Of a DNA stretch of 64,000 bases, positions 1-64,000 are shown in pieces; the first letter of the stretch is position 1; each line of letters begins with the position of its first letter. The DNA comes from Taxawa tesnikishii (nom. ined.) (Eukaryota; Ascomycota; Dothideomycetes; Dothideales), in assembly GCA_030247885.1 (NCBI GenBank), contig JAPDRO010000006.1, positions 496,001 to 560,000 of the forward strand, in the 5' to 3' direction. The position numbers and the translations under genes are program-made. Below the pieces are notes generated by a model that was not told the DNA's origin, made no database searches, and saw only the letters and a program-made list of their open reading frames with translations.

Positions 1-550
1 CACAGCATACAGCTGCTGGTAGGTAGGATAATGGCATACGACATGATCTCCAGGGCCCACAAGAGTGTATAAGACAAGGTGATTTGCTGCGATAGCACCC
101 GGTTGAATCAGGACATTGTCCGGAGAGAGCGGCGATCCTACTTTAGACGAGTAAAGGCGGGCAAGGTTGTTTCGCAACTCAGAGCTGCCACGGATCTCGC
201 CGTAAGTGAGGACAGTAGATAGGTCTACTATGTCCTTGTTCTTGCTCTCAGACAGCTCGGCCAGTTGTGTGACGGAGACGGACGCACAGCATGTCTCAGC
301 TATGTTGTACTTTGCGGTGGTCTCGTACGCGTCCATCCACTGATGCCGTCAGCTACGAACGAGGTCATAAAAGCGTGTGTCGCACTGCCTCCAAGAAGCG
401 ATCGGGTGAGTCGAATAGCCACTGCAACGTGGCCTGGCGATCCGACGCCGCATGTCTTTCCTGTGGTGGTACCACGTTTGCGCGACTGAGTGCAGGTACA
501 GGTATGAGCAGACTTACTTGTTCCACAGCAAAGGGTTCTACACGAACCAT
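1..550 (-). CDS. PLP-dependent aminotransferase class I/II, 5' part only
   Basis: The gene runs off the left edge, so only its first ~124 residues are present. Exon 1 is 518..550 (MVRVEPFAVEQ); a 178 bp intron (340..517, donor GTAAGT, acceptor CAG) follows; exon 2 runs from 339 to the edge and opens with WMDAYETTAKYNIAETC. Further in are GEIRGS and the segment QPGAIAANHLVLYTLVGPGD, followed by YPTYQQLY, which is the cofactor-pocket region of fold-type I aminotransferases. The Schiff-base lysine would lie outside the window. The short first exon joined to WMD is what I remember of a fungal family of class I/II aminotransferases; substrate cannot be told. It is divergent from the ABC transporter gene, with ~640 bp between starts. 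Confidence 0.8.
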
Positions 551-881
551 CTTGGAGGATCGGAGGAAGGTGAAGGAGGGTCTTCGGTTGCAGTTGCCAA
601 GATCGACTTGACGTGAGGGGCGGCCTTGTGCCGAGGGCGATGGAAATGGAAATGGAAGTAGATGTCTCGATCAAGAGGGCCGACTTCTCTCTAGAGAATC
701 TCTTGTTTTCTTGTTCTCGTGTTCTCTTGTTCTCTCGTTCGTACAACCAACGACAGGACGAGGACCTGCGCGGCGTGTGCAGAACAGATGGAACGTTTCC
801 GGCAGGGCGCGACAAACGAAGCGACAAGTTGCCTGTTCGGGCAAGCGGCGCGAGCGTATCATAAGCCACGTCGCACGAGAG

Positions 882-917
882 CCACCTAGCCACCTAGCCA
901 CCTAGCCATCTAGCCAC
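882..917. repeat. 8-bp tandem repeat CCACCTAG, about 4.5 copies
   Basis: Perfect or one-mismatch copies of an 8-base unit lie in the shared upstream region of the aminotransferase and the ABC transporter. A CT-rich tract (about 700-741) precedes it. No function can be assigned from sequence alone. Confidence 0.8.
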
Positions 918-1186
918 TTTTGTGCTAGCTTAGCTCCAATATCGAGTCGGTTGTTGATGCTCCGACGAGCTGTCCGAGCTCTCCTATGATACGTACGCTT
1001 GGTGGCAGTGGCATCGCCAGTCGTCTTGAACTGCTGCCTTGACGTGATCTCGTAACCGTTCTCCATACATCTTCGTCGTCTGGCCTGTCGTTTGATCTTA
1101 CGTCTGTTTTCTTCGCTTCTCCTTTGCGCCACTGCTTCGCGTCGTATTCGCCTCGGTCCCATCAGTACCCGCGACAAACACCGTCC

Positions 1187-4100
1187 ATGATGCGGTGGCT
1201 GGCTATACCACTGTTTGTCTTGCCCGCCGTCGCCACGGCTTACAAGACACGTTCCAACTACACGAGCGCCGACTTGGTACAAGATCCCTTTTCCGTCTAC
1301 GGAGACCGGCCCGACGGATGCCCGCCGTGCTTCAATTGTAACCTCGACAACTTTGTGTGCCACCAGTTCGCAAACTGTACAAAGTCGTCCGGCAAATGCC
1401 AATGTCCCCCGGGGTTCGGTGGAGAAGACTGTTCCGAACCTTTGTGTGGTTCGCTCGCGGACGGGAACAACAGGCTACCTCGACAAGGAAAAATATGCGA
1501 CTGCAAGGAGGGCTGGGAAGGAGTAAACTGCAATGTGTGCCAGACGAATGATGCGTGCAACGCGCTTATGCCCGAAGGCAAAGATGGTGTTTGTTATAGG
1601 GAAGGCCTCGTTGTCAACGAAAACTACCAAATGTGCGACATCACGAACCGGAAGATCTTGGATACACTCAAGGACCAGAAACCGCAAGCCACCTTCTCGT
1701 GTAACGCCGAAAGACACGAGTGCAATTTCCAGTGTACGTCGCTCTGCATGTTTGATTCCTGCTCCAAGAAATGCTGACGCGCTCTTAGTCTGGGTTGACC
1801 AGAAAGAGTCCTTCTATTGCGCCCTCGACACCTGCGACTGGACAGCGACCGCCGAGCCCAACCGCAACATTACCAAGTACAAATGCGAGAACATCAAATG
1901 TCGCTGCATCCCTGGCCGTATGCTGTGCGGAGAAGAAGGATCGATAGACATAGGCGACTTCCTGGATGAAGAGATTAGGGGACCCGCAAGCTTCTCCTCT
2001 GTCTCGACAGAGGGTGGAAGTCCTCAGGATGGCAGCAAGTTTGAAGAGCCTGCGATGAACGGTCTCATATCTAATGTCTTCGGCGATGAGAGTATTACAC
2101 TCAAGTGCCATTCTGGAGAATGTTTATATCAGACGGAAGTGCCTGGCTACGAGAGACCCATCAAGAAGATCAACACACCACTGATCGCTGGTGTGATTGC
2201 CGGATGCGGACTGTTCGTCGTTGCTGTCATTCTTCTGGTCTTCTTCTGGTCGCGCAGATCTACGAGGAGATACGGACCAATCCATCTTTCTGACGACGAG
2301 GAAGAGGAGAACGCGAAACTGCTGGCAGACCACAAGCCTGCCGCTTTGTTCTTCCAGAACATCTCGTACAACCTTGGTGGAAAACAAATCCTACACGACA
2401 TCCAAGGCGCAGTGCATCCAGGTCAATTGATGGCTATCATGGGAGCATCGGGTGCAGGTAAGACATCGTTCCTGGACATTCTAGCAAGGAAGAACAAGCG
2501 CGGTACTGTCAGAGGTGACTTTTACGTCAACGGCGAGAAAGTCAACGACAACGACTTCCGCAGTGTCATAGGCTTTGTCGACCAAGAAGACACAATGCTG
2601 CCAACCTTGACCGTCCACGAGACTATCCTTGATAGTGCAATGCTCAGATTGCCAAGAGAAATGAGTTTGGCTGCGAAGGAGCAGAAGGTTGACGATGTCG
2701 AGAGACAGCTGGGTATCTATCATATCAGGGACCAAATCATCGGATCCGAAGAGGGTAATGGCCGTGGCATTTCTGGTGGTGAGAAGCGCCGTGTCGGAAT
2801 TGCCTGTGAGCTTGTGACCAGTCCAAGCATTCTTTTCCTGGACGAGCCTACCAGTGGTCTTGACGCTTTTAACGCCTTCAATGTTGTTGAATGCTTGGTT
2901 AACCTTGTCAAGACCTACAATCGGACGGTGGTTCTGACCATTCATCAGCCGCGCTCTAACATTGTGGCTCTCTTCGATCAGCTTGTTCTTCTGGCCAAGG
3001 GCAGAGTGGTATACTCTGGTCCTTTCTCAAGTTGCCAACCTTACTTTGACAGCATCGGTTATGAGTGTCCTCCTGGCTTCAACATTGCTGACTATCTCAT
3101 CGATCTGACAATGCATGCGAGTACCGTACATCCCGTCATCGAAGAAGACAGCTCAATCTTTGCGCAAGAGATCGGCCGCGCCACAAGGGCTAGCAGTGCG
3201 ATGGCTGTCAAGTCCGTCCCAAGTGTGTCTAATGTCAGCCTGGGCCCAGAGTCTGTGAGCTCTCCCGCTGCTTCAATTCGGCCAAAGGGTGCTCGCCGCA
3301 CCTCTATACGACAACAGCAAGAAAGACAGTTGTTCACCAGGAAGAAGTCACAAGATCCCAGGGAGCCTTCAACGCCACGGACAGACGCCTCGTCTTTGCT
3401 CGAAAACAACCTTGACAGCACGCAGCAATGGCTGAAGCTTTCCAAGCAGCAAGGCGCTCCTCCGCCCCAGATACTGGATGATCCAGACCAACTCCCACCT
3501 GCAGCCCATGGTGCTACAGGTACCAACCTGGATGTTCTTGTGTCAAACTTTATTGAATCCGATGTGGCCAGCTCCCTACACGACGATATTGATAATGCTA
3601 TCAGCACCGCAAACGGCAACGGTCATGCAAACGGCCAGCCAAATGGTTCGATTACGCAAGGGATTGTCAAGGGTTACCGCAAGGCTGGTTTGTTAGCTCA
3701 ATTCCGTATCTTGTCCAAGCGGACATGGCGCAACCTCTACCGGAACCCAATGCTCATGCTCACGCATTATGCCATCGCTATCCTGCTTGCGGTGCTGATA
3801 GGATTCCTCTTCTACGGCCTGACAGATGACCTCAAAGGATTCCAGAACCGGTTGGGTTTCTTCTTCTTCCTTCTGGCGCTCTTCGGTTTCAGCACTCTCA
3901 CTTCTTTGACCGTCTTTGCCCCGGAACGATTGCTCTTTGTTAGGGAACGCGCAAAGGGATATTATCGGCCGGTATCATATTACTTGGCCAAGGTTGTGTT
4001 CGACATCGTCCCGCTGCGACTGATCCCACCCATCGTCATGGGCTGCATCGTGTACCCCATGACTGGCCTCTTGCCGACCTGGCCGGAGTTTTGGAAGTTC

Positions 4101-4583
4101 ATGCTCTTCATCGTGCTCTTCAATTTAGCTGCTGCGATGGTCTGTCTGTGCATTGGCATCGTTGTCAAGAACCAAGGCGTGTCAAACCTCATCGGCGTCT
4201 TGTACATGTTATTTAGCTTGTTGTTTGGCGGCTTCTTGCTCAACCACGAGACCATACCCAAGGTCGTGCTTTGGTTACAGACGGTGAGTATCACGATGTT
4301 GCTCGCATGTGCATCCTCCGAAGAATCCTGCTAACGTTCGTGACAGCTCTCAATCTTCCACTATGGCTTCGAAGGCCTTATCGTTAACGAGGTTAGATAT
4401 CTCTCGCTTGTCGACCACAAATATGGGATAGATATCGAGGTCCCGGGTTCCGCCATCCTCAGCTCTTTTGGCTTCAACACTCTTGCTTTGTGGCAGGATG
4501 CCATCGGTCTCTCAGTGTTTTGCGGTGTGTTCTTGGTATTGGGATATGCGGCGATGCATCTCTTGCTTGTCGAAAAGCGGTAA
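1187..4583 (+). CDS. ABCG half-transporter with cysteine-rich ectodomain (ADP1-like)
   Basis: Exons 1187..1733, 1789..4283 and 4347..4583 give 1092 residues; introns are 55 and 63 bp. An in-frame ATG at 1124 exists, but the start at 1187 opens directly on a signal peptide ([18 protein letters not shown]). Next comes a luminal or extracellular cysteine-rich part with EGF-like spacing ([24 protein letters not shown]), one membrane segment near residues 313-340, then the ATPase: Walker [10 protein letters not shown] (~400), signature SGGEKRR (~510), Walker B and D-loop [13 protein letters not shown] basic, Ser/Pro-rich linker leads to the C-terminal membrane domain (~830 onward). Length and order match yeast Adp1 (1049 aa). 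Substrate is unknown. No frame breaks. Confidence 0.93.
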
Positions 4584-7202
4584 TATCTGGTGGATTGCTG
4601 GGGTTTTCTTGGAGAGGAATTCGCGCATGCGGGTAGGGATTTCTCTCTGGATAAGATACCATGCATGAAAATGTCGATATCTCTATTGTCGTTTTCCTTG
4701 GACCGTTTGTTAGCTCTTTTTCTTTCTGTGTATAAACTTTGTCGTATTGACGATATTCGAACGTCCCCGTAATATATTTGCTCATGACTGTGCCGGTACA
4801 AGGTCACAGTTCACGTTTCATGCTCACATCGCTGTACCACATGCTCGTGCGCTTGTCAGTTTTGTCAGACTCGAGCGACCGTGTGACCCACCAACAGCTT
4901 CTTCTCTGCTAATGTCCCCAAATCCGTAAAGTTATCGGCAACCGTCACACCCGGATACAACCTCTCAATCACATCACTTCAACAACAGCAAGGTCTCTAC
5001 ACACGAACAAGTTTCCCACCAACCGATCCTGGAGAGATCCTTTCTACACCAGGCTGCACTATCCATCTTCTCGTCAGTGTGAGATCGGGGACGATGGAGA
5101 AATGCATCGATCTGTGGCTAGCTTTCTCAGAGGATGTCTCGTCGACTCAGAAGACATTATAGTTCACCATGCTTCTCCCCTAGAGATCTAATGAACCCTC
5201 ACTCGCTCGTTGCTACCCCTGATATAGGAAATATTTGGATCCTTTCCGTCCATCCCCAGATGCGGTTGCATCGTCGCTCGCGCCTTCGTTATGGCAGCCA
5301 CCCTCCGGAAGCATTCATTGAAACTGTCGGACGATGGTGGCATTGCATACCAGTACCTTGTCGCGCCTTGGTGTATACGACATAACAATTGGGGAAATCA
5401 GTGATGGGGATTTGTCCTTTTGTCGTCTCGAGTGGAATCCGGCAGATATCACGATGTCTTTTGCTCCATGTCTCTGCGCGCTTTGTATTTTTTGCCAATA
5501 TGAACTCAGGACCAGGCATCGTTCCACCGGCTCTAGTGAGTCAATCAACTTACTTGTCTGTCTCAGTTTAAGTCGTTCCATTGCTGGAACCCTTATTTAG
5601 ATGCTGTGCGAGTGAAGCGATACCGGTGAATACGAATTGAGTATGTGAATGGAGCGATAGCTCGCGGTCATAAAACTCTGGGCAACTAACCTACGATCGG
5701 CTTTTCTTTCTCGTCTCACCCGATCCTCCTGCAATCCTTCTCCTGCCTTGCAACATCCACGGATCGCACAATGTCCTCCCAACCTGAGACCTATGGCATG
5801 CAGCAAGAGATCATGATTTACATCAAGAGTATCTTCAACGTCGAGAGTATCTTCAAAGAGCTTGGGAGCCTCTAGATGGAGTCTTCTATGGCTTCTTCGT
5901 CAGCCACGCCATCTCGAGGCAGGACCGCCTCGACAACCCTCATGCCACGCGAAATTTGCTGGAGACTAGGCGCTCCTGCCAGTTCTCTCCAAGGAGCCCA
6001 TCGATACGAAGGCCTTGGGAACGGTTCTCAAGAATCACAAGGAAGAGTTGTACCAAAGGGCTTGATCAACGTCCGTGACGGAGGTGAACTCACTCGTAAT
6101 ATCTGTTGACAGCTGAACAGATGGCTGACGCGCATGGAGGCCCATCAAGGAAGAGTATCCAGAAGGGCCACGAAATCCTATACAACAAGCTCCACAAAGG
6201 CTGTCGCAATACGAAGGCAGGTTGCAGCGGCGCTCGTGCGCTACAGACGGAGACGGAGGGGCCTCAGCGGAGGAGCCAGTGGTGGATAGGTTCCTCTCAT
6301 CTCTCCCAGTGCATCCGAAGGAGGCAAAGGGGATATCGCAATGCGGGACGAAGAGATGGTAGCTGGTATGGCGGAAGGATCCGCGAAGCCTGGGGAATAA
6401 CGGAGGGCGCCCACAAGGGAGGGGCAAGCAGTGGAGAACGAAGGGGACGAACCGGCGACGCAGAGGGCGGCGTTCAGCGACGGTGCGCATTGGTATAACG
6501 TCGACCAGGGGCTACGAGCCGTTCGGGGATTCGAGCCACGCCAAACTCTGAATGGCAACGGACTAGCTTTAAGAGGTATTTTGCTCGTTTAGGTAGACGA
6601 GACCATATATTGATAAGAGTTGCAATGGCCGATAATCATGAACAATAGGGCGGGCCGCATCCCTGAATGTGGCTCGTGTCGCCCTGGTCGACGTTAGGTG
6701 CTCATGACTACAAGTTGGGTTTGTCGGGGACAGGTATCATGCGGCTCCTATGCTGTCCGTCAACAAGGTTGCCCGTCATACCTGATCATACATTCAAGTC
6801 CTCGACATGCATATACATGAATCCACAAGTGTACTATAGCAATGCGAGCCTTCTGTAACTCCGGATATGAGACAGAATCATGGTTTTATCGTCAGAATTA
6901 TGCCTGCCGGTATATGTCTCTTTCATCTAGTAACTACAAATCAGCGTATTTTACGTGTGGCACCCCTGCTTACGATAAGCAGAGAGACACATTTATTTAG
7001 TGTGAAGACCCTGTTTCGTACCACGAGTAGTTCTGTGCCGTGTGGCTTTCCGCGATGATACAGATCTATGCCCTTTTCAGTTCCACGCCTGAGTCCGAAC
7101 GCCAAACCCCCAATCGTGATTTCGTTGCTGAACTTTCGGGTATCCCAATTGGTAGCGACCGCTTAGATATGTTAATGTTGTTGCGAATGCTCGGTGCACT
7201 TT
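4584..7202. other. Gene-poor 2.6 kb stretch between the ABCG and NMNAT genes
   Basis: No intact gene is recognisable. The only suggestive part is 5771-6365 (listed separately). The rest holds short, unrelated open frames and no repeat, RNA gene or transposon signature that I can see. Confidence 0.6.
5771..6365 (+). pseudogene. Possible small gene in broken frames, unidentified
   Basis: A CT-rich leader (5690-5770) precedes an ATG at 5771 whose frame reads MSSQPETYGMQQEIM and stops after 34 codons. Coding-like stretches then continue in other frames: LDGVFYGFFVSHAISRQDR near 5877, LKNHKEELYQRA near 6025, TEVNSLVISVDS near 6080, and a long open frame up to a stop near 6362 (PVVDRFLSSLPVHPKEAKG). 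The pattern of short neighbouring frames resembles the homopolymer-broken genes elsewhere in this window, but here I recognise no family and cannot show that the pieces belong together. It could equally be a decayed gene or chance. Confidence 0.25.
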
Positions 7203-8193
7203 CTAGTTCGAGCTGGAGCTAGGAGCGGCGCTGCTCTCACCAGGCTTCCTGCCCTTTGATTTGTCATCATTGGTGCTGTTTGCATCGTCGCCGTACAAAT
7301 TGTGCTCTTCAATATATTGAACAACTGGCTCTGGAACGAGATATCTGATGCTCATGTCCCGCCGTCTAAACAGACGGATCTTGGTGCTGGAAATGTCGTT
7401 CTGAACCAATTGTTGGATGACATAGATGTTGTCACTCCATTTCTGCAGAGTAGACAAAGCCTCATCCATGTCGGTTCCGGCGCGCTTGCTCGCGTCAGCT
7501 GACAAATTTGCATGAATCAACAAGGATACTTACTTCAACAATGAAGGCACCGAAGTTGCTGAGAATGTAATCAATATCAGCTTGAGCCCAGACTCCAGGG
7601 GTGGACATTGTCTGAATGAGATCCGCGCCCGCTAGAAGCGCGATTCTAGCCTTCTTCTTTCCGTTGGGAGTGTCGATGCCGCCGCGGACTTCGTTGATCT
7701 CGCGTTCGAAATGATCAAGCACCTTGGCAGTCTCGAGATACTCCGAATGCAACGGCTCCCATGGATCCACTACCACAACGGTCAGTCTCTCGACGCACTC
7801 TTGCGCAATTAGAACTGAGACATACCGCTTATCCAGCTGCTCTGCTCGACTGCCAGATTGCACATGTTTATTCTGTGTTCGGCCTTGGCAAGACCGCTTT
7901 TCTTATACGCGTCTCCGACAGGACTGACGTATGCTCCCACGACTTCAAAATCTGTGTTGTATTTCGCGTAGTCTGCCGCCATTTCAAACATTCGCAGGTG
8001 AAGGAACTGATTCTCTATCAGCACGTGGTCCTGTTGATGGGGATACCGAGACACCAACGGTTATGGGACTGAAGGAACCACAAGCGATCAACACGAGAGG
8101 TGTCCTCTCCGGAGTCTCCATGTGAGTCTTGAGTCTGTAAGTCGGAAACTCGTAGTTGTCCATGGACAAGGTGTTTGCGGGAGCGGTAGCCAT
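7203..8193 (-). CDS. NMA1: Nicotinamide/nicotinate mononucleotide adenylyltransferase (NMNAT)
   Basis: Makes NAD (or its acid form) from the mononucleotide and ATP. Exons 8059..8193, 7826..8006, 7534..7769 and 7203..7484; introns of 52, 56 and 49 bp, the last with an AAG acceptor. The product is 277 residues from the ATG at 8193. The nucleotidyltransferase signature GSFSPIT is split by intron 1 and followed by LHLRMFEMAADY; VDPWEPLHSEY and the second signature region NDISSTKIRLFRRRDMSIRY are present. The same frame stays open upstream to an ATG at 8421, adding 76 residues with many Ser, Thr and Arg and no Asp or Glu, which looks like a mitochondrial presequence. Divergent from glyoxalase I. 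Confidence 0.93.
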
Positions 8194-9014
8194 TGCGATA
8201 AGCCCCTTCAAGGTCTGATACCTTCTGATGGGCGAAGTGTTGAGCGTGCGACAATGGACGGAGGGGTTGGTCGCGGGACTGCAGCGAGGGCGAAACAGAG
8301 GAGCCTGGGCGGACGGAATCGTAAAGATATAGGTAGAGAGTCTCTTGGTCGAGGTCGCAGATGAGTAAACGGTTGAGAGACGGGAGCCTAGCGCTCGTCT
8401 CGGGACCGCCGGAACAGGCAACGTGGTAGACGTGGGCGTCGTGATAAGCTGTGTTGGTGACTGTGGTGTAGAAGATGCAATCTGAGGGAGTCTGGCCGTA
8501 TGGAGTGAGGACAGTTGAAGATCCGGGCGTGAGGAAGGTCAATGACTGTTTTGTGTGATGGTTGCGCGCATGCCTTCTCTCGCCGGGCGGCGGCGGGAGA
8601 AAGGTGGGGCGAGGGGTCTAGTGAGTCACGTGGCGTGGGTGGCGCGGCGTGGCCTGCCGCCGGCACTTCGTCTTTGAACGACAACGGGCAGATATGCCTG
8701 CTAACGGTGCGAAACCGCTGCTCCCTGTGCCCTGTCCCTGTTCCGGGACGACAGAGATGACGGTGCCAGAAAAGTGTTCTCTCCCCATGTATGATATGTG
8801 CAGGTAGATTACCAACACCGGCAGATGTCTGCCAAGCGCATCCTTCGAGATCAGATCGCGCAAGTGGTCCAGCATTTCGAGGCCGGAGCTTGTCTGCCAG
8901 ACTGCCGCTTTGTGGATGCGGATGCGGGGTAGCAGCAACTGACATCACCCATGCGTGTTTGGCAAGAGAGAAACATCCGTACCACATATCACATCTTCTA
9001 CTCGACTCCCTTCA

Positions 9015-10147
9015 ATGTTATTGCCAAGGACCAATCCTTTCTTCCTTCGAACACCAATTGCACCTCTCCGCAGACAGAAAGTGCTGTTCCTTCCTAAACC
9101 CATCTTTCGCGCCTACGCATCCACCATGACCGACCCAAGCAAGTACAAGTTCAACCACTCCATGCTGCGGGTGAAGGACCCCAAGGCCTCTGTCAAGTTC
9201 TACGAATTCTTGGGCATGAAGCAGGTTAACAAGCTCGAGAACCCTGATGCAAAGTTCGATCTTTACTTCTTGGCCTATGACTCTCCAAAGGCCGTCTCCC
9301 ACGGCAACCACTGGACGGACCGTGAGGGCATCATCGAGTTGACGCACAATTATGGCACGGAAGATGACCCGAACTACAAGATTACCAATGGCAACAGCGA
9401 CCCTTACAAAGGATTCGGTCACGTCTGCGTTAGCGTTGACAACATCCAAGCGGCGTGCCAGAGACTGGAGGATGAAGGCTACAAGTTCCAGAAGAGGTTG
9501 ACAGATGGAAGAATGAAGCACATCGCGTTCGCGTTAGACCCCGATGGGTACTGGGTAGAGATCATCGGACAGAAGCCGGCAGACCAGACCGAGAGTATCA
9601 AGGAAACGGACCCGTCTTCGTACAGGATGAACCACACCATGATCCGCATCAAGGACCCAGAGAAGTCGCTATCGTTCTACCAAGATATCATGGGAATGGA
9701 TCTGAAACGGGTGTCTGAGAATAAGTCCGCGGACTTCAACCTGTACTTCCTGGGCTACGGACCGAAGGCGCCAGAGGCATCTGCCAACGGCGTCAACCCA
9801 GTTGCTGACCGCGAGGGTCTTCTGGAACTTACCTGGAACTACGGCACGGAGAAGCAAGCCGATTTCAAATACCACAACGGCAACGACGAACCGCAGGGCT
9901 TCGGACATGTTTGCATCAGTGTCGATGATCTCGAAGCTGCGTGCAAGCGCTTCGAGGAGAAGGGCGTCAACTGGAAGAAGAGGCTGACAGATGGCAGGAT
10001 GAAGAACATTGCCTTCGTGCTTGGTAAGTACACTCATCCGTAGCATCCAACGTACAAGATGTCATGGTTAACACCATTGCAGACCCTGATGGATACTGGA
10101 TCGAAGTCGTGCAAAATGAGAAGCTCAAGCAGAGAGCGAACTGGTAA
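9015..10147 (+). CDS. GLO1: Glyoxalase I, two-domain monomeric type (lactoylglutathione lyase)
   Basis: Converts the methylglyoxal-glutathione adduct to S-lactoylglutathione. Exons 9015..10023 and 10083..10147, intron 59 bp. Two tandem glyoxalase domains each carry the metal ligand pattern His (NHSML / NHTMI), Glu (IIELTHNYG / LLELTWNYG), His (GFGHVC) and Glu (YWVEII / YWIEVV). From the ATG at 9126, which sits in an ideal CCACC context, the protein is 320 residues, matching yeast Glo1 (326). The start at 9015 adds 37 residues, rich in Arg, Pro and Phe with no acidic residue, a plausible mitochondrial presequence; a further in-frame ATG lies at 8955. I list the longer form and regard the 9126 form as the likely cytosolic enzyme. 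Confidence 0.95.
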
Positions 10148-10630
10148 TCTAACTCTCGAAGGACCCTTTGGAAGTCAATGAGACAGCATCGAAGCGTGAC
10201 CGTCCTCATCGTTGGAGGCTTTGGAACCAGTTGGTGTATATATACTTGTCGCCGTGTGGCTTGAAACGTCGAGCGGCTGGCCCGATTGCAGCGGCCGGTC
10301 CTGTGCCTAAGCACGAATCGTTCGGGTCGATACTATGAACCCTCCCACTATACAAAACCGCCTATTTCACAAATCGCGCAATCGTGTAGGCAAGAATAGG
10401 TCTGCATCTGTGTCCAGACCTCGCTTGTCGAGATAAACCGTCTTGTTAAGCTCGTTGAGGTTAGGAGTAACAGATAAATTAGGTCGCGGAAGGTCCGAGC
10501 GCCCGAATGGCGCATCGCACTTGCCCTCTTCTTTGCATCCTTCACGCGTCTGCTCGCTCAGTGACCTCCAATCCCTACCAAAACTGGTGAGTGAGCCGTT
10601 GTCCATCTCAATCTCGCAGGGCAGGAACGG

Positions 10631-13157
10631 ATGTCTCTGTCAAACCACCGTGGTCGGACGGCGTCTGTTTCCGCGCTTTATGGAGGTGCGACGACACTGA
10701 GGCCGGCGGTCCTCTCCATCGTCAAGCTCCTGTTTGTCGCCCTCGCCAACCTTCCATTCCTTCGTGCAGCCCCATTGACCTCTCGCTCATCCTCCGTCTC
10801 CGTTCTCGATGAAGTGGACGGGAAAGACCCGGAGGATCCCAGCCTCTATGCCTACCTCGGCACAGCAGTTGCTCTGGTGCTGCTAGGAGGTGCCTTTGCC
10901 GGGTTGACCATCGCCTTGATGGGTCAGGACGAAATCTATCTTCAGGTCATTGCGGAGTCAGGAGAGGGCTCGGAGAAGAAGAACGCTGGAAGAGTCCTGA
11001 AACTGCTCAAGAAGGGAAAGCACTGGGTGCTGGTTACACTGCTGCTCAGCAACGTCATCACCAACGAAACCTTGCCCATTGTGTTGGACAGGTCCCTTGG
11101 TGGTGGATGGCCAGCTGTGCTGAGCAGTACCGTCTTGATTGGTGAGTTTAGGCGAGTTTGCGGTCGAAGTACGACGGCTAACCCTCTGATGCCAGTCATT
11201 TTCGGTGAAATCGCGCCCCAATCCGTTTGCGTCCGCTACGGTTTGCCTATCGGCGCGTTCATGTCTCCCTTCGTTCTTGCCCTGATGTGGATCATGGCGC
11301 CTGCAGCATGGCCTACCGCCAAACTTCTGGACTGGCTCCTCGGAGAGGATCACGGAACAATCTACAAGAAGGCTGGACTAAAAACACTGGTTACGCTACA
11401 CAAGACTCTGGGTACAACTGGCGAGAGACTGAACCAAGACGAAGTCACGATCATCAGTGCCGTGCTAGATCTCAAGGACAAGCCAGTCGGCGATATCATG
11501 ACGCCTATGGAAGATGTCTTCACCATGTCTGCCGACACAGTCCTAGACGAAAAGATGATGGATACGATTCTCTCGCAAGGTTACTCGCGTATTCCGATCT
11601 ACGCGCCAGACAATCACCGGAACTTCATTGGAATGTTGCTTGTTAAAATTCTTATCACGTACGACCCTGAAGATTGCATGAAAGTGCGCGATTTTGCTCT
11701 CGCGACTCTACCAGAAACGGCGCCTGACACCAGCTGCTTGGACATTGTCAACTTCTTCCAGGAGGGCAAGTCGCATATGGTACTCGTATCCGACTTCCCT
11801 GGACAAGACAAGGGTGCGCTAGGTGTTGTTACCCTTGAGGATGTTATCGAGGAATTGATTGGCGAGTAAGTTCATATTAGACCCAACAGGTCAAGTAGAC
11901 CAAGACTGACGGGGTGGCAGGGAAATCATTGACGAGTCTGACGTCTTTATTGACATCCACAAAGCAATTCGTCGGGGTGCGCCCGCGCCTCGCATGAAGT
12001 ACTCGAAACCTCGTGGTGCCGAAGAGGATGTCGAGGAGAATGAAGCAGAAGTTGCCGATGAGCGCACTCGTTTGTTGTCGCCGCGCGAAGACAGCACTTC
12101 CGTCGCCGGAACTAGGAAATCGTCTGTCAGCGAACCGCAACCTGGCAGAGAAACCACATTCATGATGCGACGCAGAAGCAGCCAAGGCAGCAACAAAGAC
12201 GTCCTGAAGCCTCTACCTGTCCGGTCAAGCACTCAGGATATGCGTCAACATCTGAAGCATCTCGGACCCAGCAACGTCGCTAGCCGACCCAGAACTACCA
12301 GATACAGCTCTGTCAAGATCAAGCCTGGTGTCGGTACGATTCCCGAAAACAGGCAAGTATCCTCTCCAGCGCCAGACACAATGTCGGATCGGCCGGAGAC
12401 ACCTACGACAGTGAGCGGTGTCATCTCCAACCCCGCTCCGGAAGGCGGTGAAGGCACCGGTCTGTTGAACACTGCCGGGAAGGATGCTAGTGACGCCGTC
12501 ATTGCCGTGGCAAATGGATATGGTACTATGACCTCAACGCCAGCACGCAACAGGGACGACGAGAACCGTGAGGTCAGTGAACAATCAGAGAATTCCCACC
12601 ACATGACTGCCGCCGAAGCGTCGGCCTTCGCCAGCAGGAACGCCTCCCCAAGTACCTCACGTATGCACAAGCCAAACGAAGAAGCCAAGGATGATGAGCA
12701 GAAAGAGGAGGAGGAGCCGCCGCGGCCGGAGAAGCTTGTGGTTGAGCACAACGGCACGTCGCGCCCCGTTTCCCGCAACCGCTCGCAGTCTTCTGCGTCC
12801 ACCGGATCTCATTCCACCGTGGGAGAAATGGAAGGGCCGCGCCGGCCTGGAAAAGCTCGGCGAACCGCACGTTCTGGCAGCATTACTGAGACACATATCG
12901 ATGTTGGCGGCATGAAGAAGGTTGTGCTGCAGCCAACGAGCTCATCCGACACGGAAGAGGGCGACAAGGCCGTTGAAGAGACTAACGGTGCAGAAGACAA
13001 GGGAGAGGAAGATGCGAACGGAGAGGGAGAGGGGGCAAAAGAAGAACAGAGTGGCGGTAAGAAGAAGAAAAGGAAGAAGAGAGCTGGCAAGAAGTTCCGA
13101 AACAAGGATTCCAGGAGCACTAGCGGAAACACATCTCCCATGCCCCAGGATGAGTGA
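10631..13157 (+). CDS. CNNM/Mam3-type DUF21 and CBS-pair membrane protein
   Basis: Exons 10631..11141, 11196..11865 and 11921..13157, introns 54 and 55 bp, 805 residues. After a hydrophobic N-terminus comes a DUF21 transmembrane domain ([45 protein letters not shown]), then a CBS pair ([35 protein letters not shown]). The last ~390 residues are low-complexity, Ser-, Glu- and Lys-rich, ending in a [12 protein letters not shown] basic cluster. Yeast Mam3 and animal CNNM proteins act in divalent metal homeostasis at the vacuole or plasma membrane, and a similar role is inferred here. Intron 1 is a multiple of three with no stop, so retaining it would insert 18 residues into the membrane domain. 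Confidence 0.93.
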
Positions 13158-14677
13158 AAGAGAATGATTCAACGGAGCAGTGAAGGATGAGGAAGCCGTG
13201 TCGCTTCGTAAGTGCGTCAAGGGCTGTGCATGGCGGCGGATGAGTGCGCCTTTCTTCTCTGATGAGGCTGTTTTCGGCGGATTCGTGTCTGAATCGTGGG
13301 GAGGGGTCTTTTGTACATATGCCGGGGCTCGTGGTTGCTAGTCAAGCTTTCTGTATCAACGTTGGTGCCGTAGATCTACCCCGCTCTGCCTGTACACCAG
13401 GGGAAGACGCGCGCAGCGATATCTTGCCTGGTATGTGAATCCGAAACCAAGACAGTGCCATGATGCCAAGAAGTCACGGAGATCTGCGGCTTCTTGTCCG
13501 CAAGCGCTCAGAGTTGCTTGGGTGAGCTTGAGCTCTCCCGTCCTTCACGCTTGTTGCAACGACCCTTCTCTCCTCCGCTTCAAACCATCCGTCGCAGCTG
13601 AAGGCATTACGTCTACCCATGCAGCTCGGTCCGTGAGGTGAGTCTGTTGAATTGCATTATATCAACCTTGTAGCCGACACCCTCTCCCTTGGCCTTTCCT
13701 CCTGCGATCTGCTGGAACGACAGCCAAGCCACCGAAGCCTTGGCATTCAGGAAGCCACTGATATCAAGCATGACCTGCCTGACTGCATCCACACCGGAGA
13801 CGAGAAGCCGCATTAGACGGCTACTCTGTGGCGTCACCGGACCAGGAGCGGCCCTTGTTGGCTTTTTTGTTATTCTGTTCCTACGACGCCTGGCACGGAA
13901 ATCCACTGTCGTCAGGCCGTGTGGCTTTTCTACCTAAAGATGCTGCGCGGTTGCGTCGATATCAGGCCCCCGTGCTTGCTGCATCGTGAAACGGTGCTAC
14001 CCCAGTACTCCAGTACCCCAGTGCGGAGACACGGCCCTAACAAAAGCCACACAAACGTCCACTCGCGATATACAGTATAGGAGGACAGATAGCATATCAC
14101 CTCCGCCTCGGGTCTCTCACGGCATTTTGTCCCCTCGGAACCACCGAGCGCTCCGCAGCATTGGGAATAGCGCTTTGGATACGATGCCGCGTCTTTGGCA
14201 GGAACGAGTTCAAGCGAAGCAAAGGCTGGGACCTGAATACCGACTTCTCCTATTGGCCCGTTTCTACGTGCCTCAGGGTATCAGCTATGCCCTGTGTGGA
14301 AAGACTCACTCCATACCGTCCCTTTCCCCGCACTAGACGATCACTTCCGCCTACGCGCCTTGCCTCTTATGCATTCAGCACGCATGCATGCACCATGCAA
14401 CATGGCTCGTGACATAGTCGGGCGGCCACGACAGAAGGGCTCGCAACCTTCAAAAGGACTGTGGCCCCCTCCTGCCCGTGTCCGGGTCCTGGCTCACAAG
14501 ACACTACAGCCATGGCGACGCAATACGTAGAAGAGTAATGCAGCAAAACGAACACGAAACAGACACCTCAGCTGACTGTTTCCCAGCGGGATCGCGCCCG
14601 ACGAGAAGACCACAGGCCACACGACTCCGGATTTCGCAGCACAAGCTGCTCGCCGTCGGAGTAGCGTTGCTCAAGAC
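13158..14677. other. Intergenic stretch, no gene recognised
   Basis: Only short open frames are present. The longest on the minus strand (13613..13906, 97 codons) has no recognisable domain and I do not call it. The right part is the upstream region of the sugar transporter. Confidence 0.5.
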
Positions 14678-16698
14678 TTGAGTCAGAATGTGACGGGAGA
14701 GATCAGAAACCCGCTTGTCGGCATCCCGAAGGATATCCTCATGGCACAGGTCGACAATTTCGCCAACAAGTATGGCGTTACTGATGTCCTGCCACTGCTG
14801 CGCAAGGGCGCGCTATGCGCTCAGAACCCCTTCGACTATGAGAAGCACGTTGACTTAACCGAGGACGAGAAGGAAGCCCTGATCATCGAGCGGACACGCA
14901 GATGGAAACACCCAAAAATGCTCTATTTCACCATCATCCTTAACTCCATTGCTGCAGCAATCCAAGGCTGGGATCAGACCGGTTCCAACGGTGCCAACCT
15001 GTCCTTCGGTCAAGCATTTGGTATTCCTGACTCCGGACCGGTCTGCACAGCAGCGGGCACGTGTGAACGGAACAGTTGGATCGTTGGCTTCATCAATGCT
15101 TCTCCGTATATCGCTATTTCGTTCTTGTGGGTACCTAGGTACATCCGACAACCATTTCGAAAACCCGCTGACCAGATGGCAACAGTGCCGGCTGGATCTC
15201 AGACCCCGTCAATGATCTCCTCGGCCGCAGAGGCACCATCTTCATCGGTGCCATCTTCAGTGTGCTGGCTCCCATTGGGTCTGGCTGCACTCAACATTGG
15301 GGAGAGCTAGTGGCATGCAGAATTCTACTTGGTATCGGCATGGGTCTTAAAGAAGTCACTGTTCCCGTGTTCTCTGCAGAGAATGCGCCGCCTATGATCC
15401 GTGGAGGGCTGGTCATGAGCTGGCAGCTATGGACGGCCTTTGGGATCTTTTAGGGTTTTCCGCTAACCTTGCTGTCATCAATGCCGGAGCCATCACGTGG
15501 CGACTGCAATTGGGTTCGGCCTTTATCCCAGCCATCCCTCTCGTACTCGGCATCTGGTTCTGTCCAGAATCTGCCCGCTGGTATCTGAAGAAGGGCAGGG
15601 TGGCGCAGGCACACAAATCCTTGCTGAGGCTGCGCAACCATCCGTTGTTGGCGGCAAGAGACTTGTATTACATTCACGCCCAACTACAGCTAGAGCATCA
15701 ACTCGCTGTCGAGGTCGGCGCTGACAAGGGTAATTTCTTCAATCGTTTCTATGAGTTGTTCAGCATCCCTCGCGTACGACGAGCTACTCAGGCATCTGGA
15801 ATTGTCATGTGAGCACACCTCCCATGAATCACGGCTATCAAGCTAATGCAGAGCCCTAGGATCGCACAGCAAATGTGCGGAATCAACGTTATCGCGTTTT
15901 ATTCGGCGACTATCTTCTCGCTTGCAGGTGCCAGCAACGTGCGTGCGCTACTTGTATCTTGGGGTTTCGGACTGGTCAATTTCGTCTTTGCATGGCCTGC
16001 TGTATGGACCATCGACACCTTCGGCCGGCGTGGCCTGCTCATCTTCACCTTCCCCAATATGTGCTGGACCCTGCTGGCGGCAGGCATGTGCTTCTACATC
16101 CCCGAATCGAGCAGTGCGCACCTAGGCCTAGTTGCCTTTTTCATCTTCCTCTTTGGAGCTTTCTACTCCCCCGGCGAAGGCCCCGTCCCGTTCACCTACT
16201 CCGCCGAGGTCTTCCCCTCAGTCATCGCGAGGTGAGTCCGCAGCATTGCCGCGAGATGTTCCATCCCATGTCAACCGTTTCTGCTTTCCATTCCAGAGCA
16301 TGCGCATTCACGGTCTGACTAAGGTCTCTCAGGTCGGCATGTCTTGGGCCGTTGCGACGAACAACTTCTGGGCTTCTGCCCTGTCTATTACGCTGCCGCG
16401 CATGATTCAGGCGTTCACCATCCAGGGCGCGTTTGGCTTCTATGCCGGCCTGAACATCGCCGCGCTCATTCTGATCTTCCTGTTCTTGCCTGAGACTAAG
16501 CAACGAACCCTCGAAGAGCTCGATTACGTTTTCGCCGTGCCCACTAGGACGCATGCCAAGTACCAGCTCGGCACCGTTTTGCCTTGGTGGATTAAGAGAT
16601 GGGTCTTTTTCAGGAAGGATGCCGTGTGCCCAGACCTGTACCATTTTGAATATGATGACCCGAAGCAGACGGGCATGGAGGGTACTATGAAGGTGTAA
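14678..16698 (+). CDS. Sugar/polyol transporter, MFS sugar porter family; two frame breaks
   Basis: Exons 14678..15126, 15186..15808, 15860..16231 and 16333..16698 (introns 59, 51 and 101 bp) encode about 603 residues. The long cytosolic N-terminus with GIPKDIL and [19 protein letters not shown], the segment [21 protein letters not shown], the loop [12 protein letters not shown], and [12 protein letters not shown] are hallmarks of the SP family; the N-terminus is closest to fungal inositol/polyol carriers as I remember them. Two single-base losses shift the frame, in the T run 15448-15451 (after WTAFGIF) and the C run 16214-16217 (before LSHRE). Allowing one base at each makes the total length an exact multiple of three. 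Probably assembly errors, otherwise a young pseudogene. Confidence 0.85.
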
Positions 16699-17735
16699 AC
16701 GCCGGAGTTTCTAGAGGAGGGCGGAGTGTGATCGAAGCGCCAAGCGAAAAAGCTCTGGTAGAAGAGAGGATGGAGGAAGAAGGAATATGGCGCAGGTTGT
16801 TGTGCCTGTTGTTTTCTTTATGATACCATTGGGTGCGTTTCTGTCATAGCTGCTGTACCAGCTCCAATCAATGTACACACTTTCGTTTTAATGCGAAGCT
16901 GTATCCATGTCACGTGGCTTGTCCTACTTGCTTTGGCTCGAAAGTGAACCGTCAGCGCATCATAGCCAGGAAAGACGGTAATGTTAAGTATTGAATCGCT
17001 TCTATGCAGCTGCTGCAGACTGCACATAGACAGAGTCTTTTGGGGCCAGTTCTCCCAGAAAGGTCTTCCATGCCCAGGGATCGATCGGTCCGTTGCTTGG
17101 TTGCCATGCAGTATGTTGCAAAGTACTTCAGCAAGGCTAGCTCTCGAAGGAAGCAACCGAGTTAGTACCGCAGAGAAATGGGATGTCAACGAGGGTACTA
17201 CTCATTGTTGCAAGGGGTGGCGGGATTTGCGGCAGGGTAACAGTAAAGTCTTGATTACTTACGCGGTGGTCTCAAAGCTCAGTCTGCGTTTTACTTACAA
17301 ATTGTTGTGTCAGGGCAAAACTGATATTGCTACATATTCACAATACGCTGGACGAAGGCCGTCCTTTACTTGTATCTTGCAGTTAGGCGCAGCGACCAAA
17401 GTACACAAATCTAGCACTACAATCTCCTTGCTGTCATTAGAGTTATTCCTACCGCGCAATAGCCATCGATCAGCTGTTTCAAACGACTGTTCGAATGACA
17501 ACGAGGTGCCAGTTCCTTGCCGACCAGGCAAGCATTTTCAATCGCCAATTAATAACACTATCTAATTTGCCTACCGTGGACCGCCCATTGCAATGGACCA
17601 ACGTAAAGATGCGCTAGGACAGATCCATAGCGTCTACAAACAACCAAGCGCTTCTTGGTACAAATGGAAAAGAAAAAGGCTCTGACGAGGTTGTGTTGCG
17701 TCTCCAACGTGAAGGGCCAACGACGGCGCAGCATC
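16699..17735. other. Convergent intergenic region, no gene recognised
   Basis: Lies between the 3' ends of the transporter and the coiled-coil gene. A 194-codon open frame on the plus strand (16981..17565) has no recognisable composition or motif and I rejected it. Confidence 0.55.
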
Positions 17736-20700
17736 CTACGCCGCCATGGCCTCATCTCCATCCTCTACCCCAATGCCCGAATCGTACTGCCTCTTGTTCT
17801 TGGTCCGCTTGATCCTCTTTACGTGAATGTTTTCCTTGACACCCACGACGCGGCCCTCCAGCTCGCCGACCGTATCCATGGCCTCGATCTCCTCCAGGAC
17901 GCGTTGGCCTTCGTTATGTAGGTTCTCGTCGTGCTCGGCAACATTTCGAAGAGCGTTCTCCTGCTCGCGCTTCATAGCTTCCGATGTGGCGGCCGAATCA
18001 CGGACGTATTTCCTGAACTTGTCCTTGATCGCAGCGTTCTCTTTGGTCAAGGCGGCGATGGTGAGGGCGCGCTGGTCGGCCGCCGTAGTCAAATTGGCAA
18101 TCTCCGTGTTCTTCTCCGCCATTACGGCCTCCCAAGCTTTGTCCGCTTCCTCCGCCTTGACGCCGAGGTTGTCAACCTCGGCCTGTTTCTCGTTGATCAG
18201 ATCCTTCAAAGCGGCAATCTCGTCATCCTTGCTGGCTTGGAGCTCGAGCATCTGCTCGGCTTCAGCCTCGACGCGCTGCTCCAGGGAGCCCTTCTCAACC
18301 TCAAGGGTCTGAATGCGCGTCTGCGCAGTGAAGATGGTATGGTTGAGGTCAGCGATGTGGGCGTCACGCTCCTCGGTGGCAGATGCGTGAAGCTCCAAAG
18401 TGCGCTGCTGCTCAGCGCGAAGATCCGAGATGGTCGCCTCATGCTCAGCGACGGTCGTCTTGAGGCCGGCAACGACGTCTTCCAGGTCGGCAATACGGCG
18501 ATCTGAAGCAGCCTTGGCCCTCCCAAACTGGTCTGTGGTCGTGCGAAGAGTTTGCTTGAGAGCATTGAGCTCCGATTCAAGCTGGTCGGCACGTGCCGCC
18601 TGTTTGACGAGCTGATCCTCGCGTTCGGCGAGCGTCTCGCGCATGTTGTTCTCGAGAGCGGTAAGCTGCTCTTCCAACTCGGCGATGGTGACGTTGCGTG
18701 AGGCAGCGATCGACTCAGCCTGTTCGCGGCGGGCGATTTCTGCAGACATGGCAGTTTGGTAGTGCTCTTCAGCCTCGGCGGCAGCAGCCTCCAATTTCTT
18801 GATCGCATTAGTCTCGCGCATTTGAATCTCAAAGAGCTTCTGACGCAGCTCATTGGCTTCAACGCCTTGCTTGTGGAGTTTCTTCTCAAGCTCGCCAATC
18901 TTCTCGTTGGCCTGGTCCAACTCGGTTTCAGCAGCTTCGCGCTGGCGCTTTTCGCTCTCGCTGAGCTCGCGCAGCGTCTCAAGCTCCCCTCTGAGCTCCT
19001 CAAGGTCGGCCTCCGCAGCTTCAATCTTCTTCTCCAACTCAGTGATGAAGTCGACCTTCTCGTTGCGGTCCGCCTCAGCAGCAGCCCTGGCTTCTTCCTC
19101 TGCTGCCTTGGCCTCCTCAGTTTCGGCCACCTGCCGCTTCAGCTGCTCAATCTTACCCTCCTCTTCCTCCACGCGGAGCTCCAACTCAGTGATCTCGGTC
19201 TGCCTCTTGTCTGCCTCCTCCTCGGCCATCTTACGCTTGCTAGCCTCCGACTCGAATTCGCTCTGCAGATCCTTCTCAACCTGTTTGTGATTCTTCTCCA
19301 TCTTGACAAGAGCCTCGCCGTGCTCATCCTCCATCCGAGTGATAAGGGCCTGAAGATGCTCCTCGGATTTTCTGTAATTGTCCAAGGCAGCTCCAAGCTT
19401 CTTAACAGTGCTCTCAAGTTCGTGCTTGTCGCTCTGGAGAGCAACCTGTTGCTCCTTTTGCTGCGTGATGATGGCTTGGACCTTGTCCAGATCCGTCTCG
19501 TAGAGCTTGATTTTCTCCTCCAGTTCGACGATGTATCTCTCGTTCTCCTGATTGTCCGTGTCAAGCTCGCTGTTGTTGATCTCGAGGGTTGACTGTCTCA
19601 TCTTCGCCTTCGTGAGGCGGTCAAGCAGACCATTAATCTGCTGGGTCAGTGTGTCACGAAGCTGTTCGTTCTCGATGATGGTCTGTTCATGGTCGCGAAC
19701 ACGTTGAGAGAGGAGTGGGAGCTGCTCGGCAACCATATCAATCAACTCCGGAACTGTCACATCGCTTGAAACATCGCTAGGGAAAGCTTCCGCAAGCTTT
19801 TCCCGAACAGCACGGAAAGCCTGGCGGATAGATTGCACTATGACCTCGGTGTTTGCCTCCGGTCCACCGAATCCGAGGTTTCGCAGCTCGATAGTCAGGA
19901 TCTGGAGCGTTGCTTTTGCTTCCGACGCTTCCTTAGTCCAGTACTTGATAGCGTTCTCAAAAGCCTCCCTCTCAGAATCGAACTTATCTTCAGGGAATTC
20001 GTCGCGTTGTCCAGTCTGTGTCGACGCGATGATCTCGGTCGCCTGTTGGATGCCAGAGGATGGAGTAGCAGGGAGTTGGGGGTACGTGACTCGCTGCTCC
20101 TGGCTGTTGAGGACGAGCATGTCGTCGTCGTCGTCCTCGAGACCGTCCTGAACCATGTCTATGTCGTCTGAACCATCAAGCTGCGGCAAAGACGCTTGCT
20201 GACTCTGCCTCTCGTCAATTTCCTCCTTCAGACGCGAAAGCTCATCTTCCATGGCCTTGATCCTGCGACGGTCGGCAGCAGTCTCCTGGGTCACATCAAT
20301 GCCCAGTTGCCTCTGTGTCTCAAGCTCATATTCCAGAGCCTGCACTCTGCGATCGCGCTCTTGGATCTCCCGACGGAGCCGCTGCAGCTCTTTTCTAGCT
20401 TGTGCGTCCTCTTTCATGACCTTTTCGATGTTGTTAGATTCCTCGCTCAGCCTGTTGCGGCGGAGACGGCGCTTGGTGCGCTCCTCGATTACTTGGCTCA
20501 GGGGGACGAAATGGAATTCTTGAGTGGTCGTTTGCGACGAGCTGAAGCTTGGAGGCAAGGAAGCCCGAGACTTGGCATTCTGACTTGGCTTTTGGTCGCG
20601 AAGCTCGGATGGCGAGAGTGTTATGCGTCGGTGGATGGACGTTTTGCGTGGGTGGGGAGTGATGTTCGTAGCCGTCATTGTTCCCCTCTCTTCAGTAGCT

Positions 20701-20987
20701 CCTTCTGAAAAGCGTACATGTCTGGAGCTGGGTTCGACATGGATCGTATTGTCTTCAGGCTGAGCTCCTTCAGGCACTTCGCAGAGCTCCAGCACGTCTT
20801 CCAGAGTTTGTTCGGGCTCCTGGCGGGAGTGCCTTCTGCGCCGCTTGACTTGATGCTGCTGGGAAGAGGTAGCGGTTTCGTCGACCTGAACAGAGACTTC
20901 TGACTCGGTGCTGGCTCTGCGCTTCCGTCCGCTCCGCTTGCTAGGCTCCGCTGAGGAGGCCCTGTCCTGGTTTCGTGTGCGAGCCAT
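17736..20987 (-). CDS. Large coiled-coil protein, probably nuclear, function unknown
   Basis: A single exon of 1083 residues. I start it at MARTRNQDRASS (20987), because the 31 codons upstream look like leader sequence. Residues 1-100 are basic with several nuclear-localisation-like clusters (KRSGRKRRAS, KRRRRHSR). From about residue 170 to 1030 almost the whole chain is predicted coiled coil with heptads of Leu, Glu, Lys and Ala (for example EELRGELETLRELSESEKRQ). The C-terminus carries another basic cluster, KRIKRTKNKR. The shape suits a scaffold of the spindle pole, nuclear envelope or chromatin, but no family signature is visible and that role is a guess. It has no intron and no frame break. 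Confidence 0.85.
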   Translation of the reverse strand: MARTRNQDRASSAEPSKRSGRKRRASTESEVSVQVDETATSSQQHQVKRRRRHSRQEPEQTLEDVLELCEVPEGAQPEDNTIHVEPSSRHVRFSEGATEERGTMTATNITPHPRKTSIHRRITLSPSELRDQKPSQNAKSRASLPPSFSSSQTTTQEFHFVPLSQVIEERTKRRLRRNRLSEESNNIEKVMKEDAQARKELQRLRREIQERDRRVQALEYELETQRQLGIDVTQETAADRRRIKAMEDELSRLKEEIDERQSQQASLPQLDGSDDIDMVQDGLEDDDDDMLVLNSQEQRVTYPQLPATPSSGIQQATEIIASTQTGQRDEFPEDKFDSEREAFENAIKYWTKEASEAKATLQILTIELRNLGFGGPEANTEVIVQSIRQAFRAVREKLAEAFPSDVSSDVTVPELIDMVAEQLPLLSQRVRDHEQTIIENEQLRDTLTQQINGLLDRLTKAKMRQSTLEINNSELDTDNQENERYIVELEEKIKLYETDLDKVQAIITQQKEQQVALQSDKHELESTVKKLGAALDNYRKSEEHLQALITRMEDEHGEALVKMEKNHKQVEKDLQSEFESEASKRKMAEEEADKRQTEITELELRVEEEEGKIEQLKRQVAETEEAKAAEEEARAAAEADRNEKVDFITELEKKIEAAEADLEELRGELETLRELSESEKRQREAAETELDQANEKIGELEKKLHKQGVEANELRQKLFEIQMRETNAIKKLEAAAAEAEEHYQTAMSAEIARREQAESIAASRNVTIAELEEQLTALENNMRETLAEREDQLVKQAARADQLESELNALKQTLRTTTDQFGRAKAASDRRIADLEDVVAGLKTTVAEHEATISDLRAEQQRTLELHASATEERDAHIADLNHTIFTAQTRIQTLEVEKGSLEQRVEAEAEQMLELQASKDDEIAALKDLINEKQAEVDNLGVKAEEADKAWEAVMAEKNTEIANLTTAADQRALTIAALTKENAAIKDKFRKYVRDSAATSEAMKREQENALRNVAEHDENLHNEGQRVLEEIEAMDTVGELEGRVVGVKENIHVKRIKRTKNKRQYDSGIGVEDGDEAMAA

Positions 20988-21126
20988 CACCGTATACCCG
21001 TGGGTGAAGGCGAAAGAGATGTGGTGGAAGGGCGTTTGAGTTTGATGAGTTTGGTATTGGGGAAACAGCAAAGGATGCAAAGCAAGACGGACGGTGGATA
21101 AAGCAAAGGCGAAGCAGGTGTGTCTT

Positions 21127-21181
21127 TGTTGTTGTTGTTGCTGTTGGTGGTGGTGGTGGTGGTGATGGTGGTGATGATGGT
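21127..21181. repeat. Imperfect trinucleotide tract (GTT then GGT/GAT units)
   Basis: About 18 triplets in the upstream region of the coiled-coil gene, shading from GTT into GGT and GAT. Likely untranslated leader or promoter sequence. Confidence 0.75.
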
Positions 21182-21404
21182 GATATCTGTTGTGTATTGC
21201 GCTTGCGCTGTGTTGTACTTTGTAGCAGAAATTGGGAGGTTAGGGAAGAGGAGGCTGGTTTGACAGCGGACGTGTACGTGTAGCGACGTCACGGGCACGG
21301 CCCAGACGTGAAACACATATGCGCGCCGTTCACCAGCCAACTGAAGTTACTTCTGCACCGACTGTCCAATCATATCCCGCGACTGCACATTGGCAGCGGA
21401 GCAT

Positions 21405-21480
21405 ACGTGAACGGTCCCGGACCATACGTGAACTCCCCTAACGTGAACTGACGGACTATACGTGAACTCGCCTACGTGTG
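21405..21480. promoter_or_regulatory. Cluster of four ACGTGAAC motifs plus one ACGTGTGG
   Basis: The octamer ACGTGAAC occurs at 21405, 21426, 21441 and 21460, all on the same strand, with a related ACGTGTGG at 21474. The 5' flank is usually TA. The cluster lies in the ~1 kb between the divergent coiled-coil and FAD monooxygenase genes. Such spacing of an identical ACGTG-core element suggests binding sites for a bHLH- or bZIP-type factor; this is inference. Confidence 0.45.
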
Positions 21481-21990
21481 GCGTGTGTGCGAAGAAGGAG
21501 CTGGCTGCGTATTGTATTGGCAGTCATCCGTTAGTCGCATCGACCGCATCCTGATGTTGCTCATGTCTCACGACCATTCATCGACGTTGTCAAGTGGTGC
21601 GAAGCAGTCAGTCTTCTATTCTTGTATCGGTCTTGGCCTCGACTCGAATGCATCTCCTGATCGTTCCATGTCCGCAGCCGCACACTCCTACGTTGTGCTT
21701 ACACGCCCATCTAGAGAGCATTGTTGTCCAAGGCAGCAACGTTTGACAACAACCCTCAGAAATGGAAGATGGGCGAGATGTTCCCCACTTCACTTCACTT
21801 TACCTCACCTCACGCTCAGCAGATCAGACCACGACAGTAGGATGCAGCTGCCTGAATGGCGGCGTCACCTAACTGGAGGGAGGACTTGTGTGTATAGATC
21901 GTGTCAGGTTTAACAGCTTCCAACCTCATCAGAGTTCCTTTTCCACTTCTTTCGCACGATCGCGCATCGTTGTAATTCCATCCCTCGAAC

Positions 21991-23477
21991 ATGAAGATAA
22001 TCATTGTCGGAGCCGGCATTTGCGGCTGCGCAACGTACCTGTTCCTCCGAAAAACCCTTCCCGCCGGGCAAGACTACGAGATAGTGATTTACGAAAAGCA
22101 CCTTCCACCACCCGTAGACGAGTCCTCCCCTGGAGGCCAAGATATCTTCAAGAACGTCATTGGCGCCGGTCTGGGCGTGCAGCCGAATGGCATGCGTGTG
22201 TTGCGTAATCTGAGCGAAGAGATACACGATTCTATTGTTGAACAAGGCTTCATCGTGAAGAAAATGAAGTTCAAAACTCCCCAGGGATGGGTCCTTGGGT
22301 CCAGTCATGCAGGTGACAGAGGCAACCCCGAAGAATTCTGTCTCGCCACCTCTCGACATGGTGTGCAGCAGGGTCTGGCCAAGTGGATCCCTCAGGGAGT
22401 CATCAGATATAAGGCTGTGAAGAGCATCACAGTCACGGCCGGACGAAAGCCAGTGGTGCACTTGGCGGACGGCTCTGAGGACGAAGGGGATCTAGTGGTT
22501 GGAACAGATGGTGTCAAAAGCGCAGTCAAACGTGGTATATTCGGGGAAGAAGACGAGAGACTTTTCGCACCGGAATACGGGTTTGTAGCACCTGTTCCCT
22601 TTGGTGAGAACATGACGTGCTGATTTTACCGTGCTTAGGGAGGCAGCGGCCTCGGAGGCTTGGTGAAAGTAGCAATTCCGGAGAAGATGCTGAAGGAACA
22701 CGAGATGGTCTTTACCTGGGGCGATCCAGGTTCCTTTGGTGGAGCGCCAGCAGATGGCCGCTCTCGAGACCAACTTTTGTGGTGGAGCGCAGACCAATCC
22801 GAAAAGCCACCCAAACGTGAAGACATCAACCCTGCAGAGGTGCGAGAGAAGCTACGAAAGCAGCTTCGCGGTTGGAACGATCCCCTCATTCAGGAGGTTC
22901 TGGAAAAGGCCGAAATTAACACCCTCTGGCCAGTCTTCACTACCCCAGACCTCCCGCTGTAAGTGCTTTTCCCCGCTGTGGCGAGCGCTCTTTTCTGACA
23001 TGTCGCCAGCTGGGGCCGTGATGGATGTGTGATCGCTGGAGATGCAGCGCATTGTCTTAACCCTTCGGCCGGACAAGGGGTTTCTCAGGCGCTCGAGGAT
23101 GCTGAGACCGTAGCACTCTTGCTCGCGGGCTATCTTCGTCAGACTCCTTGTACGCCGGAAGGTGAACAAGAAGCAATCCGCCTAACTATCGAGGGATTAT
23201 ACGATATTCGAAAGGACAGAGTCAAGCGTTTCGCGGACCAAGCCAAGAATCTCGGGTCAGCTAACAGGCCGCGTCACATTTGGTTCGTGTATATAGTGTT
23301 GTGGGCTGTAACGCATTTCGAATGGCTAGGTATGCCTGCTGAAGCTCGCGATGGGGAACGCGCTGATGATGGGAACGTACAGGCAAACTAGTTTTCGGCG
23401 ACCTGATAAAGGTCTACGCATGGCGTGCGAAAGACGAGGTCGAGCGCAAGCTGTCCAAGAGGAAGGATCTCAGATGA
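21991..23477 (+). CDS. FAD-dependent monooxygenase (PHBH-like group A)
   Basis: Exons 21991..22603, about 22643..22958, 23010..23329 and 23383..23477; ~447 residues. The Rossmann dinucleotide motif VGAGICG is at residues 6-12, the DG motif region lies around DLVVGTDGVKSAVKRGIFG, and the second FAD motif is IAGDAAHCLNPSAGQG. The protein ends KDEVERKLSKRKDLR. Such enzymes hydroxylate aromatic or polyketide substrates with NAD(P)H; the substrate here is not predictable and there is no biosynthetic neighbourhood. Intron 1 is odd: 39 bp with a GAG acceptor keeps the frame, whereas the better TAG acceptor at 22638 gives a 35 bp intron and needs one extra G. It may contain another missing base. Confidence 0.85.
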
Positions 23478-24264
23478 GCGGGACAGAGAACTGCTTGATT
23501 AGGGGTGGGCCGCCGGCACTCGCTTCCCTACGCTCGATCTCCAGATCTTCATACCGATTCCACTCATGAAGCCAGCATGGGAGCCCCGTGGGTACGACAA
23601 ACCTGGAAACGCTCCACTCGATCTTAGTTCTCGAATGACTTTTTTTCTTTAGCTGATCAACGCGAGTTTCGTCAAGGCTTCGTCAAGGCTTCGTCGTCCG
23701 GAAGTGTTGTTGGTGTGGCGCGCTATGCCGGTAGCTCGTTCATCATTGTGCATTTGGTTTCACGTAGCCGACGGTGGAATGCTTCTCTCATCTTAGGGAC
23801 TGGGACAGATCGAGGTGGTACAACGGCTACCAAAGCTTCCAGTTCCTCGGAACGACTGAAGGTGCCGGGCTACCCCAGCCACTTGCGAAAGATGCAGCTC
23901 TTGCATTTTGCTGGGCGCCGTATCCAGTGATCGTCAGTACGTCGTAGGATGTTAGACGCAAACAAAACCGGTCCTCTTGACGGGGTCATGTCGATGACAC
24001 GTCACCATTGTGAAGAGCAATGGCGCATGACAGAAGACAAGGTGTCGTTGGCGGCGCGTGCAGCATGAGCGGGCGCGAATCACTGAAGCGCAGATGCAGC
24101 GGTGGCATCACGTCTCCGTGCTGGCGCCCTGGTGTAGGTGAGGTGAGGGAGCTAGTTGGTTATCGCAATCTGGGGCTGGCACGAGCGGAGAGCTAGACAT
24201 GTCGGAGATACTTTCTCCCACGCTCGGCCAAGGAAGGAGCAGGAGGAAATATCGGCCCTTTTCG

Positions 24265-24288
24265 TGCATGCATGCATGCATGCATGCA
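24265..24288. repeat. (TGCA) tetranucleotide array, six copies
   Basis: A perfect, self-complementary tetranucleotide run, followed 20 bases later by a hexanucleotide array. Confidence 0.95.
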
Positions 24289-24310
24289 CCACCATGCGCT
24301 CCTCGTACTT

Positions 24311-24384
24311 TGCACCTGCACTCGCGCCTGCACCTGCACTTGCGCCTGCACCTGCACTTGCACTTGCGCTTGCACTTGCACGCG
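24311..24384. repeat. Hexanucleotide array TGCACY/TGCGCY
   Basis: About 12 copies of a six-base unit with alternating variants TGCACC, TGCACT, TGCGCC and TGCGCT, so the sequence is one slowly diverging array. Confidence 0.9.
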
Positions 24385-24590
24385 CGTTACAGAGCAAGAC
24401 GTCGACTTCCTTGACTCTGTTGAGCAGTCTCGGCCAATCACCTACTGCTTCTGCTTCTACTTCTGCTTCTGGAACGGTGCAGCCGACTTCTAGCGTCCCT
24501 GCAAAGCGAAAACACCTTGCGCACTCCCGCCCGGCGCTCTTGTGGGTTGATGCCTTGTCCTACTATACCAAACGGTGTGACTGACGGAAC

Positions 24591-24684
24591 GCTGATGCTG
24601 ATGCTGATGCTGATGCTGATGCTGATGCTGATGCTGATGCTGATGCTGATGCTGATGCTAATGTTGATGCTAACGCTGAGGCTG
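24591..24684. repeat. Hexanucleotide array GCTGAT
   Basis: About 11 perfect GCTGAT copies (24591-24658) followed by degenerating copies (GCTAAT, GTTGAT, GCTAAC, GCTGAG). Confidence 0.95.
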
Positions 24685-25445
24685 ACTGGATTCATCTCAT
24701 CGCTTCCAACTTATCGCGCCGACCTTCAAGTTTCGCCGGCTACTGATGGCGCAGTGCGCATACCATACCCCATACCACGACGGCGGTATAGGTAGCGCGG
24801 CGTTGAACATCTGCACGGAGCCTTTTGTCTAGGAGCTGGACGTGGTTGTGCTTGGCAGAGTCTCCAACACCTCTGCCCTCCTCACCTTCCTCAACGACCA
24901 TCGTCTTGCTGGTGGGTCGGTCGCGTGAGGCTCGTGGCGCCCCCGGCACAACGTTAGAGCACGCCACCGTCGCACACCATCGCAACATTACACTTTGTGC
25001 AGGTAAAGATTTACTTTCTTCGTCTTCCCATAACTCGGTTTGATATGTGCATGTATGTTAGTTTTCGTGCGGGAGAAACAGTACGTACCGGGTCCCCTGT
25101 TATCCTAACTAGCAGGGTGGTATGAGAGTGCGACCGCATGAAACGTCACCGACAACCACCAAGAAGGCTAGAGAGGTGGTGGGTGGTCTCGAACGTGCAT
25201 CGCCGAGAGCCGCATGCCCACTACAGCCCGCCCCGGCGCCCCCGTGGGCCAGCGATCTGGTGGGGTATGCTTTCTCGGTCCGAATGCAACGAACCGATAC
25301 TGGCACATCCGCGGCTATCACTGCCCTATGCAGGCCCAATTGGCCTAGCTTCAGACTTTAGCTTTGTCCGAACTGGCCTTGGAGCAATCTGGAGATGGAA
25401 TGCTTGCATTGTGAACGCTGGGCGAACACTCATCGCTCATCCAGG

Positions 25446-25453
25446 TATAAGTA
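25446..25453 (+). promoter_or_regulatory. TATA-like box upstream of FucP-type transporter
   Basis: TATAAGTA lies 208 bp before the ATG at 25654 and is followed by a CT- and CA-rich leader of the kind seen at highly expressed fungal genes. Role inferred from position only. Confidence 0.4.
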
Positions 25454-25653
25454 GAGCGCTCGCATCCACCCTCAGTATGCCCGTCATACAACAAAGTCTC
25501 TCTTTAGACAAAACAGCCGATCTCTATCAAGTGTTCACTCAGGCGACCCTACCTCACTCGCATACGATCCTTATCCAAACACTCCAACACTCCTTACAAC
25601 ACTCCGTCTAAGAGAAAACTCACCCTCTCCCTAACCGTCCACCAACAGACACT

Positions 25654-27149
25654 ATGGCCGGCGGCGGTATACCCATGAATGTCCAGACGGTCGAGGGCGG
25701 CTACCTAACCGGCAAGAAGCTCATCTACCCTGTCTCTCTCATCATCTCCCTCTTTTTCCTGTGGGGTTTCTCGTACGGTCTTCTCGATGTCCTCAACAAG
25801 CACTTCCAGACTGTCCTTGGCATCACAAAGCTCGAATCTACCGGTCTCCAGGTCATGTACTTTGGCGGTGGTTACCTTCTTTACTCCCCGATCGCTGCTG
25901 AGGTTCTGAAGAGGAAGGGCTACAAGTTCACCATCCTTATGGGTCTCTCGCTCTACTCTCTCGGCGCCATCATGTTTTGGCCGACTGCGCACTTTTCCAA
26001 CCCTTCCAACGGCAAGGCAGCCTTCGGTGGCTTCTGTGCCTGCACTCTCGTCATCGCCTGCGGCCTTGCTACTCTCGAGACTGCCGCCAACTCTTACGCT
26101 GTCGTCATTGGTGCTCCCGAGACCGCCTCCGCTCGTTTGCAGTTCTGCCAGGCTTGGAACGGTGTCGCTTCCTTCATTGGACCACTCATTGCCTCCCATG
26201 CCTTCTTCACCGGCTCCAACGCCAACAACCTCACCAACGTGCAATATGTCTACCTCGCCGTCGCCTGCGCCGGTGCCGCCGTTGGCGTCATGTTCCTCTT
26301 CTCCAAACTGCCGGAGGTGTCCGAGGGTGCCCAACGCTCTGGTTCTGTCGTGTCCGAGACTGCCCTGGAGCTCGGTGTTGACCAGTATGGCCACGTTGTC
26401 GGCAGCGGTCCTCTGTACAAGCAGTACAACATGATCTTCGGTTTCATCGCCCAGTTCTGCTACGTCGGTGCTCAGGTTACCGTCGCGACCTTCTTCATCA
26501 ACTACGCCACCGAGAATGCACCTTTGACCTCTGCCCAGGCCTCCAACTACCTGTCTTACGGTCTGATCGTCTTCACCGTCGGCCGTTTCATTGCCGCAGG
26601 CCTGGCGACCATCTTTGAGTCCAACTTCCTGCTTACAGTCTACGCCGTCTGCGCCATCGTCATCAACGCCTACCTCTGCGCCGGTCACGGCAAGAACGCC
26701 GTTGCCGTCCTGATCTGCATCTTCTTTTCGAGGCACCAATGTACCCCACCATCTTCACCCTCGGTACCGCCAATCTTGGCCGCCACACACGCCGTGGTGC
26801 CGGCATCCTGGTCATGGGTGTCTCCGGTGGTGCTGTATTCCCACCAATCCAGGGTGCCATTGCCACCGCTGCCAACACCCGTATCTCCTACGTCGTGCCT
26901 CTCGTTGGCTTCTGCGTTGTCCTCGGGTACGCTGCCTACCACTGGGTCCGCCACGGCTGCAAGGTCATGCGCATCAAGGCCTCGGAGGTTGTTGCCGTTT
27001 CCATGGAGGGTGGTGCCGTTGGCGGTGTCGTCGAGACCGTCCACTACGACACTCAGAAGCTGTCCGAGAAGGCTGTCGAGGAGATCAGGAGGAACAGCGT
27101 CGGCAACGTCAGCGTGTCTGGTGTCACTGGCGGCGTTGGCAAGTTTTAG
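25654..27149 (+). CDS. L-fucose permease-like MFS transporter (FHS family); one frame break
   Basis: Intronless, about 498 residues, 12 predicted membrane segments. The N-terminus LFFLWGFSYGLLDVLNKHFQ is the FucP signature, followed by YFGGGYLL and LATLETAANSYAVVIG. The second half has FEAPMYPTIFTLGTANLGR and GILVMGVSGGAVFPPIQG. One base is missing in the T run 26725-26728, just before EAPMYP: the upstream frame runs on into unrelated residues while the correct C-terminus continues in the next frame to the TAG at 27147-27149, and adding one base makes an exact 499-codon gene. Strong C-ending codon bias, stronger than in neighbours, suggests high expression. Substrate is probably a hexose or fucose. 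Confidence 0.9.
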
Positions 27150-27792
27150 ATGTGTTTTGTGGTGGTTGCTGTCTACTTTTCGTTGCCAACATCAGCGATG
27201 GTCGTTTAGGTGTCTTTTTGAGGATTTCGGGTCATCCGTTTACGTGCGTACCACATAGACTGCTACGACGAACGACTAAGTTCATGTATATATGAATGAT
27301 ACCGAATAATGTCAATCTTTCGAATCGCAACTTGCGTATGGGTTGCCGCTCAGTATCCTTTCAAAATAGTGTCTTCTTTTCTCTGCTGAACGGTCCTGTT
27401 CCGCAGGCTTCTTCGTTCCACCATATATCGATGTCTTGCAACCGTCGGTAGTTCATCGCAAACATGGAGCGACTCGCACCTCTTTTTCTTTGCGTATCTT
27501 TGTCTGATCTCCGCACAGCATCCTTCTAGATCAAGATCGTTTTCCATTCAAACCAATTAAGGCATTCATGCAGGCGAGAGATAAAGAGATGTTGTGAGAT
27601 GAGAGATGAGAAGCGATTGAGGTGGGAAACAGATGGTGAGTTTGACACGAGATGACTCCATTACTACCTGCCAGATCATGGTATCATCGCTCGAGTGAAG
27701 AAATTTCAAAGAAAGAATAAGGAACGAGCGCGCCAAACTGGTTCCCCTAGACACCATTCCAAACACTCCATCATCCCAATCGACAAAACACC
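27150..27792. other. Convergent intergenic region
   Basis: 3' flanks of the FucP-like gene and the BRCT gene. No gene or repeat seen. Confidence 0.5.
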
Positions 27793-30700
27793 TTAATCTT
27801 CCATCTCCTCTTCGCCCTTTCCTCTAGGCCAAAACGTCAACCTTCTGTTACCCTTCTCGTCGCCAAACCTCAACTTTGTAATCTTGTTCACCGGCGCCGT
27901 CTGCTGTACCTTCCACTCCCGATTTCCATTCACTGTTCCTGGCGTGGTTGGTGTACCCACAAAGCTCGCATCCGCGTCCCAGAACCCATTCTCCTCGTCT
28001 CCATCCATATTGCTCAATCCTATGAGCCCACCCTTTACGGGCGAAGGCTCCCATACCGAGCTCGAGGTCGACAACCAGGAAGTATCCTTCCTAGCAGCCG
28101 CACTTTTTCTTCCTGGTGTAAGAACAGACGCTTTAACGACGTTCCCATCCAAGTTCCTCAGACTCGCAGGCTCCATACTCTTCCTTCTGCGGCGACCAGC
28201 ACGCGGAACTTCGCAGAGGTCGACGGCGTATTTGTCGCTGCGTTCATCCATACGCGTGCCGAGCCGATCGCAGTCCGTCACCCAACGGCTGTTGACGCAG
28301 AAAACCTCCCCGAGCCGGGAGCAGAGGAAGCGACAGCTTCTTTGTTGACCAGTCGCACTCGCTGCAGGGTCGCCGGCGAACCGTCTTTGAAGACGACGTG
28401 CGTGACACGCTCGCTCCAGCTCTTGGTCGTACGTGCGCCGAGCCGGTGCAGCAGCGCGATGAACGGCGATGAGGCCGACGCACCCTCGAGCGTGAAGACC
28501 TCAACCAGGCATGTTAGGCCTTTGAGAGGTTGTGCCGGGTGTGGGGTCATAGGGTATGAGCCAGGTGTCAGCGCGGGCGGTTTAAGGGGCGTCTTGATAG
28601 GTGTTTTGAGCGCGTTTGGAGTGCGTGTTGCTGGGCGGCTGACCGAGAGCGTAGGCGTGTAGGCGCGCGGTCGGGGTCCTGTATGCGCAATCTCAGGTGT
28701 TGCGTGCTGGATGTGAGGGACGGACTTGCGCTGCGTCGACGGCGGAGGCAGCTTCCGCGCGCTGGGCACTACGGGGGCTTGTTCCATCTTGCGTGTTCGG
28801 GTGGGCAGAGGCGTGTTGCACAAAGACTGTGCCGGAGTGGCAACTTTGGGTGAAGAAGCTTGGTTGGAGCATTTCTTCGACCTTGCGGCCCATAGTTGGG
28901 CAAATGCGTCGCTCGTTGAGGGCTTGATAGCCGTGTCAGCCGTCCTCGGTCGAAGTGTAGACTTGGGCGTACTGACGGCATCGACTGGCATTGATTTGCG
29001 CCTGACGTCGTATGCAATGGTAGATCTGGCATAATGCGGGATTGACGAGAGGTCTTCTACTTCGTCTTTCGCGTCTGCGCTGTTGGCTGCCTTTTGGGGC
29101 GACTGCTCAACTGGCCCTGGGGCTGCTGCTTTTGGCTCAGTCCTTTCTTTCCTGTCTCCAGCGAGCGCAGGCTCTCTTTCAACGTTCAGTGGCCCAGTAG
29201 CAACATGCTCTGCAGTACTGCCATCTTGTATGCGAGAAATCATCTTTGGCATAGCAATCTGTTTAGCGATGAATCGTGTCAGAGTCGGTGTTGATTGTTG
29301 AACATCCGGCACACTCGTGTCTACGTCAGGCTGAACATGCTGTTCGGCTTGACGGGTCAACTTTGAGATAGGAGTTTCACCCACTGCGTTGCTTGAGCTT
29401 ACACTGAAACCGGTTTGTTGTGGCGGTAGGCTAAGGAGAGCCGGATCAATACACACTGTAAGCTCTGCAGCCTCACTTCCATCCTGGATAGGCTCCTCCG
29501 CGTCTTGCGCCACGGCGAGCTCTTCGAAAGATCGCATGTGAGGAGTTTGAAGCAACTCAGCAGTGACTGACGGCGATGGCAGGCGAGGTTCGCCAGCTCG
29601 CAAGGAAAGTCCTGAGGCGGGAGTGCTATCATTGCTTCTGGTAGCATGTTCTGTCAGACTCTGCTTGAACGCAGACACTAGTGTTTGGGAAACTGGTGAT
29701 GGAACAACACCAGACTCGTCCGGATCGACACCCTCGCCTCTAGCTGTCGGCACCACTTGTTCAGGGAAGAGGCGAAAAACTCGCTTGAGAACTCCGGCTG
29801 TACTGTCTCACCCTCATCGTCCTCGACTGAGTCAATGCTGAGGCTAGGCTCAGGATCCCTTTGTGTCCCATCCTCGATGCCCTCCAGTACGTCGAGGCGA
29901 CGCCAGGAAGCCGGCTGCTCGGTGATCATTGTCATTGCATTCTCATCCTCGTCTTCGGAGTCTTCAGATAGCTCAACAGGTGAGTATGCAGGGTCTATTT
30001 GCAGGGTCCTCTCCTCGTCACTCTGTAGGAGCTCTTCTTCCTCCGCATCCTCAGCTTGTGCCTGTCCTGAGTCTCGAGTGCGCCTGAGAGTGGTTGTACG
30101 ATCGATGAATGGGGTATGAGCCAGTGGGCTCTGGGCAGCCTCGAGCTCATCGGCATCCTCATCTACCGAAGCAGACACCACTGTTTCGTTGACGTCTTCC
30201 TCGTCTTCCTCCGGATCTGAGGAAGCGGCGGCGCTGCCAACGTTGAAGTAGTCTCCTGATGAAGGTGGCGCATGCATTGGGCTCAGCGCTTGAGTCGCCT
30301 TGGACTTTGGAAGTGGCTGGAACACATGCGCTGCTGAGCTGCCTCTCACGGCCGTCATGGGTCTTTGTACAGTATCCGGAGCAGGTAGCTTTGTTGGGAC
30401 TTTCTGCGTCTGCGGAGTCCCGCGATTGGTTCCAAGCACTTTCAATCGCTGAGCCGGGGTCTTGAACGTGTATAGTGGCTGCCCTGGAGTTTTGGCGCTC
30501 GTTATCGGCTTCCTCACCGGCGAACCTCGTCTCATGGGTGTCTTAGGGCCACAGAGTTCGTCGTCCGAGCCGTTTTCTAGGCCGCTCCTCGTGGTGCCGC
30601 ATAACTCGTCTTCCGACCCAACATCTGGACCATCCATCTCAATCTTGCTGCGACGGGCCTTGCGTGATGTCGTTCTCCACACCTTTTGTGCAGGCATCTT

Positions 30701-31417
30701 GCCATATGGAGTTGCTTTCGGCGTCTTCACAAGAGCGAGTGCAGGCTCCGGCGCAGAGATCTTCTCCTCGTTCTCGTCCTCCTCCGATGTGCGCTCGCTG
30801 GATGCGGGTTCTTCTTCGGGTGCGGGTTTTGCTGGCTTCGGTGTGGAATGCGCTTCCTGATCTCTTGTGCAGTGTGTCCTTACGGGAGTTGAGTAGACCA
30901 CTTCATGTTCCTCATCTTTCTCCGCCACGATTCCGAGCTTTTCTGTCCTAGCAACTGATTGGTACACGGCCTCTTCATGATTGGACGGCGTCTGTTTCTC
31001 TTCTCCTGCGCCTTTCCCTGTTTCAACCTCTGGTTCCAATTCACATGCACGTTCATCCGCCTCAACAACGGGCTCTGGGTTCTGGATAACGGACGCTGCT
31101 CTCCTGGTCCTAGTAGGCAGAGTCTTCTGTGCGACGGCTGCTGCTCTGCGAACAGGCCGCTTGGTTTGAGCAGCGACAGGCTGCTTTCTCGGCTCTAGCG
31201 CGGTTCGCGTAGTTCTGGCTCTCGCGACTTGCGTAATTTTCTTCGGCGACAATGGTTTTGGTTTGGGTTCCTCTCCTATAAGCTTCTTTGTTGACTTCGT
31301 TGTTGATGCTTTCGTGGTTGCGCGTCGGATTGGTTTCTTGCGCAGGTTTGGTTGTTGATCGTTCTCTGTATCAGGCGCATTTGTGGCCTTGCTGGCCATA
31401 GAGCGCGTCGAAACCAT
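27793..31417 (-). CDS. Acidic BRCT-domain protein (microcephalin-like BRCT); two frame breaks
   Basis: One exon of about 1208 residues starting at MVSTRSMASKA (31417). The first ~950 residues are low-complexity with Lys/Arg-rich N-terminus, two DELCG repeats (SEDELCGTTRSG, SDDELCGPKTP), many TP/SP sites (KTPMRRGSP, KTPGQPLYTFKTP), and acidic patches. A single BRCT domain lies near residues 964-1065 (LKGLTCLVEVFTLEG, GARTTKSW, VTHVVFKDG, VNSRWVTDCDRLGT). VTHVVFKDG is typical of the first BRCT of microcephalin-type proteins. TP/SP density suggests cyclin-dependent kinase control; BRCT suggests phospho-peptide binding in chromosome or DNA-damage biology. Bases are missing near 29767 (T pair) and in the run 28308-28311. 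It lies 358 bp downstream of DNMT5, same strand. Confidence 0.8.
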
Positions 31418-31774
31418 TTTGAAGGTGTTGTGGCAGTAACGTGTGGTCGAACCACAGTGTACGCTATGTCATTGATAGCAGAAGATTGAGCGAGTGTGAA
31501 CATGTAAACAACTGAGACATCAATACTAGCGGAAACCTTCCGCACTTGTTAGCGGCTGATTCTGATACTTCACAGCGCCCCAGTCGTTACGGATTATACT
31601 CTACAATGTCCACGTTTACGAAATCGTTTCAAGGAACGTTCTTCATGACGGTTCGTTGGGGACGTCTTCTTGAAAAATCGCAGTAGACCATGCTCAGTCT
31701 TAGTCCCTTGTGGTATCGTACAACCCCACAGCAAACCCATCCTGTTGCGCTATGCCAGAACTCCCTCACTCTAC

Positions 31775-34700
31775 TTAGTCGTCTTCCGAATACGTCTTGC
31801 TGAACTTGACCAATGAGCCGAAGTCCTCATGTCCTTTTACCCTTGTCCTTCCTTCGACTCCTACACCTAATTCACCTTCTCCGTCCTTGCTCTGCAATAG
31901 CCAGCTCTTGGGCACGAGCTTGAACCGGCCATCGTCCCCCTTGATGAGTCGGCATCTCTCTTCTCGAGAACAAGTGTCCTGCCGTTGGTCTTTGGCGGGA
32001 CCACCGCTGGCGCACCCCGCTCGGTAAGAGCATTTCGGCGACGCTCACGATGCTCAAGGATGTCGACATCAATAGTATCGAGCGCGATGAAACGGTAGAC
32101 GAAGATCGTTTTCCTCTGACCGGGCCGCCGCACACGACCAATAGCTTGAGTCATGTTGGATTCATAAACGTATTGAGAGTCGACGAGCAGCGGAGAGAAG
32201 AAAATCACGTGATTGGCATTAGTCAAGTTGCTATGGATGTCAGCAAAGGGAAACAAGTGGTTAGGGTAGCAGAGGCAACTCACATTCCAGCGGCGGAAGC
32301 GTTGGAGCCGTTGAGTATTATGACGGTGCTTCGCTCCTCGCTCTCGTCCGTCTTAAAGTCCTCGATGACATTCTCATTTGACGGCTGGCCCGGCTTTACA
32401 TTCTCTTTCACGGTTGTATGCCTGATCCTACACGTAGTAAAGGCTTCTGAGACCTGGTCGATCTGCGACTCGTGACTGACGAAAAGGATACCTTGGTCTC
32501 CCTTACGTTCTATCTCTTGAACAAGCTCGATAACGTCCGTGACCTTCTGTCCGTAGTCAATTTCCGAGTTAGCAGCGCTAGAGACGTGGCCCATCTTCTT
32601 GGCCCAAAGCAAGTCGTAGTCCTTTACTAGGGCTCTACATCCAGGAGCGCCGCATAAGCCCAGTTTGTCCTTGCAAACCGCAAGGCAGTCCACACAAATG
32701 ACATGACCGCAGGAAGAGGAGGCAGCTAAGTGATCAGTAGTAAGTCCATTGCCAGCGCAGCCTCCGCAGTCACAACACCGAGCCCTAGCCTCGTTTGCAT
32801 CCCTGGGATCCTGTAGGCGTTGACAACTGTGAACAAAACGAATGTACCTCTTCGCGTCGCGGTACCGCTTAGCAAACTGGTTGGTTTCGCTGATTTGGGT
32901 CCTCATGGCTGCGCCCGCCTCTTTGCTGTCTTCTTTGGCTGCACTGACGCCATCGATGTCTTCGTCCGCATCTTCCTGCTCGCCCTCGCTGGGTTTCTTC
33001 TTCGTCTTCCTTGCCTTCTGGAGTACGCTCTCGGGGAGCGGATGGTTCCTTTCAGCGGCTCCGATCATGGATGCAACGGACAAAGCTGTCTCCTCGTCTT
33101 CGAGTATATCATCGTCAACGACGCTCTTCTTCCACATCATAAGTGGATCCACATTATGATAAGAAGCAGCAGCCATCTGCTGACTTTGAAAGATAGCGAT
33201 TTTCAGGCGCGCCTCGGCAGCAGCACAGTCGCTCTCGCGCTTATGCAGCAGAGCAACCAGGCCGGATGTCTCGCCGCCCGAGCCTTGAGCGCGTGAAAAG
33301 CATGCTGCTTGCTTAAGCAATGCCTGTTCTGCAGTAGTTGCACTACTCAAGCTCTCTAAGACTCGCTGCTCACGGTCACGTTCCGATGCAGTCTTTTTGT
33401 TTCCCTTCTTGATACGCATATCCTGGGAATTGAGACGCTCTGAAAGTTCCGTATAGACGATCCTGTGATCTAGGCCTAACGTGACGGGCACTATGCTGTC
33501 TATGTATGGGTGGTCCTTGAACTCTAGGATGTTCTGACGTACGAAGTCGTTCAGGAACTCCTGTGCAGTCTCGCAGATCCGGGAATGGACGGCATGGGAG
33601 GGGCGTTCCGGAAGGATTGAAATCTCTCCAAATCGGTCATGCTATCTCTAATGGTTTTCAGATTGGAGCTGGAGATGAGTCCCGGAGCGTTGTCCCCAAC
33701 GCGTAGAGGAACACCGATCAAGCTAGCAATTTCCGCAATATCATAAGGATCTCTTAGGGGTGCAGTAGCTGATAGTGCCCAACGCTTGTCCGCCTTAATA
33801 GCTAATATCGAAGCCTTGTCTTTCGGCTTGAGGTAAGTGAACTCATCAACAATGACCCGATTGAAATGGAACATCTCGAAAAGACATTTGTCCAGATTGA
33901 TGTTGATATCCTTTGGTGCACTGGCCTTCTTCTTCGTTGTCGTACAATCCTTCTTCGCGTTTTTCTGTTGGTTGTTTGCGTTGACATCCTTGAATTTCTT
34001 CAAGGCATAGTCTTTGCCCGTCAAACGTTTTGATGGTACTAACGCCTGGAACTGCTCGTCATCTAGATGAGCTTGGAACTTGCGCTCAATCTCTAAGGCA
34101 AGGGTGCGCACTCCTGACTGCTGTAGGATCTCTAGATGTGCTGGAATCTGGTTGATAGCGAACTCTAACCATGCCTTGAATTCCCGACGATTGACAGAGC
34201 TTGGGTAAGGGACTCCAGCGAATCGAGCAAGACGCCATACATAGGTCGGGTGGGTGAAGATGTCCTGGTTGACGACGATGATGCGAGCGGCCTCAAAATC
34301 CTGGATCTTCTGCCTGCTCAATTGCGCAAGCTCACTAATGACAATTGTTTGCTTATGAACCACCGGGCCAAGGACTTTCTTGACCTCACTTTCCCACTGC
34401 TTGACCAAGGTCTTGGGACATACCACAAGTGTTGCCGAGATCTTGATGAAGCCATGAGCTTTAGCGTCCTTCATGTTCGCTAGGATGTCTTCGACGGATT
34501 TGCTCTGGAATTCGGAATGAACAAGAGTTAACGAGGTAACCGTCTTTCCGAATCCAGGGTGATCTGCAAGGATACCACCTCTGACATGAACAGGCGCCTG
34601 AGCTCTCGCTTCCGCTCTCCAGCCAAGGTATGGTAACAAGGTCTCTTCGCTCTCTTCGACAACAGTGCGCTTGCCCTCTCCGGCTTCTTGGGCACGCATC

Positions 34701-37700
34701 CATGCTAGGGACTGTAACTGCTTCGGCCACAATCCTACCTCGATCTTGAGCTGTTCAGTAAAAGATACCCCTGGATCGTTGCCTCTCAAGGTAAATGTTG
34801 GCAAAGCAGTAGGGTGAGATTCCACGTAATGCGTGTCAAGCTTCCATTTGACAGAGGCTGTAGGGGTGGTACCCTTTCCTTCCAATACACGATGGAGCTT
34901 TGCTAGTGCTCTGTGAACCATTGAAGGAACATTAAGTCCAACCTTGATGGAGCCGTTCTTGCTGCCGGAACCTCTGAATGAACACTCAACAGCGAACAGA
35001 TCCGGCCGACGTTTCAGCGCGAGCTCATAACTGGTAGCACTTGCCGGGTCTTCGTATGCACGCACAGTATCCTTTGGTCCGCTATGTAGCTTCCATCGAA
35101 GTTGAGGTGTCTTGGGCGCACATTGATCGCAAATTCCAGATCCACATGCGGTTGAGTCAATAAACTGCCAGTCTGGAACACGTAACAAAGAATTTAGAGG
35201 TTCAAACGCCCATGCAAAAGCAGTGAAGAATGCCTTGTCATGTGTGCCTATGCGCTGAGAGCTTTGCTGCCAAAGCGGACTCACGACAGCAGTGGTTGGG
35301 ATGGTAAATGAGATCAGAGTACTCGCGGACGAGCAATCGTGAATTGGACCTAGTGACGACGTGATAAAATCAGACGTACATACCGCCAGGTTGGTGTCAA
35401 CCGCGTCCAGCTTTGTCCCTGTAGAGGTTGTCCAGTGACCGTCAACAAAGCCCTGCGGGGATGTGAAAGCCTTTCCTGGGAGTGTCAATGGTCTCCAAGC
35501 GGGATCAAGACGTGCAGTGACCTGACGAATCTCATCGTACTCCAGTCTGGAACAGTCGTTAGCAAAAACGAATCCATCCATGCTTGGATCGCCGATACGA
35601 CTAGGATCCCAGAACAGATACATCGATTTTCCCCTGCTAGAGATCCTTTTATAGAGACTCTCGCCGGCGGTGCCGCAGTTAGGCAGATACTCGTATAGAC
35701 CTGCAATATCCACCACACGTTCGGTGGATGAGAGGTCTATACGCAGTTGCTGCCACATCGATTCATCGCGCGAAACCGGGAGGTTGAGGCGGGCTTTCCA
35801 TGAGGGAACCTTCTTGCCTTTACCCTGGATGGACAGGTTGAACAGAGTGTCTGCAGGCAATCTCCACTCCCATTGAGCTCCTAGAAGACTCGTACCGCAC
35901 ATGGACCTCGCAATAGGCTGCCGCAGGAGTGGCGCAGTTGGTCGTTCCCGGACAACTCCCGATCGGGCCTAGCGAACAGGCGCCATTCAGCGCTTGCGCC
36001 GCTTAGACAAAGCTCTAATGAAGCATGGGGCGCAACGTAAATGACCGTCCAACTATCTCGTCTTCGACACTGACTGAAGTTAAAGATGTCTTGGGTGGCT
36101 CGTTCAACAGCTGCTATGTACGCCTTTGTAGCCCCGGAAAGCAGGCTCTTTAGTGAAACAGGAGGAGACAGCTGAAGGCGCGTTGGGAATCTTGACTTCC
36201 ATTTTTGGAGGAAGTGCGATGGCGCATCGCGAGATTCCTTTGCTTATGATCAGGGCTGTAGTTATGCATAGGTTTGTTCCCACACGCCAGACAGGTCGTG
36301 TGACCGCAATCCTGACAGGTTTGGACGGCTTTATCAGAGGTTTCGGTTTGTGCCTCGCAGTAACATCTTCTGCTCGAACGTTCTGCATCCTGTATTAGCT
36401 CTTGGACAGCCATGCCTGAGAAGGCGGCCGTCAAGTTCCAGTTTGACAGTACCCCGTCGGTAATGGGGGTAACCTGCGAAGCCGACATCGCGAGAGCTGA
36501 GCTTTCGGGCTCGAGTTTGTGATCGTGCCGAAGAATCTTCGAGCCTGCGATCAGAGCAGAGAGTATTGCGGATCCGACCACAGTGGAGGACATTGCGTTG
36601 CCGGCCATGTCTTGCACCTGCGCACGGGTTTCAGTCGTAAAAGTGATCTTGTCGAGAGGTATCCCTTGCAATTTGAAGCACTCCTGGAAGGTGAGAGGTC
36701 CACCCCGATCTGTGACGAAGAAAATGCCGGTCGGAGTCAAGCAGGGTGTGATGCCGAAAGGCGTGCCATCCACGAACCTATCCACATTCTGAGAGAGGTC
36801 CCAGACACGTGTCTTGAATTGCACATCGTAGCCGCCGCCGTTCGGGTGAGCTTTGCGAAGCAATGAGCAATCTTGCATGTCCCATACACGCTCAACCTGT
36901 CTGGCGTGCCAAACCTTGTCAGCATGATCGGGGACGACGAGCAAGCCACTCTCCTGCCAATTGGTGTACGGCCTAGCATTTCCAATCCCCTTCGCATGAC
37001 GGTATCTAATGTGCCGTATCTCGCATTTGGACCAGTCCACTTCGCGCGAAACCGTGTCAAACTGGGATAACTTCGCAAGCTGCGTCTTCAACTGCACCGC
37101 ACTTGGATCGTCATTAGGCTGCAGAAATGCTGAGATGGAGGAGCTTGCCGGACGCTTGAACTTCCTCATGAGATCCGTCCAACGCTCCGCAGCGTTGGTG
37201 TCGGATGCTAAGTGGTTCTTGTCCAGGCATACCATATACCCACGTTGACGGGTTTGAGGTAGGTAGAAATCCTTCGTGTCTACCAACACACCTCCTACTT
37301 GGTAGCCGATACGCTCGTACTCTTCAAGCATTGCATCCCATGGAGCGTTGAAAACATTCTCCAGAATCAGGATGCGTGGGCGGTATAGTTCAGCGTACTT
37401 GAGAACGGCGTGGAAGGTATCGCCAGATTCTCCGCCGTCTGCTAGACCCTTCTGATGTGCATTCAATCCGGAAAAGTCTTTGCATGAGGTTCCAGCTATT
37501 ACCAAATCAAGATTGTCTGGGATGCGCACCTGAGCACCATATACTGTTGTGGCCGTATGCGTAGTGTCTTTCGCCTTGGTTATCTCCGTAATGTCCCGAA
37601 AGATAATCGGCGGCTGGAAGTTGCGCTCAATGTAAGCTTGCTTGAACGGGTCGATTTCTGCGCTGAACAAGTGCTCAAGATGGAAAGCTTCTTTAGAGAG

Positions 37701-38782
37701 GATTTTCATTACATCGTTAACCATCTCTAGTGCGAGTAGCGGAGCTTCGGTGCCAGAGCACATTGTTGCGACACGTAAAGGACGTGATTGCAGATGGTTG
37801 GACACCTTGCCTAGCCCAAGTTTCAATGCCTTTTCCGTCATGTCATGGAAAATGTCTTTGACGTCTGACAGTGGTGGCAGATCAAAATTGATGCCCTTCT
37901 CTTTGTTTTCACCTGGTAACCTAGTGGTTAGGTTGATCATCCTCTGCTTGGTCTTTTTCCCAGCCGACTTGAGCTCGATCGAGTTGGATGCCGAGGGCGG
38001 GCCTTTGCTGGCTTTTGACTTGCGTTGACTGTGTGGTTCGTTATCGGAGAACTGTTCGCTAGGTTGGTGGTCTTCCTCTTCAGTCTCTCCGAGCGATTCG
38101 TCGTCGTCTTCATAGTCCACTGAAGCCTCCGCTGCCTCATCCATGTCGTCTTTCAACTCATAGTCCGAGTCTTCCATGCGCGCTGTACGGACATGTCTCG
38201 CAGGTCTCCGCAGCTCTTCCTCAGGTTCAACATCGTCGTCACTGTATTCACGTGCGGACGCGTATGAGATACGTGCAGCCGCACGTCGCGGTCGGCGGTT
38301 GGACATGACTGTTGTTTCCATCTCTCGTACCGGGGTCGCTGGTTCGTGTTCTTCTGTTGAAAGGAGCGACGATCCTGCGTGTGCTGTTCCGCTGGGCCGG
38401 GCAGAGACGTGGACTACTGGCGCAGTCAGCCAACTTCATCTGTGACTGTGTCTGTGTGGTACGACCTACTTTCGACGTGTGAGAACTTTCTCCGCTTCAT
38501 CGGCGGCTCGCTGGCATGATTCGCATGTAAGAACAAGCCTTCCTCGCAGGGGTGATCGATTGCTGTTCCAGCGCGTTCCATGTCCACACTATCGACGTGT
38601 GTGATGGAACTATCCTCAGATGGTTGTCGCGGCGCGGGTGCGGGTGCGGGTGCTCGCCCGAAGAACGAGCTGATTGCTCGTTGCTCTGTACGGTTAAGCG
38701 GCGCGCGTTTGCGCGACATGGACAATCGTGCCATCGTAGGCACTATTGAGCGTGCCGGCGACGACTGGAGGGGGTGTGACAA
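31775..38782 (-). CDS. DNMT5: DNMT5: cytosine-5 methyltransferase, RING and SNF2 ATPase fusion; five frame breaks
   Basis: About 2319 residues with one 53 bp intron (32231..32283). Order: PIP-box-like QRAISSFF (34-41); acidic region; C5 methyltransferase with VATMCSGTEAP (~335), catalytic TSCKDFSGLN (~437), ILENVFNAPWD (~475), QTRQRGYMVC and GNAMSSTVVGSAIL (~754); a Cys-rich knuckle CYCEAQ..CQDCGHTTCLACG (~815); SNF2 motif I DHPGFGKTVTS (~1403) and DEFTYLKP (~1650); a RING-type cluster (2002-2048); and helicase motif VI QAIGRVRRPGQ. In studied fungi this family maintains CpG methylation using ATP. Single bases are missing near 38430, 36240, 35940, 33601 and 31951; with five added the length is exactly 2320 codons. 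If the first break is not real, translation could begin at 38321. Confidence 0.9.
38660..38683 (-). other. Putative PCNA-interacting (PIP) motif in the DNMT5 N-terminus
   Basis: QRAISSFF fits Q-x-x-I-x-x-F-F, with basic residues before it (SRKRAPLNRTE) and an Arg after it (GR). It lies in residues 34-41 of the first 119-codon frame, which joins the rest of DNMT5 only if one base is missing near 38430. Confidence 0.5.
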
Positions 38783-38946
38783 GCGGCAGAATTGTAATCA
38801 TATGTGACCAAACGTGAAGACGTGTCGGAGAAGCAATGTCGCGGGGAGACGCGTTGCGCGATCAATTAAACGTTCGGGTCCCTGTTCCGCACAAGGACGC
38901 ATGGATCTCGACCTTGGCACGTCCGGGCGAACCTTCTTCCGCTGAA

Positions 38947-39081
38947 GCAGAATCAGAACCAGAACTAGAACCAGAACTAGAATCAGAACTAGAATCAGAA
39001 CTAGAATCAGAACTAGAATCAGAACCAGAATCAGAACCAGAATCAGAACCAGAATCAGAGTCAGAATCAGAGTCAGAATCA
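38947..39081. repeat. Hexanucleotide array CAGAAT/CAGAAC/TAGAAC
   Basis: Roughly 22 six-base units with ordered variants (AGAACC, AGAACT, AGAATC, AGAGTC) in blocks, between the divergent DNMT5 and 2H phosphoesterase genes. On the plus strand it translates as alternating Glu and Ser/Pro/Leu inside a 102-codon open frame (38836..39144), which I do not regard as a gene. Confidence 0.9.
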
Positions 39082-39207
39082 TCAAGGCACGAGATGACAC
39101 GCGAAGACAAACGCACGAAAGCCGCCGAGTTTGTCAGGAGATAGAAGCAAGAGAAAAGAATCTCTTCGACGCCTACATAATTCAAGATCATCGCATCGAC
39201 GGCGACC

Positions 39208-40219
39208 ATGGCCCATTCCTCATACACCTTCGAGGACCTCTCCGGCACTACCTCATCCACGTCCGATAATCCCTACGACGGATTGATCGAGGCCTGCCGC
39301 AACGATCCGGTATGCACGTTGCATTCCGTTCCTTCACGAGTCGGCACTGATTCTCGTTCACCACCAGGCTCAGATTCAAGCCCGCTACAGCACTCACCGC
39401 AACACGCGAGGCAGCCAACAGCGCGTCAAACTCCTAGGCTCAGACTTTCCTGGCATGACCATTGACCCCATCCTCCTGCGTCTCTCCGATCCAACAGTCG
39501 AGCCTGGCTTCAAGGATCCACGCCACTGCCTAGTCTTTTGGGCGCGGCCACCGCAGAAAGTCAAATCCCTGATTGCCGCGGTGCAGCAACGTATCCAAAC
39601 TGCCGCATCCAGACTCTGGCTCATGCCGCCCGACAACCTGCACATGACGGCGCTCGAGATCACGCACTCCCTGACAGATCCGGAGATTCGCGCTCTTGTA
39701 TCGCAGCTCGAACCTCGCCTTCCGGACATCACAGACTACACGTACACGCACCGTGCGCGACTCATCAAGCCGCTCGTCACCTACGACGCCCAAGCGCTCG
39801 CTCTCTCTTTCCTTCCCGCAGCCGGAGAGGCCCTTCCCGCAGACCGAAGCGCAGAGGACGATGCTTTCAGCTACCACCACCTACGGAGGGATCTCTACGC
39901 CCTGGCCGGCAGCAGCGGAGTGAAAGTCGCGAGCCGGTACGTCGTCCCATCTGCGCATCTGACCATCGGACGGTTCATCTACGCGTCCGAGTTCGAAGAC
40001 GCCGAGGGCAAGGTGGATTCGGGGAAGGTGGCAGAGCTGGTGCGCGTGATCGAGGAAACGAATGCATGGCTGCAAGCAGACTATTGGCCGCGCGAGGGGA
40101 GCGACAGCATCAGGTCCGGTGGTGAGTGGATTGTGGGCGAGGAGAAGGGCCTGGACTGCAAGCAGGGGACGTTGTGGTACGGTGGTGGCGAGCGGGTGAG
40201 GTTGGGGAAAGGGTTCTGA
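39208..40219 (+). CDS. 2H phosphoesterase-superfamily protein (RNA ligase/cyclic phosphodiesterase-like)
   Basis: Exons 39208..39309 and 39368..40219, intron 58 bp, phase 0, 317 residues. The two catalytic HxT motifs are LHMTALEI and AHLTIGRF, about 120 residues apart, which is the defining feature of the 2H fold. The N-terminal part (NPYDGLIEACRNDP, then QIQARYSTHRNTR) and CLVFWARPP are typical of a fungal family of this type as I remember it. Members cleave 2',3'-cyclic phosphates or related RNA-processing intermediates; the natural substrate here is unknown. The start at 39208 is the first ATG after the DNMT5 promoter and lies in a good context. Confidence 0.88.
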
Positions 40220-40530
40220 AGACGTTGTGAAGGCGCTTTGCTGAGCTATGGGAAGGCAGGAACTAGACTACGAGGATGCACTGTGGTTGGAGGTATCGAT
40301 GGAGCGTAAAGCGTGCATGAGGACTCCGCATATCTGGCTCACATAACACAGGAGGACAAGAGGATGCAGATATTTCTCCAGAAATTGGTGACTAACTGTA
40401 AAACAGATTACGTTTGCGTCTCTTGCTTGTTAGCCACAGAAACTGAAGCAGAACGGACCCTTTTCCAACGTCCTGCACAGCCAGCGACCGCTCGGTTATT
40501 TGTCCGTACCTGCGCCTGCGCTATGTTGGC

Positions 40531-41817
40531 TCAATAGCGATCCACGGTGTTAGTGACGCCCTTTTCCATTGGAATACCGCTCTTAGTCAGATGCAGTGCC
40601 AGGCCCTCCTCGCCATGCTCATGTTGCGCATGGCCCTTTCCAATCTTTTGCAGACTGTCCCGCATAAGCATTTCGTAATAAGCTGTAGCAAAGAGTGTCG
40701 CGGGCACGTTGATGAGGATGGATATCCAGCTGTAGTTTTTGTAGCTGAATGCCTCGCCGCCGTAGAAGATGGCGGCCACAATCCGAGTGCCAAGATCACG
40801 TGCCAAGTTGGTGCTGATGGTAATGTCGGCGAAGCCCCAAATCATAGCTGAGTATGCAAGACCGATGACAAAGGGTGCACTGGCAGGGGAGATGAAGGGG
40901 TTGGCAGGGTCAAGAGCGGCCCAAAGAACGATGCCCTGTGATACGCGCATCAACGAAAGCAACGGAGTGGATCGTTAAAAGGGTCGGCTTACGATGTAGC
41001 TGTCGACGAAGAACTCGATGAGGAAGAGATAGCCAAGGTTGTTCTGTGTGGCGCCAGGGAAACTGCAGAGAATGCTTGCTGGACCTCCGTTGAACACAGT
41101 CCCTTCACCTGCTGCCGTGGTCGCTGCTGCGTAGGCGGAAATCTGCTCGTGGTACTGACCCATGAGCATCAGTCCAGCCATGAAGGCGCCGAAAACCTGA
41201 GCGAAGCTATCAAAGAACAGTTAGCGTGCTTTGCGTAAAAGTATTGATGTCTTTGGCGTATTTACATGTAGTACGGGACCTTTTTCCATGGGAAACCTTG
41301 CCAGGTAGCAAAGCAAATAGTCACTATTCTGAATGAGCATGCGCTTCGCTTTCCAGGCGTACATCTAGACTTACTGGCTGGGTTGAAGTGACCACCGGAA
41401 GTTGATGCGCAAGTAATAATAGCGAAAGCGATACCCATAGCATAGGCAAACCCGATCTGGAGCATGGAACCGAAAGCTGGATCAAACTTGTTCAACGTGA
41501 AGGAAGCGGTAGCAGCAATACCGGGGTAGACTATTCGACATTAGTGTCCTGGTCTATTGACGAGCATGGGCCATGTAGTGTAGGAACGTAATGATCAAAG
41601 ACGACGAAAGAGAGTAACTGACCATAGAAGAACACTCCAGTGGCCTCAGCTGCCATTTCCTAAGCCATCTTGGCCGCGAATGTTCAAAATCGAGCTTCCT
41701 CTGAGAGACGGGTTTCGGGGCTACAACATGACGGCTGATGTGGCGCTGGACGGCCTCTGTGGCTCCCAACTCGAGATCAGCAGTGTGAAGTCGGTGGAGC
41801 TGGTTTTCGTCGCTCAT
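40531..41817 (-). CDS. Aquaporin/aquaglyceroporin; one frame break
   Basis: Five exons: 41623..41817, 41375..41530, 41266..41323, 40993..41206 and 40531..40935 (introns 92, 51, 59 and 57 bp); about 342 residues starting MSDENQLH. An in-frame ATG at 41886 would add 23 residues. First pore motif is GHFNPAM (split by intron 2), the second is NLARDLG, so the second NPA is NLA, a variant known among fungal aquaglyceroporins. Six membrane segments, then a His- and charge-rich cytosolic tail (HAQHEHGEEG). One base is missing in the run 41656-41658, between RWLRK and MAAEATGVFFY; with it the total is exactly 343 codons. Confidence 0.88.
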
Positions 41818-43219
41818 TTTGTCCTGTCCCGGGTGTTGATATCTGTGGTTCTGATCTTGACTACTACGGAGTATCAAGGAATCCAAGTGGACCTGGACTG
41901 CGCAGAGAGAAGTCGGATTGAGGAGTGATCTGCCTCCACTCCGTGGGGATCATGGCCTTTTTGTGGAGTTTGAGGAGTCCCCAGCTCGTAGTCAGGTTGA
42001 CATGCAACCGTGTGATGAAGATCTCCACCCAGAACAGCAGCTGTGGAGACATCCAACCAGTTGCGGCACGGTTGGGAACGAGAAAACAATTTGCGTGCCT
42101 CGGTACGGACTTTGAGACCTCAATCGCCGTCATAGAGATCATCACACAGGCATGTGTTCTCGTTCGCAGATCCACGCCAATATCGTTCTAAAACGCGTTC
42201 GTCTCAATCCATTGGCCAGTCAATCCGACCATCCACGAGCAGCGCCAGCCGCCTCTGACGCTTTGCATGCGTATGGCAAGCTAGGCAATGCTTGGGTGAT
42301 GCTTCATCTTGCGCAGGTCAACGGAAATATCGGAGGCATAAAGAGCTAAGGCCGAGCCACGATGCTTGGCTAGTGCTACATGCCTTTCCAGGCCTAGTGG
42401 CAGGCGCTCCCCAACGTGTTCCCCGCGTGTGGAAAGGCGTCCGTTCGAAATTGTCAGCAGAGGACGGCTGGTGCGGCGAGCAAGGGTGACAGCAGAAGCA
42501 AGTTCTGTCGAGTCCGGGGGATGGCAAATTGCCGCGGTGTCCTGCATAAGTGACAGATGGCTTGACACTGCACGCAGGGAAAATCTGCACTCAATCTGGA
42601 TCACCGTAACGTTCCTTCATGAATGGCGAACTTGAACGATAATTCAGCTGACTCTGATCGACGAGATAATGTTTCCATTCCCCATAATAGGATCGCTGCC
42701 CCATGGAGACGGAAACGAAGCGTCTCCACGGTGGATCCGGGGCCGAGGTAAGTCGGTTCGGAGCTGACCCGACCCACCCACCGGAGCGTTCGACGCGAAA
42801 GAGAGGAACACGCAATCTCAAACAATCAGCGACGGGAACTACCCGAGTCGTTGGTGTTGGTAATTGAGTCAGTGCACCATATCAATCTCAAAATAAATCA
42901 ATCGGTAGTCGGAAGAAACGACTCACCGGGAAATTCTAACATCCCTCGAAATAACACTCTTGACTGCATTTCTCAAATGGGGCAGTCAGGCAGCACCTGC
43001 AATGATAATTGTGATTAGATTGGTGCGCCATGTTGTCGAAGCAACTCCATGCGTGACAACTGCCGGCTCTAAAAGGAGGACTAGAACAGCGGGCATCAAA
43101 TCTGGGTATCTTCAATAAGCAACACGACACAAGCAAAGAAAACATGCATCGAGCAAAGCACAATGCATAGTCATCAGTGGGCCCATTCCCATACACGACT
43201 TCATCCATGCCCAGCGACT
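41818..43219. other. 1.4 kb intergenic region, nothing recognised
   Basis: Upstream of the aquaglyceroporin and downstream of the Sub1 gene. Short open frames on both strands show no domain or composition of a gene. Confidence 0.5.
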
Positions 43220-43978
43220 TCAATCGTCCTCGTCGCTTGTCGCCTCGTGGTTCTTCTTCGCGTACTTGAACTCGTCCAGCTTGCTTCTCGTAGACTTTGA
43301 GACGACAGGCTCTGCGACAGGCTGCTTCTGATCTTCTTTCTGACCGCCGTCCTCCTCTTCTTCCACCTCACCCTCTGGTTCAGCAGAAGCCGACTTTCTC
43401 CTGCCTGGCCTTGGGTATTTCGGACGGGGGACAGTCTCTCCTTTGCTCTCCAAAGCACTCTCAATCTCAGGCAGGACATCGAGTATAACAGCGAACTGAT
43501 CCATGGAGAGAGAAATGCCCTGTCATATATCAGCATATCGGTGTTGGAAAAACCGATGTGTGAGACCAGCGGGCATCCCAAGATTAGTAAACAGGAATGG
43601 GGCCACAACTGAGTTGAACGTCCACACACCTTCTTGCCCGGCAGAGTCTTGCCGTCCTTCTCGTAGTACTCGCGGATGTTAATTAGGGTCTTGCCCTTAA
43701 AGTTCGATAATCCGATGCGCCGTGTCTTCGAGAGCTGAATACGGATGAGCGCTATGTTCTGGACTCGCGATTACCGTTCCGTTCACCTCCCAGTATTCAT
43801 TGCCCTCATCGTCATGTTGCAATCCTTCGCTGACAGTTGCCTTGCCGTCTCTCCTTTTCAGTTCGTTGCCGGCCGTCTTGCTGCGCTTGGATTTTGGTGC
43901 GTCTTCCACAAAACCGTCGTCAGATCCGTAGGTCTCCTCTCGAGCAGCACGCTTCCGGTCGAAGTTCTTAGGAGGCAT
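43220..43978 (-). CDS. SUB1: Transcriptional coactivator Sub1/PC4
   Basis: Exons 43787..43978, 43630..43734 and 43220..43519 (introns 52 and 110 bp), 198 residues. The N-terminus is basic with an acidic, Ser-rich strip. The PC4 ssDNA-binding core is EYWELSKTRRIGLSNF, KGKTLINIREYYEKDG and KTLPGKKGISLSMDQF. The C-terminal third is a charged tail (RPGRRKSAS, EEEEDGGQKEDQ). I chose the donor GTGAAC at 43786 because it joins WE directly to LSKTRR as in the family. The later GTAATC at 43774 with the same acceptor also keeps the frame and would insert NGT plus one junction change, so an alternative isoform is possible. Acts with RNA polymerase II in initiation and elongation. Confidence 0.92.
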
Positions 43979-44673
43979 TAATGTCTGTGACTATCTCAAG
44001 CGGATTGACAGGAGGTGAGGGAGTTGCTCGATGTCTGTTTGCTGGCTGCACAAGATGGAGATTTCAGAAGAGACGCGTCCGGAACGCGTAGCTGATGTCA
44101 TTGCCGCATCGCATCTACTTAGACGTGCTTTGACAGAGCAACTCTCCCGAGGGCTCCCGACCAGCCACCACTAGTCTTTATGCGCCCGCGAAAGTCATCG
44201 ACCAAAGGTGGAAGCTGTCGACACAGCCCGGATAACCACATCGATGGGCTGCGGTAACGACCGGATTTCCTCCGCTAGCTATTCTATGATACTCCGAAAT
44301 GAATGGTTGCCGATTCTCAAGTTGAGCTCCATCGGAATCCCACTTGCGCTTCATCTCACCATCATTCGAACCTCACTCCCGCTTCACTCGGAGTTCGTTA
44401 TTAGAGCTTCACCAGACTAACTGCTCGATTCGGGAACAGGGCTAGTGGTAACACGCGTCGACCGGCGACTCGGCAGCCCTGCGGTCGGAGCAGTCCTTGA
44501 GCCCCAACGGCTACTGATATCGCGGAAGTCTTCGTTTCTCGCAGTACATACACCACGCCTGGCTGTTCCTTGCCCGGATGACATAGCACTCGCATCTCTT
44601 CACAAACAAGGGCAGCCCGTCTTGGAGTGAATTAACGTCAGCAAGGCGGAATAGTAGTCAGCGCATCTGGACG

Positions 44674-46340
44674 ATGGACAGGCCATGGAGGGACTCTGAC
44701 TATGGTCCAACCATCTCGGACGCGGTTAGCCATGATTGGAAGCCCCTTTCGGCCGGAGTAAGTGCTGACTCGATAGGGAGCACATCCAGCTGCTGAGATT
44801 CTCCTAGAGACGCCGCGAGTTGTCCTCGAAAATCCGAAATGTAACGAAGCTCTTACGTTGCTTACCGTATAGCTCGCAATTCTGGATCCAGCGCGCCATA
44901 TGTCTTCAGGAGCTGGGGTATCCAGACCTAGCCCTGGGAGATGCTCACAAAGCCAGGAGCCTTGCGGAAGCAGCCTTTGCCAACGCCTCACTGCTAGGTA
45001 CCAAGGTTCGTTTGTCAAGCGCGATGGCCGAACTTGCAGTAGATCCGCAAGCATGGAAACAAGAGGCCAACAGGGAACGTCGCCTAGCATCTGCTTTGAA
45101 GCGAGCCCAGCGCAATGCGTACGACTGCTTGTGGACAAACCTTTTGCGTGTTGGTTTACTAGAAGATATGTTTGATGAGATCGACGGGTTCAGGAAGTAC
45201 TCCAATCTCCCAAGATCAGAAGTCGACCGGCTTCCACCGTTATATAAGAGTTGGAGAAGTATGACACTTGCGAGTCCAGTCACCGATCAAGTTGATCCCG
45301 ACGACTTAGTCAGAAACGGAAGCATTCAACCGAGAGCATATCCATGGATGGACCAGGACATGATTGTCCGAAGTCGAGAAGTGGCAGAGAGCGCAAACGC
45401 TACTATGAGGAAAGACTCAGCGTCCAAGTGCGAGGTTGGGCAAAGCCCTGTCAAGAACGAAATCGATGTTTGGGGTGTTTTCGCGTCCAAACCCATCAAG
45501 AAAGGGGACGTCTTCCTCATAGACAAGTCCATGGCTGTAATTGACAACCGCCGATCTGAAGGTTACTGCTCCTGCGGCAAGCGATTACCGACTCAGCCTG
45601 TGAAGCCTCCCTGCTGCAATCGATCGTTCTGTAGCGAGCAATGCGCCGATCGTGTGCTGCAGACATATCACAAGGTCGTCTGCCGCAAAGAATTCAACTT
45701 TTCTAATCTCCCTAACGAACCGGGAAAGCGCAACAGAAGATACCTGGAGACGATGCTACTCATCCGATTACTGGCGATCATCACGCAGCATGACAAGGAA
45801 CACTCGAATGATGATGGACACCCTCTGCATGGACCCATCATTAAATACTTGACGCCGAATTACGGTGCCGGGCAAAGTGCGGCTTGGAACTTCCTCGACG
45901 CCATAGTGCACCCCACCAAGATTTTGGAGACACTAGGCGTTGATGTGTATGCCGACCAACGTTACGACACATGGGTACTTCAGACAATCCGCTGGCGAAT
46001 AGCCAACAATGCCTTCAGTGCTGTCGACGGAGACATAGCCGATGTGGGCTACAATGGCAGTAAGTTGCTCTCGCAGCTTAGCCGTGAGTAATTCTAACAC
46101 CATCTAGTATGGCCTCTGTATTCCCTTTTCAACCACAGTTGCGAACGCAACTCTAGCAACTCTCTCGACGTACAAAGCTCCGCTTTCAAGATCACAGCTC
46201 TTAGGGATATCAGGAAGGGCGAGGAACTATCTATCTCCTATACAAGCACGGATGGTCTGTCGCGTCCGCAGCGCCAACAGCTGCTACATAGTTGGTTCGA
46301 TGGTGCCTGTGGATGCATCAAGTGTACCACGGAGTCGTGA
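44674..46340 (+). CDS. SET-domain protein, SMYD/SET5-like
   Basis: Exons 44674..44757, 44808..46059 and 46108..46340 (introns 50 and 48 bp), 522 residues. A helical TPR-like N-terminus (FWIQRAICLQELGYPDLALGD) is followed by WGVFASKPIKKGDVFLIDK (start of SET), an inserted zinc-binding cluster (CSCGKR, CCNRSFCSEQC), then LYSLFNHSC for cofactor binding, EELSISYT, and a post-SET CGCIKC. Likely a protein lysine methyltransferase using S-adenosylmethionine; histone or ribosomal targets are possible. The first exon (MDRPWRDSDYGP) is inferred from its donor GTAAGT and a TAG acceptor with a well placed branch sequence; the two later exons are certain. No frame break. Confidence 0.87.
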
Positions 46341-47247
46341 AAATGTTGTCCGTGCCGTGTCTTTCGTACGGAGGGTGTGCAGATCGAACAACAAAGGCAA
46401 CAGACAGCCTTGCTGTCTACTTAAGCACACACGTGCAATATTTGACACAAGCGCGACGAAATTGCTGTGCACAAACCAGAAGTTCGATGTTCAAGTCCGA
46501 GGCCTGAACATAAAAGTTGGTACTGCATGAAGGAAGTCTAATCAGAGTGAGGGGCTGAAAGCACATGCTACTACTGAGGAACCAAACCGTACTCCACGGA
46601 CCGTAGTGGCAACCTTTCGTTCTCCTATCGTTCTACTGCATTCGCGATCAAGGACATGGCACCACGTCAGGTGCCAAAAGCTGAATGACCGCACGTGACA
46701 AATCACATGCGTGATGCGCATGGCCATTCCAGTGCGTGGTTGTGATCAGCGAGCGGGTTGCATTGACCATACTTCTGTATGGCTACCGCAATGCCTCTGG
46801 TACAATCTGCTCGATTTGCCAGACCGACCGTTGAGGAGATGGGATTACTACGGACTATGGCGCTTCACTTCACTTTCATGTTGAGTTCCTGTAGATGGTC
46901 GCTACCTCGTTGGTGGTTACTGACACGGAAGTGATTCTGGATGGCCAACGCGCTTGGCGCAGCCTTCCTCGCTCTACGTATACTACATGTTTTCTTTGCG
47001 CTAGCTGAAACACTACATCGTAGAAACCTGAGCATCATGGCACAGAACACTAGACTGAGCCGCCCGAAGTTTCGCTCGGAAGTGGGATGAAAGGGGTATG
47101 GTTGAAGCGAAATCGAAAAACAAAAAACATTATAGACATGGCAAACTGCACTATCAGGCAGGGGTATAATCAATCCATCGACAACTGTCAAGCTCTTGGC
47201 ACATCGCTTCCTTCAGTACAAATCATCGATGTGATGTTATATTTTCC
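46341..47247. other. Convergent intergenic region
   Basis: 3' flanks of the SET and SH3 genes; no gene or repeat recognised. Confidence 0.5.
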
Positions 47248-49335
47248 CTACAATGCCTGGCCGGGGACGGGTTTACGAGCCGGAACACCTCCAGCGGACG
47301 GCAAGACGAGATTGGTCAACGACGGCGTCGAGAAGTTGATGTTGAGCGGTGCTGGTTTGGTCGGGCTCATCTGGCCGGGGGTCATGATCTGACCCATCGA
47401 GTTCGAGCGTCTGCGTGTATTCAGCTGGGGCTTAGGGACCGACATATATGGGCCAGGAGACATTGCGCGTTGTTGGTTTCCGTGAGAACCAGCACGCGGC
47501 GAAGCGTTGGTGAGGGTGCGCGAACGCTGGCGGCCAGCTTGAGTAGGCGGCGATGTGGGTGCACGCTGTTGTGGGCCATGTCCGTTTACGTTTGGCGACA
47601 GAGGCTTGGGCAACATTGGGCTCTGGGGGCCCGGAGAAACGCAACCGTTGGGTGCGGGAGGGTTCGATGGGCGGCACACGTCCGGACCTCCTGATGGGCT
47701 CATAGGATGACCTTGAGCACCCGGAGGACCCTGTGGACGAGGCTTGACGGGCAGCTTGGACAGGCAGGTGCGTGGGACAACACCTTGCTGCGAACGATCC
47801 ATGCGGATACATAGGGCCTGGGAATGTCAGCATTAGCAACAAAGAGAGTTTTCTCAAAATGATGTTATTCACCCAGCCGTCATCGTACTCGTGCAGCATG
47901 CGAACCAGTTGACCGGCGCGAAGCTCCAGCTCGTCGTCCATGGATGGCTTGAAGTCAAGCTGGACACGGTGGACGTTGTTCGGAGGAGCGGCACGCGGGC
48001 TTCCAGCGGCCATGCCGACCATTGGCACGGCAGAAGCGGTCGCAATTTCGGCTTTGGTGGGTGATCCTGGTGCAGAAGGCTGTCTTTGGTGCTGGGCCTC
48101 AGCAGGAGCAACGACCTCTTTCTCGACGACTTCTTTCTCAGCCGAAGCTGGCTCGGCGAAGGGGTTCAGGGTCACAACAGAAGGAGACTCTGGAAGAACA
48201 AGTTGTGGAGGGCTGACGGCGATCTTCTCCTCCGCGGCATGATCGACCATCTCGGCGTGGCTGCCGAACGGGTTGGCTGGGTCATGGACAGGGTTTTGCG
48301 AGGGCCTCCTCTCCCAAGCACTCGTTGGCCTGTCGGCCGGGGCGAGGAACGCATCTGGTCCACTAATCTCTTCAACACCGTCCTTGTCGCTGTTGTGGTG
48401 AAGGGTTGGCAGGAACTGAGTGACTGGGCGGAGACTGAGACGAGGAGCGATGGAAGCAGTGCGCTGAGAGCGAACACTCTCAGCAACACCTCCAGTCATA
48501 AGATTGCTCAGACGGTTTGTCTTCTCAGCAGCGACTGCAGCCCCGGCTGTACCAGCAGCGTTGTCATTGTGTTGCACTGGTTGCTGCACTGGTTGCTTCT
48601 CGTTATCGAGCCGTTGATGGGCTTCCTCATTCTGCTTTCTTTGCGACGGAGTAGGAAGATGGCAGCCGCGGCAACCAGTCCGATGGCTATCAAAACACCA
48701 AAAGCCACTCCGGCCTTGGCGCCCCCACTCATTCCGCTGTCTGTTGAACCTGCCGCGACGGTGGGGGTGGCGGAGGCCGAAGAGGCCACGGCACCATTCG
48801 CGAGCGACGTGCCAACTGCCAGCGTACTCGTAGCACTCGAAGTCGTTTCTGCATCCGCAGCTGGCGTTGTGTATGTAGCGATGCTTGAGGAGGAAGTGGT
48901 TGAGTCGGTGCCGTCGTCAGCAGAGGTGAGCGAGCCGGAAGATTTCGCGGTCGCGGCGCTAACTGTTGCCGAGTTTGTTGAAGTAGTGTGCTTCACGAGT
49001 GTCGTCTGGACGGAACTGGTGGCTGCGCTCGTCGTCTTGGCCGTAGCGGCTTTCTGAGTTCTGGTGGTGGCCTCCTTGCGAGCATCCTCGGTGCTCTTTG
49101 CAGCGATTGAAGAGGTTGAAGCATAAGGTCCGCCGACGGTAACGAAGCCAGCAGTCGCACCGGTGAAGGTTGCTGACGCGGTCACGTAGACGACGGAGAA
49201 GACGGTGGCGACGTCGTCGTCGTCGACTTTCGCTGCGTCCCTGACCAGCAAAGGCGCAGCGTGTTCGTCCATGGTGAGCTGGTCGAGGTTGTGGGTACGT
49301 CGCGCCAGATGGTTATGATGAAGATGGTGGTGCAT
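47248..49335 (-). CDS. Single-pass membrane protein with C-terminal SH3 domain (Fus1-like); one frame break
   Basis: Exons 47873..49335 and 47248..47817, intron 55 bp, about 677 residues. A His-rich N-terminus and a long Ser/Thr/Ala-rich, probably O-glycosylated outer part lead to one membrane segment (GVLIAIGLVAAAAIFLL, ~residue 240) and a basic stop-transfer RRK. The cytosolic part contains DPANPFGSH and TLNPFAEPA, then an SH3 domain (HRVQLDFKPSMDDELELRAG, DDGWALCIRMDRS, GVVPRTCLSK) and a Pro/Ser-rich tail. The architecture is that of fungal surface sensors or cell-fusion scaffolds such as yeast Fus1; the function is inferred. One base is missing in the A runs at 48635-48642, just after the membrane segment. 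Confidence 0.85.
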
Positions 49336-49640
49336 GGTTGCGAGATGTCTCGAGGGCACTAGCTGTTGTGAATCTCCGGAGCGACCAACGGGTGAAGGCC
49401 GAGTTGTGTTGTGTTGTGGTGAGCAATGGGGCAAAGGAATGCGCGGCTGTTTTGGGCCGACGTCGTCCTGGCGCGATCGAAGGAGAGTATAGGGTTAGTG
49501 CTGTGGATGGAAAGAGAGGGACTGGCGCTGGCGTCGATAAAAGAAGGGCGACGGGCAGCGGTTTCTTCTCGTCTCGTGTTCGATTGTAGAGAAGGACGAC
49601 GGGAAACGGCGACGAGAAGAGGGAAAGGGCAAAAAGGATA

Positions 49641-49675
49641 GGAAAGGGAAAGGGAAAGGGAAAGGGAAAGGGAAA
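49641..49675. repeat. (GGAAAG) hexanucleotide array
   Basis: About six perfect copies, 306 bp upstream of the SH3 gene start, in a purine-rich strand. Confidence 0.95.
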
Positions 49676-49927
49676 GACGACTTTGCGGGCTAACGAACGT
49701 AACGAGCCAGGGACAGGGAGATGATGGAGATGAAGCCAGACAACACCGACCGATTGCGCTAATGCCAGGAACGCTCCTTCCTTAGACCTCATTGGCCACG
49801 CGCCTCGGCCCGCGCAGACCCCAATCTCAAAACATCTGCTCTTCTCGCTGCTCCCCCTCCCCTCCCCCGCAAAACAGCCGCAAATAGGACTTCGTTCATC
49901 TCGTCAGCCTCTGCCTGTGCGACCTGC

Positions 49928-50008
49928 CTCATCCTCACTCTCGCCCTCACTCTCACCCTCACCCTGACCCTGACCCTGACCCTGACCCTCACCCTCACTC
50001 CGACCCTC
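49928..50008. repeat. (CCCTGA/CCCTCA) hexanucleotide array
   Basis: About 13 units: CCCTCA and TCCTCA at the edges, CCCTGA in the centre. The unit differs by one base from the common telomere unit CCCTAA, but no true CCCTAA copy is present. Confidence 0.9.
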
Positions 50009-50831
50009 CTACATGCCTTATCACCACATCTCTGCAAGAGCGTGTCGTACCTGTGTTCAACACACGCTGCGTGGCGATACGAACCCCTCGCCCCCTTCAG
50101 CATGGGAAAAGGGGCTACCGGGTCTCTCGGGTCTCTCGGAGCGATCAACGTTCTACCTGTCGCAACCTGAAACGGCCTCCAAACGTCTCCATATTGGACC
50201 CATCGACACGACAACAATGACACCCGGTCCGGAAGATATAACGTTACATCTGCACTGGAATTCACATAAGGGGAAATGAACAATTCTATCCAGTCTTGGA
50301 ATCGCCCCGCCTGGCTGGTCTTCTGCCCGACACGATCCTGCTGTATGCGATACCATGGCGCTCCCACCGCCATACACTTCACGTCATCCAACAGTGACCA
50401 TGCCGTGTCTTGGCTTGTGTTCAACCCGTCTTCGTGTCTCCTTGAGCGGAAGGACGAATTTCATGAGGCTGCCCGGCTTGCGATGAAGTGCGATTCTGTT
50501 GATCCGCATAGTCCACCCAAAGCCGACCTATGGGACAAGGTGAGTTGTCATGATGAGGAACACGGCACCTAGTGTGCCATCCTCGGGGTAGTATTTCATT
50601 AACATTGATGTCATTCTCGTACTCTGTAGCAGCTTGGCTACCCGTAACGCACCATGAACACAAGTGGATATCATCGCCTCGAGCCTCCCAAATTCCATCA
50701 CAAAGCAGAATCACAAAGGTCTGCAGAGGTTCGCCCGATCCCGATCCCAATCCTATTCAATCCTTTCGCGAAACACCAGGCACTCAACGAAGCTGGTTGT
50801 CGCAGCCAAAAGCACAAGAAAACGTGAGCAG

Positions 50832-52854
50832 TTACCTTACCCCAAACTCCGGTTTGCGCGCCATGTTCACGGCCGGCGGCGGCGCATCCGGGTCTGGATA
50901 AGGCAGTCCGGGTCCTCCAGGATATCCACGGCCTGGGTTGCCCATGTTCGTGAACGTGCGTGGACTCTGTGGATACTGAGAATCAGGATAGGGCAGCGGA
51001 GTTTTTGGTGGTAGTGGAGGTGGGCTCTGACGCTGCCCTATATTGCCATCTGCGCCGAAAGGTCGGTAGTCTGATGCGCTGCCGCGAGGGCTTTGGTTAA
51101 GCAAATGCAAAGAGCCATTAGAACGTTGCGGCCCTTGCGGCGATGAAGAATCCGTGCTAGGCCTGTAAGGCAGGTTTTGGTGTTGAGGTGGTGTTGTTGC
51201 GCTATCAACTGGCTGAGGCCACTCATCTGACGAAACGACGGTGTACTTCATATCTGCGATTGAGGGACTGCGTTGGTAGGTTGGAGCCAAGCGTTGAGAC
51301 TGTGATCGGTTGTGAAACAGAGGCGCAGGCATCACGTCCTCATTCGCGGGAAGCTCAACCGCCGTGGGATTCGACGGAGGCGCAACGGTAGGCAGAGCGG
51401 GCTGACTCCAGCGGTTTGTGGGAGTAGTAGTGTTGTCGTCCAGTTCGTACGAGCGCCGGTCCTCAGCCTCATACTCGGCGGCCGCAGAGGACTGGCGTTC
51501 ATGCCGCTCCCAGCGCTTCTTGGCGAAGTGGATTCGTGCCATCTTAGCTGCGGCGTCGTTGTTCTTCGCCTGGACCTCATTTTTGGCCAGGTACATTCTC
51601 GTGCTGGTTGAGATGTCGGAGAGGCGATTCCATTCGTTCATTCCGAACTCTCCTACGCCAACCTCAACGTTCAACCGGTAGTAATTGTCCGGGTTGACGC
51701 CACGCTTGCCGAGGTGCTCGGACAGCATGTATTGATGCGTATCCTCACATCCTTCAATCTTGTTGATTAGTCGTCTTCGCGCTTCAGCGAAGTCGCCCAT
51801 GCCGCTGCTCACGAAGCCTTCCCACCAGAGATGTTGCTGATTGTTTGTTCCCCCTGGACGCTTGCCCGTTCCGATACTGACAAAAACGCCAACCTCTCGT
51901 CCGGGCCACTCATTGCAGACGGCTTCATCTAGGATCTGGGGAGCGGGGTTGTACTTGCCTGCGCCTTCGTCAAGGAATACTGACTGTCCGATTTGGATGG
52001 GCTTGAAAGCCAGTGCAGTAGCTGCAGTGGCGCGACCAGCCTGCCAGATCGTGCAATTAAACTCGGGAGCCGGCTCCTTCCGGGAATCATATGAGCGCAG
52101 CAGCGCTGCAGATCCGTTACGAGGCGTGTTTTTGTACACAGCCGTCACTGCCCTGTTGGGTCTGTCAGCAATGCTCGGATGTTCTGCAGGAGCAGCTAGC
52201 TACTACACACGTCTTCGTCCGGTTCTCGCGCGTGTCGTAGAGCAATGCGTTTGGGTTACCCCACCTAAGAGTGCCGTAGGACGCAGGTGCTCGTGTACTG
52301 ACTGGACTCGCACCTAGCTGACTGTATCTACTCGCGTTGCTGACAGATCGCTCTGGAGCCGACCCTCTGACGCCAGCCGGCGACATGGGTGTCATAGGAG
52401 TCGCGTTCGCCAGGACGTCATTTCCTTCGTCCTCGAAGATTGTGTGTTCCCTGACGCACTCTCTGATGGCTTCCTCCAGCTTGCTCGCCTTGAAGAGCGT
52501 CGACCGATAGGGGATCCCGGCGATGGTCTTGTCCGTCTCGAACACTCTCCGGGTCATGCGGACATAGACGTCTTTGCAGGTCTCGATATCCAGCCGTAAT
52601 CTCCCCAGCATTATGGCAATCAACCCACCGGTGCCCGTTCCAGCTATGAGGTCGAAGTGTTCGCAAGGCTTGGGTATCTCATGTTTCTTGGGCGCTCGTC
52701 CCTCTGTTTCCACGAATGTCCTGTGCATGAGCTCTTGCAGTATGATGAGCATACTGTATCCGCGCACTCCGCCGCCATCCAGAGTCAGGATGCGCAAGGG
52801 CGGTCCCTTGGTTGTGTCCTTCCTCCCCAGCCGAACGAGCGATGCTTGATCCAT
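50832..52854 (-). CDS. Patatin-like phospholipase-family protein lacking the GxSxG serine
   Basis: Exons 52211..52854 and 50832..52152, intron 58 bp, 654 residues. The oxyanion-hole loop is DGGGVRG (26-32). The nucleophile elbow reads AGTGTGGLIA (71-80), so position 74, normally the catalytic serine of GxSxG, is glycine (codon GGC). The partner Asp motif is LDEGAGKYNP (~276). Then comes a domain with WWEGFVSSGMGDF, and a long Pro/Ser/Tyr-rich tail from about residue 400 (PPPLPPKTPLPYPD), likely disordered and possibly SH3-binding. Family members are acyl hydrolases; without the serine this one may be non-catalytic. Similar GTGTG fungal homologues may exist. I place the start at MDQASL, as the open frame upstream is low-complexity. 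Confidence 0.87.
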
Positions 52855-52989
52855 ATTGAACCGTACAAAGCCTGTTTTAGTAGGGTGTTGCGAGAGGCCA
52901 GTAGGCTTTGCGACGCGCAAGATGCGCTGAGGGCGCCAAGTCAAGTAGGTCTTGCCAAGCAGTGCGCAGTGTGCTTGCGACTGCCTGAT

Positions 52990-53032
52990 CTGGTCTGGTC
53001 TGGTCTGGTCTGTTCTGTTCTGTTCTGTTCTG
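52990..53032. repeat. Pentanucleotide array TGGTC then TGTTC
   Basis: Four to five TGGTC-type units followed by four TGTTC-type units; 136 bp upstream of the patatin-like start. Confidence 0.9.
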
Positions 53033-53805
53033 TGTTTGTAGAGAAGTCGATGCGGGGCTGCCGGCTCAATCGTTGTGGTTGGCGAACTGGCGGTGGAAAT
53101 GAGAATGGTTTGTGTTGGTTCGTTTTGTTCGGCGAGAGCGAGGCTGACTGCAGGACTGCAGGACTGCAGGAACGGCAAAGGCGGGCGCGTCGCAGGCAGT
53201 CACTCAGCTTCGTATGCGAGTGCGGGCGGGTAAGTGTTGTTGCTGGTGTGTGACAATGGCGGGGGATGACACATGCGGTGAATGAGACGAGTGATGCACG
53301 AGATGATATATATGGATCGGATCTTGCGGGCTGAGCGAGTGACGGCTACGGGAGCTTGCAAGGTTCGCCTTCTTACTTCTCATGTGATTGTATGGGTACA
53401 TGTACAAGGCAGGCAACGCCATCTTTGCAGTCGGCTGTCAAGGTGAAACGCGTGGGCAGCATCGCTTGGCGGATGGACAGCCACGGCCGATGTGATTGGC
53501 CTTCTTGCAGTGACGTCTCCGTCATCCTCATCCTCACCCTCACCCTCAGCCGACTTTTTGGTCAGTCAACGAGGGCTTGGGGGCTTGGGGGCTTGCTTGG
53601 TGTGTGGCTGTGCAAAACAGGTCCAGGGGACATCGAGGCTTGAGTGGTGAACGAGCTGCAAGCATCAATTCAAGCTTGATTCTGCTCCCTCCTCTCCGCC
53701 TGTGGACCGGCGACCCGACGGCGTGTTCTCCATGCGCGACGAACTTGCAGCGCGTGTGCCGCAGCGACGTGCAACGTTCGGCCACAGCCTCTTCCGATCG
53801 CCTGC

Positions 53806-53842
53806 CCACCACCCACCGCCCACCGCCCACCGCCCACCGACA
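53806..53842. repeat. 7-bp tandem repeat CCCACCG
   Basis: About five copies of CCCACCG or CCCACCA in a row. Confidence 0.85.
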
Positions 53843-54048
53843 CATCTTGTTGATGGCATGTGTCTCTGGCTGCCGGCTTCCGTAGAGACATCGCAGACAC
53901 AAGCGACCACTCCTACCTGCACAAAACGAGGGACGCGCATAGCTTAATCCGCAATGGGCGAAAGGATCCCCTCGGGCAAGCCCCTCCTTGGCCGAACAGG
54001 CTGCGGGGCAGAGACAAGTCCACGTAGAGAGCCGAACTTGCACATATG

Positions 54049-54076
54049 CCAACCAACCAACCAACCAATCAACCGA
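54049..54076. repeat. (CCAA) tetranucleotide array
   Basis: Five perfect CCAA copies followed by degenerate ones, about 170 bp upstream of the MOSC gene start. Confidence 0.9.
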
Positions 54077-54247
54077 CCATTGCTCATCCACTTCGTTCAA
54101 GCAAGTCATTGTTACAACAGCAAAGGACGGATTCCACACTCCACTGCTCTTCCACTGCTTCATCGCCACCTATTTGATCATTGATAGAACGTATACCCCA
54201 TTCTAGGTTCGGCTTTGTTGTCAGCATCCTTCGCAGGAACCACCGAA

Positions 54248-55395
54248 ATGAAGATCACCAAGGTCAGCATGCCTGTTGTGGCCAGCGTTGTTTCGAACCT
54301 CACTTCACGTTAGCTTTACGTATATCCCATCAAGTCATTTCAGCCCACCGAGCTGACCTCGGCCGTGGTATCCAAACACGGCTTCCTGCACGACCGCCGC
54401 TTCATGATCTTGCAGGTCTTAGAAGACGGATCGCTGAAGAATATGCACGTTGCATATTTTCCAGAGATGGTTTTGTTCTACACTGACATCACCATACCTG
54501 AAGACGACAATGCCGGCCATGGCAGGATCACTGTCACTTTCCGGCCGCCAGGGGCCGAGGAGAAGCATCTCGACATCCCATTGACGCATGATACGGCTGG
54601 CTTGGAGACGATCGAAGTCAATATGCATAGGAGCCCAACCAAGGCGTACAACATGGGCGCTGCATACAACGACTGGCTCTCCTCATGCTTCGGTTACAAC
54701 GTGGTCCTGGCGTACTTGGGGAGCATTACCGCTCAGTGCTCATGACGGCTGACCGGAAGCAACAGCCTGCAGATTCCTGGTTTTCTAGCATCACGAGCAG
54801 ACTGCCTACAGCTGTGAGCAACGTCATCGCCCCACATGGGAAAGACGAGATAACGTTTGCCGACTGCGCGCCCTACCTGGTTGTCTCCGAGACTTCTATG
54901 AAAGACGTCTCGAACCGCCTTCCTGATGGCGAAGAAATGGACATCACCAAGTTCCGGCCCAACATCATCGTGTCTGGCGCGGCAGAGGAGTGGGAAGAAG
55001 ACTACTGGGCTGAACTCATGCTGGGAGATGCTAAGCTGCATTGCGTCCAGAATTGCAACCGCTGCCAATCCATCAACATTGATTTCGCGACCGGCAAACT
55101 CGGCACCGGCGAATCTGGAAAGATGCTTAAGAAACTACAAAGCAATCGGAGAGTTGATCCCGGCGCCAAGTACAGTCCAATCTTCGGACGTTATGCATTT
55201 CTGGACGCTGGTAGCCAGGGTATGATGATCGCTGTCGGGGATGAAGTTGAGGTTACTAGGAGGAACGCGGAGCGTACAGTGTTTGGTGAGGAACGTCAGT
55301 TTTTTTTTGGATATGGCTAGTAGCTAACGTAACAAAAAGACTGGCCAGGACTTGGTACTAACCGTACGAGCGGCAACTCTGCCATCTCAGCCTAG
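54248..55395 (+). CDS. MOSC-domain protein (mARC/molybdenum-cofactor type); one frame break
   Basis: Exons 54248..54262 (only 15 bp: MKITK), 54314..55285 and 55340..55395; introns 51 and 54 bp; about 347 residues. The MOSC N-terminal beta-barrel is seen in LYVYPIKSFQPTEL, GFLHDRRFMIL. In the MOSC domain, FRPNIIVSG, WAELMLGD and CVQNCNRCQSINIDFATG are present, with the conserved Cys in NCNRC that binds the molybdenum cofactor in mARC-type enzymes. The end is VFDWPGLGTNRTS. Likely reduces N-hydroxylated compounds or transfers sulfur, by family. One base is missing in the G run 54718-54721, between AYLG and EHYRSVLM; adding one gives exactly 348 codons. Confidence 0.88.
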
Positions 55396-55428
55396 GGAAA
55401 TCCAAACCGTACCTCGTGATAGAACCGA

Positions 55429-56342
55429 TCAGTCAAAACAAGGGCCCTCCTCCTCAGCTTCTGTCTCTCTTGTCGTCGCCCTCCGCGGTTCAGCCGCCCA
55501 CAACTCTTGATTATCGATCAGCAGGTTTTCCGTGGAAATCAACTCCTTCACAAGCGCCGGCATACGACTCCTTGTCGTCCTGACCGCATCCAACATCTCC
55601 ACAATTGCTTGACATGACAAGGCCAGCTTCCTCAATACCAGCTTCAGCTCGTCGGCTCTCTCCCTTACCTCCTTCCCCACCCCTTCTCACCCCTTCGTGC
55701 AAATCCCTCTCCGGCATCTGAGCTGCTAGGGAATCCCATCCTCTGACTCTGCGCGGCAATAGCGACCCGCATATCCGCAAGTCCCTTGTGCAGCTTAGAC
55801 TTGGTGCCAGCGAAGGTCTCGATGATAGGTGGCGGTGGCGCTTTTACGCCCTTGGGGGCTTGGGGTACTGGCCATTCCAGTCCATCTTCTGCGTCCACAG
55901 TACCTCGATGACTTTGGGGAGGCGTACCGTTCGATGGCCTTCATCTCGGATGCGAATGATCGCTCGAAAGGCTCGCAATAGTCGACTGCATGGTGCAGTG
56001 CCCCAGCAAGGTTCTGTGCTGCTGCGCGTAGCGGCAGGCGTTGGTAGCCTGGAGGCGCAGCACTGGCGTAAGCACTGTTACGGTAGGATGACTGTGTCGC
56101 TGCTTGACGACTAAACAAGGCGTCACCAACATCACGCAGGTACGGATCAGGACTCAGGGGCGTTTGTCGAAGAAAGCGGACTCGAAGTCGAGGTCGGAGC
56201 TGGATGCTGTGCGGCGTCGATGCGGTGGTCCAAGAAGACCGGCGCCTGCACGCAGAGCCTGCACTTGCGCAGCCGCGGCGGCGCGGTTCAGGTCTTTGCG
56301 GTTGCGGACCGGAAGAGTGAAGTCCATGTTCCTCATGTGCAT
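55429..56342 (-). CDS. Unidentified protein of about 305 residues; four frame breaks
   Basis: No family recognised. From the ATG at 56342 (MHMRNMDFTLPVRNRKD) the coding signal continues to the TGA at 55429 only by changing frame four times, each time as if one base were missing from a C or G run: 56157-56160, 55916-55919, 55854-55858 and 55680-55683. With these the length is exactly 306 codons. The product has an Ala-rich N-terminus, YLRDVGDALFSRQ, a central segment AIERYASPKVIEVLWTQK and KAPPPPIIETFAGTKSKLHK, a helical part (RERADELKLVLRKLALSCQ), and an acidic end. It may be an adaptor or scaffold. The density of breaks leaves room for a real pseudogene, though there are no stops inside any segment. 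Confidence 0.6.
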
Positions 56343-56816
56343 TGGCTGTATAAAAACGTCTGTAGTGGATGAAGCTGAGTGGAAGTCTAGCGGGAGGACC
56401 AAGAAATAGGAGTGGGAAGCAAACCTGATATAAAGCGCGGCAATCAGGTGCACGTTGAATTGTTTGCTTCAGACCTCGGTGACACTGAAGCCAGCTCGAT
56501 GAATGGTCAGCCAGGGCCATCATGACCCATGCTGCCTGCAGACAGCCGACCCACGTTTGCCTGTGTGGTTGTCAAGGGGTGGCCTGCCGGTAAAACACCC
56601 GACTCTAGCACATTCGGTCTGTTTGCTGGATGCAGTCCACCTCATCCCTCGACAAATGCGTTTCCTCGTCGCTTGTCGAAAGGACTTGGCTTGGAGTTTG
56701 AGGACGCTTCAGTCTGCCCTTCGTTGCCATGCGCACAAAGAATCGGATAAGGTCGCACGCAGCTCAGTCGGAAAGGACATCCCGAAGTGGCTTCTATCTG
56801 TCTTCCAAAGCATCAT

Positions 56817-58806
56817 TCAGGCAGACCTTGACCTCGCACCAACGACAACCTCCCATCCCGCGCCATGCTTCCCTCCAATCCAGTTCTTTCTCTTCCCCAC
56901 CTTCTCAATCGCCTTGATCTCATCTTCAAACACATTCCAGTCATCGCTAACACTGAACCTGACATTCACGGCCACCGCATCCTTCCCTTTCTCGCCATCT
57001 GTCCAGCCCGAACGACATTCCACTGGGAACTCAAGATCACCTCTCCCCTTGCCCACGACGCCGGCCGGGTGAGCTGTGCCGAGAAGTGCCGCCACGCGCC
57101 CCAAATACTTAATCCACCACACATACCAAGGGTCCAGGAGTGCCTGTAGTTGTTGCGCAAAGCCTGCGTCGGATGAAGGAAGGGATTTCACACCGCCCCA
57201 GCGCTCGAGCAGCAGCAGCGCAAGAGCGACGCGATCTTCGTGTGCCAAACCGTGGACGGGCGCCAAAAGTCCGGTCGTTGTACTGCGCAGCGCCGCAGCT
57301 GCTCGCAGATCCTTGGGGTGGGTCGAGAAGTGCGTGAGGAGGTTTGCGAAAGCCGCGATGAGGGATCGAGACAGGAATGAACGAGGATCTGTCACGATAT
57401 CGCCCTTACGTTCCGGGTGCATTGGGGGCGGAAGTGCGCGGTCGAGGAGGTACGCGAGTTTGTCAGACGAAGGCGAAGCGTACGGCCTTGTGGCGACCTC
57501 GAGCGCCGACTGCGCTTGTACGGTCGCCGGCAGTGAGGAGAAAAGATAGCCCTCTCTGACTCCGCCTTGACAGAAGCGCACCTCCTTTATCAGCGGCAGG
57601 GCCTCCGCCAGTGCTGAAACGAGGAACGCAACAGCGGGCACTTGACTGGCGCGACGCTGAGAAACGCGGAAGATACCTTCCTCAACGTCTGGGTCAGTGT
57701 TAGCTACCGTAGCCTGCACAGCGCCCGTATCTATGAAATCGGCTCTGCTAGCTCTGAACCCGTTTATGGCGGGGATTGGATAAGGAGAGACGGAATGCTG
57801 GCTCAGAAGCACAAACCCCCAGCCTCGAAACCCGCCGCCGGAGAGATACAGTGTGAAGCCACCCCTCTCCTTGGCCCGGTTCTCCAACTCCACAGGTACG
57901 GCCACGCTGGCGTAAGCGTCTCTGATGCGAGCCTTGATGCTGTCTGCAAAGCGCTGGCGCGCGCCGTGGCCTTCCTTGTCTGCCTCTGCTAGCCCGCGAG
58001 TCAACGCCGCAGCACCAAAGGGCATGCTGACGGCGCCCATCTTGGGCAACGTGACGGCGTCGGAGATAGGGTCTCGCATGAGCCAGGTCAACTGGGTGCT
58101 GCCGCCGCCCAGGTCCATCATTAGCCCGCTCACGTCGTCGAGGCTGCTCGCTACGCCCATGGCGCCGACGCGGCCTTCTTCTTCCTTGGCAAGGAGCGTT
58201 ACCTCCCAGCCTGTGGCATCCTTGATCGCTTGCCGATATTCGAGGGAGTTGATTGCGGTACGCGTTGCTTCTGTCGCCAGGACAGCAATGTTGTCGTCCG
58301 GAACCTCGAAGTCGGCGCATGTTTGTTTGAACTGGGAGAGCGCAGACGTTACGGTGCTGATGGTGTTGGCAGGGATCGGTATGCGTTCACCAGATGGCGA
58401 GTACTGGGCGTCGTAGAGTGAGATGGCTGACCGGGAGGTGTAGAGCGTGGGAAGAATGCGGGCGGTCTCTGGCGAGAGGTCGGTGATTGAGAAACGTATG
58501 CCGTTGCTGTGTTTTTCAGTCAGGAGCGTATGGTTGATTGGAATGGTGATGAACTGGCGAGTGTGCGGTAACGCGAGCTTGTAAATATGCTGTCCTGCGC
58601 CCTTCTGTGACACCCTCTCCTTGTTGGTAATCTTAGTAGCGGGAACAGACAGTAAAGTACTAGCTATACCATATGCTCCCGTGTGGCGCCACGTGCGAGC
58701 GCTTTGGGGGTGAGAGCAGAGAAGCAAGCAAAGCATCGACCTACCTGCCCATATCCACCAAACCTCGCAGGTCTCTCGGCCTCGGCCGCGGTCTGCTGTT
58801 TGCCAT
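56817..58806 (-). CDS. RTG2: Rtg2-type Ppx/GppA (exopolyphosphatase/guanosine phosphatase family) protein
   Basis: Exons 58745..58806 and 56817..58506 give 583 residues, close to the 588 of yeast Rtg2. Exon 1 ends LRGLVDMG and intron removal joins it to SNGIRFSITDLSPETARIL, the conserved ASKHA actin-like start. Further motifs are LATEATRTAINS, EEEGRVGAMG, MMDLGGGSTQLTWL (phosphate loop) and YLSGGGFRGWG. In yeast Rtg2 senses mitochondrial state and releases the Rtg1/Rtg3 factors; whether that holds in this fungus is inference. The intron (58507..58744, 238 bp) is four times the usual size here and its sequence stays open in one frame, so an unspliced or alternatively started form was considered and set aside. 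Confidence 0.9.
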
Positions 58807-59038
58807 GTCCCTGTTGGAGATGCTGCTAGTGATTTCTTCTGCAATTTAAAGTGCTACGGAGGGAGTCTTGGTGGTGTTGATGCGCATGAAGCGGGAAATC
58901 AAAGGCCATGGACGTGTTTGTAGGGTGTCAAACTATATGAAGAACCAGGTAGCCGTAACCGCGTCAGTAGATGAAGGAAACGGACAGAACAGGCAGGGCC
59001 GGAACGAAGACAGGGTAGAAGTTTCGACGTCCGATGAT

Positions 59039-59087
59039 CGAATGCGAATGCGAATGCGAATGCGAATGCGAATGCGAATGCGAATGC
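59039..59087. repeat. (CGAATG) hexanucleotide array, about eight copies
   Basis: Perfect copies in the region between the divergent Rtg2-type and methyltransferase genes. Confidence 0.95.
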
Positions 59088-59498
59088 CGGTCTAACAAAA
59101 AGTTTTCCCGGATGACAGCAATCAACACATGAGGCATACGTTGTCACGACAGCATACATCATGCAGCACAAGAAGCTGACAGCGTGACAACTCCTGTTGG
59201 CATGAATGTGCATAGACGGAGGTTGCGTGAGCGGCCTTCCTTTCTATCCTATCACTAGATCCCTTTGCTTGTTCTATAGACGGTGGTTCCGCAATTGCAG
59301 CCACGCTTGGCATTGTTCCACATATATACACACATTGAGCTATCAGGCCAATCATCATTTCCTAATCCGGTACACGCGTCGCGTCAAACCAACCCTTCTC
59401 TCCACCACTACCTCCTCAACGCTCACTCCAAACCCACATCGGCGCTCTACGCTCAGGAGCGTGCGATTGCATCATTGCCTCTTGCGCGTAACGGCAGC

Positions 59499-60262
59499 AT
59501 GAGCTTCGAACCGTCGTCCTCCGCCAATGGCGAGACCCTTCCCTCGCCCGATTCCCACATCAACTCCGCCTCCGCGCTCATTTACTGGAACTCGACCGAC
59601 GCGACCGTAGACGGCATGTTAGGGGCTATCCGCAAGTGTCGCGTATCGATCTTCAGCAATCCGCCAACTTCCTCGCCAAACTACGGCGCGAATCGCGCTC
59701 CCACCCGCCCGGCAAGAAACTCTCTCGCGTGGTTGACTGCGGTGCTGGTATCGGTCGCATCACGCTAGGCTTCCTGAGTAAAGTCGCCGAGGTCGTGGAT
59801 GTTGTAGAGCCGGTCAAAAAGTTCACCGAGGAGATTGGCAAGGGTGAGGAGTGGAGCGAGGTGGTGGGCAGGGAGGGCATTGGCCAAATCTGGAACGTCG
59901 GGCTCGAAGGCTGGCCACCTGCGAACGTGCTGGGGGATGGCAGCAGAGAGTACGATATCATCTGGATCCAGTGGTGTCTGGGCCAATGCACGGATGCGCA
60001 GGTCCACGAGCTCTTTGGGCGGATTAAAGAAAGAAAATTGCTGTCCGAAGGAGGGTGGATCGTAGTAAAGGAAAACTTGAGCAATCACTTCATGGGCGAG
60101 GACGTGTATGATGAGACGGACAGCTCCGTCACGAGGACGGATGATAAGTTCAGGACCATGTTCAAGAAAGCAGGGTGCAAGATCGTAGCCACAGAGCTGC
60201 AGAGGGGATTTCCGAAGGGCCTATATCAAGTCAGGATGTACGCACTGCAGCCGATGGGTTGA
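59499..60262 (+). CDS. Alpha-N-methyltransferase NTM1-like; one frame break
   Basis: Methylates the N-terminal amine of proteins beginning X-Pro-Lys after Met removal, by family. About 254 residues from MSFEPSSS (59499). Characteristic pieces are the substrate helix ALIYWNSTDATVDGMLGGY, the SAM motif VVDCGAGIGRIT, IWIQWCLGQCTD, and VKENLSNH, with the GLYQVRMYALQP end. One base is missing in the G run 59622-59625 between MLG and GYPQVSRIDLQQS; adding one gives exactly 255 codons. The gene is intronless. The yeast homologue (Tae1) modifies ribosomal proteins. Confidence 0.9.
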
Positions 60263-60591
60263 GAGGGGTTGAGCGACTATCATGAGCTCACAGCCGCCAC
60301 ACACTGTCGAGACGTATGGATCAGGCCTCCCGCTCAGCAAGACAAACGGAACGCCAACAGCCCGCGGAGCCACATCTGACGGAGCCGGATGTGAGCTCAT
60401 ACCTGTACCACGGCTCAGAACTCTCAATGCCACAGACTGGGCTTCCCATCCGACAACCCGTAGACTGCCTCCAACATAGACGGGCCAGCTGATCGGGAAG
60501 CACGCCCTACGCAAGTTTGACCCACGAAGGAATCTCTCAATGGCAAACCCGGAAATGCTGATGTATACATGTCCTCTTTTAGTTGTACTTA

Positions 60592-60647
60592 ATGATAGCC
60601 ATGATAGCCATGATACCCATGATACCCATGATAGCCATGTACCCATG
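60592..60647. repeat. 9-bp tandem repeat ATGATAGCC/ATGATACCC
   Basis: Six units alternating between two variants, between the methyltransferase and the small mitochondrial-type gene. Confidence 0.9.
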
Positions 60648-60796
60648 TTCCATCGGAGACAGCGGATGATTGATGTTCCATCCCCGAGATCCCCACAAAC
60701 CACTAGCAACAATAAGCTTCGACACTAGCCGAGGCGACGCGCGAATGACGACTTTGATGACCTCGAGCGCTCAGGCACGCAATAGCTACCGTCTGC

Positions 60797-60826
60797 CCTC
60801 GACCTCGACCTCGACCTCGACCTCGC
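60797..60826. repeat. (CCTCGA) hexanucleotide array
   Basis: Five copies about 100 bp upstream of the ATG at 60925, so possibly in the untranslated leader. Confidence 0.9.
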
Positions 60827-60924
60827 TCTCTTCTCATCCCATACACCCATTGATATACTGCAACACCCGACACATCCCCTGCCAGCACTGACACGGCTTC
60901 AAGTCTGCCTCTCGTGCCTTCACA

Positions 60925-61542
60925 ATGGTCGCGTACCCGGTCACCCGCCATCTCATGGCCCAAACCCGCCAGCTACGGCCCATCAGTGCACGCATCAACA
61001 GTGTACGGGCCCTCTCCTACACTCCAACGTCTATCCGCCTTGCCCAGAAGGATGCGCAGCACAAGGACAGCTTGAACCCGCGGTCGACCGAGTACAGCAA
61101 GAGCGGGTCGGACGACGACGCTGCACGGGTCCAAGAGACAGCCTTCGATTCCGACAAGACGAGTCCCGAAGAGCAGATGAACCACGCCGAGGGCGAGGCC
61201 TCAAAGGTTCGCGTTTCCATACTTACTTCGCTTCGTTTCTCCTCTTGGGTAACACATGCATCCATCAATCACATCGCCCAGCAACGATCTCCTTTGTTCC
61301 AAAACATACAAGACTGATATACTTACAAAAAGGTCGGACAGCCAACAAGCCCACTCGACGCCTCCCCGGCGAATCACGACATCAGCCAGCCGCGAGGATT
61401 CCAAGAAGGTCAGCCCGAGAACTCGAAGAGCGAGTCAGAGAAGAGCACAGGTGGCCGCGAAAGGACCAGCGGTGGAGGCAGCCCGACGAAGAAGGGTGGT
61501 GCCAAGGGATCCGGTGCTGGCGGTGGAACTGGCGGAAACTAA
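60925..61542 (+). CDS. Small protein with mitochondrial-type presequence, unknown function
   Basis: Exons 60925..61206 and 61333..61542 (intron 126 bp, phase 0), 163 residues. The first ~40 residues contain seven Arg and no Asp or Glu (MVAYPVTRHLMAQTRQLRP), a clear matrix-targeting pattern. The rest is hydrophilic (SGSDDDAARVQE, SPEEQMNHAEGEASK) and ends in a Gly/Ser/Lys-rich tail (KKGGAKGSGAGGG). No enzyme motif is visible. Short proteins of this composition are common in filamentous ascomycetes, but I recognise no named family. Confidence 0.75.
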
Positions 61543-62202
61543 GCCTAGCAGACGAAGACAGGATGAATACATCTGAACTACTGTTGCAGGACGATCAGAG
61601 GCGGTGTCTCAAGGCGTTGGATGGAGAATCGACAGGCATTTTGTGCGCAGCATTTAGCCCCTCCCCCCTGTATACGACCATTATCCTTAGCTTTGTACGC
61701 CACAGATGATCCGGCAACCGAGCTGTGCGCGTGCGGTTCTAGAAGGCATCGGACCCGTCGCGACAAAGTAAACGGTTGCGATTCGATACATCGTGTGAAA
61801 CCTACCAACAATGCTTCGCAGCGGCTGGCTAACCTATCAGAAATCTTACCCTTTACCAGACCTTTCAGTAGCCGGCCGCAAAACGCCAACAAGCAAATCT
61901 TTCGAATCACGAGTCGAGTGTCCGGCTCGCACTTCTGTCAATTACCTTTGCATCCTCCCCCTTTTTTTCTTCCTCCGCTCGTGTGGCCCTGCTTCTGGTA
62001 GTTCTTCTTCAACGCTACATTCAACAAACACATGGAGCAGTATCTCCGAGTCTGCAAAGGTCCGAATAGTCTACTCCCGTTACACGAATGCTTGCACGTC
62101 TCATAAGCCTTAGAGATGGGAGAAGGCTAGAGACGATAGTCCACACCGGCGCCAGTCCTCCCACAACCAAAAGAAGAAAAGACAAAGAGCGGAGAAAGCT
62201 CT
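61543..62202. other. Convergent intergenic region
   Basis: 3' flanks of the small mitochondrial-type gene and the SDR gene; no gene seen. Confidence 0.5.
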
Positions 62203-63323
62203 TTACAGATTCCTCGTAACCCCAGGTTGGATCTCCTCCAAAATACCTTCCAATTCCTTCCACACCTTCCTCTGCAATCCCGGTCCCTCGTTCCCCAACA
62301 CTAGGCTCGCTGGATTGGTGATCTTGGTGTTGCTCAAGTAAGCGCCATGCGTATCAGGTCCCGCCAGCGCCGCGTGCACCAACGTCCGACTGCCGACCTC
62401 CGTCGTTCTCGCCAACGTCTTCTTCATGAGCCACATGCCCCAGTCCTGAGACATCTCGCGGCTCAGCTCTGAGTGGCAGAAGCCCGGGTTCACGAAGTTC
62501 AGGACGACGGGGTAATCGGGCTGCGGGTGCAGACGTGCCCACTCTCGGCATACTAGTACCTCAAGCAACTTGGAGACCTGGTAACGGTCTTCCATGTTCG
62601 ATTTGGGATCGTCGAGGGCGGAGAAGATGGGGTTGGAGTGACGCTCGTCGAAGGAAGCGAAGAATTGTACTTCGGAGGACACGATGGTGAGGGTGGGCTG
62701 GATGTTGTATTGCTGCGCGTTACGCTTGAGAGTCGGGAGGAGGAGAAGGGCGAGGAGGAAGGTCGAGATTACGTTGGTGACTATGGTGCTTTCGTGGCCG
62801 TTGACGAGCTTGAAGCTACGGGTCGCTATGCCTGAATTGAACCCGTCAGCGCATCCGTCCGTCTGTGTTCTCCGCAAGAGGAGAAAGTGCAACGGGAGCC
62901 GTCCATCCAGGCTCGAACGAGAAGTACATTGAGCGAGCATGCCGGAGCAGAGAGCAAGAAATAGGACTCACCAGCGTTTTCCACAACAGCGTCTAATCTC
63001 TTCAAGCCCTCCGCTCTCTGCGCGAAGCTTTGGACGCTCTCGTAATCGAGCAAATCCAGCCTCCACACCTCCACAACACCCCTCCTGCCACTTGACTCCT
63101 CAATCTCTTTCTTGGCCTTCTCACCCATCTCGACAGTGCGGCAGGCCAGGATCAACTTCTCAACACCCAAACGGACAAAATGACGCGCGGCCTCTTTCCC
63201 TAGACCGACATTGGCGCCCGTCACGATGATGGTCTTGCCGGTGCAATCGCTGCGGGGATAGGCAGGAGTGACGAAGAACTGCGACCAGAGGAAGGTGAAG
63301 AGAATGCTGGGCGAAAGAGGCAT
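62203..63323 (-). CDS. Short-chain dehydrogenase/reductase, retinol-dehydrogenase-like
   Basis: Exons 62972..63323 and 62203..62831 (intron 140 bp), 326 residues. A hydrophobic N-terminus precedes the NAD(P)-binding motif TGANVGLG; the structural motif NAG is completed across the splice (VVENAG/IATRS); the catalytic residues are Ser in TIVSSEVQ and the YxxxK motif in DRYQVSKLLE. It continues NPGFCHSELSREM as in many membrane-associated SDRs. Substrate unknown: a lipid or other hydrophobic alcohol or ketone is likely from the retinol-dehydrogenase-like pattern. No neighbours of related function. Confidence 0.9.
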
Positions 63324-64000
63324 GATCGGCGTGTGGTTGGTGTGGATTGACTTGGCTTGTAAACCGGATGTAGTGAGGTCGTCCTTCAGCGTTGGGAGCT
63401 ATCGCGAGATGACTGCCAGTTGTCGTGCCTCGATCCGGTTGTTTGTGACGGGGAAGAAGATTGAAAGGAGAGACAAAGACCTACGCAGAGGAGACGAGTA
63501 TTTGTAGTCTTCTGTTTTGAACCTACGTCTTTAGGAGCCAAGGCAAGGCACGGATTTTGCACAGCGTTCATTCTCCGGCGTAGACATTGGAGCGACAGCT
63601 GCAGGCCGCCTAGCATATGCGTGAAGACGGGAATCGGTAGAAGTTGTGGTCCGTGTATCTGCATCTGCACATAGGCACGAGGTGGTGAGACCGATCCGCA
63701 GAAACATGATTGGCTTGCGAGGAATTACCGCAGATACGGTACATCTTAACTCCGGGCCCCTCTCCTAGTACTCCGTTCCGTGGTTGTGCCCTGTACAAGC
63801 ATGAGTATGTGTGCAGATGTATATCTGAGGGCGTGACCTTGTCTTCTTTTCGTGGAGGAAGAGTGGAGTGTGTGAGATGAAAGAGGTTCATGTGTTGTGG
63901 TGAAGGATGAGACATGCAAACACTCGAAACCGGAGGCCTGATCCGGTGCGAAGCTCAGCTGATCCGCGCAACATGATGTATATAATTATTGCCAAACATT
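63324..64000. other. Right-edge intergenic sequence
   Basis: Upstream of the SDR gene. Only short open frames; nothing recognised. Confidence 0.5.

Follow-up and report, generated by a model that had tools for sequence, protein, structure and literature searches.

In Cryptococcus, SNF2 ATP hydrolysis by the DNA methyltransferase DNMT5 is coupled to the methylation of hemimethylated CpG, as is well established. Unlike DNMT5, DNMT1 has a Pro-Cys motif and BAH/RFTS domains and no SNF2 part, and Rad8, Rad5 and HLTF combine SNF2 with a RING and are linked to PCNA. The PCNA-interacting (PIP) box, by which other enzymes attach to the DNA-replication clamp PCNA, is defined as Q-x-x-hydrophobic-x-x-aromatic-aromatic. 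Published passages, among them some of a 2026 review (PMC13297926), state that Rad8, Rad5 and HLTF, unlike DNMT5, have no methyltransferase domain. The review also states that DNMT5 does not depend on the replication apparatus, and that its targeting to hemimethylated CpG is 'only partly resolved'. The presence of DNMT5 in ascomycetes is already known.

We analyzed a 64,000-nt window of the genome of Taxawa tesnikishii (Dothideales), to which all positions refer unless a contig is named. Its minus strand encodes one DNMT5, running from the ATG at 38734 to the stop at 31778 in three exons with two introns and four frame breaks of the assembly. The pieces of this gene aligned in identical order with PDB 7r76 (E = 3.3e-130, 3.9e-87, 1.8e-26 and 6.5e-15), an entry titled 'DNA repair protein Rad8' that we take to be Cryptococcus Dnmt5. 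Of the six pieces tested, five or more were matched in 255 homologs, and all of these were collinear with the gene. The identity proposed in a sequence-only reading of this DNA was borne out: the locus is a DNMT5, and as such an ordinary gene for an ascomycete.

Sequence comparison further revealed that the catalytic and ATPase motifs are kept, and that the parts follow one another as PIP-like box, methyltransferase, Cys knuckle, linker, SNF2, RING and SNF2 C lobe (all on the minus strand). The cytosine-5 methyltransferase domain (36576..37763; Pfam PF00145, DNA_methylase, E = 9e-24; 7r76, E = 3.3e-130) has Ser-Cys in place of Pro-Cys, its catalytic motif TSCKDFS (37470..37490) aligning with TSCVDYS of the Cryptococcus enzyme. 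It is followed by a Cys-rich, IBR-like knuckle (36261..36404), placed by the 7r76 alignment and by an IBR match below the Pfam cut-off (E = 8.5e-4), and by the segment that links methyltransferase to SNF2 (35884..36243). This linker had been singled out beforehand as the piece on which the identification could fail; with a cut-off of E ≤ 1e-3, 264 of the 295 homologs aligned to it, as did 7r76, weakly (E = 0.0023). On the same polypeptide, in frames that cross the assembly breaks, lies the SNF2 ATPase, comprising the N lobe with its DEFT box (33605..34720; Pfam SNF2, E = 1.2e-18, and 7r76 alignment), the Walker A motif DHPGFGKT (34541..34564) and the C lobe with motif VI, QAIGRVRRPGQ (31955..32230), the latter two placed by alignment with 7r76. 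Within the SNF2 part, the same alignment located a RING-type Cys/His cluster (32628..32777), for which Pfam gave only E = 0.1. The conserved C-terminal tail (RLIKGDDGRFKLVPKSW..., 31778..31955) matched 61 of the 295 homologs, with a best identity of 64.5%, and nothing in the PDB; Pfam returned no match for exon 1, linker or tail. The TSCKDFS methyltransferase, knuckle, SNF2 and RING-type cluster had all been named in the sequence-only reading, and each was found on the minus strand by the Pfam scan and/or the 7r76 alignment.

Exon 1 (38470..38734, minus strand), whose start is that of the NCBI model, encodes the N-terminus with the PIP-like motif and, at 38471..38497, KRRKFSHVE. The latter is the first part of a conserved motif, [KR]xRxL(S/D)xV(E/L)IP, that continues across intron 1 (38417..38469, 53 bases, GTAGGT...CTGAC...CCAG). 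Splicing out this intron restores KRRKFSHVE+I, and the homologs P0028 and P0072 read SHVEIP. Motifs of this type occurred in 27 of 67 scored proteins (mainly Dothideomycete, from ranks 2–75 of the first homolog search), compared with a mean of 0.5 and a maximum of 3 after shuffling. Given the in-frame GT-AG join and the rebuilt family motif, we assign exon 1 to the DNMT5 gene. Intron 2 (32231..32283, minus strand) is also 53 bases long (GTGAGT...GCTGAC...ATAG). The expectation that automatic annotation would split the gene in two was not confirmed, as NCBI shows a single protein, H2203_003504 (P0002). In this model some sequence at the third frame break is lost together with knuckle, linker and RING cluster, and the last part is read in the wrong frame, so surveys that use it will miss these three elements and the true C-terminus.

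Where five breaks had originally been counted, we find six, namely the two introns and four frameshifts. The latter lie at 36237..36240 (near 36238), 35896..35934 (near 35930), 33599..33608 (near 33604) and 31945..31965 (near 31955); no intron is present at the first three and none was seen at the fourth. All four are frameshifts, since the alignments to Dnmt5 or its homologs continue across them and leave no spare DNA for an intron. Six introns could be ruled out because aligned Dnmt5 residues abut at three breaks with almost no intervening DNA, and an intron at the fourth was rejected because, in 61 homologs, the aligned ends are ∼27 bases apart and a median of 10 residues falls between them. 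P0001, a near-identical protein from a separate assembly (identity of 99.9, 100 and 100% in its three long segments and 94.8% in the short linker segment, where the alignment has gaps), passes the first three breaks; the fourth is outside its coverage. Frameshifts, one each, were also present in the neighboring transporter (∼26725) and in a chaperonin gene (C1:528261). An apparent abutting pair in HSP70 (C3:494625) was unconfirmed on reading the DNA and left out of this count. As P0001 passes three of the breaks and two other genes share the fault, the four frameshifts are probably assembly indels.

The density of frameshifts, four in ∼6.8 kb of coding DNA where the transporter and chaperonin genes show a single one (a comparison confined to those two genes), could also be due to real lesions in a decaying pseudogene. 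We regard this as very improbable, in view of P0001, the likewise frameshifted transporter and chaperonin genes, coding pieces free of in-frame stops, and the origin of the sequence, which is a Nanopore-Illumina hybrid with, on our reading of the genome paper's table, a BUSCO score of 92.9% versus 97.4% for the Illumina assembly. The pieces do stand in different frames, as they would if methyltransferase and helicase were two adjacent, separate genes, but both 7r76 and the homologs have them on one polypeptide, and the collinearity of all 255 homologs leaves this explanation next to no credibility. The locus is a single DNMT5 gene that is probably intact in the organism.

Cryptococcus neoformans Dnmt5 (PDB 7r76, 7r77, 7r78 and 7t02) resembles the Taxawa protein in its methyltransferase (TSC), knuckle, linker, SNF2, RING and helicase C, and both have the Walker A, DEFT and motif VI sequences. 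They differ at the N-terminus, where the Taxawa protein lacks the chromodomain and has a PIP-like box. The lack of a chromodomain, already noted from the sequence, held in a Pfam scan of the pieces (none at E ≤ 0.1), and the 16 chromodomain places of the genome include none on contig C31. According to the Pfam column of the sources, 13 of 297 listed DNMT5 proteins have this domain, a trait of the Cryptococcus type that is not shared by the whole family. Verticillium dahliae, another ascomycete that is absent by name from these 297, has a Dnmt5 described in passages of one study as likewise without an N-terminal chromo-type domain (PMC8091789). The unexpected part of the Taxawa gene is exon 1, with no chromodomain but a canonical PIP motif, QRAISSFF (residues 18–25; 38660..38683, minus strand), in the N-terminal tail (peptide MARLSMSRKRAPLNRTEQRAISSFFGRAPAPAPA). 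A PIP-like motif in exon 1 is absent from the sequence-only reading.

Globally, of the 265 DNMT5 proteins scored in a motif scan, 123 had the strict PIP motif on the N-terminal side of the methyltransferase, whereas the means of shuffled sequences sum to ∼0.85, indicating family-wide conservation beyond chance. It was present in 105 of 122 Agaricomycetes, 10 of 13 chytrids, five named ascomycetes, one alga and two of the 54 scored proteins without an organism name. None was detected among the scored proteins of Tremellomycetes (n = 10), Pucciniomycetes (n = 7), Microbotryomycetes (n = 2), Eurotiomycetes (n = 15), Sordariomycetes (n = 2) and Mamiellophyceae (n = 1); the Tremellomycete proteins carry a chromodomain (sources' Pfam column), unlike Taxawa. 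With a narrower filter the motif was counted in 86 of 178 proteins, compared with a mean of 0.5 and a maximum of 3 over 200 rounds of shuffling, and the reversed motif did not occur. Furthermore, in 97 motif-bearing Agaricomycete N-termini, G0, K2, S3 and S6, positions unused in selecting them, reached 2.6–3.1 bits compared to ∼1 in the tail. One Agaricomycete example is P0079 of Rhodonia placenta (37% identity to the Taxawa protein over 58% of the query), which has QKSITSFF at residue 13 and, like Taxawa, no chromodomain (source Pfam column). A second motif hot spot, of the form QTxVExFH at family residues ∼1600–1800, falls within the SNF2 part and was kept out of the PIP-box counts.

Among close relatives the picture was different. 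Only two of the 67 mainly Dothideomycete proteins (Taxawa and P0067) had the strict motif, within the range of shuffled sequences (mean 0.4, maximum 3), as had one of 27 scored named Dothideomycetes. Relatives instead show forms without the Q, such as DIRSFF, and 12 of the 67 proteins have a hydrophobic-x-x-aromatic-aromatic core no more than 45 residues from the Met, where shuffling gave 0.4 on average and 3 at most. In this group, weakened forms are thus enriched while the strict form is at chance level. When a profile of the N-termini (A1), built from motif-selected peptides, was compared to 177,635 distinct PDB sequences, the top three matches, though weak (E = 0.024, 0.28 and 0.9), were the PIP segments of DNMT1, p21 and Pol32. 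The best of them, DNMT1 (PIP peptide, PDB 6k3a), is itself a maintenance methyltransferase with a PIP box. The Taxawa peptide alone had no match in the PDB.

From these sequence patterns we consider it somewhat likely that the Taxawa gene is a single DNMT5 whose N-terminus docks on PCNA via QRAISSFF, coupling methylation to replication. The motif is predicted to bind the PCNA ring as in DNMT1, and would take the place of the H3K9me-reading chromodomain. DNMT5 would then travel with the replication fork or arrive just behind it, where hemimethylated CpG arises, and an SRA (UHRF1-like) protein could help to choose sites; the genome encodes PCNA and one SRA gene. ATP-dependent CpG maintenance methylation by the Taxawa enzyme is assumed here by analogy. 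Against PCNA docking weighs that exon 1 as a whole gave no BLAST match among the 295 homologs, as does the attribution, in passages of PMC8091789, of nearly all methylation in Verticillium and Zymoseptoria to DIM-2, a DIM-2-like gene being also present in Taxawa.

The motif could, of course, serve another partner or be a functionless chance occurrence or relic in Taxawa. The chance-level frequency of the strict form among the mainly Dothideomycete proteins and the weak PDB E-values would fit this, but the recurrence of the strict motif in several deep lineages, the excess of N-terminal core forms and the nature of the three best PDB matches make it rather unlikely. Alternatively, the PIP box may be real and the job that of Rad5 or HLTF, with the RING-SNF2 half acting at stalled forks in PCNA ubiquitination or fork remodeling, and methylation secondary. 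Some relatives are indeed named 'DNA repair protein rad8' or 'RAD5' in the sources, and the SNF2 part of DNMT5 is related to Rad8 according to passages of PMC13297926. In the Verticillium study, loss of Dnmt5 barely alters methylation and the authors speculate on DNA-associated, non-methylation roles (PMC8091789). However, Taxawa retains the methyltransferase motifs and the Cryptococcus enzyme is a maintenance methyltransferase (PMC13297926), and we judge such a role unlikely.

Literature searches that extended to the PCNA or replication passages of PMC13297926, PMC10538959 and PMC9246332 turned up no report of a DNMT5 PIP box, which Huff and Zilberman 2014, Dumesic 2020 and Catania 2020 may mention. 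A PIP-like box common in DNMT5 could help to account for the way methylation is passed on to newly replicated DNA. With the box present in 123 of 265 scored proteins and missing from the lineage of the model enzyme, as from some other lineages, coupling to replication can be put to a direct test. The spread of the motif across lineages suggests that PCNA docking is a common and perhaps ancient trait of DNMT5, missing from the Cryptococcus model. More tentatively, and in our view slightly short of probable, DNMT5 over much of its range would be a replication-coupled enzyme that rides on PCNA through its PIP box, the solution of DNMT1 being converged on or shared. If so, the published view of DNMT5 as replication-independent would reflect the Cryptococcus model. 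The early fungal form would have combined chromodomain, PIP box, methyltransferase and SNF2, with Agaricomycetes later losing the chromodomain and retaining the PIP box, Tremellomycetes doing the reverse, and several other lineages weakening or losing the PIP box. The chytrid Borealophlyctis, whose P0240 has all four in one protein, would still show this early form. On a 72-row tree, the history of the strict motif took at least 12 changes, and the motif may have been gained repeatedly.

Taxawa tesnikishii, a fungus from desert soil crust (PMC11195213) placed by the taxonomy listing among the unclassified Dothideales, encodes a DNMT5 on the minus strand of the window (C31:496001–560000), from 38734 to 31778. 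When the gene pieces were each searched separately in the PDB, Cryptococcus Dnmt5 (chain 7r76) was matched by the methyltransferase (E 3.3e-130), SNF2 (E 3.9e-87), RING (E 1.8e-26), helicase C (E 6.5e-15) and linker (E 0.0023) pieces; the C-terminal tail, searched alone, had no PDB match. Among 295 homologs, the methyltransferase piece was matched in 294, SNF2 in 295, RING and helicase C in 285 each, the tail in 61 and exon 1 (38734–38470) in none. The linker, on whose alignment to DNMT5 proteins the sequence-only reading had staked its single-gene model, was matched in 264. The order of the pieces was the same in all 255 homologs with at least five of the six order-tested pieces (exon 1 excluded) and, together with the matches to 7r76 and the homologs, this supports the identity that had been proposed. 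DNMT5 in ascomycetes is already known, as is ascomycete Dnmt5 without a chromo-type domain (PMC8091789).

The breaks in the locus proved to be of two kinds. An intron explanation held for two of them, GT-AG introns of 53 bases each (38469–38417 and 32283–32231) in which CTGAC, resembling a branch site, precedes the acceptor, and failed for four others (near 36238, 35930, 33604 and 31955), which are frame changes. At three of these, the aligned Dnmt5 residues are continuous, leaving no space for an intron, and at the fourth the conserved tail resumes in a different frame. P0001, a 2009-residue homolog from a different public assembly (source code 'lgn', 14,381-base contig), is 99.9, 100 and 100% identical to the Taxawa gene across three long segments and 94.8% identical, with four gap positions, in the short linker segment. 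It runs through three of the four frame breaks, so that its DNA would be in a single frame. Its start, an inner Met, and its end, a stop just within intron 2, are what a gene caller that ignores introns would produce. A transporter gene (at ∼26725) and a chaperonin gene (C1:528261) are likewise frameshifted, as examples rather than a genome-wide count. The genome is a Nanopore-Illumina hybrid, with BUSCO values of 97.4% (Illumina) and 92.9% (Nanopore) in the table column that we took as Taxawa (JES_119) by elimination (PMC11195213). Given P0001, the two other genes and the assembly figures, the four breaks are most likely assembly indels. The NCBI model of the gene (P0002, H2203_003504) lacks the Cys-rich knuckle, the linker, the stretch at the break near 33604 and the RING cluster, and its C-terminus is wrong. 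The transporter gene itself is sugar-transporter-like (MFS; 25654–27149) and continues in the next frame after a short one-base run, by its look an assembly error.

Exon 1 starts with MARLSMSRKRAPLNRTEQRAISSFFGR and carries a canonical PCNA-interacting (PIP) pattern, QRAISSFF, at residues 18–25. Its in-frame GT-AG join, the NCBI model and a second short motif spanning intron 1 (KRRKFSHVE+I) all point to exon 1 being part of the gene. Of the 67 scored proteins at ranks 2–75 in the first search, 27 carry a version of the second motif, either SHVEIP or LDCVLIP-like, whereas shuffling gave a mean of 0.5 and at most 3 in 200 rounds. The strict PIP occurs in two of the same 67 (Taxawa and the homolog P0067), alone not above chance (shuffled mean 0.4, maximum 3). 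Weakened forms do exceed chance: DIRSFF, DIRSFY, DIRSFW, DIRSYL, DIRSYM or DIRNFL was found in seven (mean 0.1, maximum 2), four at residues 20–26 and three at 84–98, and 12 have a hydrophobic-x-x-aromatic-aromatic core no more than 45 residues from the Met (mean 0.4, maximum 3). The second motif (38471–38497 in the window) has the conserved form [KR]xRxL(S/D)xV(E/L)IP across the 27 N-termini and is perhaps an HP1-type docking peptide. Directly upstream of the DNMT5 start, before a divergent gene, lies a run of imperfect AGAACCAGAATC/AGAACTAGAATC-type repeats (∼38947–39080, plus strand).

Globally, three protein searches (111, the best 120 of 622 and the best 120 of 391) gave 297 distinct proteins, of which 265 with a Met start and at least 60 residues ahead of methyltransferase motif I were scored; 10 of the 32 unscored had no recognised motif I. 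In 123 of the 265, the strict pattern Q-x-x-[ILMV]-x-x-[FYHW]-[FYHW] lies N-terminal to the methyltransferase (shuffle means sum to ∼0.85), although shuffles ignore kinship and the Agaricomycete block is worth little more than one event. By lineage, which we assigned from source names, it occurs in Agaricomycetes (105/122), Chytridiomycota (10/13), Taphrinomycotina (1/1), Pezizomycetes (2/2), the Lecanoro/Coniocybo/Lichinomycete group (1/5), named Dothideomycetes (1/27, Taxawa), Stramenopiles (1/4) and unnamed proteins (2/54), and in none of the Tremellomycetes (0/10), Pucciniomycetes (0/7), Microbotryomycetes (0/2), Eurotiomycetes (0/15), Sordariomycetes (0/2) or Mamiellophyceae (0/1). Agaricomycete flanking positions outside the selection pattern are also conserved (97 N-termini), and the chytrid position varies from residue 35 to 393. 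On a 72-row tree with several long branches and several unscored rows, the PIP requires at least 12 changes, among which gain and loss cannot be told apart.

The Pfam columns of the sources give a chromodomain (PF00385) for 13 of the 297 proteins, all 10 Tremellomycetes and three chytrids. Judging from the distribution of both modules, chromodomain and PIP thus swap between Agaricomycetes and Tremellomycetes. P0240 (Borealophlyctis) has a chromodomain at 17–66, the PIP pattern at 146 and a methyltransferase match from 274; in P0259 (Thoreauomyces) the chromodomain (1503–1552) lies past the SNF2 start, in the SNF2 half and not at the N-terminus. For two chytrid DNMT5 proteins the sources give a methyl-CpG-binding (MBD) domain (P0252, Pfam PF01429; P0270, UniRef name).

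A profile of 18 pattern-selected peptides, run against 177,635 distinct PDB sequences, matched first a DNMT1 peptide (6k3a, E 0.024), a p21 peptide (4rjf, E 0.28) and Pol32 (E 0.9), segments that we take to be PCNA-binding, followed by HipB antitoxins (E ∼2). As the peptides were picked by pattern, this says only that the known PDB chains which share it are PIP boxes. Searched by itself, the Taxawa peptide had no PDB match.

The architecture and motifs of Taxawa DNMT5 are established from sequence, and the predicted PCNA docking would place the enzyme behind the replication fork. Cryptococcus Dnmt5 performs ATP-coupled maintenance of CpG methylation, and the 2026 review describing this holds the opposite of replication coupling for DNMT5 (PMC13297926). 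Alternatively, DNMT5 could act in a Rad5-like manner at stalled forks, with which the small change in Verticillium methylation upon Dnmt5 loss is consistent (PMC8091789). We found no earlier report of a DNMT5 PIP box in the open-access literature, with matches partly examined and Dumesic 2020 outside this scope.

The Taxawa genome contains one PCNA match and one SRA protein. A methyltransferase at C31:700153 matches the solved chain 9bap, 'DNA (cytosine-5-)-methyltransferase' (E 6e-112), and is presumably DIM-2-like. A third methyltransferase (C5:762542–763462) is RID-like, judged by its motif; the stop codon within this match may reflect either an intron or a fault of the assembly. Seven chromodomain matches (on C3, C5 twice, C7, C15, C22 and C29) share an identical score of 53.4 bits and are perhaps recent chromovirus-type retrotransposon copies that would have escaped RIP scarring despite the RID-like gene.
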